From Nitrosospira briensis C-128 (GTDB taxonomy: Bacteria > Pseudomonadota > Gammaproteobacteria > Burkholderiales > Nitrosomonadaceae), in NCBI RefSeq assembly GCF_000619905.2, contig NZ_CP012371.1, positions 682,001 through 746,000 on the forward strand: a stretch of DNA of 64,000 nt. Direction: 5' to 3'. The notes under the pieces are model-generated. The model had not been told where the DNA came from. It searched no databases and saw only the letters and a program-made list of their open reading frames with translations. The position numbers were made by a program, and so were the translations under genes. Positions 1-64,000 of this stretch are shown in pieces; the first letter of the stretch is position 1; the number at the start of each line of letters is the position of its first letter.

Positions 1-690
1 TACCTGAATAAATTGTTCGTGGATATCGTTCAGCATTTTTTTGGCGTATTCCTCCTGACCCGGATTGGGAGGCGAGAAAGGATCAAGAAAGCCCTTGTTT
101 TCCCCTGCGGTGAGCAGCCGCCGTTCGACACCAAGTTTTTCCATCGCGCCCGTAAAACCGAATCCGTTCATCAGCACGCCGATGGAACCGACCATGCTCG
201 CTTTATCCACGTAAATTTTATCGGCAGCGACGGCAACATAGTAACCACCGGATGCACAGATGTCTTCTACTACGGCATAAAGAGGAATTTCCGGGTACTC
301 GGCACGCAGACGGCGGATCTCATCATTGATGTACCCCGCCTGTACCGGACTGCCGCCCGGGCTGTTGATGCGCAGGATCACGCCCTGCGTTTTTGCATCC
401 TTGAACGCATGCTGCAAGCCGGCGTTGATATTATCAGCGCTGCTAACGCTATCGGGAGAGATTACGCCCCGCAGCTCTACCAGGGCAGTATGTTTACGCG
501 ACATGGACATATCGTCCCCACTAAACCAGCCAGAGAAGATGAATAACAAAATAAACAAATAGATAAATGTAAGCGACTTGAAAAATATGCTCCATTGACG
601 CGCCCTGCGCTGTTCCTGCAAAGAAGAGAGCGCCAGTTTTTCAAGCACCTGCTTTTCCCACCCTTCGTTGCGATTTTCTGAATCTGCCAT
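1..690 (-). CDS. sppA: Signal peptide peptidase SppA (S49 family), 3' end beyond window
   Basis: Inner-membrane serine protease that degrades cleaved signal peptides. Reading leftwards from ATG at 690, about 230 residues are visible before the left edge cuts the gene. There is a cytoplasmic N-terminus, one membrane segment at about residues 38-56 (FKSLTFIYLFILLFIFSGWF), then the S49 fold. The ASGGYYVA motif carries the nucleophilic serine of the family, followed by GSIGVLM and a lysine in TAGENKGFLDPF that fits the Ser-Lys dyad. It lies downstream of rluC on the same strand, but a 385-bp repeat element separates the two. Identification is firm; only the C-terminal third is missing. Confidence 0.93.
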   Translation of the reverse strand, partial: MADSENRNEGWEKQVLEKLALSSLQEQRRARQWSIFFKSLTFIYLFILLFIFSGWFSGDDMSMSRKHTALVELRGVISPDSVSSADNINAGLQHAFKDAKTQGVILRINSPGGSPVQAGYINDEIRRLRAEYPEIPLYAVVEDICASGGYYVAVAADKIYVDKASMVGSIGVLMNGFGFTGAMEKLGVERRLLTAGENKGFLDPFSPPNPGQEEYAKKMLNDIHEQFIQV

Positions 691-870
691 GTTATTTCAA
701 TCCTTCCAATGAAGTGATATAGCGAACTGCGCGGAACCGAGTTCAACCAAAACGTTACGCTTTCTACCCTATTTCCGCAAACCCCTTCCCCTTGCCTGAG
801 TCAGGGACAGAATCCTGGCAGGCCTCTCACCGCCGCAAAAATCAGGTATATCGCTCGCCGAGCCCATTAT

Positions 871-1255
871 CCTAAATCCGGTAGTTGACCGCTCATTTAA
901 TAGATCAGTATTATGATTAATAACAATATTTCATATTATTTGACGCTCACCTTCCGGGTAAGGGCGCTACGGGGCGAATTGCACGGTTTTTGCGGCACAT
1001 GGCTGCGATGCAACTTCTTGGAATGGAACGGCGCCCCGAAGCGTCGCCCGAGGACCCCGCGAAGCGGGGATCGGACAGCGCAGGGGATGCCGCGATCGCG
1101 TTCCGCACGCAAGGGGGCGCCCGCATCCCGCTTCGGGGTCGCACCTTCCTGCGGAAGGCACTGCTCCGCCCTGCGCGGTCGCATTCCGCGTCGTTGCGCC
1201 TTGCCCTGCACCACAAAAACCGTACACTTCACCCCGTCCATCTACCGGATTCAGG
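871..1255 (+). mobile_element. MITE-like element family A, copy 1 (385 bp)
   Basis: A non-coding 385-bp unit whose ends are inverted repeats: CCTAAATCCGGTAGTTG on the left and its complement, with two mismatches, on the right. It is flanked by a perfect 5-bp direct repeat ATTAT (866-870 and 1256-1260), as expected for a target-site duplication. The inside has an AT-rich arm of about 65 bp on the left, then a GC-rich part with long imperfect subterminal inverted repeats (around 965-1000 and 1205-1240) and strong hairpins such as GACCCCGCGAAGCGGGGATC. The right-hand duplication contains the TAA stop codon of rluC. A second copy in reverse orientation lies at 41298-41682. Open frames inside it are by-products of GC-rich inverted sequence. 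Confidence 0.88.
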
Positions 1256-1256
1256 A

Positions 1257-2285
1257 TTATGGGCACAAAGGCGTACTATCGGCATCCAGCTCAAGCAAAA
1301 ATTTGCGTAGGTCTTCCGCCAGCGGCGCCTCAATACGAAGCTTTCTCCCGGTTACCGGATGCGTAACTTCGATGATAAAGGCATGCAGGAACATGCGCTT
1401 GAGACCTCGTTCGGGGCCAAGCCTCATCAGTTCCCTGTTCAATGCGAAGTCTCCATACTTATCGTCGCCTGCTATGGGGAAATCCAGATGAGCGAGATGC
1501 ACGCGAATTTGATGAGTACGGCCCGTTTTTAACTCCGCTTCCAGCAGACTGAAATTCTGCCAGGATTTTTTCAGATTAAAAACGGTGTGAGAGCTCTTTC
1601 CCTCTTCGCTTCCTTTCCCATCGGCAATCACCGCCACGCGCCGTTCGCCCGCGGGCGTCACGTATTTCCTGAGAAACAGCTTGACGCTTTGTCTCGTATT
1701 GCGCCAATTGCCTTTTACCAGCGTAAGGTACCGCTTTTCCATCATCCCTGCACGGATCACCCGGTGCAATTCAACGAGCGCAGCCCGGTTCTTGGCCAGG
1801 AGCAAAATCCCGGAAGTCTCCCTGTCGAGGCGATGGACCAGTTCCAGAAATTTCCAGTCGGGGTGCTGGGCGCGTAATTGCTCGATGACACCGAAACTCA
1901 CGCCGCTGCCACCATGCACTGCGACTCCCGCAGGCTTATTGATGACGATAAGGGCTTCGTCCTCAAATAAGATTTCGAATGGAATAAATTGGCTTTTAGT
2001 TACTTTCTTTCTGGGTGCAGAACTTCTTTCCGCCATCCTCACCGGTGGTATACGTACCATATCGCCCAGTTGAAGATGACAATCCGCACCGATGCGCTTG
2101 CTGTTAAGTCGAACCTGCCCGCTTCGCAATAGCTGGTAGATATGACTTTTAGGCACATTTTTCAGGCGTTTGATCAAGAAATTATCGATACGCTGACCTT
2201 TACTGTCCTCGCCTATAATTTCTGTAACCGCCGGACTCAGAGGAAATTCTTTGCCTAAATCCTTAGTTCTACTTATACTTGCCAA
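1257..2285 (-). CDS. rluC: 23S rRNA pseudouridine synthase RluC
   Basis: Pseudouridine synthase of the RluA family; in E. coli RluC makes pseudouridines 955, 2504 and 2580 of 23S rRNA. The 342-residue protein has an N-terminal S4 RNA-binding domain (about residues 30-85) and a catalytic domain with HRLDRETSG, whose Asp154 is the family's catalytic residue. The gene is divergent from rne, the same pairing as in E. coli, which supports RluC rather than RluD. Its TAA stop (1257-1259) lies inside the target duplication of the adjacent repeat element, so the element inserted at the stop without altering the protein. The first 12 or so residues are variable in the family and the start could be slightly downstream. 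Confidence 0.93.
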   Translation of the reverse strand: MASISRTKDLGKEFPLSPAVTEIIGEDSKGQRIDNFLIKRLKNVPKSHIYQLLRSGQVRLNSKRIGADCHLQLGDMVRIPPVRMAERSSAPRKKVTKSQFIPFEILFEDEALIVINKPAGVAVHGGSGVSFGVIEQLRAQHPDWKFLELVHRLDRETSGILLLAKNRAALVELHRVIRAGMMEKRYLTLVKGNWRNTRQSVKLFLRKYVTPAGERRVAVIADGKGSEEGKSSHTVFNLKKSWQNFSLLEAELKTGRTHQIRVHLAHLDFPIAGDDKYGDFALNRELMRLGPERGLKRMFLHAFIIEVTHPVTGRKLRIEAPLAEDLRKFLLELDADSTPLCP

Positions 2286-2693
2286 TTCGGGGTTCCAGCC
2301 TATCCTTTATCCGGTGCGTAAAGTGGCGCTGTTGATGGGATTTTGTCCGAGGTATAAGAGCCAATCCCGAAATCTGGTTAACGTCGCTCACCACTAAAGT
2401 AGCGATAGTAATGGATTTACGCGCTCGAAGCACACGTCGATTTCAGTTTTCAGTTTCGTAGCGCCCGCTTGCGGGCAGCCATAGTCGAAGCCTGATTGAA
2501 ACTTAATTTCCTGGCTCTGCTTGTCAGAAAAGCAGGGCCACTGTGACAAGCCAGAGAAATAGTCATCTTACACCAGCAGCCCGACATACATGACAAAGTT
2601 GCCTGACTAAAAGCTCTCGTATACGCTGCGTCGGGGGACTTTCCTCTTCGCGCGTAGGCTATCTACCCGTGACCAGAGCGCGGGGGGCATAAA
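2286..2693. promoter_or_regulatory. Divergent rluC/rne intergenic region with possible rne leader structures
   Basis: A 408-bp gap between divergent rluC and rne that must hold both promoters. Two overlapping inverted repeats are seen in the rne direction. One is TGGCTCTGCTT (2512-2522) with AAGCAGGGCCA (2530-2540), paired except for one central mismatch. The other is CTTGTCA (2520-2526) with TGACAAG (2544-2550). They share bases and cannot form together. A GCCCGC/GCGGGC hairpin sits at about 2463-2476. E. coli rne has a long structured leader used for autoregulation; an equivalent role here is inference. No convincing -35/-10 pair was found by eye. Confidence 0.45.
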
Positions 2694-5540
2694 ATGAAAC
2701 GCATGCTATTTAATGCGACACAGCCGGAAGAACTGCGTGTCGCCATTGTTGATGGTCAAAAACTGATTGACCTCGACATTGAATCTGCCGGCAAGGAACA
2801 ACGCAAGAGCAATATCTACAAAGCCGTTATTACCCGCCTTGAGCCGAGTCTCGAAGCCGCTTTTGTCGAGTACGGCGGGGAACGGCATGGCTTTCTGCCA
2901 TTCAAGGAAATTTCCCGCTCTTATTTCAAGGAAAATGCAGACCCAGCCCGCGTTCGCGTCCAGGATGCGCTCCGTGAAGGCCAGGAGCTCATCGTTCAGG
3001 TGGACAAGGATGAACGCGGAACCAAGGGGGCTGCCCTAACCACCTATATTTCCCTGGCAGGCCGCTATCTGGTCCTGATGCCCAATAATCCTCGCGGCGG
3101 AGGTGTATCTCGCCGCATAGAGGGCGAAGACCGCGCGGAACTGCGTGACGTCATGGCACAACTGAGCATTCCTTCCGGCATGAGCATTATAGCCCGTACC
3201 GCTGGAATAGGGCGAAGTGAAGAAGAATTGCAGTGGGATCTCAATTATTTGCTGCAATTGTGGCGCGCCATTGAAGATGCTTCCAGCAGCCAAAGCGGCG
3301 CTTTCCTGATTTATCAGGAAAGCAGTCTGGTAATCCGCGCCATACGAGATTACTTTCATCAGGAGATCGGCGAAATCCTGATCGATACTGAAAGTATCTA
3401 TGAGCAGGCGTGCCAGTTCATGAGCCACGTCATGCCGGCCAATGTCAACCGGGTCAAACTCTACCGCGACGATGTGCCACTATTTTCACGTTTTCAGATT
3501 GAGCACCAGATCGAGACCGCTTATTCGCGGCAAGTTACACTACCCTCGGGCGGTGCTATCGTTATCGATCACACTGAAGCACTGGTGTCGGTTGACGTAA
3601 ACTCGGCACGGGCCACCCGTGGTTCGGATATCGAGCAAACAGCGCTCAACACGAACCTGGAAGCCGCCGAAGAAATCGCACGGCAGTTGCGTCTGCGCGA
3701 CCTGGGCGGACTCGTAGTGATTGACTTCATCGACATGGAAATCGCTCGTAACCAACGTGAGGTGGAAAACCGGCTGCATGATGCGTTGCGTTATGACCGC
3801 GCACGCGTGCAGATGGGCAAGATTTCCCGTTTTGGTTTGCTTGAACTATCGCGTCAACGCCTGCGTCCTTCGCTGGGTGAGAGCAGTTATATCTCCTGTC
3901 CGCGTTGTCATGGCACCGGACACATCCGCGGCACTGATTCCTCTGCATTGCACATTCTCAGGATAATTCAGGAAGAAGCGATGAAAGAGAATACCGCCGT
4001 GCTTCACGCTCAAGTACCGGTTGATGTGGCTACCTATCTATTGAATGAGAAGCGCTCGGAAATTCATGCAATCGAAGCCCGATTAAAGGTAAGTGTAGTA
4101 CTGATTCCGAATATTCATCTCGAAACACCGAACTACAACATCACCCGCTTGCGCCATGACGATGTGAAACTGGGTGAAATTCAAACCAGCTATCAAATGG
4201 TGGAGAAACCGGCCCCGGAAATTTCGTTACCCTCAGCTGCGCAGGAGGCCAAGCCGGCACGGCAGCAAGCTGCTGTGCGAGGTATTACGCCGCCGCAACC
4301 CGCTCCGATACGTGAGCATAAACCTCATCATGAACCCGAGCAGCTTTCTTTTCTGGATAGAATATTCAGCTGGTTCAAGCAGATGGGTGTGGCAGAAAAA
4401 AACATGCGGCCAGAGCAGGTAAAGACCGGTCCGCAACGAGTAGACCGCGGCCGTGGTCGACGGGAGCGCGGGCGCGAAGTGCGCGATGGCGAGCACGAAA
4501 AAACACCGCGGGTCACTCAGCGTGGGCGCGACGATCGTGGTGAGCATGGCGGTGAAGCCGCTAATGCATCAAGTCTTGCCCGGGACGCTACGCCTCAGCG
4601 TGGGGAACGTAGTGATGCGAAGTTGCAGGGTGAACGCTCCGCTCAAAAAAAGCATCCGCGGCCACCACGCGAAGAGAAAATCCGAACCGAACTCAAATCA
4701 CGACCAGAAGAACAGCCTGTAGCTGAAGAAACCTTGCAGCAGGGTGAAGACAGCGGACGACGTAGACGTCGTGGCGGGAGGCAGCGTGATCGGGGCGACC
4801 GCACAGAGCGGGCTCCCCATGAAAATAAACAGTCAGCGGTGACAGATTCTCACACTCAGCGAGCCGCTGACCAGGCGACGCATGAAAAAAGCCCCATTCC
4901 GGAAACCCTTTCCGCATCAATGCAGGAGCCATCGGCGCTCATCCTTACCCTCCCTCCTCTGCAGGGAGCGGAGACACCTTCGGAATCAACGGGTAACCCT
5001 CATTCTGAATCTTTGCATGAGGATGAAAATATGCCGGTAATTGATATGCCGGTAATTACCCAGCCAGTGTCGGCAGCACCGACCTCGCCCTTACCTGTCC
5101 CGATAGCGCCCGAGCCGGAAACGGAGCAGGATAAGCAGCAAACCGTTCAGGAACCCATTCATGAGTCCGCTCATGAACCCGTTAAGGAACTAGCAACAGC
5201 AAGCTCGCCCGCCTCTATCACAACCATACCGGAACCGTCTCCGGATGAAATTGAAATTGGCAACACAAACAATGGAGCTGCCGCTGCCGATATCGAGGTA
5301 ATGATCCCTGTACCCGAACGGGAAGAAACCCGTTTGCCCCAGCGATCGCCGGCAATCGAACCGTTGAACCTGGTGGCGAGTGGATTAATCATGATCGAAA
5401 CCCAACCGGAGAAGATAAAAACGGCTGAAACCGAGGCGGCAGTAGAATCAGCGCTACCGCAACGCCGGCGGAAAAGAACACCCCCTCCTCCGGTAGTTAA
5501 CCAGGAAGAACCGTTAGTGCAAGTCGAAACGCATAAATAG
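2694..5540 (+). CDS. rne: Ribonuclease E
   Basis: Endoribonuclease that starts mRNA decay and matures rRNA and tRNA, and scaffolds the degradosome. The 948-residue protein has the expected order: S1 domain in roughly residues 35-120, the 5'-sensor/DNase I-like catalytic core with [12 protein letters not shown] and VIDFIDM (family Mg-binding aspartates, D303 and D346 in E. coli), and the zinc-link SCPRCHGTG near residue 403. From about residue 510 it becomes a long low-complexity tail rich in Arg, Glu and Pro, with [11 protein letters not shown]-type RNA-binding stretches; such tails tether partners and RNA. A GGGGGG stretch lies just before ATG 2694. A strong terminator follows directly, so it is probably monocistronic. 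Confidence 0.97.
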
Positions 5541-5561
5541 GATTCGGTATCTGCAAAAGAT

Positions 5562-5594
5562 AAAAGGCGGGACAGAACACTCCCGCCTTTTTTA
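5562..5594 (+). terminator. Rho-independent terminator after rne
   Basis: Inverted repeat AAAAGGCGGGA / TCCCGCCTTTT with an 8-nt loop, followed by a T-run, 21 bp after the rne stop codon. It is a textbook intrinsic terminator on the plus strand. Confidence 0.93.
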
Positions 5595-5690
5595 CTGCAC
5601 CTGCGAAGTACTTGTTCAGGCGCCGTTCTCAAGCAGCCTGTAGGACCGGCCAGACACTCTCTCGCCGCAATTCTTCAATCCGACAGGCTG

Positions 5691-6191
5691 TTAGCTATTT
5701 TCACCGCGAAGCCGGATGAGCAATCCGCGTCCCGCTTCCTCGACCATATTCAGTACGTGCTCGAAACCCTGATTTCCTCCGAAGTAGGGATCAGGCACTT
5801 CCTCCACGCCTTCCGAATATCGCTCACTGTATTGCATAAACAACCCAAGCTTATGGCTGTATTGGGGCGGACATTCTCGTTCGAGTATGGCCAGGTTGGC
5901 CCTGTCCATCGCCAGAATATAGTCAAAAACCTCGAAATCCGTTTCATCCACCTGACGCGCGCGCAATTCCGTTGCGTCATAACCTCGCCGCGCTGCCGCT
6001 TTCTGAGCCCGCGGATCCGGCGGTGCACCGATATGATAATCATGCGTACCGGCGGAATCGATGTGGATGGCATTCTCAAAGCCGGCAGCGATAACTTGAT
6101 GTCTAAAGACAGCCTCCGCAGTGGGAGAGCGACAAATATTGCCCATGCAAACAAACAAAACACGAGTCTTGGTATTTTCTCCTCTGTTCAT
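5691..6191 (-). CDS. Low molecular weight protein-tyrosine phosphatase
   Basis: Cytoplasmic phosphatase of the LMW-PTP family, which removes phosphate from phosphotyrosine and often pairs with a bacterial tyrosine kinase in polysaccharide export. About 166 residues. The P-loop C-x5-R appears at the N-terminus as VCMGNICRS, and the general-acid aspartate is in VPDPYFGG near the C-terminus. The start is not settled: ATG at 6191 is chosen, but AGGAGG upstream is 14 nt away and only 2 nt from an in-frame TTG at 6203. No kinase or polysaccharide genes are adjacent, although a phosphomannomutase gene lies just upstream on the same strand. A single TTATCCACA sequence occurs at 6229-6237. Confidence 0.92.
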   Translation of the reverse strand: MNRGENTKTRVLFVCMGNICRSPTAEAVFRHQVIAAGFENAIHIDSAGTHDYHIGAPPDPRAQKAAARRGYDATELRARQVDETDFEVFDYILAMDRANLAILERECPPQYSHKLGLFMQYSERYSEGVEEVPDPYFGGNQGFEHVLNMVEEAGRGLLIRLRGENS

Positions 6192-6407
6192 AATAATCAG
6201 CAATACCTCCTTCTGCCCCTATTCCATCTTATCCACACATAATATTATACTACATTGTCATATCAAGTATTGCCGGTGCTGTCCCGCAAGTTGAAGAATC
6301 GAAATTCCGCATAATAGCGAACTTTTCAACAAGTGCGACGACTGCTGAGCGCGCCGATCAACTGGACTGGCAACTGAACCGCAAAGCGGGAACGCTGTTG
6401 AGGTTAC

Positions 6408-7784
6408 CTAATACGGCAACTCCGCATCCGGTTTGACCTGTAAAATAACCTTGCGAAAATCCTTCTGTATACGGTTTAAAGCTGCCTCGTTGTCAGCCTC
6501 AAATCGTAGCACGATCACGGGCATGGTATTGGATGAGCGTGCCAATCCAAAACCGTCCTTATATTCGACCCGCAGTCCATCGGTGGTAATCACGCGCTCC
6601 GGATTATCGAAGTGCGCAGTTTTCTGTAATTGCGCGATAACGTGGTAGTTTTCGCCTTCTTGCAATCTTATCTGCAACTCAGGGGTGCTAAGGGCATCCG
6701 GAATTTCATGGAGTGCAAGATTGATATCCGTTGTGGAACTGAGTAGCTCCAGCAGACGCGCACCTGCATAGAGTCCATCATCAAATCCATACCAGCGTTC
6801 ATTAAAAAAAATGTGTCCACTCATTTCTCCGGCCAGCAACGCACCGGTTTCTTTCAATTTACCTTTTATGAATGAATGTCCTGTCTTCCACATGATAGGC
6901 TCGCCACCATGTTGCCTGATCCAGGGAGCAAGATTGCGAGTACATTTCACGTCAAAAATGATCCGTCCGCCCGGATTTCTGGACAATACGTCGGCAGCAA
7001 ACAACATCAATTGGCGATCGGGATAAATAATGGTGCCGCTCTTGGTAACCACCCCCACACGATCACCGTCGCCGTCGAAGGCAAGACCTATTTCCGCATC
7101 GTCGGTTTTAAGCGCCTCAATCAGATCTCGCAAGTTCTCGGGAACGGACGGGTCGGGATGATGATTGGGAAAAGTCCCGTCAACCTCGCAGAACAACTCG
7201 GTTACCTCGCATCCCAATCTGCGATATAGCTCAGGTGCATACCGGCCGGGTACACCATTACCGCAATCAATGACGATTTTCATGGGACGCGTCAGCTTCA
7301 CATCGCTGGTTATGCGTTGAAGATATGTTTCGGCAATATCGTGCGTGCGATAGTCGCCATTGCCGTAAGAAAAATCATTATTTTCAATCCGCACACTCAA
7401 GGCTTGAATGGATTCAGCGGCCAAGGTTTCACCGCCCAATACCATCTTCAAGCCATTATATTCCGGAGGATTGTGGCTGCCGGTAACCATAATACCTGAA
7501 TAATTGCACAACATATGGGCAGCGAAGTAGAGCATGGGGGTGGCGACCATCCCGACGTCTATCACGTCGATACCGCTTTTTTGCAAACCTTTCGCGAGTG
7601 CCTGCGCCAATTCCGGGCCTGATAACCTGCCATCGCGCCCTATCGCTATCGATGCAAGTCCGCGTGTTCGTGCTTCAGATCCGATAGCCTGGCCGATGGC
7701 TTCGACGATTTCAGCGGTCAGTGTTTTCCCGACAATACCTCTAATATCGTAAGCCTTGAAAATTTCTTGCGGGAATGTGTGCAT
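6408..7784 (-). CDS. algC: Phosphomannomutase/phosphoglucomutase
   Basis: Interconverts hexose 6-phosphate and hexose 1-phosphate, supplying sugar nucleotides for lipopolysaccharide and exopolysaccharide. The 458 residues match the family length. The phosphoserine loop TGSHNPPEYNG has its catalytic Ser at residue 103. The metal-binding loop FDGDGDRVG comes near residue 240, followed by the sugar-binding GEMSGH motif. AlgC/ManB-type enzymes accept both mannose and glucose phosphates and the sequence does not decide between them. It reads left after a terminator at 7827-7862, so it has its own promoter in about 7785-7826 or is reached by read-through. Confidence 0.94.
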   Translation of the reverse strand: MHTFPQEIFKAYDIRGIVGKTLTAEIVEAIGQAIGSEARTRGLASIAIGRDGRLSGPELAQALAKGLQKSGIDVIDVGMVATPMLYFAAHMLCNYSGIMVTGSHNPPEYNGLKMVLGGETLAAESIQALSVRIENNDFSYGNGDYRTHDIAETYLQRITSDVKLTRPMKIVIDCGNGVPGRYAPELYRRLGCEVTELFCEVDGTFPNHHPDPSVPENLRDLIEALKTDDAEIGLAFDGDGDRVGVVTKSGTIIYPDRQLMLFAADVLSRNPGGRIIFDVKCTRNLAPWIRQHGGEPIMWKTGHSFIKGKLKETGALLAGEMSGHIFFNERWYGFDDGLYAGARLLELLSSTTDINLALHEIPDALSTPELQIRLQEGENYHVIAQLQKTAHFDNPERVITTDGLRVEYKDGFGLARSSNTMPVIVLRFEADNEAALNRIQKDFRKVILQVKPDAELPY

Positions 7785-7826
7785 GAGATTGGCGTGAGGT
7801 TGAATAGCAATATTTGAGTACAGTTC

Positions 7827-7862
7827 AAAAAACAGCCATAGTCACCGATCAGGACTATGGCT
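7827..7862 (-). terminator. Rho-independent terminator after zf-CHCC gene
   Basis: On the minus strand the perfect 10-bp stem AGCCATAGTC / GACTATGGCT is followed by GTTTTTTG. It lies 31 bp after the zf-CHCC stop and before algC, ending the ilvE-zf-CHCC transcript. Confidence 0.88.
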
Positions 7863-7893
7863 TTCTGTATTCAGCATCAAATACCGGCTTTCG

Positions 7894-8100
7894 TTAATGA
7901 TGACCTGGCGCCGCGCCCCCTTTGAGCTTATAGCGCGTACCGCAGTATGGACATAGTGCTTCGCCTGTGCCTTCTATCGGCAAGAACACGCGGGGATGCG
8001 AATTCCATAACAACATTGATGGCATTGGGCAATGAAGCGGCAAATCATCAAGGGTGACTTCGATTTGGCGCTCTTTATTATTGCTGGCGTGATTCTGCAT
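7894..8100 (-). CDS. Zinc-finger domain protein (zf-CHCC family)
   Basis: A 68-residue protein with a zinc-ribbon signature: LPLHCP near residue 22, and CPYCGTRYKL near residue 55, with a histidine between. This matches the zf-CHCC family related to the NDUFS6/13-kDa subunit of complex I, common in proteobacteria as a small stand-alone protein. Its role is not established. It follows ilvE on the same strand with a 38-bp gap and is probably cotranscribed; a terminator comes right after it. The family call is confident, the function unknown. Confidence 0.88.
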   Translation of the reverse strand: MQNHASNNKERQIEVTLDDLPLHCPMPSMLLWNSHPRVFLPIEGTGEALCPYCGTRYKLKGGAAPGHH

Positions 8101-8138
8101 CGTTTCTCTCAGCTTGTATCAAATATAGATTCGCGGAA

Positions 8139-9059
8139 TCAGACGTAGGTGAGCCAGTCGGCATGATTTTCGGTCTTGCCCCTGGCACAGTCAAAAAACA
8201 TGGTTTGCAGCCTTTCCGTTATCGGGCCGCGTTTTCCGCTGCCGATTCTACGATTATCGAGTTCCCGAATCGGGGTCACTTCCGCTGCAGTACCGGTAAA
8301 GAAGGCTTCATCAGCACAATAAACTTCATCGCGGGTAATTCGCTTCTCGATTACCGGAATTCCGATTTCTTCGGCAAACGTCAGGATGGAAGCACGCGTG
8401 ATACCCTCGAGGCAGGAGGTCATATCCGGCGTATAGAGCTTGCCATGCTTGATGATAAATATATTTTCGCCCGCTCCCTCTGCCACATAGCCGTCCACAT
8501 CCAGCAGCAGCGCTTCATCATAGCCGTCAGTCGCAACCTCCTGGTGAGCCAATATCGAATTTGCGTAGGTCGCAACCGACTTGGCACGACACATGTTGAC
8601 ATTGACATGATGACGCGAGAATGAGGATGTCTTGACACGAATGCCGTTTTCCAGGCCCTCCGTGCCCAAATAGGCACCCCATGGCCAAGCTGCGATAGCC
8701 ACATGCACGGAAAGCGTCGTGGCTGAAATACCCATAGCTTCGGAGCCGTAGAAAACGATCGGCCGGATATAGCACGATTCCAGCTTGTTCTGCCTGACCA
8801 TATCGCGCTGCGCCTCCATCAGCGTCGCCTTGTCATAAGGTATTTTCATCATGAAAATATGTGCGGAATTAAACAAACGATCCGTATGCTCCTGCAGACG
8901 AAAAATCGCAGGGCCTCGGGGCGTTTGATAGGCACGCAAACCCTCGAATACGCCTAACCCATAATGCAGGGTGTGGGTAAGCACATGAGTGGTAGCATCA
9001 CGCCACGGAATTACTTTTCCATCGCTCCAGATCACGCCGTCGCGGTTGGACATTGACAT
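8139..9059 (-). CDS. ilvE: Branched-chain amino acid aminotransferase
   Basis: PLP enzyme for the last step of leucine, isoleucine and valine synthesis. The 306 residues match the class IV aminotransferase length. Visible landmarks are HYGLGVFEGLRAY near residue 32, the PLP lysine K160 in CRAKSVATYANS, and the cofactor-binding VAEGAGENIF followed by SCLEGITRASI. The last part contains FFTGTAAEVTPIRELD, typical of IlvE rather than D-amino acid transaminase. It is the first gene of a two-gene transcript with the zf-CHCC protein, and a 160-bp gap separates it from glnE. Confidence 0.96.
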   Translation of the reverse strand: MSMSNRDGVIWSDGKVIPWRDATTHVLTHTLHYGLGVFEGLRAYQTPRGPAIFRLQEHTDRLFNSAHIFMMKIPYDKATLMEAQRDMVRQNKLESCYIRPIVFYGSEAMGISATTLSVHVAIAAWPWGAYLGTEGLENGIRVKTSSFSRHHVNVNMCRAKSVATYANSILAHQEVATDGYDEALLLDVDGYVAEGAGENIFIIKHGKLYTPDMTSCLEGITRASILTFAEEIGIPVIEKRITRDEVYCADEAFFTGTAAEVTPIRELDNRRIGSGKRGPITERLQTMFFDCARGKTENHADWLTYV

Positions 9060-9221
9060 TCAGGGACTCCGGAGAAAATTGAGAATTGCGTATTCTAACG
9101 CATTTTTCCTTGAAAAATGAAAACGCTGGCTGCATACACCCACTCCGCTGCTTATCAGCAGCAGTCGCTGAAATTCAACAGAGCGTTGGCAAAGGGATAA
9201 ACACAGATCAAAGATGATCGG

Positions 9222-12011
9222 CTAAAGATGGGATGTACCAAATACTTCATCCCACAATCGCAATACTGCGAAGGATCCGTCTTTCAAATAATCTGCTTCA
9301 ACTCGTGCAAACTTTCGCGATTTGCCTTCCGTCGAGGGTGTTCCCGCCAGGCCCGAGTCCCCGCTCAATCTTAGTCGATGTTGAATCCGCCGGAATTCCC
9401 GATAGGCGCCGAGCGCTCGCTCCGCAGTTTCCTCATGGATAAGCCCAAGTTTTCCAGCAAGCCGCAGCAGCGCAATGTTGCCGATGTTGTTGGTCAATTC
9501 CGGATGGTCGCAGGCATGGCCCAGGACCAGGTATTGCACGATGAATTCAACATCGATAATGCCCCCACGGTCGTGCTTGACGTCGAATAACCCGCTTGAA
9601 TTGGGATGGGCATCAAGCATTTTTTGCCGCATGGCCGACACCTCGCGTTTCAGGCTTTCCAGTTCGCGACGCTGGCGAAGCACTTCCTTGCGAGTGCGCT
9701 CGAAAGCTTCCCCTACATGAACATCTCCCGCTACGAATCGCGCCCGTGTCAATGCCTGATGCTCCCAGACCCAGGCATGATTCCGCTGGTATTGATCAAA
9801 AGCCTGGACCGAACTTACCAGCAAGCCGCTGCTGCCGTTCGGGCGCAGGCGTAAATCGGTCTCATACAACAAGCCGGCTGAAGTGTAGCTTGTCAGCCAG
9901 GAGTTGATGCGCTGACTCAGCCTGGCGTATATTTCCGCTGCATCAGGATGGTTGTCGTCATAAAGAAAAATGATGTCGAGATCCGATGCATAACCCAATT
10001 CTTTCCCACCCAGTTTGCCATAGCCGATGATGCCGAAAGCAGGCGGTTCATCCCGGTGCTTTTTTCTCAACCCTGACCAAGCCAAGCCCAATACGGAATC
10101 AAGTATCAGATCTGCCAGATCGGTCAGGTAATCGCTCAAGGTTTCCAGCGGCAGCAATCCTTCCACATCCTGAGCGAGCAATTGAAATACCTGAGCGTGT
10201 TGAAAATGCCGCAGTACATCCATTTGTTGCTCGATATCATTGCCTGCGGGTCCACAAGCCTCGTTTAATTGCTGAATCAACCTTGACTTGACTCGAGACC
10301 AATCCGGCGCGGTCTGAAGATCAGCCGGATTGAGCAGCTCATCCAGCAATATGGGATGTCTGCTCAGATACTCGCTGGCCCACTGGCTTGTGCTGACAAG
10401 TTTGGCTACCCGCTCCAGGGCCTGGGGATACTCCAGCAGCAGCGCGAGATAGGCTGCGCGCCGGCTCACGCTTTCCAGTAACTGCAGTAAACGCTCCAGT
10501 GTGGTGTCTGCCGGGGGGAGTGTGGCAGCCACTTCGATCAGGGCGGGAATGAGCGCATCAACGCGCTTTTTGCTCGCTTGCGGCAATTGGCGATAGCGGG
10601 TACTTACATGAAATTCCTGTAAGCGCCGCACAATTTTTTCCGCACTGGAAAATCCCATCGTAACCAGTTGCGTAGTGGCGACCTCGGCTTCGATCCCTCC
10701 ATCGTTTCTCTCCGGCCACAACCATGCGAAGGAATGATGAGTTTGCGGTTTGCGTGGAGCAGCAAATATATCCTCAAAATGGCGGGTAACATTGCAGCGA
10801 TGGGTATCCAGCCGCTGCAAGAATTCGCCATAGGAAGAGAAGCCCATGGAAACCGCTATCAATGATTGATCGGTATGCGTTTCCGGTAACATCTGCGTTT
10901 GTTGATCATCGAGATACTGTAAGCGATGCTCGAGATTGCGCAGAAAGCGATAAGCATCCGTGAGCTCCAATACAGTTTTATCTGGTAGTTGCTGTTTTTC
11001 CCGCAGCAACGCCAATGTGGCGAGTGTAGAACGGATGCGCAAATCGGCATCCCGCCCACCACGGATCAGCTGGAACAATTGGGCAATGAACTCGATCTCA
11101 CGGATCCCGCCCGGCCCGAGCTTGATATCCCCATGCATCTCGTGGCGAGTTACCTCCCGGCGTATTTGCGCATGTAAATCCCGCATGGATTCGTAAGCGC
11201 CGAAGTCCAGATATTTCCGGAACACGAATGGTTGCGCTATTTGTTCGATAATCACTGCCCTCTCTGCCCGCGGGCCCGCTATAGCTCGGCCTTTGATCCA
11301 GGCATAGCGCTCCCATTCGCGCCCCTGGCTGATGAAATATTCTTCAAGCATGGCAAAGCTCATCACCAGCGGGCCGCTTTCGCCATATGGACGTAACCGC
11401 ATATCCACGCGAAAAACGTACCCGTCCGGCGTGATATCGTTGAGGCTGCCTATCAGTTTCCGCCCAAGACGAGCAAAAAAATCATGATTGGATATCGATC
11501 TGGGGCCGCTGGTTTCGCCGTCTTCCGGATAGACGAAAATCAGGTCTACATCCGAGGAAACGTTGAGCTCACAACCACCCAGTTTGCCCATGGCGATCAC
11601 CAGCATCTCCTGAATTCTGTTTTTGGTATTTCTTGGCTGGCCATAGCGGTCGGGATCAGCCAGCCATGTCTGTTGACGCTCCAGGGCGAAATCAATAGTG
11701 AGCTCCGCCAGATCGGTCATGCTCGTCATCACCTCGGCAAGCGTCGCCAAGCCTCCCAGATCCCGTGCTGCCAGACGCAGCATTACCCGTTTGCGCAGAC
11801 TGCGCAAAACGCTATTCAGACATGCCTCGTCATTTACAGCTTTGGCATTCGTGTTCAGGAATGCTTGCATCTCCTTCCGCAGAAAAGGAGATTGCAAGTT
11901 TTGCTTGAGCTCGGTCCGTAATCCAGGCTCGCTCTCCAGTATCCGGTATGCGTAACGACTGAACGGAAGGATGCGTTCGATTATTTCAGTTGCAGAACGA
12001 TCAGTATGCAT
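9222..12011 (-). CDS. glnE: Bifunctional glutamine synthetase adenylyltransferase/deadenylase
   Basis: Controls glutamine synthetase by attaching and removing AMP in response to PII, tuning ammonium assimilation. The 929-residue protein has two nucleotidyltransferase domains. The N-terminal (deadenylylating) domain carries GGCELNVSSDVDLIF with Asp154/Asp156; the C-terminal (adenylylating) domain carries GGKELGYASDLDIIFLYDD near residue 665. A helical PII-binding linker lies between. The length fits E. coli GlnE (946), so it is complete. It is divergent from yhdP, with repeat family B between them. Confidence 0.96.
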   Translation of the reverse strand: MHTDRSATEIIERILPFSRYAYRILESEPGLRTELKQNLQSPFLRKEMQAFLNTNAKAVNDEACLNSVLRSLRKRVMLRLAARDLGGLATLAEVMTSMTDLAELTIDFALERQQTWLADPDRYGQPRNTKNRIQEMLVIAMGKLGGCELNVSSDVDLIFVYPEDGETSGPRSISNHDFFARLGRKLIGSLNDITPDGYVFRVDMRLRPYGESGPLVMSFAMLEEYFISQGREWERYAWIKGRAIAGPRAERAVIIEQIAQPFVFRKYLDFGAYESMRDLHAQIRREVTRHEMHGDIKLGPGGIREIEFIAQLFQLIRGGRDADLRIRSTLATLALLREKQQLPDKTVLELTDAYRFLRNLEHRLQYLDDQQTQMLPETHTDQSLIAVSMGFSSYGEFLQRLDTHRCNVTRHFEDIFAAPRKPQTHHSFAWLWPERNDGGIEAEVATTQLVTMGFSSAEKIVRRLQEFHVSTRYRQLPQASKKRVDALIPALIEVAATLPPADTTLERLLQLLESVSRRAAYLALLLEYPQALERVAKLVSTSQWASEYLSRHPILLDELLNPADLQTAPDWSRVKSRLIQQLNEACGPAGNDIEQQMDVLRHFQHAQVFQLLAQDVEGLLPLETLSDYLTDLADLILDSVLGLAWSGLRKKHRDEPPAFGIIGYGKLGGKELGYASDLDIIFLYDDNHPDAAEIYARLSQRINSWLTSYTSAGLLYETDLRLRPNGSSGLLVSSVQAFDQYQRNHAWVWEHQALTRARFVAGDVHVGEAFERTRKEVLRQRRELESLKREVSAMRQKMLDAHPNSSGLFDVKHDRGGIIDVEFIVQYLVLGHACDHPELTNNIGNIALLRLAGKLGLIHEETAERALGAYREFRRIQHRLRLSGDSGLAGTPSTEGKSRKFARVEADYLKDGSFAVLRLWDEVFGTSHL

Positions 12012-12146
12012 GGTCGAGATTCGGAGTTACAATAAATTATCAAAATATCTGTATTCCATCTGCATGGGTATTATGAGGTCATCAGGGTTGAACAAAGACG
12101 GTGCGGATATCTCTAATCTCTCTTTCACGTTTTTGCACCTTATCGT

Positions 12147-12315
12147 TTAGCCCGGATGTTTCATGAATTCGCGTGATGATTGCGCAGGATTTTGTTTCGT
12201 AGGGAGATTTTGTGAAAGAGTGGCGTAGTTATTCATACACCCGACTGAACGAAATCTTCATACGAAACAAAAGACCAGCAAGGGCGCGCGTCAATTTATG
12301 AAACATCCGGGTTAG
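12147..12315 (+). mobile_element. MITE-like element family B, copy 1
   Basis: About 161 bp of non-coding sequence (12151-12311) bounded by the inverted repeat CCCGGATGTTTCATGAATT / AATTTATGAAACATCCGGG, flanked on both sides by TTAG, which could be a 4-bp target duplication. Inside is a second inverted repeat, GTTTCGTA with TACGAAAC. A close copy lies at 31178-31345. It sits between divergent glnE and yhdP, about 80 bp before the yhdP start. No reading frame of note is inside. Confidence 0.8.
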
Positions 12316-12395
12316 ATCAAGTACAAACATACTTCCCGCTCAGCCGCAGGTGGAGAAGAACATATCGCCCCACGCATATCAACCGGATCTATTTA

Positions 12396-15300
12396 TTGAA
12401 CTTATCAATAACGCCTCCCCCTCCTCCACGGTCCGGCTTGTTGTCCGGGCTGCTGACATGGGCGCTGATCGTGGTTGCAGCCTGTTTTTCTTTACTGCTG
12501 CTATTGCTGCGCTACTGGCTGCTGCCCGATATCGAGCAATACCGGGAAAATATCGCTTCCGCCATCAGCCATGCCTCCGGGCAGCACATAACGATAGGTG
12601 AGATCAGCGCAAATTGGGACGGATTCCGCCCTCATATGATGCTGCGCGCCGTAAAAGTACATGATAAAGAGGGCGACATTACGTTGCTGTTGAATCAACT
12701 GTCAGGCACGCTTTCATGGCGTTCAATATTACACGGCAAACTGTACTTTCGCGAAATCGAGATCGAGCAGCCCGATTTAATCGTGCGCCGTGATGCCAAA
12801 GGTGTAATCCACGTCGCCGGATTCGCGCTCAGCAAAGAACTGACTGGAAGTGAAAACGATTTTTCCGATTGGCTTTTGAATCAGAGTCGAGTCAGGATCA
12901 ATAATGCCAGCATTCTCTGGCAGGATGACCAGCGTGGCGCGCCAGAACTGGAGTTACTCGTCAACTTGCGTCTTGAAAACAGGGGTCACCGTCATCGCTT
13001 CGGCATACGCGCCACGCCGCCCGCCGAGCTTGCTGCACAGTTGGATATGCGCGGCGATTTTACCGGGGAATCGCTGGCTAACTCTGATCTTTGGCAAGGT
13101 CGACTGTTCATGCAGATGGATAATGCCGACATTGCCGCCTGGGGTGTCTGGCTGCCTTTCCCACAAGAAATCAGGTTGAATCGAGGCGTTGGAGCGCTAC
13201 GTATGTGGGCCGGAATTGACGGGGCGGATATGAAGAAGCTCACTACGGACATGCGCTTACGTAATGTCAGAGCACAATTGGCACCGGATTTACCCGAATT
13301 TGACCTTATCCGTTTGCAGGGCAGAGTCGGATGGCAAAAGATAAACGGCGGAGGCACCGAAATTTTCGCGCAAAAACTGAGCACTTCCGCTCGTGGCAAA
13401 CGAAGGTGGATATTACAGCCGGTAAGTTTTTCGCTGCAGACAATGCCTGCTAATGTGACTGAACCTCATAGAACGAAATTAAGTATCGACAATCTGAATC
13501 TGGAAGTTTTGAAAGATGCGGTGAAATACTTGCCAATTAGCGCATCATTGCGTGAGCGGCTCAACAAGATGGCGCCCCGCGGAGAAATTCGTCATATCAG
13601 GGCAAACTGGAGTGGTGAACTGCCAGTGCCACCCCATTTCAGCGCAAAAGGAGGATTCACCAATCTGGGGATGAGAAAATCCGGCAGGCTGCCTGCGTTC
13701 AAGGGCGTTTCCGGCAATATCGACATTACCGAGCGAGGCGGCACCCTGACCCTGAATTCTCAAAATGCCACCGTGGAATTGCCTGAAGTATTTCGTGTGC
13801 CGCTGGCGCTGGATATCCTCACCGGTCAGGCGAGCTGGAATGTTTTACCCGATAAGGATTCCGTTGCATTCAAGTTCAACAATATTTCCTTTTCCAATAA
13901 AAATGCTGCGGGATTGGCTTACGGAACTTACCATTTCACCGTTGACGGCCCGGGCAGGATCGACCTGGTAGCCAATCTGACGCGTGCCGATGCACGTTAT
14001 TTGATGCATTACATGCCGATGGCGGTGAATTATCGCGACTGGCTCGACGATTCGATCGTTGAGGCGGGAGCGCTGGATGCGCGGCTTCATCTCAAGGGAG
14101 ACCTGAGCCAATTTCCTTTCGCCCACGGTGAAAGCGGTATTTTCAGGTTACAGGCAAAGGTGTCCGGGGTAACGCTGGATCGCATCCCCGGATGGCCTCG
14201 AATAGAGGATATGTCCGGGAATCTGCAATTTCATAACAGCCGCATGGAATTTGATGCTTCCCAAGCCTATATCTCTGGAACAAAATTAAGCAGGGTGAAC
14301 TTGAACATTGCCGACATGGCTGCGCCCGATGCCACGTTAAGAAGCGAAATGGAAGCAAGCGGCCCGACGCAGCAATTCTTCAAATTCGCCACATCGCGCA
14401 CGGACAGCAGCGACAATGGCAGCCTTGTCGATAACATCAATATCGCTGGAGAGGGAAGACTGCTGCTCGAGCTCAATATTCCGCTGGATCATCCCGAAGC
14501 GGTCAACGTATCAGGTAGCTATCGGTTTATCGATAATCACATTGATCCGGGCTCTCGCCTGCCCAACCTGAATGACATTAACGGTGTCGTGGCTTTTACC
14601 GGCTCGGGGATAAAGGCAGAAAATATGACTGCCCATTTCCTTGGCGGACCGGTGGTTATAAACTCCACTGATATGCCAGACGGTAGTATACGTTTATCCG
14701 CCGTTGGCAAGGTTAACCTCAGCAAAATGAGCGAACCGCCGCAGGGATCAGCGCGCGCCGTACCGTTATGGAGACGCCATTTGCGTGGCGATACCGATTG
14801 GCTGGCCACCGTCGATATACGCAACAAGTCGGCAGATGTATCCATCGAATCATCGCTGGTCGGCATTACCTCCGATTTACCCGAGCCTTTTTCGAAGGCT
14901 GCCACCGATACTGCACGGCTACGTTTCGAGAGGAGAGCCATGGATTCGAATAGCGACGAGCTAAGCTTGAGCTATGGCGATCTGGTAACGGCAAAATTCG
15001 AACGTGGCCGGGATGATGCCGGCAATTATCGTGTAGAGAGGGGTATAGTAAGTTTTGGCACGGCGCCCGCCATTTTGCCCCGGAACGGTATATCGGCCAC
15101 TGGCGAGATGCCATCCCTGAATCTGGACCGATGGCGTAGCTTGCTGACACAAAGCAGTAATGAACCCGGGCCGGGCCTCGGCCTGACAAGCATCAATTTC
15201 CATATTGGCGCGCTCGACTTTCTGGGAAGCCATCTGAAAGATGTCACCCTGGACGCCGACCGGGAAGACGGGATATGGTATTCCACCATCACAAGCGAGC

Positions 15301-16229
15301 AAATCAATGGTGGTATCAGCTGGGACCCATCCGGCAACGGTAAAATAGTGGCTCGATTGAATAGATTGATAATTCCCGCCAATTCTCGTCCACCCAAATC
15401 AGCGGTACGAGCACAAACCCAGCAGGAAAGAGATTTGCCTGCCCTTGACGTAACGGCGGATAACTTTTTTATTGGCGAGAAGCAACTGGGCCAACTTGAA
15501 CTGATAGCTAACCAGGAGGAGAGAAACTGGCACATCGAGAAATTGCATATATCCAATTCGGACAGTTCAATAACGGCGCGCGGCCTATGGCACAATCGCG
15601 CCACACAACCCGTTATGCGAGCCAATCTTACGGTAGAGGCGAGCGATATTGGCCTATTTCTGGCGCGCCTTGGCCATCCAGATCGCGTGAAACGTGGCAG
15701 CGGCAAGCTCGAGGGCGTTTTGTCGTGGTCCGGCGGTCCACAATCGGTAGATTACCCTACGCTGTCGGGCAACTTCAAGGTGAGTGCCAAGCGAGGGCAG
15801 TTTCCTAGATTCGAGCCGGGAATTGGCAGACTGTTCGGTATTTTCGACCTGCGATCATTACCACGAAGAATCACATTGGACTTTCATGATGTATTCAGCG
15901 AAGGCTTCGGTTTCGATAATATCTCTGGTGATGTGAAAATCGGCCGTGGGGTGGCCGTCACCGATGATCTTAAAATAGAAGGACCCGCTGCAAAGGTTGC
16001 CATAAACGGTGAAATAAACCTGGAGGCAGAAACCCAGAAATTGCATATCATAGTGAATCCATCATTAGGATTGGCTGCTCCGGTGGTCGGCGTGGCCTCT
16101 GCAATTGCAAATACGGCAATGCAAAACCCAACCCCATCCAATGAATACGACATTACCGGTACCTGGACCGATCCGACCGTTATCAAAAAGGCCGGGGGAG
16201 CACACGAATCAAGCGAACATGAACAATAA
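12396..16229 (+). CDS. yhdP: YhdP family AsmA-like phospholipid transport protein
   Basis: Very large inner-membrane-anchored periplasmic protein (1277 residues) of the YhdP/AsmA-like group, which in E. coli helps move phospholipids to the outer membrane. One N-terminal membrane segment at about residues 13-38 (LLTWALIVVAACFSLLLLLL) is followed by a long beta-rich region and, near the C-terminus, the conserved segment SGNFKVSAKRGQFPRFEPG with GIFDLRSLPRRITLDF. The start is taken as TTG 12396; no in-frame ATG precedes the membrane segment and no clear ribosome site is seen, so the exact start is uncertain. In related bacteria the gene is followed by nitrilase and tldD; here an acetyltransferase segment intervenes. 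Confidence 0.92.
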   Translation: MNLSITPPPPPRSGLLSGLLTWALIVVAACFSLLLLLLRYWLLPDIEQYRENIASAISHASGQHITIGEISANWDGFRPHMMLRAVKVHDKEGDITLLLNQLSGTLSWRSILHGKLYFREIEIEQPDLIVRRDAKGVIHVAGFALSKELTGSENDFSDWLLNQSRVRINNASILWQDDQRGAPELELLVNLRLENRGHRHRFGIRATPPAELAAQLDMRGDFTGESLANSDLWQGRLFMQMDNADIAAWGVWLPFPQEIRLNRGVGALRMWAGIDGADMKKLTTDMRLRNVRAQLAPDLPEFDLIRLQGRVGWQKINGGGTEIFAQKLSTSARGKRRWILQPVSFSLQTMPANVTEPHRTKLSIDNLNLEVLKDAVKYLPISASLRERLNKMAPRGEIRHIRANWSGELPVPPHFSAKGGFTNLGMRKSGRLPAFKGVSGNIDITERGGTLTLNSQNATVELPEVFRVPLALDILTGQASWNVLPDKDSVAFKFNNISFSNKNAAGLAYGTYHFTVDGPGRIDLVANLTRADARYLMHYMPMAVNYRDWLDDSIVEAGALDARLHLKGDLSQFPFAHGESGIFRLQAKVSGVTLDRIPGWPRIEDMSGNLQFHNSRMEFDASQAYISGTKLSRVNLNIADMAAPDATLRSEMEASGPTQQFFKFATSRTDSSDNGSLVDNINIAGEGRLLLELNIPLDHPEAVNVSGSYRFIDNHIDPGSRLPNLNDINGVVAFTGSGIKAENMTAHFLGGPVVINSTDMPDGSIRLSAVGKVNLSKMSEPPQGSARAVPLWRRHLRGDTDWLATVDIRNKSADVSIESSLVGITSDLPEPFSKAATDTARLRFERRAMDSNSDELSLSYGDLVTAKFERGRDDAGNYRVERGIVSFGTAPAILPRNGISATGEMPSLNLDRWRSLLTQSSNEPGPGLGLTSINFHIGALDFLGSHLKDVTLDADREDGIWYSTITSEQINGGISWDPSGNGKIVARLNRLIIPANSRPPKSAVRAQTQQERDLPALDVTADNFFIGEKQLGQLELIANQEERNWHIEKLHISNSDSSITARGLWHNRATQPVMRANLTVEASDIGLFLARLGHPDRVKRGSGKLEGVLSWSGGPQSVDYPTLSGNFKVSAKRGQFPRFEPGIGRLFGIFDLRSLPRRITLDFHDVFSEGFGFDNISGDVKIGRGVAVTDDLKIEGPAAKVAINGEINLEAETQKLHIIVNPSLGLAAPVVGVASAIANTAMQNPTPSNEYDITGTWTDPTVIKKAGGAHESSEHEQ

Positions 16230-16833
16230 AATTGGGGGGGTAGATAATGCGTTTAGCGACTTTCATTCAAAACGACACCAGTCGGTATTTTGGGCGATTC
16301 TCCAAAATAAACGGCATCTATGGGTCCAACCAAATTAGCTACCAATGGGCTGAGCGCAGCAGATAACGCATCAGTCTAATACCGAAATTCATCGAACCGG
16401 ACCATGATGGTAGGGATCAATCGCATGAAGGGTGGGACGTAGTGATCAATATCTCTCATATAGAATTTAACGGCATCAGGCATCAAACTGTCATCCAATT
16501 TGAGCGCCACTCGGATGCTTGACCATACTGATCCGGGTCCTGTTGATGACCCCGAAACGTTCTTCCCTGCTGTTCCGTTTGCACAGATGGAATTCTTATC
16601 CAAGGATAAATGTGAGCTCGCTTGCTAACATAGGATATTAGATGTCTATAGGTACAGCTAAAACTGGGAGAAATCGTATTTCTGCGTCAATCGGCACAAT
16701 TGGTGAGTAATGATATAGACCCGTTTGCAATAGATGTACTTCAGTCCAATAGGCAAACGTTACGCAACTCAGTAAGCTGAATTCCTGAAGTCAATAAAGT
16801 TACGGTGCTGGTATTCGGAACCTGAGATTGTTA
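16230..16833. other. Gene-free stretch between yhdP and the acetyltransferase gene
   Basis: About 600 bp without a supportable gene. It is noticeably more AT-rich than its surroundings. A 75-codon minus-strand frame at 16376-16603 and a short plus-strand frame from about 16247 are present, but neither has a recognisable motif or ribosome site. It may hold decayed remnants of transferred DNA. Confidence 0.5.
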
Positions 16834-17427
16834 ATGACAAAATACCTTAAAAGCTTGGCTCGGCTTTTGCTTCGAGATTATTCCTTTTACCATATCTATG
16901 GGCGCTACTGTGCGGGAGAAAAACCATTATTAACAAAGGAATTAAGGTTTGAGACGATTGAAAAAAAGGAAATTGACAGCGCCAGAGACAGGATAATTGT
17001 CGATCAAGCTTGGTATCATGGCCAGAATGCTCACGCGTATGCCTGTATTGAAGGCTCTCGAATCGTCGGTCTATGTTTTTTCTGGCACGGTGAGCGCTAT
17101 AAAAAAAGAAACTTCTGGCCGCTCACAGATCAAGAAGCAAAGTTAGTGCAGTTATTCGTTCTTCCCGAAATGCGCGGGCAGGGTATCGGTAAAAGCCTCA
17201 TACAATTTGCTACACGAGATATGTCTCATAGAGGGTTCAAATATGTGTATGCGCGCATCTGGCGATCGAACATGCCGTCCTTAAGAGCGTTCGAAAGCGC
17301 TGGCTGGAATCGTGTGGCAACCGTAATCGAAATTTCCCTGCGTATAAGGAATAAGCCCTTCAGATTAGAGCTTCGCAGAGTCATCTCTCAAGAACGGCCA
17401 GGTCAAAGTCAATCAGTCAACCGCTGA
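16834..17427 (+). CDS. GNAT family N-acetyltransferase
   Basis: Acetyl-CoA-dependent acetyltransferase of unknown substrate, 197 residues from ATG 16834 (an in-frame TTG lies 6 bp upstream). The core GNAT motif A is clear: VQLFVLPEMRGQGIGKSLIQFA, with the R/Q-x-x-G-x-G/A pyrophosphate loop as RGQGIG. The following YVYARIWRSNMPSLRAFESAGW is the usual motif B with its conserved Asn and aromatic residue. Codon use is more AT-rich than that of its neighbours, and it interrupts the usual yhdP-nitrilase-tldD order, flanked on both sides by 400-600 bp gene-free stretches. Recent acquisition is a reasonable inference. Confidence 0.82.
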   Translation: MTKYLKSLARLLLRDYSFYHIYGRYCAGEKPLLTKELRFETIEKKEIDSARDRIIVDQAWYHGQNAHAYACIEGSRIVGLCFFWHGERYKKRNFWPLTDQEAKLVQLFVLPEMRGQGIGKSLIQFATRDMSHRGFKYVYARIWRSNMPSLRAFESAGWNRVATVIEISLRIRNKPFRLELRRVISQERPGQSQSVNR

Positions 17428-17828
17428 CTATTTTTAATAGGGCGTTTGTCTGCCAGTGGTATCTTTACCAAAGCGGGACCGAGTATCGCGCTCCTGAATT
17501 CTTGTAGAACGGTCACTCCGAACCCCGCTTAGTAAATGCCCTTTAATTGGAATACCAAGAGATGGCTTTTTCGTGGTTTTGCCGCAACTTCGTCAAGTCT
17601 GAGCCCGATGTAATAATGACGTGAGACCAAGCAGAACGGTAAAATGAAAATGGTATGCGGTGTTTCACTACATTTCGCTTTAAGCACGCCCTTTATAAAG
17701 ATATCGTTTTCAGTTACTCTGTCTCACCTACCTTATTACGCTGCACGCTTGCACGCTTGATTTATTGGGGATGCCAAGTGTGGGTGAACTGAGGCCTTCT
17801 TATTGCGGTCTATGGAATCTGCATCATA
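17428..17828. other. Gene-free stretch before the nitrilase gene
   Basis: About 400 bp with no supportable gene on either strand. It presumably carries the promoter for the nitrilase-tldD pair. A short direct repeat GCACGCTTGCACGCTTG is seen at about 17743-17759; nothing else stands out. Confidence 0.45.
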
Positions 17829-18692
17829 ATGTTTGATAACTCAGCCGTTCGCGAAACGGATGTCTCAAGAGAAGTAAAAAGCGGGCCTATCCGTATTGCC
17901 GCCATTCAGATGTCGGCGGGACCAAAAATAGCCGGCAACCTGGAAGAGGCTGCCCGACTACTTGAAATAGCAGCCGCCCAAGGGGCCAGGCTGGCGGCGC
18001 TACCCGAATATTTCTGTATTATGGGCATGGAGGATGCGGATAAGGTAGCGGTGCGCGAGCAGGTGGATAGCGGGCCGATACAGGAATTCCTGAGCAATAT
18101 CGCAAAGCGCCTCGGTATCTGGTTGGTGGGCGGTTCCATACCGTTGGTATCGTCGAAGCCGGACAAGGTTAGAAATAGTTGCCTGGTGTATGATGACAAA
18201 GGGAAGCAGGTTGCCCGATACGACAAGATACATCTATTTGGCCTGGAGCTCGGGAACGAGCGCTATGCCGAGGAAGAAACCATCGAAGCAGGTTGTGAAG
18301 TCGTGGCCCTGGAGACACCGTTTGGCCGGATCGGTCTTTCAATTTGTTACGATCTGCGCTTTCCGGAGCTTTACCGTTCCATGGGGCAAGTGGATATCAT
18401 TTTTGCGCCGGCTGCCTTTACCGCAACTACCGGCAAGGCGCATTGGGAAACGTTGATTCGTGCCCGTGCAATTGAAAATCTCGCGTATGTGGTTGCTCCC
18501 GCACAGGGGGGTTATCATATCAATGGTCGGGAAACGCACGGCGACAGCATGATCGTCGACCCCTGGGGGGTAGTACTCAATCGTCTGCCGCGTGGAGCAG
18601 GCGTAGTGGTTGCGGAGATCAACCCCGAATATCAGGCCAGTTTGCGCAATAGCTTGCCCGCGCTGAATCACCGAACCTTGCATCACTGTTAA
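17829..18692 (+). CDS. Carbon-nitrogen hydrolase (nitrilase family, Nit1-like)
   Basis: Cytoplasmic amidase of the nitrilase superfamily, 287 residues. The catalytic triad is seen as Glu in LPEYF, Lys in RYDKIHLF and Cys in [12 protein letters not shown]. The IHLFG and CYDLRFPE contexts match the Nit1/deaminated-glutathione amidase branch (YbeM-like), which repairs the by-product of transaminated glutathione; substrate assignment is by family resemblance only. About 18 residues precede the fold ([11 protein letters not shown]). It ends 34 bp before tldD, with which it is probably cotranscribed, as in many betaproteobacteria. Confidence 0.9.
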
Positions 18693-18726
18693 GATTACCG
18701 ATGATTTTTTTCGACCCCTGGATACC

Positions 18727-20187
18727 ATGATCACAGAACCCATCATTCAACCTGGCGATCTTTTCGCCACCGCCAACCAATGCCTGCTGGCACCTCACCA
18801 GATAGATACCGCCGGGCTGCAGAAGGTGTTTGGTCAAATGCTTACGCACCATGTCGACTATGCCGACTTGTATTTTCAATACAGTCGTTCCGAAGGCTGG
18901 GCTCTGGAAGAAGGTATAGTCAAATCAGGTACATTTAATATTGATCAAGGAGTAGGCGTACGCGCAGTGAGCGGCGACAAGACGGCGTTCGCCTATTCCG
19001 ACGATATCAGCATGCCCGCTCTCGCTTCGGCAGCCGAGGCCACTCGCGCCATTGCACGTACCGGTGTCGGGCAGTCCGTACAAGCGGTCAGACGCAGCAA
19101 GGGACGCGAACTTTATCTGCCGCAAGATCCTATCGCCAGCCTCAAGGATACCGACAAGGTGGCGTTGCTCGAAAAACTCGAGGGTTACGCACGCGCTGTT
19201 GACAAGCGCATTATCCAGGTTATGGCGTCTCTTGCGGGAGAATACGACGTGGTGCTGGTGGCGCGGAGCGATGGCCTGCTGGCAGCTGATGTTCGACCTC
19301 TCGTGCGGATCTCGGTGCAAGTCATCGCCGAAGAAAACGGAAAACGGGAACAAGGCGTTGCCGGAGGGGGCGGACGTTTTGATTATGCATATTTTACGGA
19401 CGAGGTGTTGCGCGATTATGCCGAGAAAGCCGTACATCAGGCTATCGTCAACCTGAATGCGAAACCTGCGCCGGCTGGAACAATGACGGTAGTATTGGGT
19501 GCAGGTTGGCCAGGAATACTATTGCATGAAGCCATCGGTCATGGACTGGAAGGAGATTTCAATCGCAAGGGTAGTTCCGCATTTTCTGGCCGCATCGGCG
19601 AACGTGTGGCTGCGGCGGGCGTTACCGTAGTGGATGATGGCACGCTCGCGCGGCGGCGCGGATCGCTTAATATCGATGACGAGGGAAATCCCACTCAGTG
19701 CACGGTTTTGATCGAAAACGGAATACTGAAGGGCTACTTGCAGGACAGCTTGAATGCGCGGCTGATGAATGTTCCGGTCACCGGTAACGGCAGGCGCGAA
19801 TCGTTTGCTCATATTCCCATGCCACGCATGACCAATACGTATATGCTGAACGGGGATAAAAGCCCTGAAGAGATCATTGCGTCGGTGAAGCATGGTTTAT
19901 ACGCAGTGAATTTTGGGGGCGGCCAGGTGGATATCACGAGCGGGAAATTCGTATTTTCCGCTGCGGAAGCGTACATGATCGAGGATGGGAAAATTTCTTA
20001 TCCGGTGAAAGGTGCAACGCTGATAGGCAATGGTCCCGATATACTCACCCGAGTTTCGATGATCGGTAACGATATGTCGCTCGATCCCGGTGTCGGCACC
20101 TGCGGTAAGGAGGGCCAAAGTGTGCCAGTAGGCGTCGGTCAGCCTACGCTACGCATAGATGGGTTGACGGTAGGCGGAACCGGTTAA
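18727..20187 (+). CDS. tldD: Metalloprotease TldD
   Basis: Subunit of the TldD/TldE zinc protease that trims unfolded peptides and, in some bacteria, matures microcin B17 and CcdA turnover products. The 486 residues match the family length. The metal site H267-E-x-x-x-H271 is in [13 protein letters not shown], and the C-terminal region has [32 protein letters not shown] with the third ligand region ([17 protein letters not shown]). The partner gene tldE/pmbA is not in this window, which is common. Confidence 0.95.
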
Positions 20188-20309
20188 GGGCCAAAAATAC
20201 GCAAATAAGCTGGAGTATCTCCGCTAGCGCTGCAAACTTCGGTAATCAGCCACTTTCTGAAGCTGAAACCCCGTGCATAATCGATAACTGCAACCGAGGA
20301 CATGAATAG

Positions 20310-20789
20310 CTACGTTCCGGTTGTGTCGCTCTCATCCGAAATTTGCTCCGCCTTACCCTCAATTCTCACGATTCTGGTACCGGCCAGCCTGTCATGCAGA
20401 AATTGACGGTCGCGATCGAATAACGCCCAAACTATTCCGACGCCAAAGCAAAAAATACCGATCACAGCAAATAGATAGCGTGCGAGCGCCTGTTTCAGAT
20501 AAACCCGGTCTCCGCTGGCGCTCACCACTCGAAGCTTCCAGGTCTGCATGGGCAGCGTTTGTCCGCCATGGGTCCAAAACCAGGTGAAATACATGCCCGC
20601 AATTACCAGGAGATAAAGCTGAAGCCCAGGCCGGAAAAACAGGGAACTGGTATCCCGGAACACAAGATGAAAAACAAAGCTCGCAATAAACAGAACGGCA
20701 ATCAATATGAGAAATTCGTAAAGCATGCTCAGCAGTCGCCGCCCCAATCCCGGGGAGGCGATTTTTATCGCTTCGGAAAACTCACTCAC
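20310..20789 (-). CDS. RDD family membrane protein
   Basis: A 159-residue inner-membrane protein of the RDD family. The name-giving pattern appears as SPGLGRRLLSMLYEFLIL at residues 13-30, followed by hydrophobic segments at about 25-48, 55-73 and 105-125, and a C-terminal DRDRQFLHDRLAGTRIV motif. Proposed roles in the family (sodium/proton exchange) are not general. It is the last gene of a leftward operon sigma-DUF3619-DUF3106-RDD, 80 bp after DUF3106. Confidence 0.85.
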   Translation of the reverse strand: MSEFSEAIKIASPGLGRRLLSMLYEFLILIAVLFIASFVFHLVFRDTSSLFFRPGLQLYLLVIAGMYFTWFWTHGGQTLPMQTWKLRVVSASGDRVYLKQALARYLFAVIGIFCFGVGIVWALFDRDRQFLHDRLAGTRIVRIEGKAEQISDESDTTGT

Positions 20790-20869
20790 AGGACGTTCTT
20801 GTTATTTTTTTGATGATATTCTTGCTCTGATAGAGCGCCAGAAATATTTGGAACTAGCGCGTTCATCTG

Positions 20870-21253
20870 CTATTTTCCCCTGTGATCTTCGGATGTCTGC
20901 TCGTATTCGCGCCATTTTTGCTTTATTTCATGACGCTTCTCCGGGGGCAGTTTTTTAATGGTTTTATATTTCTCCCGGACCAGTTCGCGCTGCTCTGGAG
21001 TGAGCGAAAACCAGTCGCGCATCTGCAACTGGGCGCGATGCTGCTCGGCAGGGGTCATGCCCGAGTATCGCTTGGCAATGCCCAGCCACTTCTTTTTTTT
21101 TGCGGAGTCCATGTTGTTCCACTCCTGCGCAAGCGGAGCCAGGACTTCTCTTTGCTGCGGTTTCAATTCCTCCCAGGAAGGCTCGCCGGATAAGGCGTCG
21201 GCGGAAAGTGAAAAACATAAACAGAACGCTACTACTAGTGCTGATCTAGCCAT
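20870..21253 (-). CDS. DUF3106 domain protein, exported
   Basis: A 127-residue protein with a signal peptide (ARSALVVAFCLCFSLSADALS) and a highly charged helical body: SWEELKPQQREVLAPLAQEW, LTPEQRELVREKYKTIKKLPPEKR. This is the DUF3106 pattern, periplasmic and of unknown function, found mainly in betaproteobacteria next to a sigma factor and a DUF3619 protein. Its start overlaps the end of the DUF3619 gene by 19 bp, indicating translational coupling. A role in envelope-stress sensing is only a guess from the operon. Confidence 0.82.
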   Translation of the reverse strand: MARSALVVAFCLCFSLSADALSGEPSWEELKPQQREVLAPLAQEWNNMDSAKKKKWLGIAKRYSGMTPAEQHRAQLQMRDWFSLTPEQRELVREKYKTIKKLPPEKRHEIKQKWREYEQTSEDHRGK

Positions 21254-21603
21254 GCATCGAACCCGTCGTCTAGATAAGCGTTTATCGGCAAGTCATCGGC
21301 AAGCACCAGGATGTCAATTTCATCATTTTCGTCGCCCTGCTGTAGAGCCTGCCAGTAGAAAATACCCGCCAGAGCAAACAACAGCGCAATAATCGATAGC
21401 AGCTTTCGAGACTTGACGTGCCAATCATTCCCATTCCGCGCTGAGACACCTTGTCCGACATTCGCCACTGATTCGGCCACATGGTAGTTTTCCAGGGAGG
21501 CCCTGCGTGCGGATTGAAGTCGATTTAGCGTACTCTGCTTGATATCATCAAGGCCGAGGTCCAATAACTTCGTTATCTTCTTACCTGCTTCGTGTTCGTT
21601 CAT
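21235..21603 (-). CDS. DUF3619 family membrane protein (possible anti-sigma factor)
   Basis: A 122-residue protein with a cytoplasmic N-terminal helix region (KITKLLDLGLDDIKQSTLNRLQSARRASL), one membrane segment at about residues 68-85 (LLSIIALLFALAGIFYWQ) and a short acidic periplasmic tail. The topology resembles a small anti-sigma factor. Its ATG overlaps the stop of the sigma-factor gene in an ATGA quartet (21600-21603), so the two are translated together, the usual arrangement for a sigma/anti-sigma pair. The anti-sigma role is inference from context. Confidence 0.82.
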   Translation of the reverse strand: MNEHEAGKKITKLLDLGLDDIKQSTLNRLQSARRASLENYHVAESVANVGQGVSARNGNDWHVKSRKLLSIIALLFALAGIFYWQALQQGDENDEIDILVLADDLPINAYLDDGFDAWLDQH

Positions 21604-22172
21604 AACTCGATTCCATTTTTTTCCAGCAGTGCAGCAAGACGATGGGTTGCACGCGAACAGTGAGTTTTCACGCTTCCTTCAGAACACCCCATGACCGCTG
21701 CCGCTTCTGCAACATCCATCTCCTCCCAATAACGCAGAAGAAAAGCTTGTCGTTGACGTTCCGGAAGGGTTTCAATCGCTTTTTCCAATAAATTGAGAAG
21801 TTGCGATTGTTCCAATTGCTGATGTGGATCACCAAAACTGGAGGGACCGTCCAGCTGTAAAGTTTCCAGCGGATCGTAATCTTCATTTTCCTTTTCCTGA
21901 TTGCGGGGTATAAATGATGAAAACAGGGTAGTCCACAAGGAGCGGGTCTTCTGGCGCCGATAAAAATCCCTTATGGTATTTTGCAGAATACGTTGAAACA
22001 GGAGAGGTAATTCTTCCAATGGCTTGGCAGAATATTTTTCAACCAGTTTCGTCATCGAATCCTGAACAACATCCAGCGCCAGATGTTCGTCTCTTACTGC
22101 GAACAATGCCTGCTTATACGCGCGCCGTTCGATTTCAGCTAAAAATCCGGAAAGTTCCTGTTGAGTAGCCAG
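21600..22172 (-). CDS. RNA polymerase sigma-70 family factor (ECF-like)
   Basis: About 190 residues with sigma region 2 (HLALDVVQDSMTKLVEKY and LFQRILQNTIRDFYRRQ) and region 4 (LPERQRQAFLLRYWEEMDVAEAAAVMGCSEGSVKTHCSRA, helix-turn-helix), joined by an acidic linker. It heads a coupled operon with DUF3619, DUF3106 and RDD genes. The start is unclear: no ATG is available. In-frame GTG at 22217 lies inside a terminator-like hairpin, whereas related proteins, as remembered, begin with M-A-T/S-x-QELS, which points to CTG at 22172 preceded by AGGGCG. The sigma identity is firm, the start tentative. Confidence 0.87.
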   Translation of the reverse strand: MATQQELSGFLAEIERRAYKQALFAVRDEHLALDVVQDSMTKLVEKYSAKPLEELPLLFQRILQNTIRDFYRRQKTRSLWTTLFSSFIPRNQEKENEDYDPLETLQLDGPSSFGDPHQQLEQSQLLNLLEKAIETLPERQRQAFLLRYWEEMDVAEAAAVMGCSEGSVKTHCSRATHRLAALLEKNGIEL

Positions 22173-22196
22173 GAGGGTTCGCCCTTGGAAAAATGA

Positions 22197-22219
22197 AAAA
22201 ACGTGAGATGATCTCACGT
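22197..22219 (-). terminator. Terminator-like hairpin at the front of the sigma-factor gene
   Basis: Read on the minus strand, ACGTGAG-ATCAT-CTCACGT is followed by TTTTTTCATTTTT, the form of an intrinsic terminator. No gene lies upstream on that strand for nearly 700 bp, so it would act on the sigma operon's own leader, as an attenuator, or on distant read-through. Function is inference. Confidence 0.5.
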
Positions 22220-22894
22220 CCCCGCCGCAATACTAGCAAATTTTTGGTTTGCCGGAACAGTTTACCTCCAAGAAGGCCGATCCATAACGCTCTGATACCT
22301 TAAGAGTTTACAAAAGTGAAAAGTGACATATACCAGTCAGGCCCGCTGTGATATGGCTCGTTTGCCGACAGTGAACCAAGGTGAAGCGCCATATTTCCTC
22401 GCCAAGCAGTTGCACGTAAAGCAGCGTGAAAGATTCCGGAACGCACTATCAACTCCGACTCCCATGCTGTGCTCCAGCCGATTGGGAATCTGAAGGGGTT
22501 AGCATCGGGATTTTGCCGAGTTCAGGTTTGCGCGCATGCGACAATATGCCGCATTGTGATAATCATATTTCACGCCTATTATGGCCTTGTTTCAATCTGC
22601 GGAAAATCCGGCAGGGGCCTTCAACCTAAAAGTTTCTGTATCGCTCTCTATAATATCTATACGTAAATATCCAAGTTTAGTGGTAAAATTTTAAATGCGG
22701 ATTGCGATTGATTCTTAATTAGATTTACATTACTGATGTTCGGGCCCGAACCGGGCTTAATGGTAAAAATGCCCGTTAATTGTTGTATCTGTAATTTCTG
22801 CTCTGATCACGAATCGTACCGTTATTTTACCACTGCTCATGGGTAGTCAACAGAAGCTGTCCCTCATACTTAGCCCAGCGGAGGACATTCAATA
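22220..22894. other. Divergent intergenic region, sigma operon / tonB operon
   Basis: About 675 bp without a supportable gene, holding the promoters of two divergent operons. At 22552-22570 a sequence containing GATAATCAT resembles a Fur box by eye (about 13 of 19 positions), which would suit a TonB-ExbBD operon, but it is 325 bp upstream of the first gene. AT-rich tracts at 22665-22740 could be a promoter. A GGAGG is seen about a dozen bases before the thioredoxin-like ATG. Confidence 0.4.
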
Positions 22895-23377
22895 ATGCGC
22901 CATTTAGTTCTCATGTTAATACTAAGCTTCGTAACGGCCGTCGCTGCCGCTGAAAGCGTTCGCCCTTTTACCTCGGGGAGTCTCCAGAAGGTTCTTTCGC
23001 CCCGGGAAGGCAAGCCTTTCATTCTCGTTTTGTGGTCTCTTGAATGCCAATATTGCCCGACCGAGTTGAAGATGTTGAGCGAACTCAAACGCAGCCATCC
23101 CAAGCTGGACGTCGTATTGATTGCCACCGATACAGTAAGCGACACGCCTCAACTCGTCTCCCGGGCAGAGAGCTACGGTATGAACAAGGTTGAGCAATGG
23201 GTTTTTGCAGAGGACATGCCAGAACGCTTGCGTTTTGAAATCGATAGTCGCTGGTATGGTGAAATACCTCGAGCATATTTTTATGATCGCAAGCACCAAC
23301 GTGAGGCCAAGACCGGCCTCATCAACAAGAAGTTTGTAGAAGATTGGCTAGCGCGCAATGCGACAACCGACTCGTGA
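22895..23377 (+). CDS. Thioredoxin-like periplasmic protein
   Basis: A 160-residue protein with a signal peptide (LVLMLILSFVTAVAAAES) and a thioredoxin fold of the TlpA/ResA type: PFILVLWSLECQYCPTEL carries a C-x-x-C redox motif as CQYC, and GEIPRAYFYD supplies the cis-proline region (IP). It probably acts as a periplasmic thiol oxidoreductase. It is the first gene of an operon with tonB, exbB and exbD; its stop is 17 bp before the tonB start. A link between a redox protein and TonB energy coupling is unusual and unexplained. Confidence 0.85.
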   Translation: MRHLVLMLILSFVTAVAAAESVRPFTSGSLQKVLSPREGKPFILVLWSLECQYCPTELKMLSELKRSHPKLDVVLIATDTVSDTPQLVSRAESYGMNKVEQWVFAEDMPERLRFEIDSRWYGEIPRAYFYDRKHQREAKTGLINKKFVEDWLARNATTDS

Positions 23378-23393
23378 TATCGAATATAAAGCG

Positions 23394-24038
23394 ATGAAGC
23401 ACAATCCTGCCTTTTTACCCGGCCTGATGTTTGTCCTTGCCGTTCATGGGGCATTACTCTACTATCTGTTCAAGCAACAATTGATCCCCCCGCCGCAACA
23501 ACTGGCGACGTTGATGGTCAATTTTATCCCTTCCTTCCAGCCGAAGGAAGAATCCAAGCCTGAGCCACCTCCCCCCTTGCCCAAGCCTCAACCGCCAAAG
23601 AAGCCTAAATCACAGCAATTGGTTGCGGAAAAACCGGTAGTGGCCGAAAGTGAGCGGGTCGCACCCCCTTCCCTTCCCGAACCCGAGCCCGAACCAGCAC
23701 CGGAGCCAGTGTCGGTAGCCGCTCCTCCTCAGATGTCACCGGGGCCCGTTACGCTCTCCTCGGAACTATCTGTCGCGTGCCCCGAACTGAATGCGCCCGC
23801 TTATCCCGCCCTCTCACGGCGACTCGGCGAAGAAGGCAAGCTGATGCTGCGAGTGGAACTGGATGAAAAAGGCCGCGTCAACGTGGTACAGGTAATCGAC
23901 AGTAGCGGTTTTAAGCGTCTGGATGAAGCCGCTATGGCCGCGGTAAAAACCTGGCGATGCAATCCGCCCATACGCGATGGCCAACCGGCCCGTGCCATTG
24001 CCCTGCAACCCTTCAACTTTGTGCTCCAAGGAGATTGA
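23394..24038 (+). CDS. tonB: Energy transducer TonB
   Basis: Inner-membrane protein that passes proton-motive energy to TonB-dependent outer-membrane receptors. From ATG 23394 it has 214 residues: one N-terminal membrane anchor (FLPGLMFVLAVHGALLYYLF), a long Pro/Glu/Lys spacer (residues about 45-115: PEPPPPLPKPQPPKKPK and EPEPEPAPEP), then a C-terminal TonB fold with PAYPALSRRLGEEGKLMLRVELDEKGRV and AAVKTWRCNP. An extra 12 codons upstream are in frame, but the ATG chosen matches the usual short N-terminus. exbB follows after 3 bp. Confidence 0.94.
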   Translation: MKHNPAFLPGLMFVLAVHGALLYYLFKQQLIPPPQQLATLMVNFIPSFQPKEESKPEPPPPLPKPQPPKKPKSQQLVAEKPVVAESERVAPPSLPEPEPEPAPEPVSVAAPPQMSPGPVTLSSELSVACPELNAPAYPALSRRLGEEGKLMLRVELDEKGRVNVVQVIDSSGFKRLDEAAMAAVKTWRCNPPIRDGQPARAIALQPFNFVLQGD

Positions 24039-24041
24039 TCG

Positions 24042-24806
24042 ATGGAAAAAAGTCTCGGCTTTTCAAATTTTCTTACCCAGCTCGATGGCGTCGGTATCAG
24101 CGTGCTTGTACTGCTGCTTTCGCTTTCCGTGGCAAGCTGGTATCTCATACTCACCAAAGGTATCTCCAATTTTCTGGCAAACCGGCACGCCGAAGCTTTT
24201 CTCAAGCGTTTCTGGGGAGCCGGTTCGCTACAGGAGGTAAACTCGACGCTGCACGAAGGCTCGGGCGATAATGCGTTTGCGCAATTGGCGCACCTCGCGC
24301 TAGAGGCTGCGGCTGACTCTGAGAAACACGGCTTGCAAAAACTTGCCGCGGCGGGCGGCGCAAGCGAGTTCATTACACGCGTACTGCGTAACGGCCTCGA
24401 CCAGGAAGCGACCCGCGTCGAAAACGGACTCACGGTAATAGCCTCGGCCGGTTCCGCTGCACCTTATATCGGGCTATTCGGCACGGTATGGGGCATCTAT
24501 CATGCACTGGTGCAAATCGGACTGTCCGGCCAGGGTACCTTGGATAAAGTGGCCGGCCCGGTAGGTGAAGCGTTGATTATGACGGCGTTGGGACTGGCCG
24601 TGGCAATTCCGGCGGTTTTAGCCTATAACACGTTTGTGCGGCGCAATCGTATCTGGCTGGCGCGCCTGGATGCCTTTGCGCACGATCTATTTGTACTGAT
24701 TGCGGTGGGCGCCAAAAATAACAGCTCTGCTGGGGATGAGCGCCAACTGCGTGTAGTCGCGCCCGCAATGAATCCCGCGATTACGCCCAATGAAAGGAGA
24801 TCGTGA
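24042..24806 (+). CDS. exbB: Biopolymer transport protein ExbB
   Basis: Pentameric proton-channel subunit of the TonB motor in the inner membrane. The 254 residues include three membrane segments: about residues 15-37 (GVGISVLVLLLSLSVASWYL), 140-160 (APYIGLFGTVWGIYHALVQI) and 175-200 (GEALIMTALGLAVAIPAVLAYN). The conserved ASAGSAAPYIGLFGTVWGI and IMTALGLAVAIPAV motifs place it in the MotA/TolQ/ExbB family. It sits between tonB and exbD and its stop overlaps the exbD ATG by one base. Confidence 0.95.
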   Translation: MEKSLGFSNFLTQLDGVGISVLVLLLSLSVASWYLILTKGISNFLANRHAEAFLKRFWGAGSLQEVNSTLHEGSGDNAFAQLAHLALEAAADSEKHGLQKLAAAGGASEFITRVLRNGLDQEATRVENGLTVIASAGSAAPYIGLFGTVWGIYHALVQIGLSGQGTLDKVAGPVGEALIMTALGLAVAIPAVLAYNTFVRRNRIWLARLDAFAHDLFVLIAVGAKNNSSAGDERQLRVVAPAMNPAITPNERRS

Positions 24807-25225
24807 TGGCATTTGGCAGCATGGGCGGCGGCAACCGTCAGATACCGATGTCCGAAATCAATGTGGTGCCGTTGGTGGACGTGATGCTGGTGTTACTTGT
24901 GATCTTCATCATCACCGCGCCTTTGCTGACACACTCAGTTAAAGTCGATCTGCCGAAAGCATCGAGCAGTCCGAATATTACGCAACCCGATCACGTTGAA
25001 TTTGCGCTTCGGGACGACGCTAGCCTATACTGGAATGGTGAACCGGTAACCATGGATGAGTTGGCACCCCGGTTCGCCGCAGCGGCAAAACAGAATCCCG
25101 ATATCGAACTGCATATTCGCGCTGATAAGCAAGTCCAGTACGAGCACGTGGCAAGGGTGATGTCTGTCGCAGCAAAAGCCGGGTTAGTACGAATCGGGTT
25201 TGTTACCGATCCGACTACACAATAG
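24806..25225 (+). CDS. exbD: Biopolymer transport protein ExbD
   Basis: Partner of ExbB in the TonB motor; single-span inner-membrane protein with a periplasmic domain. 139 residues from ATG 24806, preceded by AAAGGAGA at suitable spacing; an in-frame GTG 3 bp earlier is less likely. The conserved SEINVVPLVDVMLVLLVIFIITAP holds the membrane segment with the proton-carrying Asp (in VPLVDVML). The remainder forms the ExbD/TolR periplasmic fold (ELHIRADKQVQYEHVARVMSVAAKAGLVRIGFVT). Confidence 0.95.
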   Translation: MAFGSMGGGNRQIPMSEINVVPLVDVMLVLLVIFIITAPLLTHSVKVDLPKASSSPNITQPDHVEFALRDDASLYWNGEPVTMDELAPRFAAAAKQNPDIELHIRADKQVQYEHVARVMSVAAKAGLVRIGFVTDPTTQ

Positions 25226-25333
25226 TAACGGACTGCCGAAACATGGTTGGGGAAACGCGATGTCAATGGCCGGAAATTCGAGCATATGCATGCCACGCGG
25301 CAAACGCCTTACTGTCTCAGGGGTCAGGATTAT

Positions 25334-25852
25334 ATGGCTCTAGCCGCTCGCATCCGATGGCGAAGCCTTCTGCTGCATGGCTCCATTGCGACCACGGCTC
25401 TCGGTCTGGGTTTAATGTCATGGTTCATCGCCAAGCCGATGGCCACCCGAATCCACCAGACTGTACCGGGAGAACGGCTGACCATTACCGCCACACCGAA
25501 TATTGACATCAGTCTGGATGCCGACAGCAGCGTCACCGTCAGCAACGGCGAGCCTCCCCAGATCGAATTGCTGCGAGGCAACGCTTATTTTGACGCCAAA
25601 GGCGGCGGAGCAGGCAAGTTGCAAGTGAAAGTCGGTACTACGTATATCAACGATGTCGGAACCCGTTTCAGCGTCAGCAAACGAGTGAATGGCGGCACTA
25701 TTGCGGTGGCTGACGGACAGGTGGAGATTCTGGTAGAGATGGGAACCTATCTGGTCGGTGCTCACGAACAAGCGGATTTCGATGGCATAAGGGTCACCGG
25801 CCAGAGAGTGATTGCGGATGCGGACATAGCGGCGTGGCGCCCAAATCGATAA
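25334..25852 (+). CDS. FecR-like domain protein, membrane anchored
   Basis: About 172 residues from ATG 25334, which has AGGA four bases upstream; an open frame extends 29 codons further but lacks this site. One membrane segment near residues 13-33 (LLLHGSIATTALGLGLMSWF) is followed by a beta-rich domain with the FecR pattern: LDADSSVTVSNGEPPQIELLRGNAYFDAK, then VKVGTTYINDVGTRFSVSK and VADGQVEILV. It lacks the N-terminal anti-sigma helix of true FecR. As the last gene of the tonB-exbB-exbD operon, it may monitor or modulate TonB-dependent uptake; this is inference. Confidence 0.75.
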   Translation: MALAARIRWRSLLLHGSIATTALGLGLMSWFIAKPMATRIHQTVPGERLTITATPNIDISLDADSSVTVSNGEPPQIELLRGNAYFDAKGGGAGKLQVKVGTTYINDVGTRFSVSKRVNGGTIAVADGQVEILVEMGTYLVGAHEQADFDGIRVTGQRVIADADIAAWRPNR

Positions 25853-26010
25853 GAACCCGGCACAGCATCACGCGACCAACGCGCCCCCATGCGCTACCGA
25901 TCCCGCTGTATGATTCAAACATTTCCTTCAGCACTGCACCGACACCAAGAGCAGAGCAACGTTCGCCTCGGCGCCAACCTCAGGCGCATCAATTGTAAAT
26001 CGCACGCCTC

Positions 26011-26727
26011 ATGAAACCCGTTGCAATCTTCAGGCACTTTCCAATAGAGGGTCCGGGTTATCTTGCCCCGTTTCTGGATTCCCATTCTATCCCTTACCAA
26101 CTCGTCAAGATCGACTCCAATGAGGCATTACCCGCCCACGCCGGCTATTTTAGCGGACTGGTATTCATGGGCGGACCCATGAGCGTAAACGACGATCTGC
26201 CGTGGATTGCGCCAGCCCTCGCATTAATCCAGCAGGCGGTGAGAGACGATATTCCGGTTTTAGGCCATTGCCTCGGCGGCCAATTGATGTCGAAAGCGCT
26301 GGGGGGAGTGGTAAGCAGGAGCCCCATCAGCGAAATCGGCTGGGGTGAAGTAAGTGTCGCGGACAGCTCCATTGCATGTAATTGGCTTGGAGAATTGTCA
26401 AACTTTGAGGCGTTCCACTGGCATGGCGAGGGTTTTACCGCTCCGGAAGGAGCAACTCTCCTGCTTTCAAGTCCTTATTGCGAAAATCAGGCATTCGCGA
26501 TGGACATGCATCTGGCGCTACAGTGCCATGTCGAAATGACTGAGGAAATGGTAAAAGTCTGGTGCAAAGCAGGCGCTGAGGAAATTACCAACAACCCCGG
26601 ACCATCGGTGCAATCGACAGAGGCAATACAGACGAACCTGGCCGAGCGAGTATCGGCACTGAATCAGGTCGCTTGCCGCTTATATGAGCGCTGGATCTCC
26701 GGTCTTATGAACAAAACAACCGAGTGA
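26011..26727 (+). CDS. Class I glutamine amidotransferase-like protein
   Basis: A 238-residue stand-alone amidotransferase domain of the GuaA-like class. The nucleophile is Cys87 in VLGHCLGGQLM, the oxyanion turn is FMGGPMSVNDD, and the catalytic His/Glu pair fits QCHVEMTEE near residue 170; FHWHGEGFTAPEGA is the other conserved block. Such proteins are usually annotated GMP synthase-like, yet no synthetase domain is attached, so the acceptor is unknown. It lies alone between the tonB operon and yajQ. Confidence 0.88.
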   Translation: MKPVAIFRHFPIEGPGYLAPFLDSHSIPYQLVKIDSNEALPAHAGYFSGLVFMGGPMSVNDDLPWIAPALALIQQAVRDDIPVLGHCLGGQLMSKALGGVVSRSPISEIGWGEVSVADSSIACNWLGELSNFEAFHWHGEGFTAPEGATLLLSSPYCENQAFAMDMHLALQCHVEMTEEMVKVWCKAGAEEITNNPGPSVQSTEAIQTNLAERVSALNQVACRLYERWISGLMNKTTE

Positions 26728-26741
26728 AATAGTAGCGTGAA

Positions 26742-27227
26742 TCATTCGCGGAAATTCTGGAATTGCAGCGGAAATTCGGTAATCGACTTCTTGACAAGCT
26801 GTATTGCCTCTTGCAAGGTATCACGCTTTGCACCTGAAATACGCACCGCCTCACCCTGGATACTGCCTTGTACCTTGAGTTTGCTATCCTTGATGAGCCT
26901 GATAATCTTTTTTGCAAGCTCGCTTTCCACTCCCGTTTTAACCGTGACTTGCTGTTTGACTTTATTGCCGCTGATTTTTTCCGGCTTCCCTTCGTCCAGG
27001 CAGCGTACATCGACACCGCGCTTGGCGAGCTTGGCCATCAGAATATCCAGAACCTGGCTCAGCTTGAAGTCGTCATCCGCATAAACGGTGAGCGTGTAAT
27101 CCGCCTGCTCCACGCGCGCGTCCGATCCCTTGAAATCAAAGCGCGTGGTGACCTCCTTGTTCACCTGGTCAATTGCATTCCTGACTTCCTGCTTGTCAAC
27201 TTCGGAGACAATGTCGAATGATGGCAT
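26742..27227 (-). CDS. yajQ: YajQ family nucleotide-binding protein
   Basis: A 161-residue cytoplasmic protein of the YajQ family (UPF0234), two ferredoxin-like domains that bind nucleotides; family members in Xanthomonas and Pseudomonas bind cyclic di-GMP and act with a transcription factor. The start [22 protein letters not shown] and the end [11 protein letters not shown]-like [15 protein letters not shown] are characteristic. Whether it binds c-di-GMP here is unknown, although a diguanylate cyclase/phosphodiesterase is encoded elsewhere in the window. It reads left, convergent with the amidotransferase gene. Confidence 0.95.
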
Positions 27228-27297
27228 GATATCTCTTCCTGGTTCGGGGCTGCGGCAAATTGATACGCTGAGTAAATATGAGGTATAGCCTCAATAA

Positions 27298-28539
27298 TTA
27301 TTGCCTGTTTTTCAGATTTGCGGCGATACGCATCCGTAGCGCATTGAGCTTGATGAATCCGGCCGCGTCTGTCTGGTTATACGCGCCCTGATCTTCCTCA
27401 AAAGTGGCAATGTGCGGATCGAACAGAGAATCTGTTTTTGAGTCTCGTCCGACCACGATTACATTTCCTTTATAGAGCTTTATTCGCACCCAGCCGTTTA
27501 CACGTGCCTGGGACGCATCAATCATCGTTTGCATCATTCTGCGCTCCGGGCTCCACCAGTAACCGTTGTAAATAAGTTCGGCATAGCGCGGCATCAACTC
27601 GTCTTTCAGGTGGGCCACCTCGCGATCAAGGGTGATGGATTCGATGGCCCGATGCGCGCGCAGCATGATGGTACCGCCGGGAGTTTCATAGCATCCACGG
27701 GATTTCATGCCGACGTAACGATTTTCCACCAGGTCCAGACGCCCGATTCCGTGCTTGCCACCTAACTGATTAAGCTCGGCAAGTACCGCCGCCGGGGAGA
27801 GCTTCTGGCCGTTTATGGCGATGATGTCGCCTTGCCCGAATTCCAGTTCGGTGTATTCCGCCTTATCCGGCGCGTTCTCAGGCGATACGCTCCATCGCCA
27901 CATGGATTCCTCCGCCTCATGCGCAGGATCTTCAAGGATTCGACCTTCATAGGAAATATGCAGCAGATTGGCGTCCATGCTGTAAGGGGAACCGCCCTTT
28001 TTCTTCATCTCCACCGGAATACCATGCGTTTCCGCATAGTTCAAAAGGCTTTCCCTGGAAGTAAGGTCCCATTCGCGCCATGGCGCGATCACCTGGATAT
28101 CGGGCTGAAGCGCATAATAGCCGAGCTCAAACCGCACCTGGTCATTACCTTTTCCTGTCGCCCCATGGGAAACCGCATTTGCTCCGGTTAGCTGCGCAAT
28201 CTCGATTTGCCGTTTGGCGATCAACGGACGGGCGATACTGGTGCCAAGCAGATATTCGCCCTCATATACCGCATTGGCACGAAACATGGGAAAAACGAAA
28301 TCACGGACGAACTCTTCACGCAGATCTTCGATGAAGATTTCTTTCACCCCTAATTGCATCGCCTTTGCGCGTGCCGGCTCTACTTCCTCCCCTTGCCCGA
28401 TATCGGCAGTAAAGGTCACCACTTCACACTGATAAGTATCCTGCAGCCACTTTAAAATTACCGATGTATCCAGACCGCCGGAAAACGCAAGAACAACCTT
28501 ATTAATTTTAGATACATCAACTTGCTTTATTTTTTTCAT
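27298..28539 (-). CDS. argG: Argininosuccinate synthase
   Basis: Joins citrulline and aspartate with ATP, the penultimate step of arginine synthesis. The 413 residues match the short bacterial form. The ATP pyrophosphatase P-loop is [15 protein letters not shown] near residue 18; other landmarks are [15 protein letters not shown] and [12 protein letters not shown]. It is the last of three arginine genes on this strand (argD, argF, argG in transcription order), with a 179-bp gap from argF that may contain its own promoter. Confidence 0.97.
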
Positions 28540-28718
28540 GCTTGGCTCGTCAATAAAAATGCGCGAATGCGTTCTTTACAATATAACTTTGTGTTTTATG
28601 GACACTTGATGGTGCCGCGCTATAACGGATCTTGATGGGTTACGCTGCGCTTTACCCATGCTAAATAAACCACTCCATCAGCCGTGAGAAGGGGATAGCT
28701 GTTTGAAAATGCGAGTTA

Positions 28719-29642
28719 TCAGATCTCTTCCAGTCTTCCCAACAGTAGATATTCTATCAGCGCCTTTTGGGTATGCAGACGATTCTCGGCCTCTTCCCAT
28801 ACGATGGATTGAGGACCGTCGATAACCTCCGCCGCCACCTCTTCGCCGCGATGAGCAGGCAGGCAGTGCATGAACAGCGTTTCTTTCTTGGCGCAGGACA
28901 TCATTTCCGCATCTACGCGAAAATCCGCAAAATCTTTTTTGCGTTCCTCGGTTTCCGCTTCAAAACCCATGCTGGTCCATACGTCCGTCGTAACGAGATC
29001 CGCATCTCTCACTGCATCATGCGGATCGGCAAATTCCTCATAATGATCTGTGCCATAGAGCCCGGCTCGTTCCGGCTCCACTTCGTAACCGCGAGGCGTA
29101 GAGACATGTACGTTAAAATCGAACACCTCAGCTGCCTGGAGCCAAGTGTTGCAGACGTTATTTGAATCTCCAATCCACGCCACCGTCTTGCCGGAGATAG
29201 TGCCGAATTGCTCAATAAAAGTAAAAATATCGCCCATGATCTGGCAAGGATGATATTCGTCGGTCAGTCCGTTGATAACGGGCACCCGCGAATGCGCCGC
29301 AAAACGCCTGATGATGTCGTGCTCATAGGTGCGGATCATGACGATATCCACCATACGCGAGATCACGCGCGCTGCATCTTCCACCGGTTCGCCTCTACCC
29401 AACTGGGTATCCCGGGTGGATAAATATATTGCTGCGCCACCCAATTGATGCATACCGGCTTCAAACGAAAGCCGGGTACGAGTCGAATGCTTATCGAAAA
29501 TCATGGCGAGAGTGCGATCCTGCAGCGGCCAATAGCGCCGGTATTGCTTGAACTCATGCTTGATCCAGCGTGTACGCTCGAACAGATATTCGAACTCCTC
29601 CCGGGAGAAATCGTTGAACTGTAAAAAATGCTTGATCTGCAT
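28719..29642 (-). CDS. argF: Ornithine carbamoyltransferase
   Basis: Makes citrulline from ornithine and carbamoyl phosphate. About 307 residues from the ATG at 29642, chosen because the family usually begins M-x-L/I-KHFLQF; another ATG lies 15 bp upstream. The carbamoyl-phosphate loop is KHSTRTRLSFE, with HPCQIMGD and the ornithine-binding FMHCLPAHRGEE further on. The gene follows argD by about 75-90 bp and precedes argG. Confidence 0.96.
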   Translation of the reverse strand: MQIKHFLQFNDFSREEFEYLFERTRWIKHEFKQYRRYWPLQDRTLAMIFDKHSTRTRLSFEAGMHQLGGAAIYLSTRDTQLGRGEPVEDAARVISRMVDIVMIRTYEHDIIRRFAAHSRVPVINGLTDEYHPCQIMGDIFTFIEQFGTISGKTVAWIGDSNNVCNTWLQAAEVFDFNVHVSTPRGYEVEPERAGLYGTDHYEEFADPHDAVRDADLVTTDVWTSMGFEAETEERKKDFADFRVDAEMMSCAKKETLFMHCLPAHRGEEVAAEVIDGPQSIVWEEAENRLHTQKALIEYLLLGRLEEI

Positions 29643-29731
29643 GATATGCTGAACCATAGATTGAGCCGATTTGGAAAAACATGAGCTGGCCGTGTTTTTT
29701 CAAGGCTCATTTTTCGAGATTAACTATTTTG

Positions 29732-30904
29732 TCATGCCGCCAAAAATTCTTTCACCAGACCGGACAAGATGTTTACCACCTGTTCCGCCTCGCTCCGTTG
29801 AATCACTAACGGCGGCAGCAGACGCACTACTTTATCCGAGGTTACGTTGATCAAAAGTCCTTTCTTCAACGCTGCGATTACGAGTTCGCCACAAGGTCTG
29901 GAGAGTTCGATGCCGATCATCAATCCCTGACCGCGAATTTGTTTTACATCGGGCAAGTCGGCGAGCTGTGCCTTGAACATACTGCGCATGAAGTCGCCCA
30001 CCTCCATCGCGTTCCTTAGCAAATCGGCTTCTTCGATTACCCTAAGCGTGGTCAGCGCAGCAGTACAAGCCAGCGGGTTGCCACCAAAAGTAGAGGCGTG
30101 ATTACCGGGCTTGAATACTTCCGATGCCACACCTTTTGCCAGACAGGCGCCGATGGCCACACCCGAACCCAAGCCCTTGGCCAGTGTTACCACATCAGGA
30201 ACGATGCCGCTGTGCTGGAAAGCGAACCAGTTGCCGCTGCGGCCGATCCCACACTGCACCTCATCCAGCATCAGCAACCAACCGTTCTGATCGCACAAAT
30301 GGCGCAATCCTTGCAGATAGCTTGCTTGCGGCACATTCACGCCCCCTTCGCCTTGATAGGGCTCAACCAATATGGCGACAACGTTCTTGTTGTGCACGCC
30401 CACCTGCGCCACTGCTTCGAGGTCATTGTATGGAACCCGCGCAAATCCGGTGAGCAACGGTTCGAAACCTGCCTGCACCTTGCGATTGCCACTTGCAGTC
30501 AAGGTTGCCATGGTTCGGCCGTGAAAGGATTTCTCCATTACGATAATGGTAGGCAGATCGATATTTTTACCATGTCCATATAGTCTTGCCAGTTTGATTG
30601 CGGCTTCGTTTGCTTCGGCACCCGAATTGCAGAAAAACGCATTATCCATGCCCGACAGTATGGCAAGCTGGCTGGCTAGCTGCTCCTGCTTTCCAATATG
30701 GTAAAGATTGGAAGTATGAATAAGTGTCCCGACCTGATGACAAAGCGCCTTCACAAGCTCTGGATGGCAATGCCCCAAGCCGCACACGGCGACGCCGGCG
30801 AGGGCGTCGAGATAACGTTTGCCCTCCTCATCCCACAGCCATACCCCTTCTCCCCTTGCAAATGTAACGGGCAGCGGCAGGTAGGTGTTCATCAAATTGG
30901 ACAT
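29732..30904 (-). CDS. argD: Acetylornithine aminotransferase
   Basis: PLP class III aminotransferase producing N-acetylornithine; can double as succinyldiaminopimelate aminotransferase in lysine synthesis. The 390 residues contain the phosphate-binding FFCNSGAEANEAAIKLAR, LMLDEVQCGIGRSGNWFAFQ and the Schiff-base lysine in VVTLAKGLGSGVAIGA. First gene of the argD-argF-argG group, transcribed leftwards. argJ, the enzyme recycling the acetyl group, is 18 kb away in the same window. Confidence 0.95.
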   Translation of the reverse strand: MSNLMNTYLPLPVTFARGEGVWLWDEEGKRYLDALAGVAVCGLGHCHPELVKALCHQVGTLIHTSNLYHIGKQEQLASQLAILSGMDNAFFCNSGAEANEAAIKLARLYGHGKNIDLPTIIVMEKSFHGRTMATLTASGNRKVQAGFEPLLTGFARVPYNDLEAVAQVGVHNKNVVAILVEPYQGEGGVNVPQASYLQGLRHLCDQNGWLLMLDEVQCGIGRSGNWFAFQHSGIVPDVVTLAKGLGSGVAIGACLAKGVASEVFKPGNHASTFGGNPLACTAALTTLRVIEEADLLRNAMEVGDFMRSMFKAQLADLPDVKQIRGQGLMIGIELSRPCGELVIAALKKGLLINVTSDKVVRLLPPLVIQRSEAEQVVNILSGLVKEFLAA

Positions 30905-31177
30905 TTAAGAGGCCTCTGAATAAATTCTCTGTGAAGTAAACTGCCGGAAAAATCCGGATGATTGTATGGCGCGGAGCGAATGCAGGGGCCAACTATACAA
31001 AGCCGGGAAAGGTACCAATACCAGGGTAGAGATATCCTCCTGCTGCAGTCCACATGGGGCGGTGCTGCCGTCGGGTCCGCGGAGGACTTGTTCAGGAATT
31101 CCATAGGTGGGTATCATGTTTACCAAGTCTGAAAGCGGCACGGCGGCCAAAGCCGCCGTGCGCCGCAAGAATAATTT
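30905..31177. other. Spacer between argD and repeat B2, with a strong hairpin
   Basis: No supportable gene; a minus-strand open frame across 30905-31168 has no motif. A long GC-rich stem is formed by GGCACGGCGGC (about 31136-31146) and GCCGCCGTGC (from about 31151), followed on the plus strand by AAGAATAATTTTTA. It may end transcription, but no gene on the plus strand leads into it. Confidence 0.45.
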
Positions 31178-31345
31178 TTAGCCCGGATGTTTCATAAATT
31201 CGCGTGATGATTGCGCAGGATTTTGTTTTGTAGGGAGATTTCGTGAAAGAGTGGCGTAGTTATTCATACGCCCAACTGAACGAAATTTTCATACGAAACA
31301 AAGACCAGTAAGCGCGCACGTCAATTTATGAAACATCCGGGTTAT
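31178..31345 (+). mobile_element. MITE-like element family B, copy 2
   Basis: About 160 bp (31182-31341) closely matching the copy at 12147-12315, in the same orientation. Ends are CCCGGATGTTTCATAAATT and AATTTATGAAACATCCGGG, a near-perfect 19-bp inverted repeat. The flanks are TTAG on the left and TTAT on the right, so a 3-bp TTA is shared. It lies 20 bp beyond the stop codon of the decarboxylase gene that reads into it. Confidence 0.8.
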
Positions 31346-31365
31346 GTGCAACCTGTTATCTTTAC

Positions 31366-33351
31366 CTATTTAACCAGCTTTTTCAAGCCCTTTTCCTCAG
31401 CAGCGGTAAGCAGCCTCAAACATGGCAGGTAGCCGTCGTAAACGATTCCATGCACTTCAACACGTTTCTGGGAACGCAACATGCTGACAAGGTATTGTAC
31501 GACCTCGCGCGTGATCGTTTGCCCCGGCACCAGCACCGGGATACCCGGCGGGTAGGGCGTAATTTGATCTGCGCAAACCTTGCCATCCAGATCGTTGTTT
31601 ATACGTTCCTGCTCATCCAGCAAAGGCATCAGTTCGCCACCGCAGTAGAACGCGTCACGCGGCAGATATCTAAGGTCGGTAAAACCGGGAATCTCCGGAA
31701 TCTGATAGAGCCTTCTGGGGGCACGACCCTCACGCGCGATTCGCATCAGTGCATCATACAGGCGCGATACTTTACTCCGGGTAGTACCAATGGTAAGAAG
31801 TAGAGTAAGGGTATTAAATGTAGACTTCTCTACCTGAATATTATAACGCTCGAACAATTCCCGGATCAAATCCTCCACGGTAAAGCCGCAGCGGGAAATA
31901 TCCACGGTAACCTTGGTGCTGTCGAGCTGGATATTGTCATGTTTTACTTCATCGGGCAGCAGGTCTGCGAGTTCCAGCACGCGAAAGACGCCGGTCGAAT
32001 TGATCTGCTCACGCACCTCCTTCGCCAATTCCAGCGTGCGCGACAATAACTTGTACCCCTCCAGTGTCGCCTGCTTACGCGCGACGTCGAGGCTTGCAAT
32101 CATGCTGTACTGCGGACTGGTGGAAGTATGCATGTTGAAATTCTCGCGAAACAGGTGCTCATTGAAGCTGGGATCATTGATATGAATCATGCTGGACTGA
32201 GAAAAAGCCGACAGCACTTTGTGCGTACTCTGGGTAGCATAATCGGCGCCCGCCTCCAGCGCCGTCGGGCGGAAAGCCGGATGAAAACGGGCAAAACCGT
32301 ACCAGGCTTCATCGATGATAACTTTTATACCTTTCGCATGAGCTGCCTTGATGATGGGCGGCAAATCATAACGTAGGCCATCGTAAGTGCAACTGGTCAG
32401 GATAAGCGCCTGTGCATCGGAATGTTCTTCGATGGCATTGAACAGCGTCTGTTTCGGTACCGGCCCGTAAACACTGAATTTCTTGTTGACGGATGAGTCG
32501 AGATAAATCGGATGAGCGCCGGATAATACGACTCCATGGTGCACGGACTTATGGCAGTTCCGATCCAGCAACAACTTCTCGCCCGGGGCGAGCAATGTCT
32601 GGAATATCACCTTGTTGGCGGTGGAGGTGCCATTGGTTGCAAAGAAGGTTCGTCGCGCGCCGAATGCCTTTGCGGCAATCTTTTGCGCTTCGGCGATAAC
32701 GCCGGTCGGTTCCATCAGCGAATCGAGCATCGGTACCGAGACCGATAGATCGGCACGAAAAATATGCTCGCCGATAAACTGATAAAAATCGCTGGCCCAA
32801 GGGCTGTCGCGTAGCGAATCGCCTGAGGAATGACCCGGTGTATGCCAGGCATCCTTTGCCATCAATACGTAATTCTTGAGCTGATCATAAAAAGGTGTGC
32901 GTGCTTTTTCCTGAAGCTGGGCATTAAGGATGCGGTACATGCCCCGGTAATCGCGTTCTTCGCGGTAGAAATAGCCATCGACCGTTTCGGTAAAGAGGGC
33001 ATCCACCACCTCATCTTCTTTCTCCTGGGCAATTAAAATATAGATATCCAGCTCAGGGCGAAAACGGGTAATTTCCTGCACCAGCTTCAATGCAGTCATT
33101 TGGAGGTTGCGGGAACTCTTCTCGCCATTTTTCAGCGTATAAAGCGTATCGTCCACCAGTACCGATTGAATATCGCCGTCATCCTGGATCGCTTGCAGTG
33201 CTTCGCGTGCGGTGGTAACACCGGAAAAAGTGATGCCCAACGGGTTTTCCAGGGACTTGGCGGCCCCATTCAATCCCTTGATGAATTCCTTCAGTATCAG
33301 GTTCTCGTCATTGATGATGAGAATTCGGCTCGTCGGTTTCTTCATGAACAC
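31366..33351 (-). CDS. Orn/Lys/Arg decarboxylase family protein
   Basis: Large PLP-dependent decarboxylase of the fold-type I Orn/Lys/Arg group, 661 residues. The N-terminal 130 or so residues form a response-regulator-like wing domain (ILIINDENLILKEF, LVDDTLY), then the catalytic domain with HTPGHSSG near residue 170, NGTSTANK, VIIDEAWYGF and the cofactor lysine K378 in TQSTHKVLSAFSQ; a C-terminal domain ends the protein. The product is probably cadaverine, putrescine or agmatine; substrate cannot be told from sequence by eye. It is divergent from the NfeD gene and followed by repeat B2. Confidence 0.9.
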   Translation of the reverse strand: MFMKKPTSRILIINDENLILKEFIKGLNGAAKSLENPLGITFSGVTTAREALQAIQDDGDIQSVLVDDTLYTLKNGEKSSRNLQMTALKLVQEITRFRPELDIYILIAQEKEDEVVDALFTETVDGYFYREERDYRGMYRILNAQLQEKARTPFYDQLKNYVLMAKDAWHTPGHSSGDSLRDSPWASDFYQFIGEHIFRADLSVSVPMLDSLMEPTGVIAEAQKIAAKAFGARRTFFATNGTSTANKVIFQTLLAPGEKLLLDRNCHKSVHHGVVLSGAHPIYLDSSVNKKFSVYGPVPKQTLFNAIEEHSDAQALILTSCTYDGLRYDLPPIIKAAHAKGIKVIIDEAWYGFARFHPAFRPTALEAGADYATQSTHKVLSAFSQSSMIHINDPSFNEHLFRENFNMHTSTSPQYSMIASLDVARKQATLEGYKLLSRTLELAKEVREQINSTGVFRVLELADLLPDEVKHDNIQLDSTKVTVDISRCGFTVEDLIRELFERYNIQVEKSTFNTLTLLLTIGTTRSKVSRLYDALMRIAREGRAPRRLYQIPEIPGFTDLRYLPRDAFYCGGELMPLLDEQERINNDLDGKVCADQITPYPPGIPVLVPGQTITREVVQYLVSMLRSQKRVEVHGIVYDGYLPCLRLLTAAEEKGLKKLVK

Positions 33352-33489
33352 CGTTTCTTAAAATATGAAAATCGCTTTATGCGCCAAAACAATGATGATT
33401 GCAAGTCGCAGGACCTCTAAATAAACTGCGCGAGTCGCATTTTCCCCGGCTGAAATGCAGCCTGGATTGGAACAGTCTATAGTGACAGA

Positions 33490-34887
33490 ATGAAACTGTT
33501 CGTCCTCATGCTGCGTAGTGGCATGGCAGCGATACTGCTCCTGTTGCCGACGTTCGTTCCGGCAGCGCCGGTGATGGTAACGACGGTAGACGGTCCTATT
33601 GCGCCGGCCAGCGCTGACTTCGTCCAGCGTAGCCTGGAGCGTGCAACCGCTGAGGGGGCACTACTTGTCGTATTGCAGCTGGATACACCGGGTGGCCTCG
33701 ATACCTCGATGCGGCAGATCATACGTGGCATTCTTGCCTCACCCGTGCCGGTAGCGGCCTTCGTGGCGCCGAGCGGGGCGCGGGCAGCGAGTGCCGGAAC
33801 TTATATCCTGTATGCCAGCCACATCGCAGCGATGGCACCCGGCACCAATCTGGGCGCAGCGACCCCGGTACAGATCGGCGGTTTGCCGGAATCGGAGCCT
33901 GAGCCGGAATCCAGGCCGAAACCGTCTCCGGGCTCATCCGCAAATCAGGCAGATGAGAGCGGCGGTGGACATATAGCGGCGGAAGACAAGATGCCGAAAA
34001 AAGACGCAATGTCGCGCAAAGTGATCCACGACGCTGCCGCTTATATCCGCGCGCTGGCGCAGATGCGAAAACGCAATGTGGAATGGGCGGAACGCGCTGT
34101 GCATGAAGCCGTAAGCTTATCAGCGGTCGACGCGCTGAATCTCAACGTCATCGATTATGTCGCCGCTGACGTGCCGGATCTGTTAAGGCAGCTGAATGGC
34201 CGGGAAGTGATCATACTCGGGCAGAACCTCACCCTTGATACCCTTTCAGCCACAATACAGGTTGTCGAGCCCGATTGGCGCACGCGACTGCTTGCCGTCA
34301 TCACCAACCCCAGCGTCGCGTACATACTGATGCTTATCGGCATTTACGGATTGTTCTTCGAGTTTTCCAATCCAGGTTTTGTGTTGCCCGGCGTGGCGGG
34401 CGCCATCTGCCTCTTGCTTGCCCTGTACGCATTCCAGTTGCTGCCGGTCAACTATGCCGGACTTGCCTTGATTCTGCTCGGCATCGCATTCATCACGGCG
34501 GAAGCCTTCCTGCCAAGCTTCGGTGCGCTTGGCGTCGGCGGGATGATTGCTTTTATCGCCGGCTCGTTGATGCTGATCGACACCGACCTTCCCGGCTACG
34601 GCATTCCCTGGCCCATGATCGCAGGGATATCCGTGGCTAGCGCATTATTCCTGATTTTCGTCGTCGGCATGGCGCTGAAGTCACGGCGCAGCCCCATCGT
34701 CAGCGGACATGAAGCAATGATCGGCGCCATAGGCGAGATGCTGGAGGATACTTCGGGCGAGGGCATGGTGCGCGTTCATGGCGAGCTGTGGAACGCGCAT
34801 AGTGAGCAACCTCTGGTCCGAGGACAGAAAGTGCGTGTAACAGGAATCGACGGTCTGGTTTTACATGTAATCCCGACAGAGAAATAA
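33490..34887 (+). CDS. NfeD family membrane-bound serine protease
   Basis: Full-length NfeD (NfeD1b type), 465 residues: signal peptide (residues 1-25), a ClpP-like protease domain with catalytic Ser101 in GARAASAGTYI, a low-complexity Pro/Glu insertion near 135-160, four to five membrane segments at about 275-395, and a C-terminal OB-fold (EMLEDTSGEGMVRVHGELW). Such proteases cleave stomatin-like partners, and the next gene, 28 bp downstream, encodes exactly such a partner. The pair is probably cotranscribed and acts in membrane quality control. Confidence 0.93.
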   Translation: MKLFVLMLRSGMAAILLLLPTFVPAAPVMVTTVDGPIAPASADFVQRSLERATAEGALLVVLQLDTPGGLDTSMRQIIRGILASPVPVAAFVAPSGARAASAGTYILYASHIAAMAPGTNLGAATPVQIGGLPESEPEPESRPKPSPGSSANQADESGGGHIAAEDKMPKKDAMSRKVIHDAAAYIRALAQMRKRNVEWAERAVHEAVSLSAVDALNLNVIDYVAADVPDLLRQLNGREVIILGQNLTLDTLSATIQVVEPDWRTRLLAVITNPSVAYILMLIGIYGLFFEFSNPGFVLPGVAGAICLLLALYAFQLLPVNYAGLALILLGIAFITAEAFLPSFGALGVGGMIAFIAGSLMLIDTDLPGYGIPWPMIAGISVASALFLIFVVGMALKSRRSPIVSGHEAMIGAIGEMLEDTSGEGMVRVHGELWNAHSEQPLVRGQKVRVTGIDGLVLHVIPTEK

Positions 34888-34915
34888 GGCAGAGAAATAA
34901 CCAAAGGAGATTTCC

Positions 34916-35692
34916 ATGTTAGCCAATTTCGGTTTTTTTAGTACGCTCATTATCATTCTTATCGCAGTGCTTTTCTCGGCATTTCGTATATTACGCGAAT
35001 ATGAACGTGGGGTTATCTTCCTGCTTGGCCGCTTTCAAAATGTAAAAGGCCCGGGCTTGATCATCATAATCCCCGGTATTCAGAAAATGGTACGAGTCGA
35101 CCTGCGTACCGTGGTCATGGATGTCCCTAGCCAAGACGTGATTTCGCGCGACAACGTTTCGGTAAAAGTCAACGCCGTGGTATATTTTCGGGTAGTCGAT
35201 CCACAAAAATCCATCATTCAGGTGGAAAATTTCCTTGCCGCCACCAGTCAGTTTGCACAGACTACCCTGCGCTCCGTGCTGGGCAAGCATGAGCTGGATG
35301 AAATGCTGGCGGAACGTGAGAAGCTCAATCTGGATATTCAGAAGGTGCTGGATATTCAGACAGACGCTTGGGGCATCAAGGTATCCAACGTCGAAATCAA
35401 ACATGTGGATATCGATGAATCCATGATAAGAGCCATCGCCCGGCAGGCAGAGGCGGAACGTGAGCGACGGGCAAAGGTGATTCATGCTGAAGGCGAATTG
35501 CAGGCATCGGACAAATTGATGCAAGCGGCGCAAATTCTTTCTCAGCAAACCGGGGCAATGCAGTTGCGCTACCTCCAGACGCTTACGAACATCGCCAGCG
35601 ATAAATCCAATACCATTATTTTTCCGATACCTATGGACCTGGTATCGCCGCTGATGGATGTGCTCAAGAATCGCAATCCAGAAGTTCGCTGA
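34916..35692 (+). CDS. SPFH/stomatin-like protein (slipin)
   Basis: A 258-residue membrane-anchored protein of the SPFH family. It has a short N-terminal hydrophobic hairpin (residues 3-22), then the band-7 domain: [46 protein letters not shown], and a helical [17 protein letters not shown] tail that forms oligomers. It makes membrane microdomains together with the upstream NfeD protease. AAAGGAGA precedes the ATG. A bidirectional terminator lies about 130 bp downstream. Confidence 0.93.
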
Positions 35693-35820
35693 CACGGGAA
35701 CTCCGCTCCATCTTCCTTTCCAGACCCGGTGCCCTCATGCAGTTGCGCTCCAGTTCCACTTCGTTTGCTGCGATTACGGTGGAACTTTCACCCACAAGAG
35801 TACGCTCATGCTGGGCACAT

Positions 35821-35850
35821 AAAAAAAGCCCGGTAACCCGGGCTTTTTTG
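35821..35850. terminator. Bidirectional terminator between slipin gene and rpsT
   Basis: Stem AAGCCCGG(G)/(A)CCCGGGCTT with A-run on the left and T-run on the right, so it works on either strand. It lies 13 bp beyond the rpsT stop and about 130 bp beyond the slipin stop. Confidence 0.9.
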
Positions 35851-35862
35851 TGCGTCGAACGA

Positions 35863-36129
35863 TTAGGCGGCCATCGTCTTGATCGCGGCAGATAGCCGGC
35901 TTTTATGGCGAGCTGCCTTATTCTTATGGATGATACCCTTGTCCGCAATGGAATCTATCGTACCGAGGGAAGCCGCGTACGCAGCCTGCGCAATGGTTTT
36001 ATCGGCAGACTCGATAGCTTTTCGCACATGCTTGATCGCAGTGCGCAATTCCGAGCGCAGGCTCGTGTTGCGGTCGCGCTGGCTGACATTTTGTCTCGCA
36101 CGTTTTCTGGCTTGTGCACTATTGGCCAT
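35863..36129 (-). CDS. rpsT: 30S ribosomal protein S20
   Basis: An 88-residue basic protein binding the 5' domain of 16S rRNA in the small subunit. It starts [21 protein letters not shown] and ends [18 protein letters not shown], the standard S20 signature, all alpha-helical. Monocistronic, with its promoter in the 36130-36577 gap and a strong terminator immediately after. It is divergent from murJ, a common arrangement in betaproteobacteria. Confidence 0.97.
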
Positions 36130-36577
36130 TAAAATTCCTCGAATTAAATGTTACGCAAATTTTTTGAATGATACGGATGTTTCCGGCATATTGCAAGGAA
36201 AACTGGGGAGTATTATAAGCCATGAGCGTCTCATGATGTTCGAAACATCAACCGGTTCTTCTCAAAGATATCTATTGATCCTCACGCTATCGAGGGTCCT
36301 GCCGACCTTCACACCGGCGCCATTGCAACATGATGCTTGGGGGGAATCCCCATACACTCGCGAACTTGCCAGCTTGACGCGGCGGGTGAAACCCGCCCTA
36401 CGGATCATCATTGCTTTATCGTGGGTGAGTTAATCCTACCCTGCCGATTGTTGCTGATTGTGGGTAAATCCGGAATATTTTTGTCAAGAGGTTTACTCAT
36501 GCGTTCATGCGTAACTTTTTCCGTTGTTCATCTACCGAACCGAACCCCAGGGAGGATTCAGGTTAACATACTCATCC
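36130..36577. other. rpsT/murJ divergent intergenic region
   Basis: About 450 bp without a supportable gene. It must hold the rpsT promoter. A perfect hairpin GGCGGGT-GAA-ACCCGCC lies at 36381-36397 and is followed by CTACGG, a sequence type that recurs as a dispersed repeat in many proteobacterial genomes; only this copy is in the window. Confidence 0.45.
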
Positions 36578-38116
36578 ATGAATCTGCTTAAAGCCCTCGC
36601 TACCGTCAGCGGAATGACGATGATATCCCGTATCCTGGGATTCGTTCGGGATGTACTCATTGCCCGTATTTTTGGTGCAGGCGTCGCAACCGATGCTTTT
36701 TTTGTGGCCTTTCGCATTCCCAACCTGCTGCGCCGATTGTTTGCCGAAGGCGCGTTTTCACAGGCATTCGTGCCAATACTTGCGGAATACAAGAACCGCC
36801 GCACACCCGAAGAGACCCGTGAGCTAATCAATCAAGTTGCGACGCTGTTGTCCATCGCTTTATTTTTAGTCACGACCATAGGAATCATTGCTGCGCCGCT
36901 CATAATTTACGTGAGCGCACCGGGCTTCAGCGCCAGCCCGCAGAAATTCGCATTGACTGTGGAACTACTGCGCATCACGTTTCCGTACATTCTGTTCATC
37001 TCGCTTGTATCGCTGGCAGGTGGCATTCTCAATACCTTTGGAAGGTTTTCCGTACCGGCGTTAACCCCGGCATTGCTCAACCTGTCGTTCATTGGCTGTT
37101 CGCTGTGGCTGGTTCCCCTGGTAGACCCACCGATACTGGCGCTCGCATGGGCCGTATTCATCGGCGGCGTGCTCCAGTTAGCCTTCCAGGTACCGTTTCT
37201 CATGCGTATCAAATTAATGCCACGCCCGCGTCTCAGATCGAGAGATAACGGCGCATGGCGCGTCATCAAGCAAATGGGGCCGGCGGTGTTCGGTGTATCG
37301 ATCGGCCAGATCAGCTTGTTGATCAATACGATATTCGCTTCTTTTCTTGTCACTGGCAGCGTTTCCTGGCTCTACTATGCCGATCGTTTGATGGAATTTC
37401 CCGCAGGCCTTCTAGGGGTGGCGCTTGGAACGGTATTACTGCCGTCGTTGTCGCGGCATTATGCAGATAACAGCACTGAGGAATATAGTCGCCTGCTGGA
37501 TTGGGGTCTACGCTTGACCGTGCTTTTAACGCTGCCGGCGGCGCTGGCACTGGCACTGCTTGCGACACCGCTCATCACCACCCTTTTTTATCACGGCGAA
37601 TTTTCCGCCAACGATGTATGGATGACGCGCAATGCGTTAGTGGCTTACAGCTCGGGACTGCTGGGGCTGATTTTGGTAAAAGTACTGGCTCCCGGATTTT
37701 ACGCCCGGCAGAATATCCGGACACCAGTGAAAATTGCCGTCATCACACTTGTTGTTACTCAATTAATGAACCTCGCATTCATTATACCGTTGCGCCATGC
37801 CGGACTGGCGTTGGCCATCGGGCTAGGCGCATGCCTTAACGCCGGATTGCTCTACTACAAGTTGCGCAGCCATCAAATCTACCAACCTCAGCCGGGATGG
37901 GCAATGTTCATGGTGAAGATATCGATAGCGCTGGCGATCATGGGCGGGACGCTATGGTTCGCTTCGAGCAGTGACGCGTCGTGGCTGCTGGGCTCCACTT
38001 TCGAGCGAGCGGCACGGCTGACGTGGGTGGTGGCGATCGGCGCAACCAGTTACTTTTTCACATTATGGCTGCTCGGTTTCCGTCTCAAGAACTTCTCACG
38101 GCGGGGTGCGGAATAA
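36578..38116 (+). CDS. murJ: Lipid II flippase MurJ
   Basis: Flips the peptidoglycan precursor lipid II across the inner membrane. From ATG 36578 the protein has 512 residues and about 14 hydrophobic segments. The start [27 protein letters not shown] and [26 protein letters not shown] are the MVF-family signature, including the arginines of the central cavity. An open frame extends 18 codons upstream but the family begins M-N/K-L-L-K-A. Divergent from rpsT. Confidence 0.95.
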
Positions 38117-38434
38117 GCATAAACATGCACCCTGATATCGGAACATAGGCGTTGAAATCAAGGCCGGCCCGAGGGTCGGAGACCGGGCATGAATTAAGGC
38201 CGTTCCACCTTTATTTTCCGATGTCTTTTGCTGATCAGCTCGGGCGAATTCCTTATAAACAGTCTGATCTTTGCATTGGGTCATTTCTTTCGACAGGCGT
38301 GTTCATCGAAAAGAAAGCACAAGAAAAACCCCTCTTTTTTGTTGGAAAAAATTCGCACGTCCCGCTTGGATTAACCCTATAATGGTTAGGTTAATCAACC
38401 CCCATCAATGGCAGAACATTCTATCTCCCGACCT

Positions 38435-39382
38435 ATGACTCACTTCGTCAGATATTCCACCTTATCAATGGTGCTTTTGGGGTTTCTCCTCACTGGTTGC
38501 GCCACAACCAACAAGAACACCACCGCCGATAAAATCACCGATACGAATACCACCACCTCGGCCAATATAAACTCGAGCGCTTCGGATGATACAGGTATCC
38601 TGCTCAACACGAGCACGAACGCGTCGGTTAGTGATACTGTCCCCACGACTGATAACCTGATAAAAGAACAGCGGGAACCGTTTGAAGGTCCAGTATTCAA
38701 GAATGCCGCCCCACCGGCGACCTATCCGGGTTTTAGTAAAAGAGACCCCTGGGAACCGATGAACCGCGCCGTATTCAGGTTCAACGAATCCGCTGACGAT
38801 TATGTGTTCAGGCCGATGGCCAAAGGCTATAGATGGTTGATGCCCGACCCGCTCGAAACTGCGGTGGGAAATGTTTTTTCAAACATCAACGACATACCGG
38901 TGACGCTGAATAACCTTCTGCAACTGAAATTCGGCAATGCGGCGACCAGCGGCATGCGCGTGATAGTCAACACCACTTTTGGCCTGGTGGGGATATTTGA
39001 TCTGGCGAGCGATGTCGGCCTGGAAAAACATGATGAAGACTTTGGGCAAACCTTGGGGTATCACGGCGTTGCAAGCGGTCCTTATCTGGTGCTTCCTTTT
39101 TTCGGTCCCAGCTCGATCCGTGATGCGGGCGCGCGTTTAATCGACGCAGCTTCCGATCCTGTTTTCGTCGGAAGCTTCTTCGTTGCTCCCTTCATAGGTC
39201 CGGTGGTAGGCGCAAGCAGAGCCGCCGACACGCGCGCTGGCTTGCTCAAATCCGAGAAAACACTGGACGAGGCTGCGCTGGATAAATACGAGTTCATACG
39301 TGAAGCCTACCTCCAGCGTCGGCGCAATTTGGTGCATGACGGAAATCCTCCTCAGCCAAAAGAGGATGAAGATAACGATTAA
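38435..39382 (+). CDS. mlaA: MlaA (VacJ) family outer-membrane lipoprotein
   Basis: Outer-membrane lipoprotein of the Mla system, which removes misplaced phospholipids from the outer leaflet. 315 residues from ATG 38435. The lipoprotein signal ends LLGFLLTGC, lipidated at Cys22. A Thr/Asn/Ser-rich linker of about 70 residues follows, longer than usual, then the VacJ domain: DPWEPMNRAVFRFNESADDYV, NVFSNINDIPVTLNNLLQ and GPSSIRDAGARLID. The mlaFEDCB transporter genes are not in the window. An earlier in-frame ATG (38408) is less likely. Confidence 0.93.
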   Translation: MTHFVRYSTLSMVLLGFLLTGCATTNKNTTADKITDTNTTTSANINSSASDDTGILLNTSTNASVSDTVPTTDNLIKEQREPFEGPVFKNAAPPATYPGFSKRDPWEPMNRAVFRFNESADDYVFRPMAKGYRWLMPDPLETAVGNVFSNINDIPVTLNNLLQLKFGNAATSGMRVIVNTTFGLVGIFDLASDVGLEKHDEDFGQTLGYHGVASGPYLVLPFFGPSSIRDAGARLIDAASDPVFVGSFFVAPFIGPVVGASRAADTRAGLLKSEKTLDEAALDKYEFIREAYLQRRRNLVHDGNPPQPKEDEDND

Positions 39383-39748
39383 TTTTGAATTCTGAAATTG
39401 AAATCGCCGGCGCTCCTTCTGCTTCCTTATAAAAAAGATTTAAGATATTATTTCGTTGCCTGCTCGCGAAAGCAACGCAATCCATAGCCGTTGTAGGTAA
39501 ATGATTGCGTTGCCAGCTATATTTAGCGCCTGCTTGCCCACAGCAATTCCCGCGGCGAATAACCCTTAGCGTCCCCCTTAAGCATTAGTACGGTTACGTT
39601 TGGCTTTCTGGACGTACCGCAACACTTGGCGACTTGCCGAACTGTCCCGTTTCTGCGGGAACCAATCTACTTTCTGCTGGATAGGGCAAGAAAAAACGGC
39701 AGTGACCATATCAGCCTACCGCCGTTTTATATTAAAACGATGAACGAA
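39383..39748. other. mlaA/htpX convergent spacer
   Basis: About 365 bp without a gene. A perfect 11-bp inverted repeat GCAACGCAATC (39472-39482) / GATTGCGTTGC (39503-39513) with a 20-nt loop lies about 90 bp after mlaA; it has no T-run. A terminator is at 39691-39729. Confidence 0.45.
39691..39729. terminator. Terminator between mlaA and htpX
   Basis: AAAAAACGGCAGT and ACCGCCGTTTTA form a stem (one mismatch) around a loop; on the minus strand it ends in TTTTTTC, 20 bp beyond the htpX stop. It can serve both convergent genes. Confidence 0.82.
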
Positions 39749-40627
39749 TCAGGGCATTGCACGTAGCGCTGCAATGCGCACTTCAAGTGGCGGATGCGAC
39801 ATAAATAAACTCTTGAGACCGCCCTCTCCGCCCGAAATACCAAATGCCGCCAGTCGCTCCGGCAATTGTGTCGGTTCATGCCGCTGTTTCAAGCGCTCCA
39901 GTGCGGCGATCATCTTGTTACGTCCTGCCAGACGCGCACCACCTGCGTCTGCGCGGAACTCGCGCTGGCGGCTAAACCACATGACTATCATGCTGGCAAG
40001 TATTCCCAGCACCATTTGCGCCACGATGGTTGTAATCAGAAAAGCCGGACCCTGATCCCTTTCGGTTTTGAATATAACCCTGTCTACGAAATGACCGATT
40101 ATTCTTGACAGGAAAATTACGAACGTATTGACCACGCCCTGGATCAGTGCGAGTGTAACCATGTCGCCATTGGCGACGTGGCTTATTTCGTGCGCCAATA
40201 CACCCTCGATTTCATCTTTATGCATGCTCTGGAGCAGGCCCGAGCTCACAGCCACCAATGCATCATTGCGGTTCATGCCGGTAGCGAATGCATTGATATC
40301 CGGCGCGTCATAGATTGCCACCTCCGGCATGCCGATACCGACAAGCTCGGCCTGGCGCCGGACTGTCTCAACCAGCCAGCGCTCGGTCGGGTCAGAAGGC
40401 TGCTCAATGACAACCGCGCCGGTCATGCGTTTTGCAGACCACTTGGACATGGCAAGCGAAATCAACGAACCGCCAAAACCTATCACCCCGGACATGATAA
40501 GCAATGAATTGAAGTCTATACCGCCCTCGGCATCCAGCATGCGGTCTACGCCCAATATCCGCAACGTAATGCTTAGCACCAGCAACACTGCCAAGTTTGT
40601 GATTATAAACAGAAAAATTCGTTTCAT
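39749..40627 (-). CDS. htpX: Protease HtpX
   Basis: Membrane-bound zinc protease that degrades damaged membrane proteins, usually induced by envelope or heat stress. 292 residues from ATG 40627, where the family begins MKRI-x-LF; an upstream in-frame ATG is ignored. Two N-terminal membrane segments (4-24 and 38-60), the zinc motif H146-E-I-S-H150 in [12 protein letters not shown], two more membrane segments (about 155-180 and 195-215), then [13 protein letters not shown] with the third zinc ligand Glu. Reads left, convergent with mlaA. Confidence 0.96.
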
Positions 40628-40770
40628 AGAGTGTATTCCGTTTCTAATTGTAAAAGACACATTGTAAATAGGGGCACAAGCCGGGATTTCAAGGCCGTTA
40701 TTCCTGCAATTTGTTGATATCCGGCTGGGTTGAATAATGCTTTCCGGCGCGCTTTTTCCTGCTCACCTCA

Positions 40771-41274
40771 TCAATGGCGATTGCGCGCGGCAAATAAAAT
40801 ATACACCCCTAAACCGCCAAAAATCATGAAAAAAATTGCGGACCAGTCCGGAAGCGTGAGCAATGCGAACTGCCAGGTGACATCGGCACAATCCCCATTT
40901 GCTTCAAACATGCTGGGCCACCATTGTGCCAACGGCAACGCGTTCAGGAACTTTTCCTCGGGACTGATACCGCATTCGAATGCCTCGGGAAAGCGCACCA
41001 GCCACGCCTGACGCAAAGCAACCGCCGCTCCGGAGAATGCAAAGACAGCCATCAAGCCGCTGTATATTCCCGACCCTTTTGCGCGGGGAGAGTGAAAAAA
41101 TGCCAATAGCGCGATTAATCCGACCAGCCAATACGCAACGCGCTGAACGACACAAAGCGGACAAGGCAACAGGTTCTTTACCAGCTGTAGATAAAGGGCA
41201 TAACTGACCAGGCTGGCGCAACCGAGAAATATCGATAGAAAAATGACTCTTGTTCCTGGTTTCATGCGGCTCAC
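40771..41274 (-). CDS. dsbB: Disulfide bond formation protein DsbB
   Basis: Four-span inner-membrane protein that reoxidises DsbA and passes electrons to quinone. 167 residues. The first periplasmic loop has the redox pair CPLC (Cys38/Cys41). The second loop has FECGISPEE and NGDCADVTW, giving the second cysteine pair. Hydrophobic segments lie at about 10-30, 45-62, 68-88 and 140-160. A second ATG three codons in is also possible. A family A repeat element begins 24 bp upstream of the start, so the promoter must lie in or across that element. Confidence 0.93.
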   Translation of the reverse strand: MSRMKPGTRVIFLSIFLGCASLVSYALYLQLVKNLLPCPLCVVQRVAYWLVGLIALLAFFHSPRAKGSGIYSGLMAVFAFSGAAVALRQAWLVRFPEAFECGISPEEKFLNALPLAQWWPSMFEANGDCADVTWQFALLTLPDWSAIFFMIFGGLGVYILFAARNRH

Positions 41275-41297
41275 ATGACCCGGCTTAAAGGGTTTAA

Positions 41298-41682
41298 CCT
41301 AAATCCGGTAGTTGGACGGGGTGAAGTGTACGGTTTTTGGGGTGCAGGGCAAGGCGCAACGACGCGGAATGCGACCGCGCAGGGCGGAGCAGTGCCTTCC
41401 GCAGGAAGGTGCGACCCCGAAGCGGAATGCGGGCGCCCCTTTGCGTGTGAAGCGCGATCGCGGCATCCCCTGCGCTGCCCGATCCCCGCTGCGCGGGGTC
41501 CCTCGGGCGACGCTTCGGGGCGCCGTTCCATTCCAAGAAGTTGCAACGCAGCCATGTGCCCCAAAAACTGTGCAATTCACCCCGTAGCGCCCTCACCTGG
41601 AAGGGGCGCGTCAAATAATATAAAATATTATTATTAATCATAACTTTGATCTATAAATGAGCGGTCAACTACCGGATTTAGG
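41298..41682 (-). mobile_element. MITE-like element family A, copy 2 (385 bp)
   Basis: Inverted copy of the element at 871-1255, identical in length (385 bp). The ends are a perfect 17-bp inverted repeat, CCTAAATCCGGTAGTTG. Flanking 5-bp direct repeats TTTAA (41293-41297 and 41683-41687) mark the insertion. The right-hand duplication contains the TAA stop codon of rlmL, so the gene is untouched. The AT-rich arm here faces rlmL; the GC-rich arm faces the dsbB promoter side. Hairpins such as CCTTCC-GCA-GGAAGG are kept in both copies. No transposase is encoded. Confidence 0.9.
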
Positions 41683-41683
41683 T

Positions 41684-42862
41684 TTAATCGGGCTGCTGGC
41701 TGACGTCGGTTTTCTTCACCCTTCGCATTCCGCCCGGTACCATTTTATATTCCAGCAAGCGGCATTCCAGCGCACCGTTGAATAACGGAACACGGCGCGA
41801 GGGTGTCAAGCGTATGAGTTTTGGCAGAAACGGGTCGGCGGTGAAAATATAAGCATTCCATCCACTGAATTTTTTCTTCAGGACGTCCCCCAGCTTCGGG
41901 TAAAACTCCGCGAGTTCCTGCTGCTCACTTAAACGTACCCCATAAGGGGGGTTGGTTACGAGAAATCCGGAAGCCGCAGGTGCGGAAATTTCCAGCAGGT
42001 TCGCCTGCTTGAGCGTCACCGTTTCAGAGAAGCCCGCGGCAGTTAGATTCGCACGCGCGACGGCAACCGCATCCCCATACAAGTCACTGCCGAAAATCGG
42101 CTGGAGCGTTCTCGGTTTCTGCCGTGCCAACGCTGCTTCTTTAACCTGCTCCCATTGCCCTCTATCAAAGCTCGCCAGTTTTTCAAAAGCAAAGCTGCGG
42201 CCTAGCCCCGGCGCGATATTCAATGAAATTTGCACTGCTTCGAGCAAAAATGTGCCGCTGCCACACATTGGATCGAGCAGTGGAATGCCTGGCTGCCAAC
42301 CCGCCAAGGCCAGAATCCCGGCGGCAAGGTTTTCTCTTATGGGCGCTTCGACGGTATTTTTTCTGAGGCCGCGCTTGAATAAGGCATCGCCAGAAGTATC
42401 GATATATAAGGAAAATTCCCGGGCATCCAAAAAGCCATGAATGCGAATATCCGGTTGCATCGTATCGACACTGGGACGGCAGCCAACCGTACTGCGAAAT
42501 TTATCGCAGACCGCATCCTTGATCTTGAGCGTGACAAAATCCAGGCTGCGTAGGGGGCACTTGATGGCAGCCACATTGACCCGAATCGTTGAAGCCGGGG
42601 CAAACCATTCATTCCATGGCAATGCACGGGCTGTTTCGTACACATCGGCTTCGCCGACGTAGGGGTTGCGCGCCACCCGCCAAAGAATTCGACTGGCGAT
42701 GCGGCTTTCCATATTAGCCCGGTAGCAGGTTTGCCAGTCACCCTGGAACTGGACCCCGCCGTCGCACGCCTTTGCAAAAGAGGCCCCAAGCTGCTCCAGC
42801 TCGGCCACGAGTGTCGGTTCCAGTCCTCGCGGGCAGGGGGCGAAAAAATAGTAAGGCGTCAC
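41684..42862 (-). CDS. rlmL: 23S rRNA (guanine-N2)-methyltransferase RlmL-type, THUMP domain
   Basis: A 392-residue class I SAM-dependent RNA methyltransferase corresponding to the N-terminal half of E. coli RlmKL, which makes m2G2445 in 23S rRNA. THUMP RNA-binding domain at about residues 45-160, then the methyltransferase domain with PLLDPMCGSGTFLLEA (SAM loop), GSDLYGDAVAVARANL and the catalytic NPPYGVRL. The RlmK half is absent, which is normal outside gammaproteobacteria. The TAA stop lies inside the target duplication of the adjacent repeat element. Confidence 0.9.
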   Translation of the reverse strand: MTPYYFFAPCPRGLEPTLVAELEQLGASFAKACDGGVQFQGDWQTCYRANMESRIASRILWRVARNPYVGEADVYETARALPWNEWFAPASTIRVNVAAIKCPLRSLDFVTLKIKDAVCDKFRSTVGCRPSVDTMQPDIRIHGFLDAREFSLYIDTSGDALFKRGLRKNTVEAPIRENLAAGILALAGWQPGIPLLDPMCGSGTFLLEAVQISLNIAPGLGRSFAFEKLASFDRGQWEQVKEAALARQKPRTLQPIFGSDLYGDAVAVARANLTAAGFSETVTLKQANLLEISAPAASGFLVTNPPYGVRLSEQQELAEFYPKLGDVLKKKFSGWNAYIFTADPFLPKLIRLTPSRRVPLFNGALECRLLEYKMVPGGMRRVKKTDVSQQPD

Positions 42863-42907
42863 GGTAAAGCCGGGAGCACAATAATTAGCATTGCGACTTC
42901 GTGCCGT

Positions 42908-43282
42908 TTATTTTGCAGTCCAAGCCCCATAGCCAAACATTGCCCAGGCGCTCAAGAATGCGACGCCGCCAAATGGCGTGATTATACCGAGCCCGCGTAT
43001 TCCCGTCAGGCTCAGGACATAAAGACTGACGGAAAAAAGAACAATTCCGGCAAGCATCAGCCAGCCCGACCAAGTGAGCAGCCTGGACGCAGGCAGATGC
43101 AGCAGTATGAGGCCGACGGCGATCAGGCCCAGCGCGTGATAGAAATGATACTGAACACCCGTCTGGTATACGGCGAGCATGTCTGTCGAAAGCCGTTGTT
43201 TTAAGCCATGCGCACCGAAAGCGCCCAAAGCGACGCATAAAAATGCATTGACAGCACCCAGGGTGAGGAAAACTCTTGACAT
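42908..43282 (-). CDS. DUF423 family membrane protein
   Basis: A 124-residue inner-membrane protein of the DUF423/YwdK family. From ATG 43282 it reads MSRVFLTLGAVNAFLCVALGAFGAHGLK, with GAHGLK the family's hallmark, and has four membrane segments; it ends with ITPFGGVAFLSAWAMFGYGA. The function is unknown. The open frame continues 68 codons upstream towards xseA, but that part has no family similarity and the chosen ATG has AGG-type spacing upstream. It lies downstream of xseA on the same strand. Confidence 0.85.
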   Translation of the reverse strand: MSRVFLTLGAVNAFLCVALGAFGAHGLKQRLSTDMLAVYQTGVQYHFYHALGLIAVGLILLHLPASRLLTWSGWLMLAGIVLFSVSLYVLSLTGIRGLGIITPFGGVAFLSAWAMFGYGAWTAK

Positions 43283-43478
43283 CGGAGACCTATTTTCTGA
43301 TGAGAGGACTAAAGAATGCGGCAGATAGGGCGCAGGCCCAGCATATACATCTTTTTCTCTAAAGACAGCCGGGGCACTGAAGGATTGATAATCGATACGG
43401 ATATTTAAAACATTTGTAGTCTGCATCACCCCTGCCCAAATGTCTATACCGATCGTAAATTTCAAACATGGTCGGAAG

Positions 43479-44822
43479 TTACTCATTTTTCTCTGTCACG
43501 CGCGCCTTGCTGCCCCCTTTGGCAAACGCCACCCGAATGGTATCGCCGACGTCGATCTGATCGCTACTTCTCACCACTGCACCATCGGTGCCATAAACAA
43601 TACTGTAGCCCCGCTCCAACACCGACTCCGGGTTAAGATGGGCAAGATTTTCCTGGTGGCGCTGCAAGCTCATTACAAGCGTTTCGATGCGAACGGCAAT
43701 AGCCCGGCGCAAGCGCAGCCCGAGGTCATGCTGGCGTTCAACCAGACGGGGAATATCGGGGCTGGCGATCAGGGTACGCTGGTCAAGCTCGCGCAGACGC
43801 CAATAGCGGCGTGCCAGATCCTGTTGCCATGAGCGAGACAGGCGGTCGCGCAAACGCTGAAGATGCGCAAGCTGATCATTGATCCGTTTTCCAGGATGCA
43901 CCAGGCGGCATTCGAGCATATCGACATGCTGCATGCGGCTTTCAATGCCACGCTGCATTGCCCGCTGCAGGCGTCCATGCATGATTTCTCCATGCCGTAT
44001 TAATTCCTCCCGGTCGGGGCAGACGAGCTGGGACGCGCCGGTAGGTGTCGGAGCACGGACGTCAGCCACAAAATCGGCAATGGTGAAATCAGTCTCATGA
44101 CCTATGCCACTCACGATAGGAATGGGACAGGCGGCGATCGCACGTGCCACCGCCTCCTCATTGAATGCCCACAAATCTTCGATACTACCGCCGCCGCGGC
44201 ATAGAATAAGCACGTCACACTCGGCGCGGTTTCCCGCGTTTCGAATGGCTGCCGCTATTTTGACTGAAGCACCAGCTCCCTGCACCGGCGTGCCATAAAT
44301 GATCAGCGGCACGAAAGACATACGCCGCTTCAGCGTGGACAGTACGTCGTGCAAGGCAGCAGCCGCCGGAGAGGTGATGATACCGATCTGCTTCGGGAAT
44401 AGCGGTAGCGGTTTTTTGCGGTCGGGATCAAACAGCCCCTCCTTTCCCAGTCTGGCCTTGAGTTGCTCGAAAGCCTCGAATAGCGAGCCAAGTCCGGCGC
44501 GTCGAATAGTCTCGACGTTTAATTGAAAATCCCCCCGGGATTGGTACAACGTCACCAGTGCGCGCACCTCTACCCGCATACCATCGCTGGGCTGCCAATC
44601 CAGATACTGATTTTTATCGCGGAACATAACGCAACGTATCTGGGCATCCGCATCCTTGAGTGAAAAATACCAATGGCCCGACCCGTAGCGTTTGATATTC
44701 GAAATTTCGCCCCCTACCCATAACAATGGGAAAGCCTGCTCCAGCAAATCCTTGGCGCTACGGTTCAGTTCGCTCACGCTCAAGACGGTGCGGGCGATCT
44801 CCATTTCCATAATGAAATTCAT
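43479..44822 (-). CDS. xseA: Exodeoxyribonuclease VII large subunit
   Basis: Nuclease subunit that degrades single-stranded DNA in repair. 447 residues: an N-terminal OB fold (LSVSELNRSAKDLLEQAFPLLWVGGEISNIK, HWYFSLKD), then the catalytic domain with IGIITSPAAAALHDVLSTLKRR, CRGGGSIEDLWAFNEE and GIGHETDFTIADFVADVRAPTPTGAS, followed by a coiled-coil and a C-terminal segment RGYSIVYGTDG. The true start may be one of several near-by ATG codons (residues 1, 5 or 7). The small subunit gene xseB is not in the window. Confidence 0.96.
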   Translation of the reverse strand: MNFIMEMEIARTVLSVSELNRSAKDLLEQAFPLLWVGGEISNIKRYGSGHWYFSLKDADAQIRCVMFRDKNQYLDWQPSDGMRVEVRALVTLYQSRGDFQLNVETIRRAGLGSLFEAFEQLKARLGKEGLFDPDRKKPLPLFPKQIGIITSPAAAALHDVLSTLKRRMSFVPLIIYGTPVQGAGASVKIAAAIRNAGNRAECDVLILCRGGGSIEDLWAFNEEAVARAIAACPIPIVSGIGHETDFTIADFVADVRAPTPTGASQLVCPDREELIRHGEIMHGRLQRAMQRGIESRMQHVDMLECRLVHPGKRINDQLAHLQRLRDRLSRSWQQDLARRYWRLRELDQRTLIASPDIPRLVERQHDLGLRLRRAIAVRIETLVMSLQRHQENLAHLNPESVLERGYSIVYGTDGAVVRSSDQIDVGDTIRVAFAKGGSKARVTEKNE

Positions 44823-45113
44823 CTTGACATTCTACAATAATCCCCACCTGTCACGAAAATTGCGTAATTGTGCCGGCAAACCCGCATGAATACTAAAGCA
44901 TACTTATAAGTATTTGTTTTTAATCAATATTAATAAGTACAAAAATTAATCTATTCAGAAAAAGTCGTTATGGCAGGGCGACTTAATGGTCCTATTTGCA
45001 GATTACCCACAAACTTATCCACAGTAATTGTGGACAAGAAAAAAACGCGTCCTTGCCGAAATCACAGGGGCAAGATACATTACAACTCTGATTTTTGTAC
45101 CGGAGGTGATTGC
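44823..45113. promoter_or_regulatory. xseA/exbB divergent region with facing DnaA-box-like sites
   Basis: A 290-bp gap. At 45014-45038 CTTATCCAC and GTGGACAAG face each other around GTAATT; the left arm gives TTATCCACA, a consensus DnaA box, and the right arm, read in reverse, TTGTCCACA, a one-mismatch box. It may be an operator or a DnaA binding site. An AT-rich block at 44890-44960 could hold promoters. Confidence 0.45.
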
Positions 45114-45770
45114 GTGTTCGCTTTGATTCAAGCGGCGGGTTGGCCGATTTGGCCACTCATTTTAGCTTCTATCGTCGCTATGGGCATTATCGGTGAACGC
45201 ATGTGGGCCTTGCGTCTGAGCATGGTTACACCAAGAGATCTGCTGCCCAAAGTGGTATATGAGTATCGTAACAGCGGCGTGAGTGCCGATATGATCGCGC
45301 GCCTTCAGAAACATTCTCCACTTGGGCAGATTTTTGCCGCGGGATTGAGAAACGACAGAAGCACGCGCGAAGTCATGAAAGAATCGATTGAGGAAGCTGG
45401 TCGCGCCGTCTCTCACGACCTCGAGCATTATCTCACTACCTTGGGAACTATTGCCTCCATGAGCCCACTGATGGGCTTGTTCGGAACGCTGGTCGGCATG
45501 ATCGAAATTTTTGGCGTGAACTCTCCTACTGGCGGTAGCGATCCGACACAACTCGCCCATGGTATTTCCGTTGCACTCTACAATGCCGCATTCGGCATCC
45601 TAGTAGCCATTCCCAGCATGATGTTTTATCGTCACTTCCGCGCTAAAGTGGATGCACTGGTGATTGAAATGGAATTGCAGGCGTTAAAGCTGGTGGAAAT
45701 CGTTCATGGCGAACGTCAAGATGATTCTCCAGCGAGACAAGGAATAGTACAGCCGCTGGCCGGTTCCTGA
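45114..45770 (+). CDS. exbB: ExbB/TolQ/MotA family proton channel protein
   Basis: Second ExbB-type protein in the window, 218 residues. The start GTG 45114 is decided by the ribosome site CGGAGGTGA seven bases upstream; the open frame extends 48 codons further but without family similarity. Membrane segments are at about residues 8-28 (WPIWPLILASIVAMGIIGER), 105-130 (TLGTIASMSPLMGLFGTLVGMIEIF) and 150-180 (ISVALYNAAFGILVAIPSMMFYRHF). The neighbourhood (exbB-exbD before ycaR) is the betaproteobacterial arrangement usually preceding lpxK. It may energise a TonB- or Tol-like process other than that of the 24-kb operon. Confidence 0.92.
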   Translation: MFALIQAAGWPIWPLILASIVAMGIIGERMWALRLSMVTPRDLLPKVVYEYRNSGVSADMIARLQKHSPLGQIFAAGLRNDRSTREVMKESIEEAGRAVSHDLEHYLTTLGTIASMSPLMGLFGTLVGMIEIFGVNSPTGGSDPTQLAHGISVALYNAAFGILVAIPSMMFYRHFRAKVDALVIEMELQALKLVEIVHGERQDDSPARQGIVQPLAGS

Positions 45771-45919
45771 GGGAAATGACTTATAAATATCCTGCCGAGA
45801 CAGGACAGGGAAGTAGCTGAGCCGAGCAATCCGCGCACAACTGATAGAATCAGCTCTTGATTTCCGGACATGATCCACTTTTCCGATTACCGTTCACCTA
45901 CGGGAATATAGCAAAAACG

Positions 45920-46336
45920 ATGAACTTTCAACGCGGCAGGCAAAAAGAAGACCCGGAAATCAACCTGGTGCCCATGATCGACGTGTTGCTGGTGATACTT
46001 ATTTTCCTGATGATCACGACTACTTACTCAAGGTTTTCCGAACTTGAAATCAGTCTGCCGCAAGCAACGTCCGACAAGTCCGCCGACCATCCAAATGTTA
46101 TCGATATTTCGGTAAATGCCAGCGGGGACTATACCGTCAACCGCATCCCCGTCAAAGATTCCAGCATGGAGCGGCTTAGCGAGGAGTTACGCGTGGCTGC
46201 GGGTAATCGACCGGACCCGGTGATTGTCATCAATGCGGACGCCGACGCTACACACCAATCCGTTATAACGGTGATGGAAGCCGCGCGTTTAGCGGGATAC
46301 AACCATATCACTTTCACCACTGAAAACCCCAGATAG
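45920..46336 (+). CDS. exbD: ExbD/TolR family biopolymer transport protein
   Basis: Second ExbD-type protein, 138 residues from ATG 45920 (MNFQRGRQKEDPEINLVPMID). The membrane segment VPMIDVLLVILIFLMITTTY contains the conserved aspartate of the proton path. The periplasmic domain ends VITVMEAARLAGYNHITFTTE, typical of ExbD. An upstream in-frame ATG (45857) adds 21 residues not seen in the family. It pairs with the exbB gene 149 bp upstream. Confidence 0.93.
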   Translation: MNFQRGRQKEDPEINLVPMIDVLLVILIFLMITTTYSRFSELEISLPQATSDKSADHPNVIDISVNASGDYTVNRIPVKDSSMERLSEELRVAAGNRPDPVIVINADADATHQSVITVMEAARLAGYNHITFTTENPR

Positions 46337-46569
46337 GGCTCCTCATTGGCGCAACATGCCTTTCCGGCGCGGCGGACAGCTATAGTATTCGGGGTTGTGA
46401 GGGAAACATAACAATTCAACCGGGTGGCGGCGTATACAAGCGCGGAAAGAATACACTGCGATGTAGCGCTTTCACGAAGTGTAGTTTTCGTTACATAACC
46501 GCCGTCTCTCGGAGAGTATAATCGACCTGATTGATGTAACCCTTTAAGGCTGAGGAAGTCGAGGAAATT

Positions 46570-46749
46570 ATGGACCTAAAATTATTGGATATCCTGGTTT
46601 GTCCGCTGTGCAAAGGCCCGCTGCTCTACAGAAAATCCGAAAATGAACTAGTCTGCAAAGGAGACCGGTTGGCTTTCGCCATCAAGGATGGCATTCCCAT
46701 AATGCTGGAAGACGAGGCACGAAGACTACCTGTAGAAGAAGAAATTTAG
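46570..46749 (+). CDS. ycaR: Trm112/YcaR family small protein (UPF0434)
   Basis: A 59-residue protein, [20 protein letters not shown] then [23 protein letters not shown], the standard YcaR/Trm112-like sequence with a CPLC zinc-ribbon half. Trm112 proteins activate methyltransferases; the role of the bacterial form is unproven. In related genomes the order is exbB-exbD-lpxK-ycaR-kdsB. Here lpxK is missing between exbD and ycaR and kdsB does not follow, so the usual lipid A/KDO cluster has been broken up. Confidence 0.92.
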
Positions 46750-46839
46750 TTCATGGAAAATTCCAATTCCCGGAACTTCGAATAGGTTTCGATTTTTGAT
46801 GGAACGCATTTTCTCCTGAATGGGAGTCGAATATAAACG

Positions 46840-47796
46840 ATGAAAAATGCGAATAGCGCCGCCATTCTGGGTGCACTTATTGCTGATTCCGCCGCACTTG
46901 GCCTGCACTGGCTTTATGATCCTGCGCGCATTGCAGAGATTGAAGCAGCAAAGGGACTCGTATTTCTTCAACCGGAGGCAGCAGACTATGCCGTGGCGAA
47001 GGGCTACTTCGTCGCGCATGGTCGGAAAGTATCCGGCGACTCTACCGGCTACGGAGAGGTCTGCTTATTGATGCTGAAGCATCTGGCAAAGCACGGCACC
47101 TTCAGCCGTAATGAATATCAGGCGGAATACCGCGCGTATTTTGGGCCTGGCGGCGAATTCGTCGGTTATATCGATTCCCCCACCCGCCTGACGCTACGCA
47201 CGCTGTTATCCCTTGAACCGGCGGAATTTCCCGCCACATCCGGCGCCGATGACGATCAACAACCGGCCCTGGCAGCGCTTCCAGCATTGGTTGCGACCCA
47301 CTCCGGGACGCTGGAAGATCTTATGAAGCGCATTGAGGAGGGGGTACGGGTAACAAATAATAATGAACTGGCGATCGCCGCGGCACAGTCTTCCTCGGCA
47401 GCACTGTTCAAGCTGTTGCATGGTGTACCCGTTTCGCAGGCGCTGGCGGATGCTCTGCCATTTGCGGGACCCATCCTCGAACCATTACTCGAACAGGCGC
47501 TTGCCATACCGACGCTGGATAGCATCGAGGCTACCGAGCGCTTCGGCCGCGCGTGTCATGTCGCGGAAGGCCTGCCGGTCATTTTTCATATTGCACAATG
47601 TGCCACTGACTATCGTACTGCAATAGAGTCCAACATTCGCGCCGGGGGAGACAGCTGTGGCCGCTCGATCATGCTCGGCGCCCTGGTTGCAACGCATGCG
47701 GCGATGCAAGACGATTCTACCTTTCCCATTCCACTGCCTTGGCTGGCGCGATACCGGAAACTTGCCGAGGCTGCCGATGCCTGCGCAGCGCTTTGA
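46840..47796 (+). CDS. ADP-ribosylglycohydrolase family protein
   Basis: A 318-residue member of the DraG/ADP-ribosylglycohydrolase family, which removes ADP-ribose from proteins or small molecules with a two-metal site. The N-terminal AAILGALIADSAALGLHWLYDP and the C-terminal ESNIRAGGDSCGRSIMLGALVATH, with its GGDS metal-binding aspartate, are the family hallmarks; SGDSTGYGEVCLLML is the middle motif. The target is unknown; DraG in nitrogen fixers acts on nitrogenase reductase, but no such genes are here. Starts 90 bp after ycaR, perhaps in the same transcript. Confidence 0.87.
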   Translation: MKNANSAAILGALIADSAALGLHWLYDPARIAEIEAAKGLVFLQPEAADYAVAKGYFVAHGRKVSGDSTGYGEVCLLMLKHLAKHGTFSRNEYQAEYRAYFGPGGEFVGYIDSPTRLTLRTLLSLEPAEFPATSGADDDQQPALAALPALVATHSGTLEDLMKRIEEGVRVTNNNELAIAAAQSSSAALFKLLHGVPVSQALADALPFAGPILEPLLEQALAIPTLDSIEATERFGRACHVAEGLPVIFHIAQCATDYRTAIESNIRAGGDSCGRSIMLGALVATHAAMQDDSTFPIPLPWLARYRKLAEAADACAAL

Positions 47797-47894
47797 ATGA
47801 TGCAAAAAACCCGACGGTACAGTTTATAAATCTGGTTTCGATTGCATCCAAGCGATTACGGCAAGAACCGAACTCGGCAATATTTCCTCATATA

Positions 47895-48074
47895 AACCCA
47901 GATAATTCATTAGGACCCGAGATGATGGCGAGGCAGGTTGCGAGACAGTTTTGCCGATTGGGAGAAGTCCATAGCACGGTCTATGGACGCCGCGCAGGTA
48001 GCGAAAATGGCCGCAAACTGACCGCCGACACTCGCGTAGGCTCGCAGAGCCCGCTTAATGAATTATCTGGGTTA
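47895..48074 (+). mobile_element. MITE-like element family C, copy 1
   Basis: About 180 bp bounded by AACCCAGATAATTCATTA on the left and its complement TTAATGAATTATCTGGGTT on the right. Inside is the hairpin GTCCATAG-CACGGT-CTATGGAC (47967-47988). It has no coding capacity and no obvious target duplication. A close copy lies at 63675-63864. It starts 98 bp after the ADP-ribosylglycohydrolase stop and ends 11 bp before the tusA stop that reads into it. Confidence 0.8.
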
Positions 48075-48085
48075 AATCCTGATTG

Positions 48086-48313
48086 TCACCTCTTTCTCAT
48101 ATAAAAGATAAATTCTCCAGCTATCTCCGACAAGGACAGCAATTCGTTGCCCGTCTGATCGGCGAAGACCTGGAAATCAATTACTGAGCCAGGGTCGGTA
48201 GCGGTTATTTTCAGCACTTGCCCGGTAGTCATATCCACCAGGGATTTTTTTGTGCGCAGGATAGGCAACGGGCAGTTCAGGCCGCACACATCCAGTTCTT
48301 TATCGCAATTCAT
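48086..48313 (-). CDS. tusA: Sulfurtransferase TusA family protein
   Basis: A 75-residue sulfur carrier of the TusA/SirA family. The active Cys14 lies in VCGLNCPLPILRTKKSL, the CPxP motif; the end is LSLSEIAGEFIFYMRKR. TusA proteins relay persulfide sulfur for tRNA thiolation or other sulfur metabolism. It stands alone on the minus strand, divergent from argJ. Confidence 0.93.
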   Translation of the reverse strand: MNCDKELDVCGLNCPLPILRTKKSLVDMTTGQVLKITATDPGSVIDFQVFADQTGNELLSLSEIAGEFIFYMRKR

Positions 48314-48652
48314 GCATTTCTCCTCGATTCCTGGTTACGGAATAGTTGCCTGCCCATGGAATGCAGCAAGTGATTTGCCAAAATTATTTTCATGACCTGC
48401 GAAAAATCCAAGAAAAAAACGGATAAGCGGTTATTTATGGTGCAACTGGAAGTTCTGTTTGTTACGCTGGTATTGATAATCATTAGAAGCCAAAAAACGA
48501 AAATATGAAAGAAGCGTTAAAGATGAGTTAGCATATGCTTGAGAAGATCTTTTTTCGAGCCTCGAAGACGAGGGCCGAAGATAATACCACCTTGTTGTTT
48601 TGATTGAGACTCGACAACACGTCAGATTCCGCGAATTACCGATAGCGTCATT
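48314..48652. other. tusA/argJ divergent intergenic region
   Basis: About 340 bp. The only coding candidate is a 23-residue hydrophobic peptide frame at 48437-48508 (MVQLEVLFVTLVLIIIRSQK and three more residues) with no good ribosome site. A symmetrical TTTTTTCGAGCCTCGAAGACGAG stretch lies near 48548-48570. Promoters of both genes are expected here. Confidence 0.4.
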
Positions 48653-49897
48653 ATGCCAGTCAACTTTACCCCTCCACTACCCGAACATCTGCTTCCTATT
48701 AAAGGCGTAACACTCGGCATCGCCGAAGCGGGAATCAAGAAACCCGGCCGAAAGGACCTGCTTGTCATCGTTTTGGCGGAATGCGCAAAGGTAGCGGGTG
48801 TATTTACGCAAAACCGGTTTTGTGCGGCACCTGTGGCAGTCGCTAAAGACCATCTTTTGAATCCGGGCTCCACTTCCGCCTGCCCGATCCGGGCATTGAT
48901 TATCAATACCGGCAACGCCAATGCCGGCACAGGTGAAGGCGGCGTTGCGGATGCCCGTGCCACCTGCGCCGAACTCGCCAACTTGCTCGGTTGTGATAGT
49001 CGGCAGGTACTGCCATTTTCTACCGGCGTCATTATGGAGCCGCTGCCGTTGGAAAGAATTATTGCCGGGTTGCCTGCGGCGGTGGCCGACCTCAAGGCAG
49101 ACAACTGGTTTGCGGCCGCCCAGGCAATCATGACGACGGATATCGTGCCCAAGGCGGTATCGAAACAGATTTCCCTCGACGGCACAACCGTGACCATTAC
49201 GGGCATTGCCAAGGGTTCAGGAATGATCCATCCAAACATGGCAACGATGCTGAGTTACATTGCGACCGACGCGGCGCTGAGCCAGCCACTGCTGGAACAA
49301 ATCGTGCGGCATGCAGCGGAGAATACATTTAACCGCATCACCGTGGATGGAGATACTTCAACCAATGACGCGCTCGTTCTGATAGGAACGGGCCAGGCCG
49401 GCAATTCGGTCATTTCAGATAATGAAAGTGCCCAATTCACACAGGTGCAAAACGCGATAACCGAGGTCGCAGCATCGCTTGCGCAGGCTATCGTACGCGA
49501 CGGTGAGGGGGCAACCAAGTTTATTACGGTCCAAGTGGAGGGTGGGAAGACACTCGACGAATGCAGCAAGGCTGCATATGCCATTGCACATTCTCCACTG
49601 GTTAAAACCGCTTTTTTCGCATCTGATCCAAATCTTGGCCGAATACTGGCGGCAATAGGCTATGCGGGCATAGAAGACCTTGACGTCAATAAATTGCAGC
49701 TCTATCTCGATGACGTTCTGGTTGCAGAAAATGGTGGCCGGGCGCGCACTTACCGGGAAGCAGATGGTCAAAAAGTAATGAAGCAAGCCGAAATCACCGT
49801 GCGTGTCGTGCTCAACAGAGGGCAGGCTTCGACCACCATCTGGACATGCGATCTATCGTATGATTACGTGAAGATCAACGCGGATTATCGTAGTTAG
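48653..49897 (+). CDS. argJ: Bifunctional glutamate N-acetyltransferase/ornithine acetyltransferase
   Basis: Recycles the acetyl group from N-acetylornithine to glutamate in arginine synthesis. 414 residues. The self-cleaving site that makes the alpha and beta chains is the Ala-Thr pair in [10 protein letters not shown], with Thr198 the catalytic nucleophile. [15 protein letters not shown], the family motif, is near residue 81, and the C-terminal [31 protein letters not shown] is complete. It works with ArgD, ArgF and ArgG encoded 18-21 kb away. Confidence 0.96.
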
Positions 49898-50069
49898 CAA
49901 ACAGGCAGACCGCTAGCAGCGCGAGCGCAACGTAATAAAGCATCACGCTGTCAGCTGTCAGTCGCACACCATCGTATGCGACTGCAGCACTTTCATGGAC
50001 AAGTTTTTTCCGCTCTTCCTGCTGACTTCCGATCCCGGCAAGATGGCGCAAATCGTCAACAAGCGTCTT

Positions 50070-50576
50070 CTACTCGCCCATTGTCTTCATGTGTTCCAGG
50101 TTGGGGTTGGTCCAATCCATCCCGGAGCCATAGTTATAGCCTGATCCAGACGACCCGGATGACCCATACTTATCCCCAGACTTGCGGGAATGATGGCCAT
50201 GCTTTTTCCTCATTGCGCTAGCTTCATCCTTATCGATGTACCCATCCTTGTTGGTGTCCATCTTGTCGAACATTAACTGGCAATGGTTTGCATGTTCTTC
50301 CTGGCTAACCCGCCCATCATTGTTGGTATCCGCCATAGCCATCCCGCATCGGCCCTCTCCGCGCTTCTTGTCGCCATACCCATCCGTCTTGTCCCCATAT
50401 TCATCCTTCTTGTCACCGTAGTCGTCAGACGCGGCGACCATGTAACCTTTATCGAGGGATTGCATGGCAAAAGGGTTTTCAGCCGCGGACGCAATGGATG
50501 CGGTGCCGAGCGCGGCGGCCAGTGCGGATCCCAGAGCAAGAGAAATAATTGATTTTTTACTCGGCATATTATTCAT
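50070..50576 (-). CDS. Secreted EF-hand protein with bufferin-like N-terminus
   Basis: A 168-residue exported protein. The signal peptide is about residues 8-32 (LALGSALAAALGTASIASAA). Then comes ENPFAMQSLDKGYMVA, three 7-residue repeats with YGDK (residues 52-72), GEGRCG (73-78), and two canonical calcium loops, DTNNDGRVSQEE (83-94) and DTNKDGYIDKDE (107-118). A His/Lys patch and a Gly/Ser/Tyr-rich tail follow. The leader, the NPF-x-x-x-x-L-x-x-GYM segment and E-G-R-C-G resemble, as remembered, the bufferin/HvfA precursors modified by DUF692 enzymes, but no such enzyme is near and the Cys motif is single. Calcium binding is likely; the rest is open. ATG 50576 or the in-frame ATG three codons later may be used. 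Confidence 0.82.
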   Translation of the reverse strand: MNNMPSKKSIISLALGSALAAALGTASIASAAENPFAMQSLDKGYMVAASDDYGDKKDEYGDKTDGYGDKKRGEGRCGMAMADTNNDGRVSQEEHANHCQLMFDKMDTNKDGYIDKDEASAMRKKHGHHSRKSGDKYGSSGSSGSGYNYGSGMDWTNPNLEHMKTMGE

Positions 50577-51003
50577 GATGTTTTTCTCCTAAATATTTTG
50601 TTTGATTTAAAGGAAGCTTTCGGGAGAGCATGCAATACAAGTGCTGCATCTCATCAATGATTCCACCTTATTTGTTTCCGTTATTTACAGTCTGTTACGA
50701 TAGATACCTTAACCGCGGCACCTTGCATACGCTGGACGTAACATGCCGAATCATGGCCTTCTTAGCTGAGCGGTTCCGTTCGATAGCACACATATGAACT
50801 CCATTTGAATCCACGGGTTTACATTATTCAGATTATTCAGATCGCCACTTTTTGCTTGGGACAGTCTGGAGAAACTCGCAACATGCAAAAAACGAAAACC
50901 GTATTTACCGGTTATATGGGATATTCGTGATGGAGGCTGCCATGATTCTCATCGCGCGATTGTGATTGTTATAATTTAAAATTGACGTTTGATCTGGAGA
51001 CTT
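50577..51003. other. EF-hand gene / DUF815 gene divergent region
   Basis: About 425 bp without a supportable gene; it holds two divergent promoters. The base composition is AT-rich near 50815-50970. No clear operator seen. Confidence 0.4.
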
Positions 51004-51867
51004 ATGAAAGGTTGGGACAAGCTGTACGATCGGGCCGAAGCGCTGCTTTCCCGTCTTGAGGAGCTGCTGCCGGCGGGCCAGGCTGACCCCAACTGGAATT
51101 CCGCCATTGCATTTCGCTGGCGAAAGTCCGGCCGTACGGGCTCTATTCAACCTGTGAATCACCCTCACCACGTAACGTTCGATGCTTTGCAAGGCATAGA
51201 ACGTCAAAAAAATCTCATCGATCAAAATACACGTCAGTTCGTACAGGGACATCCCGCCAATAACGTATTGCTTACGGGCGCGCGCGGCACAGGCAAGTCA
51301 TCGCTGGTAAAAGCAATGCTGAATAAATATGCTGCCATGGGGTTACGCTTGATTGAAGTGGAAAAGCATGACCTTACCGATCTGCACGATATTGTCGAAC
51401 AGATATACCAGCGCCCTGAACGCTTCCTTCTGTATTGCGACGACTTGTCATTCGAGCCGGGCGACCCCGGCTATAAGGCCTTGAAAGTCGTACTCGATGG
51501 TTCTATCGCCACGGCGTCCGAAAACGTTCTTGTCTACGCGACTTCCAATCGCCGCCACTTGATGCCCGATTTCATGCGAGACAATCTGGACACCCGGCAT
51601 CTGGGGGGAGAAATTCATCCAAGTGAATCGGTCGAAGAAAAAATTTCTTTATCGGAGCGTTTTGGCCTATGGGTATCCTTCTACCCGTTTGATCAAGAGC
51701 AGTACCTGGACATTGCCGGGCATTGGCTCAACCATTTCGGTATCGAAGAAATGACTCCCCCTATACGTGAAGCGGCTCTGCAATGGGCATTGGGGCGCGG
51801 CTCACGAAGCGGGCGTGTAGCATGGCAATTTGCACGCGACTGCGCGGGAAAGCAGAATCTGCCATGA
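51004..51867 (+). CDS. DUF815 family ATP-binding protein
   Basis: A 287-residue AAA-like ATPase of the DUF815 family, widespread in proteobacteria, function unknown. Walker A is LLTGARGTGKSSLVKAML, Walker B is FLLYCDDLSFE, and VYATSNRRHLMP with DTRHLGGEIHPSE and EKISLSERFGLWVSFYPF are family blocks. The start is ATG 51004, with GGAG seven to eight bases upstream; an earlier in-frame start exists at 50989. In many relatives it sits next to the Nudix-ThiE gene, as here, 130 bp downstream. Confidence 0.92.
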   Translation: MKGWDKLYDRAEALLSRLEELLPAGQADPNWNSAIAFRWRKSGRTGSIQPVNHPHHVTFDALQGIERQKNLIDQNTRQFVQGHPANNVLLTGARGTGKSSLVKAMLNKYAAMGLRLIEVEKHDLTDLHDIVEQIYQRPERFLLYCDDLSFEPGDPGYKALKVVLDGSIATASENVLVYATSNRRHLMPDFMRDNLDTRHLGGEIHPSESVEEKISLSERFGLWVSFYPFDQEQYLDIAGHWLNHFGIEEMTPPIREAALQWALGRGSRSGRVAWQFARDCAGKQNLP

Positions 51868-51996
51868 TTTTCAAAGAATCCGGTCATTGCCCCAAGTAGG
51901 GCAGCACGGGATATACAAGCCAGATTTGCGCAAATTTAAAATTTGAACGTTGGCGTAGCGTGTTTCATTCGTCGGTTGCTGCTTATCCACCTCACC

Positions 51997-52947
51997 ATGC
52001 CCTCTCCCACTCATATCACTGAAGTCGCCGTTGCGGTTATCACTGCCCCTGATGGCCGTTTTCTGCTTGCGCGCAGGCCCGAGGGCAAACCTTATGCGGG
52101 TTACTGGGAATTTCCCGGCGGCAAAGTGAACCCCGATGAATCGATATTGGATGCGTTAAGGCGCGAATTACTGGAAGAGCTGGGTATATTTGTCGAGCAT
52201 GCCTACCCTTGGATCACCCGCACGTTTAATTATAGCCACGCCTCTGTCCGTCTCCACTTTTACCGTGTAGTGAAATGGCATGGCGAGCCGCAGCCCCGCG
52301 AAAACCAGGAGCTGGCCTGGCAATCCGCGGACAATGTCCGGGTTGAACCGATGTTGCCGGCAAATACACCGGTATTGCGGGCGCTGGATTTGCCGGCAAT
52401 CTATGCAATAACCCATGCTGCGGAATTGGGGACGGATATTGCTCTAATCCGGATTGAACGCGCATTGAAAGGCGGTGTACGGCTGTTGCAGGTACGCGAG
52501 AAGGCGATGCCGGAGAAAGCGTTGAATGCTTTTATCGACGCTGTGATTGCGCTCGGTCATCGTCATGGTGCCAAAGTATTGGTGAACGGCAGCATAGACA
52601 ATATCGACCTTTATCGGAAAGCTGAGGCGGACGGGCTACATCTTGCGTCAAGACAATTGATGAACATCGTGAAACGTCCGGATGTCGAGTGGTGTGGCGC
52701 CTCTTGCCATAATGCAGAAGAGCTTTTTCGCGCTGAGCAATTAGGCATGGATTTTGCGGTGCTTGCGCCGGTACTGCCGACGTTGAGTCACCCTGGCTCT
52801 GCGACGCTAGGCTGGCAAAGATTTGCCGCACTCATCCGGGATTGCTCGATACCCGTTTATGCGCTAGGCGGGTTGCGCCGGGAAGATTTAACTACGGCAT
52901 GGGAACACGGCGGGCATGGCGTGGCCATGATGCGGGGTATCGGCTAA
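51997..52947 (+). CDS. Nudix hydrolase fused to thiamine-phosphate synthase-like domain
   Basis: A 316-residue two-domain protein. Residues 1-130 are a MutT-type Nudix hydrolase with the full Nudix box GGKVNPDESILDALRRELLEELGI; its start EVAVAVITAPDGRFLLARRPEGKPYAGYWEFPG is typical of 8-oxo-dGTPase. Residues 140-315 match the ThiE/TenI barrel (VRLLQVREKAMPEKAL, LVNGSIDNIDLYRKAEADGLHL, VYALGGLRREDL). This Nudix-ThiE fusion is a known proteobacterial architecture next to yacG; the TenI half probably lacks true thiamine synthase activity, but that is not decided here. The start is the ATG at 51997, MPSPTHITE. Confidence 0.9.
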   Translation: MPSPTHITEVAVAVITAPDGRFLLARRPEGKPYAGYWEFPGGKVNPDESILDALRRELLEELGIFVEHAYPWITRTFNYSHASVRLHFYRVVKWHGEPQPRENQELAWQSADNVRVEPMLPANTPVLRALDLPAIYAITHAAELGTDIALIRIERALKGGVRLLQVREKAMPEKALNAFIDAVIALGHRHGAKVLVNGSIDNIDLYRKAEADGLHLASRQLMNIVKRPDVEWCGASCHNAEELFRAEQLGMDFAVLAPVLPTLSHPGSATLGWQRFAALIRDCSIPVYALGGLRREDLTTAWEHGGHGVAMMRGIG

Positions 52948-53113
52948 AGATTCAGCCCTGCAGAGCAAAAGAAGGTTTGCCAACTGAAGGACCCGCGGTG
53001 AAAGACATTGGGGCAACAGCCCGAGGCTGAGGTAGCACTGGGGTAATGTTCGGATTTATTAGGGTCATTCGTTTTGCGATAGCGCCAATTCTTCGAACTC
53101 CAGCGCCTGATCG

Positions 53114-53317
53114 TTATTGCTCATCCTTAAACACATCTTCGTTCGGTTTTTCCGTGTCCGCGTCCGTTTCCGCATCCGGAATTCGATAGGACTCCGAAGC
53201 CCATTGCCCCAGGTCGATCATCTTGCAGCGCTCCGAACAAAAAGGCCGATAACGATTGCTCGTATCCCAGACGATAATCTTGCCGCAATGTGGGCAATTG
53301 ACGATGGGTTGCTTCAT
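53114..53317 (-). CDS. yacG: DNA gyrase inhibitor YacG
   Basis: A 67-residue zinc protein that in E. coli binds GyrB and inhibits gyrase. The four zinc cysteines are CPHC (8, 11) and FCSERC (27, 31), followed by [16 protein letters not shown], the YacG signature, and an acidic tail. Convergent with the Nudix-ThiE gene. Its ATG overlaps by ATGA the end of an unrecognised upstream open frame. Confidence 0.93.
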
Positions 53318-53897
53318 AATCGTGAACCTGAAAATATCCTATTCGTTGAAACATCACCAGACCACTTGGCTATTATGGCTTGATTGTGCGAATCAAGCCA
53401 GCCAGCAGCCTGTCGGGCTTTAAGAATCGCAGCGAAAAAGTGACTGGGCGAAGGCAGATTTTGAGGATTTTGAAGACCAGTAGTTATTCCATTGGCCGAA
53501 AAAGCGGCGAAATATGAACCACCCAGACGCTTTTGCAGCCGATTTACTTTAAGTCCGACAGATTGTTGGACGGCGTTCCGGACCGCTCGCTCCGCCGGAA
53601 ACATAAAATTATGTCATATGAATGCCGTAACCTCATAAATATCCACCGATGTTGCGCGGTTTCCGGTTTTTGTAACAAGTTAAATTCATGGCGGATATCG
53701 CCGGAAAGAATGCATGTAGACACAAGTATCTCGCTCATAACCCATTGATCGATAAAAACGGTCAGGTGCGTTTTTCCACCATCCAATCAATAGTTTTTGT
53801 AATGCATATTTATTTTTCGATATGTATTATGGTAAAATGGTTAAGTTTTTTATGAGTTTTTTTAGAAGGTCCGAAATTAAAAACGGGACTGCAAAAT
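53318..53897. other. yacG/petABC divergent region
   Basis: About 580 bp without a recognised gene. The petABC promoter should be in the AT-rich part 53790-53870, where TATGTATTATGGTAAAAT gives -10-like hexamers; a matching -35 is uncertain. A 96-codon minus-strand frame (53314-53604) is described among rejected items. Confidence 0.4.
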
Positions 53898-54503
53898 ATG
53901 GCAGATATTGAGAAAAAACAGGAAATGAACGGCAGGAGACGTTTTCTCATCGCCGCAACTTCGATTGCGGGCGGGATCGCGGGCGTTGCCGTGGCAACCC
54001 CTTTCATGATGAGCATGATGCCCAGCGAACGCGCAAAAGCGGCGGGAGCGCCGGTTGAGGTGGACATCAGCAAGGTTGAACCAGGCATGCTGCTGATGGT
54101 CGAATGGCGCGGCAAGGTGGTATGGGTATTGAATCGCACCCCGGAAATGCTGGCCAACCTGAAAAAGCTTGACGGTCAGGTATCCGATCCAAAATCGGAA
54201 AAAGACCAGCAACCCAAGTATGCACAGAATGAAACACGCTCCATCAAACCGGCGATTCTGGTAGCCGAAGGGGTCTGTACCCATCTGGGATGTTCTCCCG
54301 TATATCGCAAAGATATTGCGCCCGCGGACCTCGGTTCCGACTGGCTGGGCGGTTTTTTCTGCCCCTGCCACGGCTCCAAGTTCGATCTCGCGGGCCGCGT
54401 CTACAAAAGCGTCCCTGCGCCTACCAACCTTGTCGTCCCCCCCCACATGTATTTAAGCGATACCACCCTGTTGATCGGGTCTGATCGCAAGGAGTCCGCA
54501 TAA
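53898..54503 (+). CDS. petA: Ubiquinol-cytochrome c reductase Rieske iron-sulfur subunit
   Basis: Rieske protein of the cytochrome bc1 complex, which moves electrons from quinol to cytochrome c1. 201 residues. The N-terminus has a twin-arginine-like NGRRRFLIAAT and one membrane anchor at about 16-40. The [2Fe-2S] ligands are in C127-T-H129-L-G-C132 and C155-P-C157-H158, giving two Cys and two His ligands and the extra disulfide pair. First gene of petABC; petB starts on the next base after its stop. Confidence 0.97.
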   Translation: MADIEKKQEMNGRRRFLIAATSIAGGIAGVAVATPFMMSMMPSERAKAAGAPVEVDISKVEPGMLLMVEWRGKVVWVLNRTPEMLANLKKLDGQVSDPKSEKDQQPKYAQNETRSIKPAILVAEGVCTHLGCSPVYRKDIAPADLGSDWLGGFFCPCHGSKFDLAGRVYKSVPAPTNLVVPPHMYLSDTTLLIGSDRKESA

Positions 54504-55751
54504 ATGAGCAAGCGATTAGCGTCCATGGTCGACTGGATAGACGCACGTTTTCCCCTGACTTCCAACTGGAAGGCTCATCTCACCGAATACTACGCGCCGA
54601 AAAACTTCAATTTCTGGTACTACTTCGGCTCCCTGGCCATGCTCGTGCTGGTGAATCAGCTTCTTACCGGCATTTTCCTCACCATGAACTACAAGCCGGA
54701 CGCCAGCATGGCGTTCGCCTCGGTGGAATATATCATGCGGGACGTGGATTTCGGCTGGTTGATCCGTTACATGCACTCCACCGGCGCATCCATGTTCTTC
54801 GTGGTGGTCTATCTGCACATGTTCCGCGGGATGATGTACGGCTCGTATCGCAAGCCGCGCGAACTTCTCTGGCTAATCGGCATGGGAATATTTTTCATGC
54901 TGATGATGCTGGCGTTTACCGGATACATCCTCCCATGGGGGCAAATGTCCTATTGGGGTGCGCAGGTGATCGTAAGCATGATCGGCGCGATTCCGGTAGT
55001 AGGCGAAACGCTCTCGAACTGGTTGCTGGGTGACTTCATGCTGTCGGATGCCGCACTCAATCGTTTCTTTGCCTATCATGTTGTGACTCTGCCCGTTTTA
55101 CTTGTGACGCTGGTAGTCGTTCACATATTGGCACTGCACGAGGTCGGCTCGAGTAACCCTGATGGGATTGAAATCAAAAAATATAAAGATCCCGTAACGC
55201 ACATTCCCGTCGATGGTATCCCGTTCCACCCATACTATACCGTCAAGGATATTTTCGGCGTCATCGTGTTCCTGATCGTGTTTTGCGGAATCATATTTTT
55301 CGCACCCGAGATGGGCGGCTATTTCCTTGAGTACAACAACTTCGTTCCTGCCAATACGTTGCAGACGCCTGACCATATCGCCCCGGTATGGTACTTCACA
55401 CCATACTATTCGATGCTGAGAGCGGTCACCATCAACTTCCTGTGGATAGATGCCAAGCTTTGGGGCATCGTGCTGATGGGCGGATCGGTCGCAATCTTCG
55501 CGCTGTTACCTTGGTTGGACCGTAGTCCCGTAAAGTCTATTCGCTACAAAGGCCCTATTTTCAAATTTGCCCTCACGCTTTTTGTCATTAGCGTCTTTGT
55601 GCTTGGCTACCTTGGCACCAAATCGCCCACCCCGCTGTTCACAACGCTTGCGCAAATATTCACGGTAATCTACTTCGCCTTCTTTATTCTTATGCCGTGG
55701 TACAGCAAGATAGATAAAACCAAGCCTGAACCAACCAGGGTGAAAGAATGA
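54504..55751 (+). CDS. petB: Cytochrome b of the bc1 complex
   Basis: Core membrane subunit holding hemes bL and bH and the quinol sites. 415 residues in one chain with eight membrane helices. Heme ligands are in RYMHSTGASMFFVVVYLHMFRG and FFAYHVVTLPVLLVTLVVVHI; the Qo-site PEWY equivalent appears as HIAPVWYFTPYYSML. The ending WYSKIDKTKPEPTRVKE is a short tail. It abuts petA and overlaps petC by four bases. Confidence 0.97.
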   Translation: MSKRLASMVDWIDARFPLTSNWKAHLTEYYAPKNFNFWYYFGSLAMLVLVNQLLTGIFLTMNYKPDASMAFASVEYIMRDVDFGWLIRYMHSTGASMFFVVVYLHMFRGMMYGSYRKPRELLWLIGMGIFFMLMMLAFTGYILPWGQMSYWGAQVIVSMIGAIPVVGETLSNWLLGDFMLSDAALNRFFAYHVVTLPVLLVTLVVVHILALHEVGSSNPDGIEIKKYKDPVTHIPVDGIPFHPYYTVKDIFGVIVFLIVFCGIIFFAPEMGGYFLEYNNFVPANTLQTPDHIAPVWYFTPYYSMLRAVTINFLWIDAKLWGIVLMGGSVAIFALLPWLDRSPVKSIRYKGPIFKFALTLFVISVFVLGYLGTKSPTPLFTTLAQIFTVIYFAFFILMPWYSKIDKTKPEPTRVKE

Positions 55752-56485
55752 GAAAAATAACAACTATTTTAGTTATGTTATGCTTGGCCCCGCTTGTCGC
55801 ATTTGCCAGCGAGTCAACCGTAAAGCTGGATCATGCACCGATCCGGTCGGGCGATAAGCTCTCGCTGCAACGCGGCGCCAAGACCTTTGTCAACTACTGT
55901 CTGTCGTGCCACAGCGCGGAATACATGCGCTACAACCGGCTACGCGATATCGGCCTGACCGAGACCCAGGTCAGCGACAATCTAATATTTACCGGGCAGA
56001 AAGCAGGTGAACTCATGACTGTCGCCATGAAAATCAAAGAGGCCAAACAGTGGTTCGGGGTCGCCCCGCCCGATCTATCGGTAATCGCCCGTTCTCGTGG
56101 TGCTGATTGGCTCTATACGTATCTCCGGAAGTTTTATCGCGATGACTCCACCGCTACGGGCTGGAATAACCTTGTATTCGATAAAGCTGCCATGCCTCAT
56201 GTACTCTATCAGTTGCAGGGCGAGCAATCGCTGGTGACGACCATCGTCGACGACGGTCACGGTGGTAAGCATGAGGTAAAGGAATTGAAGCTGGATAAGC
56301 CAGGTGCGCTCTCGAAAACAGAATATGAAGCCTATGTGGCCGATCTGGTGAACTTCCTGGTTTATCTAGGTGAACCGGCTGCGACAAAGCGAGTGCAAAT
56401 AGGAATTATTGTGATGCTCTTCCTGTTTGGCATGCTGGCGCTTACCTACGCCCTGAAACATGAATATTGGAAGGACATTCATTGA
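55748..56485 (+). CDS. petC: Cytochrome c1
   Basis: Heme c subunit of the bc1 complex. 245 residues: signal peptide (1-20), heme-binding C51-L-S-C54-H55 in VNYCLSCHSAEYMRYNRL, PPDLSVIARSRGADWLYTYLR, and a C-terminal membrane anchor (VQIGIIVMLFLFGMLALTYAL). The distal heme ligand is probably the methionine in AAMPHVL. It overlaps petB in an ATGA quartet. sspA follows after 55 bp, the standard betaproteobacterial order. Confidence 0.96.
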   Translation: MRKITTILVMLCLAPLVAFASESTVKLDHAPIRSGDKLSLQRGAKTFVNYCLSCHSAEYMRYNRLRDIGLTETQVSDNLIFTGQKAGELMTVAMKIKEAKQWFGVAPPDLSVIARSRGADWLYTYLRKFYRDDSTATGWNNLVFDKAAMPHVLYQLQGEQSLVTTIVDDGHGGKHEVKELKLDKPGALSKTEYEAYVADLVNFLVYLGEPAATKRVQIGIIVMLFLFGMLALTYALKHEYWKDIH

Positions 56486-56540
56486 TTATTTCCCGTTACG
56501 AAAGATGCACCCAGCTCGTTTGCGCTGAAAGTAACCAAAT

Positions 56541-57140
56541 ATGATGACGTTATACTCAGCAACCACCTGCCCTTTCAGTCACCGCTGCCGTATTGTGCTG
56601 TACGAGAAGGGCATGGATTTTCAGATCATCGATGTCGACCTGCATAACAAGCCGGAAGATCTGGCGATAATGACGCCCTACAGCCGGGTTCCCGTGCTGG
56701 TAGAACGTGATCTTATCCTGTACGAATCCAACATCATCAATGAATATATTGATGACCGGTTTCCTCATCCACAACTGATGCCCGCCGATCCGGTCATGCG
56801 GGCCCGTGCGCGGTTGTTCCTGCATCGCTTTGAGCAGGAGCTTTTTTGCCATATTGACGCGGTCGAGCATGGAAATCCGAAAACCGCGGATAAAGCACGT
56901 GCGGCGATTCGCGATAACCTGACCGTGATTGCGCCCGTATTTGCCAAACAGAAGCACATGCTTGGGGATGAATTTTCCATGCTGGATGTGGCGATCGCAC
57001 CACTGCTGTGGCGATTGGATCATTATGGCATTCAGCTACCGAAACAGGCTGCGCCGCTGCTGAAATACGCCGAACGGTTGTTTAGCAGGCCCGCCTTCAT
57101 TGACGCGCTCACGGCCTCCGAGAAGGCAATGCGAAAGTGA
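56541..57140 (+). CDS. sspA: Stringent starvation protein A
   Basis: A 199-residue protein of glutathione-S-transferase fold that binds RNA polymerase and alters transcription in starvation. N-terminal thioredoxin-like domain TLYSATTCPFSHRCRIVLYEKGMDFQIIDVD, then SRVPVLVERDLILYESNIINEYIDDRFPHPQLMP, and a helical C-terminal domain. It overlaps sspB by four bases. Confidence 0.94.
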   Translation: MMTLYSATTCPFSHRCRIVLYEKGMDFQIIDVDLHNKPEDLAIMTPYSRVPVLVERDLILYESNIINEYIDDRFPHPQLMPADPVMRARARLFLHRFEQELFCHIDAVEHGNPKTADKARAAIRDNLTVIAPVFAKQKHMLGDEFSMLDVAIAPLLWRLDHYGIQLPKQAAPLLKYAERLFSRPAFIDALTASEKAMRK

Positions 57141-57562
57141 AGGAACTGTCGACCAAGCCCTATTTGATTCGCGCTATCTACGAATGGTGTTCCGATAGCG
57201 GCCTCACGCCTTATCTGTCAGTTAAAGTAGATACCCAGACTCGCGTACCGAATAATTTTGTGAAAGATGGTGAAATCATACTTAACATCAGCTCCGATGC
57301 CGCGCATCATCTTACTCTAGGTAACGATGTGATCCAGTTCTCCGCCCGGTTTAGCGGTGTCTCGCGTGAAATTTCAGTTCCGGTTGGTGCTGTCCAGGGA
57401 ATATTCGCCAAGGAGACCTCGCAGGGCGTTCTTTTCACCCTTGAGGGTGACGCCAATACAACGCAGGCGGACGCTGGTATTGAAGAACCGGCCAAATTGC
57501 CCTCATCCGAAGGTACGTCACCCTCCAAAGGTGTCAAACGACGCTTTCAGATCGTAAAATAG
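57137..57562 (+). CDS. sspB: ClpXP protease specificity-enhancing factor SspB
   Basis: A 141-residue adaptor delivering ssrA-tagged proteins to ClpXP. The N-terminal TKPYLIRAIYEWCSDSGLTPYLSVKVD, and GVSREISVPVGAVQGIFAKETSQGV, are the SspB core; the acidic and basic tail ending GVKRRFQIVK is the ClpX-binding part. Translationally coupled to sspA by an ATGA overlap (57137-57140). Confidence 0.95.
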   Translation: MKELSTKPYLIRAIYEWCSDSGLTPYLSVKVDTQTRVPNNFVKDGEIILNISSDAAHHLTLGNDVIQFSARFSGVSREISVPVGAVQGIFAKETSQGVLFTLEGDANTTQADAGIEEPAKLPSSEGTSPSKGVKRRFQIVK

Positions 57563-57590
57563 CCCGCATTGTTTGTCAGCTCCTTGAGGG

Positions 57591-57620
57591 TTTGCTACCC
57601 CGCCCCCCAGTCTCTATAAT
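57591..57620 (+). promoter_or_regulatory. Probable promoter of tRNA-Thr
   Basis: A perfect -10 hexamer TATAAT at 57615-57620, with TTTGCT at 57591-57596 and an 18-bp spacer, nine bases before the tRNA 5' end. The discriminator is GC-rich (TGCACCCGCG), as in stable-RNA promoters subject to growth control. Confidence 0.55.
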
Positions 57621-57629
57621 TGCACCCGC

Positions 57630-57705
57630 GCCGGCATAGCTCAGTTGGTAGAGCAGCTGATTTGTAATCAGAAGGTCCCGAGTTCGACTCTTGGTGTCGG
57701 CACCA
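57630..57705 (+). tRNA. tRNA-Thr (anticodon TGT)
   Basis: A 76-base tRNA including encoded CCA. Acceptor arm GCCGGCA / TGTCGGC with one G-T pair, D arm GCTC-AGTTGGTA-GAGC, anticodon arm GCTGA-TTTGTAA-TCAGA with anticodon TGT at 57663-57665 (reads ACA, threonine), five-base variable loop, and T arm CCGAG-TTCGACT-CTTGG. All stems pair. Confidence 0.97.
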
Positions 57706-58123
57706 AGAAACAAAAGCTTAGCTTTTCCCCTTCAATCTAAGATGTGTATGGGTGTGGCGCTCACTCTTACCATCGGTTTCATACCTGTAACATATTACAG
57801 CTATCCGGAGATGTCGCTGCATGATCTAATCGTACTGCCCTCTCAGCTGGTGAGTTTCCCCTTTTGGCGCGGATAAAGTCGTTTTTCGTGTTGACAGAAC
57901 GGAACCAGGGACGCTCATATTTTTGCTATCGGATGGCTTTATCTAATGAGGCCTCAGTGCCTCCGTTCATAGACTCATGCTGTTGTATATAATGTAGCCG
58001 TTTCATAACGGGCATACAATCAGGTACCGTAATGTACCTGAAGCCGGTCCAATATCTATACCCGAATCCGGTCACAAAATCCTGGGATCTTTAGCCCAAT
58101 CAGTTGAAGCGCATATTTTTCTT
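57706..58123. other. Spacer between tRNA-Thr and the KaiC module
   Basis: About 420 bp. A palindrome AAAAGCT-T-AGCTTTT (57712-57726) follows the tRNA by six bases and may help termination. A 44-codon frame at 57742-57876 is weak. AT-rich sequence before 58124 could hold the KaiC-module promoter. Confidence 0.4.
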
Positions 58124-58546
58124 ATGGAAACCAGTGATCTGCCGCGACATCAGTTAATTAGAAGTCTCACAGCAACGCCTACCGAGGGAGCTGCCGATGC
58201 CGCGATTACCTTATGGGAGCATCTGACAGCCCAAATCATTTCGATCGTAGGTGAAGATGGTTTCAATGCCCTTTACGTGAGGAGCATATTTCTGAACCAA
58301 CGTACATTTCCCTGGCTTCCTACGGGCTCTCTTCCACCACAGACTGATCACCCATTCGCGGATTTAAAAATGAGCTTTGAAGGACGACCCCCTGCGCAAG
58401 CCAGCGAAGCCAATAGTCTGTTATTAATCACTTTAACTGACATCCTGGCCTCGTTAATTGGCGAGCAGTTAGTCAACCGTATTCTACGTTTGGCTTGGGG
58501 CGCGGAAATTCCGAACGAGACTGGCAAGGAGTTCAAAAATGAGTGA
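58124..58546 (+). CDS. Unrecognised protein, first gene of the KaiC/GGDEF module
   Basis: A 140-residue soluble protein I do not recognise. It is predicted mainly helical: ADAAITLWEHLTAQIISIVGEDGFNALYVRSIFL, and LLLITLTDILASLIGEQLVNRILRLAW near the C-terminus. No cysteine pairs, signal peptide or membrane segment. It overlaps the KaiC-like gene by eight bases, so the two are translated together, suggesting a dedicated partner, perhaps a sensor or adaptor. That is inference. Confidence 0.72.
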   Translation: METSDLPRHQLIRSLTATPTEGAADAAITLWEHLTAQIISIVGEDGFNALYVRSIFLNQRTFPWLPTGSLPPQTDHPFADLKMSFEGRPPAQASEANSLLLITLTDILASLIGEQLVNRILRLAWGAEIPNETGKEFKNE

Positions 58547-59993
58547 AAAACTGAGCATACGTCGCCTGGCAACGGGCGTACCGGGTCTGGACAGCCTGTT
58601 GGGCGGAGGCCTGCCGGAATTTTCGTTTAACCTTATAGCAGGTTCGCCGGGAAGTGGAAAAACGACCCTCGCTCATCAAATCATGTTTTCGTTGGCAACG
58701 CCAAATAATCGGGCGCTATTCTTCACGGTACTCGGCGAACCTGCTTTAAAGATGCTTCGTTATCAACAGCAGTTTCCGTTTTTTGAAGTTGATAAAATTG
58801 CGGAATCCATTCGCTTCATCAACCTGTCTGCCGATCTCATGGAGGGAAATTTTGACCGCGTATTAATGCGCATTGCGGAAGAGGTGAAAGACTTTGCTCC
58901 CAGCTTTGTATTTGTTGATTCTTTTCGATCGGTGGTACAGGCAGCGAGGCAGGGGGAACAGAGCGTGTTCGAACTGCAGCGGTTTATCCAGCAACTGGGC
59001 ATGCAAATGACGACCTGGCAGGCAACGACATTTTTAATCGGTGAATATCTGGCGCCGGAATCAGAGTCAAGCCCCGTCTTTACAGTGGCGGATGGCATTC
59101 TGTGGCTTTCCCAGAATATGCATCGGAATTCAATGGTACGCAAGATGCAAGTGATCAAAATGCGCGGCCAGGCTCAGGCACTGGGTTTGCATACGTTTCG
59201 AATCAGTGATGAAGGAATCGAAGTTTTTCCCCGTGCGATTATCGAACAAGGCACAACGGTTGAGTCGGTATCTATCGGCGAGAAACGCATTTCCCTGGGA
59301 ATACCTGGCCTCGATGAAATGCTTGGTGGCGGCTTGCCAGCGGGATATTCGCTACTCGTGGTCGGGCCATCCGGTTCTGGAAAAACAATAGTGGCAACAG
59401 AATTTCTGAGCGAAGGTGCGCGCAGAGGAGAGCCAGGTGTCATTGCGGCGTTTGAGAAGAGCCCAAGCCAATTGCTGAGCAACAAGCTGTCTGCCTTGGT
59501 GAAGAGTGGGAAAGTTGGGGTGATTAACACACGCTCCCTGGATTTGTCGATTGACGAAACCTTGCAGGATTTGATTGAAATGATTAATCAAATGGGGGCA
59601 AAGCGGCTCGTCATTGACTCCTTGTCCGGATTTGAGTTGGCACTGGCACCCGAGTTTAGCGAAGATTTTCGCGGATCGCTGTACAGGATGATTGCCCAGC
59701 TTACTAACATGGGCGTGACCATATTAATGACCTCTGAACTGGAAGATCGTTACACTGATTTGCGCTTCAGTCCGTTTGGAAGTGCTTTTCTCGCCGATGC
59801 AATTATCGTGCAGCGCTATGTCGAACTCGAAGGCCAGCTCAAACGCGTCTTCTCCGTCGTTAAAGTCCGTGGCAGCAATCACAGTAAGGACGTTCGATTG
59901 TTCGATATTACCAGCGAAGGCATCATTATCGGTGAGGCCTTGTCCGGGTATGCCGGCATCCTGTCGGGCAAGCCAACCATCAGCCCTGGTTAG
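58539..59993 (+). CDS. KaiC-like double-domain ATPase
   Basis: A 484-residue RecA/KaiC superfamily protein with two KaiC domains. Walker A motifs are AGSPGSGKTTLAHQ (residue 34 on) and VGPSGSGKTIVATE (about 275); domain starts are TGVPGLDSLLGGGLPE and LGIPGLDEMLGGGLPA. By eye alignment the CI catalytic Glu-Glu pair is replaced by L65-G66-E67 and the CII pair by E306-K307. The KaiC phosphorylation pair (Ser431/Thr432) falls on A416/F417, so a phosphorylation clock is unlikely. No kaiA or kaiB is near. The frame overlaps the preceding gene and ends 17 bp before a GGDEF-EAL gene. Confidence 0.9.
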   Translation: MSEKLSIRRLATGVPGLDSLLGGGLPEFSFNLIAGSPGSGKTTLAHQIMFSLATPNNRALFFTVLGEPALKMLRYQQQFPFFEVDKIAESIRFINLSADLMEGNFDRVLMRIAEEVKDFAPSFVFVDSFRSVVQAARQGEQSVFELQRFIQQLGMQMTTWQATTFLIGEYLAPESESSPVFTVADGILWLSQNMHRNSMVRKMQVIKMRGQAQALGLHTFRISDEGIEVFPRAIIEQGTTVESVSIGEKRISLGIPGLDEMLGGGLPAGYSLLVVGPSGSGKTIVATEFLSEGARRGEPGVIAAFEKSPSQLLSNKLSALVKSGKVGVINTRSLDLSIDETLQDLIEMINQMGAKRLVIDSLSGFELALAPEFSEDFRGSLYRMIAQLTNMGVTILMTSELEDRYTDLRFSPFGSAFLADAIIVQRYVELEGQLKRVFSVVKVRGSNHSKDVRLFDITSEGIIIGEALSGYAGILSGKPTISPG

Positions 59994-60010
59994 GGATCAG
60001 GTGATTCAAG

Positions 60011-61783
60011 GTGGCAATGAGCGGAAATGACAATGACAGCGCTTCTGACCCCGACGAATCAGATCAACCGCACTTTTCAAGCCAGCACAAGGATAGGTTG
60101 ACAGCTTCTCGGGAAAAGGATATCCCACGCAGGGAAAGTGCTGTCGTTGACGATGAGGCGGCTGTTTTGCGGCGCGAAAAATCCGCTACCGCACGGGAAG
60201 ACGCCGCGCATTTGCGTGAAAAAGCCGCCGACTTACGCGAAGATGCTGCCCATCTGCGCGAAGGAGCGGCACAGATACGGGAAGGGGAAGCCCACGCACG
60301 AGAAGGGGTGGCCACCTTGCGTGAGGGGGTAATCCGCGCCGAAGATGCGGCACAGGCAAAAAGGTCCGAAGATCGCTTGAGGATGATGCAGGACGCGAAC
60401 GCACAGCTGGTCATCTCTGGAATTGAAGCCCATAAAATGACCCAGCAAGTCGAAACCGCTAAAGCTCAGCTGGATCATCTGGCCCACCATGATGTTCTTA
60501 CCGGTTTACCTAATCGAATGCTCCTGCAGGACCGGCTTAGCTACGCGATTGAGCTGGCCCGTCGCCAAGGTCGGCAATTTGCGATGCTGTTCATGGATCT
60601 GGATCGATTTAAACACATCAACGATTCCCTGGGACATGCGGTTGGCGACCAGCTGCTACAGTCGGTTGCACGCCGCCTGGTGCGTTGTATGCGCCATTCG
60701 GATACTGTCAGTCGGCAGGGTGGCGACGAATTCGTGGTGCTGCTTTCTACTATCAAGCATCCAGACGACGCGGCAATCAGTGCACAAAAAATACTTACTG
60801 CGCTAGCTGTTCCACATCTCATCGGTGAGCTTGAGCTCCACGTGTCGGTAAGTATCGGCATCAGCATTTACCCAGACGACGGGCGGGACGCGGAAGCCCT
60901 GACCAAAAGTGCGGACACGGCGATGTACCACGCCAAGGAAAATGGACGCGATAATTACAAATTCTTCGAGCAGGCCATGAATATTCGGGCCGTTCAGCGT
61001 CAGTCGATCGAGGTCGGTCTGCGCCGAGCACTGGAACGGCAGGAATTCGTGCTGCACTATCAGCCAAAAATAAATCTTCACAGCAACTTGATTGTCGGTG
61101 TCGAGGCGCTTATTCGCTGGCAGCATCCGGAACGAGGGCTGATGCCGCCATTGCAGTTCTTACCCATCGCCGAAGACTGCGGGTTAATCCTGCCCATTGG
61201 CCGATGGGTTCTGCGCGAAGCCTGTCTTCAGGCCCAAGCCTGGATACGGATTGGCTTGCGGCCGATCACCATTGCAGTCAATACCTCTGCACTCGAGTTC
61301 AACGCCACGGATTTTCTGGAAAATATACGCGCGACGCTTGACGATACGGGCCTGGAGCCGCGCTATCTGGAGCTCGAACTGACCGAAAGCGTCCTTATGC
61401 GGGATGCCGAGTTTACCGATTCCATACTGCATGGACTCGCAGACCTGGGCGTCAAGCTCGCGATCGATGACTTCGGCACAGGCTATTCCAGCCTCAGCTA
61501 TTTGAGGCAGTTTCCGATCGATACCCTGAAGATCGACCAGTCGTTCGTGAGCCGAATTACCAGCAGCCCGGACGATGCCACCATTGTCAGCGCCGTAATC
61601 AACATGAGCAAAAGCCTCAAGCTGCGCGTCATCGCGGAAGGCGTGGAAACACCAGAACAGCGTACATTTCTTCTGGCTCAGCATTGCGATGAGGGCCAAG
61701 GCTATTATTTCAGCCATCCGATAACGGCAGAGGCGCTCACCACCTTATTGCAAACCGGTATTAAACCTGCCCCTCACATTTGA
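60011..61783 (+). CDS. GGDEF-EAL domain protein with N-terminal heptad coiled coil
   Basis: A 590-residue soluble protein. Residues 1-50 are acidic and disordered; residues 61-109 are seven near-perfect heptads of the form xREdAAx; then a GGDEF domain with GGDEF at 237-241 and an RHSD inhibitory (I) site exactly five residues before, and an EAL domain with EALIRWQHPERG near 364, TIAVNTSALEF, LELELTESVL, IDDFGTGYSSLSYL, LKIDQSFV and AEGVETPEQ. All main catalytic residues of both domains are present, so it may both make and break cyclic di-GMP. Start GTG 60011 has AGGTGA six bases upstream. No membrane segment or sensor domain. Confidence 0.94.
   Translation: MAMSGNDNDSASDPDESDQPHFSSQHKDRLTASREKDIPRRESAVVDDEAAVLRREKSATAREDAAHLREKAADLREDAAHLREGAAQIREGEAHAREGVATLREGVIRAEDAAQAKRSEDRLRMMQDANAQLVISGIEAHKMTQQVETAKAQLDHLAHHDVLTGLPNRMLLQDRLSYAIELARRQGRQFAMLFMDLDRFKHINDSLGHAVGDQLLQSVARRLVRCMRHSDTVSRQGGDEFVVLLSTIKHPDDAAISAQKILTALAVPHLIGELELHVSVSIGISIYPDDGRDAEALTKSADTAMYHAKENGRDNYKFFEQAMNIRAVQRQSIEVGLRRALERQEFVLHYQPKINLHSNLIVGVEALIRWQHPERGLMPPLQFLPIAEDCGLILPIGRWVLREACLQAQAWIRIGLRPITIAVNTSALEFNATDFLENIRATLDDTGLEPRYLELELTESVLMRDAEFTDSILHGLADLGVKLAIDDFGTGYSSLSYLRQFPIDTLKIDQSFVSRITSSPDDATIVSAVINMSKSLKLRVIAEGVETPEQRTFLLAQHCDEGQGYYFSHPITAEALTTLLQTGIKPAPHI
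60191..60337 (+). repeat. Seven 21-bp tandem repeats coding for heptads
   Basis: Within the GGDEF-EAL gene, seven imperfect 21-bp units encode AREDAAH, LREKAAD, LREDAAH, LREGAAQ, IREGEAH, AREGVAT and LREGVIR. The units differ by substitution, not by length. The repeat number could vary between strains. Confidence 0.85.
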
Positions 61784-62301
61784 CAACTAAAACTTTTTGC
61801 TTCTGATTCATAGCCCGCATGAGCCGTATTTAGATGGCGACAGCACGCTCCAACCCTTCACACAATCTATAAAGTCAGACTCAATTGATCTTGTATTGTT
61901 CTGATCGCTGTCTCCATCCTTGCCGCGGATCTAACCGCATCTTCAATTTACCCCGGTTCAGAAAACACCCGATCGCAACAGGAAAGGCAATATATCGATT
62001 CTTTCTGCGAGCTTGGGTACGTATGGTCTAGACGGTTGGAACAATTCTTATCGATCGCGTCTGATCTCATAGGCTCTCTACGCGCAATAATAGGAAACCT
62101 TCATGGTTCAATAATCAATGGCAAATTTACTTTTCAGATCATTATCCTTGGCAAATAATAAGAACGTCAACCATAGCTAATTGCTCTGCGTTAACTGTTC
62201 TGACTTATGTAGTTTAAGAGTCATAGACTACTCCGTAAAATCAAGTACTTAAGAAATAATGTAGTTTTTTCAAGCTTTGCAACAACAAGAGGGGAATCAA
62301 A
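61784..62301. other. Gene-free stretch between GGDEF-EAL and yegP-like gene
   Basis: About 518 bp with no supportable gene on either strand. It becomes AT-rich from about 62100 and should contain the promoter of the yegP-like gene, which has AGAGGGGAA just before its ATG. No terminator with a clear T-run was found after the GGDEF-EAL stop. Confidence 0.45.
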
Positions 62302-62637
62302 ATGGCTGGGAAATTCGAGATTTATAAAGATAAAGCGGGTGAATTCAGATTCAGATTGAAAGCAAGCAACGGACAAACCATCCTTGCAAGCGAAGGCTAC
62401 GAGGCTAAAGCCGGCTGCACCAACGGCATAGCATCCGTCAAAAAAAATGCGCCTGACGATGCGCGCTATGAGCGCAAAACAACCGAAAGCGGCAAATTCA
62501 GGTTCAACCTCAAATCAGGGAATCATCAGGTAATCGGCACGAGCGAGTCTTATGAATCAGAATCTGCTCGAGATAATGGCATCGAGTCGGTCAAGAAAAA
62601 CGCACCCGATGCTTCGATAAGCGATACCACTGGCTGA
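62302..62637 (+). CDS. YegP family protein (two DUF1508 repeats)
   Basis: A 111-residue protein made of two tandem DUF1508 units: GKFEIYKDKAGEFRFRLKASNGQTILASEGY with NGIASVKKNAPDD, then ESGKFRFNLKSGNHQVIGTSESY with NGIESVKKNAPDA. This UPF0339/YegP fold is a small beta sheet of unknown function, often stress-linked. AGAGGGGAA lies seven bases before ATG. A terminator follows directly. Confidence 0.92.
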   Translation: MAGKFEIYKDKAGEFRFRLKASNGQTILASEGYEAKAGCTNGIASVKKNAPDDARYERKTTESGKFRFNLKSGNHQVIGTSESYESESARDNGIESVKKNAPDASISDTTG

Positions 62638-62641
62638 TGTG

Positions 62642-62667
62642 GAAGGGCTTCCATCAGGAAGCCCTTC
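62642..62667 (+). terminator. Terminator hairpin after yegP-like gene
   Basis: Perfect 11-bp stem GAAGGGCTTCC / GGAAGCCCTTC with ATCA loop, five bases after the stop codon. The T-run is weak (TCATCC), so efficiency is uncertain. Confidence 0.78.
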
Positions 62668-62736
62668 TCATCCACTCACCGGATTGCGGGAACAGGCTGG
62701 AATGTTCCCGCTGACGTCTCTTACGAGATCGAATTT

Positions 62737-63144
62737 CTATATCGTCAGTACAAAACCAATAATAACCCCCACTACGATTTTTGCCACTATATTGTCTTTT
62801 AGCCAAGCCTCGACCTTTTGGGTGAAAACGGGACGATTTTTTTCCGATAAGACCGAATCAAGTATCTTGCCTGGCCATGCCATATCGTCAGGCTGACAGT
62901 CCCGCTCCTCTGGTTTACCAAAATTCCTTACCAAATACACTGCCAATCGCTCGGCGATCCAGCCCGACGCATATAATGCCGCCGCAACAAGAAGAAAGTA
63001 GGGAAGCGCGATAAGGAACTTGATGGATTTGTCCGCATATTGCTCCATCAAGGGATAACCAAAACTATTCAGCGAGACGAAAATCACCCATAACATCGGG
63101 AGAAATAAACAAATCATCAGAACATGAAAAAAAGCCTGTTTCAT
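62737..63144 (-). CDS. Uncharacterised membrane protein
   Basis: A 135-residue inner-membrane protein not recognised. Membrane segments are at about residues 5-25 (FFHVLMICLFLPMLWVIFV), 43-65 (FLIALPYFLLVAAALYASGWI) and 117-134 (IVAKIVVGVIIGFVLTI), with a soluble loop rich in charged residues between (FGKPEERDCQPDD). It starts MKQAFFHV and has GGGGGAGC-type purine sequence upstream. Convergent with the yegP-like gene. Confidence 0.72.
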   Translation of the reverse strand: MKQAFFHVLMICLFLPMLWVIFVSLNSFGYPLMEQYADKSIKFLIALPYFLLVAAALYASGWIAERLAVYLVRNFGKPEERDCQPDDMAWPGKILDSVLSEKNRPVFTQKVEAWLKDNIVAKIVVGVIIGFVLTI

Positions 63145-63446
63145 AGCTCCCCCTTCTCTTTTGGACTCTAAACAAGTATCAAAGAATTGTTACTTCAGGA
63201 ATAGCCTAGTAAGTCAGCCGAATTCATCAATTACGTACCCGTCTCATGGTTGTATGTTACGCCCCGTATGATCATGAGCCGTACAGGCAGCCTTGCGGTT
63301 CCCATATGTTATGCACTAGACTGCCACAAGATATGTGAAGAAGACGTCACATAAATGTGATTAACTTGTTAACAATTGAAATTAATTGGCAAACGGAAGG
63401 AAGACATGACTGTCTGAGGTGCAGGGCGGCTTTTGCGAGCGCCTGG
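63145..63446. promoter_or_regulatory. Upstream region with a perfect 22-bp palindrome
   Basis: About 300 bp between two minus-strand genes. At 63332-63353 TATGTGA-AGAAGACG-TCACATA is a perfect 7+7 inverted repeat with an 8-bp spacer, similar to CRP/FNR-family operators though the usual CRP spacer is six. It lies 188 bp upstream of the membrane-protein gene. Inferred operator. Confidence 0.4.
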
Positions 63447-63626
63447 TTAATCGCGCTTGGCTAGCGCTTGCTCGATTTGTTCTAAATCCTGCTGAATTTG
63501 TTCCACTGATGCAGCCAGATAGATAAGGCCAAGGTAAAGATTATATTTTTCCGGCTGGGCTTGCTCGTCACCATACAAATTAAGGTTTTCCACAAACATT
63601 CTTTTCGCATCTGAGGCAACTGACAT
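63447..63626 (-). CDS. Small hypothetical protein (59 residues)
   Basis: A 59-residue frame starting MSVASDAKRMFVENLNLYGD and ending QQDLEQIEQALAKRD. GGAG lies eight bases before the ATG, which supports translation. The sequence is helical and acidic with a C-terminal coiled-coil-like stretch (ASVEQIQQDLEQIEQALA). No motif or family recognised. It stands between the family C repeat copy 2 and the membrane-protein gene. Confidence 0.62.
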   Translation of the reverse strand: MSVASDAKRMFVENLNLYGDEQAQPEKYNLYLGLIYLAASVEQIQQDLEQIEQALAKRD

Positions 63627-63674
63627 GTCAGATCTCCGGTACTATGAATAGTTGACGGGTTCGAGGTTCAATTC

Positions 63675-63864
63675 AACCCGGATAACCCATTAGGACGCGA
63701 GATGATGGCGAGGCAGATTGCGAGACAGTTTTGCCGGTTGAGAGAAGTCCATAGCTTGGTCTATGGACGCCGCGCAGGTAGCAAAGATGGCGGCGAAAAT
63801 GGCCACAAACTAACCGCCAGCACTCGCGTAGGCTCGCAGAGCCGCCTAATGAATTATCTGGGTT
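63675..63864 (+). mobile_element. MITE-like element family C, copy 2
   Basis: About 190 bp matching the copy at 47895-48074, same orientation, with the same hairpin GTCCATAG/CTATGGAC. The left end has diverged (AACCCGGATAACCCATTA), the right end is intact (TAATGAATTATCTGGGTT). It carries about 10 extra bases where a GGCGGCGAAAATGGC stretch is partly duplicated. It ends 18 bp before the uppS stop that reads into it. Confidence 0.78.
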
Positions 63865-63881
63865 AAAGACGTGGCCTTGAA

Positions 63882-64000
63882 TCATCCGCCAAATGACCTA
63901 TCCTGTCGCTTGAACCAGGATAGGGCATTCTCAAAATGCTGAGGCTGGAAATCCGGCCAGTATTCGTCCCGGATATAGAAATCGGCATAAACCGATTGCA
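63882..64000 (-). CDS. uppS: Isoprenyl transferase (undecaprenyl diphosphate synthase), C-terminal end
   Basis: The last 39 residues of a gene entering from the right edge: QSVYADFYIRDEYWPDFQPQ then HFENALSWFKRQDRSFGG. The Y-A-D/E-x-Y-x-x-D-x-x-WPDF pattern followed by R-R-FGG is the C-terminus of cis-prenyl transferases making the lipid carrier for peptidoglycan. The frame is open to the edge. Confidence is limited by length only. Confidence 0.85.
   Translation of the reverse strand, partial: QSVYADFYIRDEYWPDFQPQHFENALSWFKRQDRSFGG

What the first reader, a model, noticed from the sequence alone, without database searches (positions are those of the whole stretch)
871..1255. A 385-bp MITE-like family inserted on stop codons, with perfect target duplications
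Seen: two copies (871-1255 and 41298-41682), same length, opposite orientation, ends CCTAAATCCGGTAGTTG as inverted repeats, flanked by ATTAT and TTTAA 5-bp duplications. In both cases the duplication contains the TAA stop of a gene (rluC, rlmL) and reading is preserved. Both hosts are 23S rRNA modification genes, which may be chance. Inference: a transposase elsewhere in the genome mobilises it.
Basis: partly seen in the sequence, partly recalled or inferred. Interest (0 to 1): 0.7.

Follow-up and report, generated by a model that had tools for sequence, protein, structure and literature searches.

The report
Orphan jumping repeat from IS1380 family
A short DNA parasite without genes of its own, present in dozens of copies in a soil ammonia-oxidising bacterium, carries the end signal of a known class of jumping gene and lands on a five-letter site that holds a stop signal on one strand, so some copies sit harmlessly at the very ends of genes.

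Summary
Window 871-1255 and 41298-41682 are copies of one mobile element with 17-bp inverted ends and perfect 5-bp duplications holding the TAA stops of rluC- and rlmL-like genes. By exact size the genome is Nitrosospira briensis C-128. In stretches fetched around listed end hits, 68 end pairs (70-388 bp) were found: 40 have identical 5-bp flanks, all 40 reading WTNAW. Both window sites lack the element in all 22 congeners searched; the nearest has one ATAAT at rluC.

The mobiliser class was identified. A 1639-bp insertion sequence in another family of the order shares one end (15 of 16 bases), a very similar 5-bp target, and encodes a divergent IS1380-type transposase. No relative of that transposase was found in this genome: an orphan MITE.

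The stop-codon link is real but partial. The core TNA always spells TAA or TGA on one strand. A quarter of non-interrupting own copies overlap a called gene stop, against 6.5% of comparable sites; most copies lie elsewhere. The 23S-gene coincidence is probably chance. The 385-bp form is a 236-bp MITE with a ~150-bp hairpin-rich unit in its tip; that unit also occurs alone and in tandem in relatives.

The parts
866..870 (.). left copy of the target duplication, ATTAT
   Evidence: read from the sequence
871..1255 (+). MITE copy 1, long form (385 bp)
   Evidence: not next to the rluC stop in 22 of 22 congeners
871..887 (+). left terminal inverted repeat CCTAAATCCGGTAGTTG
888..945 (+). AT-rich arm; a promoter-like match 885-914 overlaps it (1 found in the scanned stretch, 0.3 expected; weak)
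1031..1181 (+). nested GC-rich ~150-bp unit in the tip of the 236-bp MITE
   Evidence: missing from short copies; alone or tandem in relatives
1239..1255 (-). right terminal inverted repeat, 2 mismatches
1256..1260 (.). right copy of the target duplication ATTAT; bases 1257-1259 are the rluC stop TAA on the minus strand
1257..2285 (-). rluC-like 23S pseudouridine synthase gene, open to its stop
41293..41297 (.). target duplication TTTAA (TTAAA on the minus strand)
41298..41682 (-). MITE copy 2, long form (385 bp), perfect 17-bp ends
   Evidence: not next to the rlmL stop in 22 of 22 congeners
41372..41523 (-). nested ~150-bp unit of copy 2
41683..41687 (.). target duplication TTTAA; bases 41684-41686 are the rlmL stop
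41684..42862 (-). rlmL-like 23S methyltransferase gene, open to its stop
40771..41274 (-). dsbB-like gene on the far side of the insertion from rlmL; in nearest relative G009 the same downstream sequence follows the rlmL stop directly

Best explanation
It is a non-autonomous miniature element (MITE) of the IS1380 family, 5-bp-target branch. A DDE transposase of that branch, supplied in trans by an element now missing from this chromosome, recognised the CCTAAATCCGGYAGTT ends and joined them to staggered cuts at a near-palindromic WTNAW site, giving the 5-bp duplication. Because the site core TNA reads TAA or TGA on one strand, an insertion on a gene's own stop rebuilds that stop and leaves the protein whole; purifying selection then leaves an excess of copies at stops. 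The 385-bp form is the 236-bp MITE, probably the older form, with a ~150-bp unit added at the apex of its hairpin. Shown: ends, duplications, target rule, empty sites, autonomous relatives with a matching end and target. Inferred: that such a transposase moved these copies, that it was lost, and that selection rather than targeting explains the stop excess.
For: In 85 own-genome stretches (0.30 Mb), 68 end pairs were taken without asking for a duplication: 40 have identical 5-bp flanks, 18 differ at one base, 10 at two or more; 40 of 40 identical flanks are WTNAW, a motif at 2.0% of window positions. With relatives added, 63 of 63 intact duplications are WTNAW, 59 of them ATNAT or TTNAA. Nearest congener G009 reads cccATAATAGGC at rluC, one target copy and no element; the element is next to the stop in 0 of 22 congeners at rluC and 0 of 22 at rlmL. 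Partner: G115 has a 1639-bp IS with outer end CCTAAATCCGGCAGTT; 5 of 6 uninterrupted copies have identical flanks (ATAAA twice, TTCAT, TTGAG, TTAAT) and a 473-bp derivative is flanked by TTGAT. That end equals the window's end at 15 of 16 bases, and 7 of 130 own ends match it exactly. Its 495-aa protein hits PF13701 (8.8e-24, over cut-off) and NCBIfam IS1380 (2e-44). In a 12-row tree it groups with IS1380 elements of 5-bp duplication, support 91/87. A second, decayed element with this end lies in G082, matching the window end at 16 of 17 bases.
Against: No intact partner was found in the own genome, so mobilisation is inferred from matching ends. Similarity between the MITE and the partner is confined to the ends apart from chance-level hits and one weak 55-base hit (71%, E 0.001) of a short copy: the MITE is not a simple deletion of this IS. 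The partner's other end is CCTATTTCCGGCAGTT. Its IS1380 profile score, 152 bits, is under NCBIfam's cut-off of 180. One of its duplications, TTGAG, breaks WTNAW, as does CTCAT of another 5-bp element. The tree support is under the program's own mark of 95/80, and one 5-bp row sits elsewhere on a very long branch. 10 of 68 end pairs have flanks with two or more differences. At rlmL the nearest relative reads CAA where this genome has the TAA stop.
Confidence: 0.9

Rival explanations
1. The element is actively directed to gene ends, for example through translation termination, transcript ends or hairpins, rather than being left there by selection.
For: Stop overlap is 14 of 56 non-interrupting own copies against 56 of 855 other WTNAW sites (odds ratio 4.8), and 14 of 37 against 53 of 967 in relatives (10.5). 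The excess remains inside a 60-bp 3' zone: 14/28 against 46/207 and 11/15 against 48/175; in a 30-bp zone it is 14/23 against 46/122 (p 0.06) and 11/15 against 48/123 (p 0.014).
Against: Most copies are not at stops (34 of 58 own copies intergenic). Selection against hits in genes and 5' regions predicts the same direction. Seven elements of G115 examined (six full-length, one derivative) show 2-40 open codons before a stop in the site, in flanks as short as 218 bases: inconclusive.
Confidence: 0.12
2. Tn3-derived miniature element (TIME), which also leaves 5-bp AT-rich duplications.
For: 5- or 6-bp AT-rich duplications are reported for TIMEs (passages of PMC4133298).
Against: A full-length element with a matching outer end encodes an IS1380-type DDE transposase; the ends do not look like 38-bp Tn3 ends (recalled).
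Confidence: 0.02
3. A non-mobile palindromic repeat (REP/BIME-like) spread by recombination or by a Y1 transposase.
For: Folds better than shuffles, z -4.3; the own genome has 11 Y1-transposase matches at E 0.001.
Against: Target duplications with one consensus and empty sites; only 1 of 30 Y1 loci has the nested unit nearby.
Confidence: 0.03

Closest known systems
IS1380 family insertion sequences with 5-bp duplications (e.g. IS1247, 1672 bp, 5-bp repeats, table passage in PMC3281130; ISEcp1 recalled)
   Same: CC-starting ends, AT-rich 5-bp duplication, related transposase in the partner
   Different: No transposase; 70-388 bp; strict WTNAW in 63 intact duplications
BrickBuilt MITE of Porphyromonas gingivalis (PMC4596501; abstract and outline seen)
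   Same: A MITE that contains a unit able to be tandem
   Different: 23-bp minisatellite there; a ~150-bp hairpin-rich unit here, also found outside the MITE
TIMEs, Tn3-derived miniature elements (PMC4133298; passages seen)
   Same: Short, gene-less, 5-bp AT-rich duplications
   Different: Different ends and transposase family
piggyBac superfamily, for which IS1380 served as outgroup (PMC10813416; passages seen)
   Same: Stop-containing palindromic target: TTAA there, TTNAA/ATNAT here
   Different: Eukaryotic; an analogy only, not tested here

Membership tests
MITE | short and without a transposase gene | tested here: met
   70-388 bp; 2 ORFs of copy 1 scanned, no Pfam hit; the third ORF over 100 aa of copy 1 and those of copy 2 were not scanned
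MITE | terminal inverted repeats | tested here: met
   17-bp ends; 68 end pairs
MITE | target duplication and empty sites | tested here: met
   58 of 68 pairs with at most one mismatch; empty in 22 of 22 congeners at both loci
MITE | ends shared with an autonomous element | tested here: met
   G115 1639-bp IS: 15 of 16 bases of one end; 7 of 130 own ends identical to it
MITE | mobilised in trans by that transposase | not testable with these tools
   needs a transposition assay
IS1380 family (as derivative) | partner transposase is IS1380 type | tested here: met
   PF13701 84 bits, cut-off 34.7; NCBIfam IS1380 best hit but 152 bits under its cut-off of 180
IS1380 family (as derivative) | 4- to 5-bp duplication, CC-starting ends | tested here: met
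   IS1380 elements of the order whose ends could be read show both
IS1380 family (as derivative) | intact source element in the same genome | tested here: not met
   only a piece at 2695897-2696218; no partner match
Tn3 TIME | Tn3-type ends and transposase | tested here: not met
   partner is IS1380 type; Tn3 ends themselves recalled, not aligned
REP/BIME | association with Y1 (RAYT) transposase | tested here: not met
   1 of 30 Y1 loci carries the nested unit

The most novel reading that the evidence does not exclude
The 5-bp branch of IS1380 has a target shaped like a stop codon on either strand (WTNAW), a safe-landing rule that rebuilds the stop it strikes; the MITE adds a second, separately mobile hairpin unit that colonises the tips of several foldback elements. 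The same logic may hold across IS1380: the eight 4-bp elements whose ends I could read sit at YTAR sites (CTAG, TTAA, CTAA, TTAG), which also hold TAA or TAG on a strand.
Probability: 0.2. Interest if true: 0.65.

Novelty: new member of a known kind. Interest (0 to 1): 0.42.

Why it matters
It links a high-copy repeat of an important soil nitrifier to a transposase class, gives a tight target rule for the 5-bp branch of IS1380 (a family that includes movers of resistance genes, recalled), and shows a simple way in which target choice can make insertion at gene ends harmless. It also explains a source of spacer change between Nitrosospira genomes, including one insertion between rlmL and a dsbB-like gene.

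Tried and rejected
Rfam over the window at gathering thresholds found only a tRNA. Plasmid collection, distant mode: no match. IS1380 loci of relatives and of the order were checked for these ends; the readable ones had other ends. The IS1380 piece in the own genome has no matching ends in the 3.2-kb stretch read. A link between the nested unit and Y1 transposases was tested and dropped. Terminator scan: none around copy 1 (0.5 expected) and one beside copy 2 (1.3 expected); promoter-like matches, one in each copy (0.3 expected each), are weak. In the tree one 5-bp row (G192) sits on a very long branch. Paper searches: Nitrosospira with miniature inverted repeats, 0 papers; Nitrosospira with transposase and IS1380, 0; IS1380 with MITE terms, 391 and 833 papers at two terms, of which 20 and 25 listed; MITE, stop codon and target site, 18 listed; stop codon with regenerated target duplication, 0. 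None of the listed titles is about this element; the 2024 review of prokaryotic MITEs has 0 occurrences of 'stop codon' and 'IS1380'. The library holds open-licence papers only, so absence from print is not shown.

Full report
Observation. Copies at 871-1255 (+) and 41298-41682 (-) are real, each 385 bp, with ends CCTAAATCCGGTAGTTG (the right end of copy 1 has two changes) and perfect duplications ATTAT and TTTAA. The stop codons of the rluC-like gene (1257-1259) and the rlmL-like gene (41684-41686) lie inside a duplication.

Host. The window lies in a 3,210,113-base single-contig genome, the exact size printed for Nitrosospira briensis C-128, CP012371, in Table 3 of PMC4964001 (passages seen); the name is inferred from this. 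The main text of that paper has 0 occurrences of 'transpos' and of 'insertion sequence'. A genome-collection scan with a 28-base end pattern gave 59 stretches; by record title all are Nitrosospira, Nitrosovibrio or Nitrosomonadales except one MAG labelled Nitrococcus.

Family. One search gave 51 matches with 40 of 103 candidates scored. The 14-base end with up to 2 mismatches matched 164 places (part of them listed) against 16 for the reversed pattern. I worked on 85 own-genome stretches around listed sites, 0.30 Mb. In them 68 end pairs (at most 2 mismatches an end, 60-450 bp apart) were taken without any duplication criterion: 29 of 345-390 bp, 19 of 235-237 bp and 20 of other sizes from 70 to 327 bp; two of the pairs (298365, 298403) share a right end. 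Flanking 5-mers are identical in 40, differ by one base in 18, by two in 7, by three in 1 and by four in 2. All 40 identical ones are WTNAW; the motif fills 2.0% of window positions. The list of sites was capped, so the genome may hold more.

Target. Pooling own and relative copies chosen with at most one flank mismatch (58 own of 65, 38 relative), 63 duplications are intact; all are W-T-N-A-W and 59 are ATNAT or TTNAA. TNA is TAA or TGA on one strand whatever N is, so every such target holds a stop on some strand; this is arithmetic on the motif.

Stop codons. With a home-made dicodon gene caller (window coding fraction 0.76-0.80; the paper gives 85.93% for the genome), the 58 own copies are: 34 intergenic, 14 with a called stop wholly in the duplication, 2 partly, 6 at a called start and 2 inside a gene. 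Other WTNAW sites in the same stretches: 739 intergenic, 56 stop, 7 part, 53 start, 2316 inside. Leaving out 'inside', that is 14/56 against 56/855 (odds ratio 4.8, p 3e-5). In relatives it is 14/37 against 53/967 (10.5, p 2e-8) (loosest threshold; the two stricter ones give 5.1-5.6 and 9.8-10.8). An earlier run with a simpler caller on all 65 own copies gave 14/63 against 46/1166 and 11/37 against 48/1282; within 60 bp of a gene's 3' end it gave 14/28 against 46/207 and 11/15 against 48/175, and within 30 bp 14/23 against 46/122 (p 0.06) and 11/15 against 48/123 (p 0.014). Caveats: missed genes inflate the background, relatives are not independent, and selection alone could give this. So there is an excess at stops in these data, but most copies are elsewhere.

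Empty sites. In 22 of 22 congeners neither the rluC nor the rlmL stop has the element next to it; a few single end-like matches and, in G016, one pair lie more than 100 bases away. In the nearest, G009 (93% and 89% identical over the two flanks; two of its contig lengths, 631,898 and 272,063, equal records of Nitrosospira sp. Nsp11), rluC ends cccATAATAGGCTCGG with one target copy. At rlmL G009 reads GATCAACTCCTGTAA where this genome has GATTAAACCCTTTAA once the element is left out, so the TAA used here is not the stop of the relative. Of 8 G009 copies examined, 1 shares its site with a copy among my 65 own ones, a lower bound because the own list is partial; both window insertions are younger than that split or were lost there.

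Partner. Among 399 genomes drawn from the order, the exact pattern CCTRAATCCGGYAGTT occurs in 9. In G115, another family, it marks a 1639-bp element. Nine stretches with ten such left ends were fetched: six uninterrupted full-length copies (flanks ATAAA, TTCAT, TTGAG, TTAAT and ATAAA identical, and one pair TTAAA/ATAAA), one 473-bp derivative flanked by TTGAT, one further full-length copy split by another inserted in it (outer flanks GTGAT/GTTAA), and two left ends without a right end in the stretch. TTGAG is outside strict WTNAW. Its 495-aa protein matches PF13701 over the cut-off and NCBIfam IS1380 under it. The outer end equals the window's at 15 of 16 bases, and 7 of 130 own ends equal it exactly; the interiors share nothing beyond chance-level hits and one weak 55-base hit. 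The other end is CCTATTTCCGGCAGTT. G082 has a decayed element with the end matching at 16 of 17 bases, flanks TTAAT/TTAAA, and a transposase 35-54% identical in two frames. Among 61 genomes of the genus, family and order searched with the partner protein, hits were the differently ended G016 element (30% identity), pieces in G003 (36-40%, with stops), G032 and G002, and none in the own genome; G041, a MITE-bearing genome of the family, has a shortened gene 46% identical over 365 residues. The own genome holds only a piece of an IS1380 gene. Other IS1380 elements of the order fall into some with 5-bp duplications (TTAAT, TTCAT, ATTAA, CTCAT) and some with 4-bp duplications (CTAG, TTAA, CTAA, TTAG). 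In a 12-row tree the partner groups with three 5-bp elements and the G041 gene, support 91/87, under the program's own mark of 95/80; a fourth 5-bp row, G192, sits outside on a very long branch.

Nested unit. Short copies lack bases equivalent to 1031-1181. In relatives that stretch stands alone or in tandem (G010, period 149, 3.2 copies; G016, 2.8 copies), twice in tandem inside one MITE (G013), and inside a second foldback repeat. An own 236-bp copy (596585) and its G009 counterpart (386 bp) share one insertion site, flanks 93% and 95% identical over about 700 bases each, so the unit was gained or lost in place. A 237-bp copy in another family of the order (G167) suggests that the short form is older. 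Of 86 distinct units, 34 thinned ones give a consensus fold of -13.5 kcal/mol against -5.3 (sd 2.9) for 100 column shuffles, with a C-G (13) to U-A (14) exchange at one pair of the best hairpin; modest evidence only.

Verdict. A new, well-supported member of a known kind: a MITE of the IS1380 family's 5-bp branch, without a source element found in this genome.

Noticed in passing
window 1031-1181 and 41372-41523; L110:2028-2510, L115:1734-2150, L127:1460-1993, L119, L121, L123: A ~150-bp GC-rich hairpin-rich unit lives in the MITE tip, alone, in tandem arrays, and in a second foldback repeat with CTGAACAAATC-like ends in Nitrosospira relatives; how it moves is unknown.
   Followed up: partly
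G000:C1:596585-596820 versus L349:1202-1587: Same insertion site in two genomes, one with the 236-bp and one with the 386-bp form: in-place gain or loss of the unit, perhaps by gene conversion.
   Followed up: partly
window 41275-41687: The insertion lies between rlmL and a dsbB-like gene whose sequence follows the rlmL stop directly in the nearest relative; effect on expression unknown.
   Followed up: no
G000:C1:2695897-2696218: C-terminal piece of an IS1380 transposase in two frames, without matching ends in the stretch read.
   Followed up: partly
own genome, 11 places: Eleven Y1 (IS200/RAYT-like) transposase matches in the own genome.
   Followed up: partly
G115 contig C1; L236:263-3545: Two different 5-bp IS1380 elements (ends CCTAAATCCGG and CCCAAATTTCCC) live in one genome, and one copy of the former sits inside another.
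   Followed up: no
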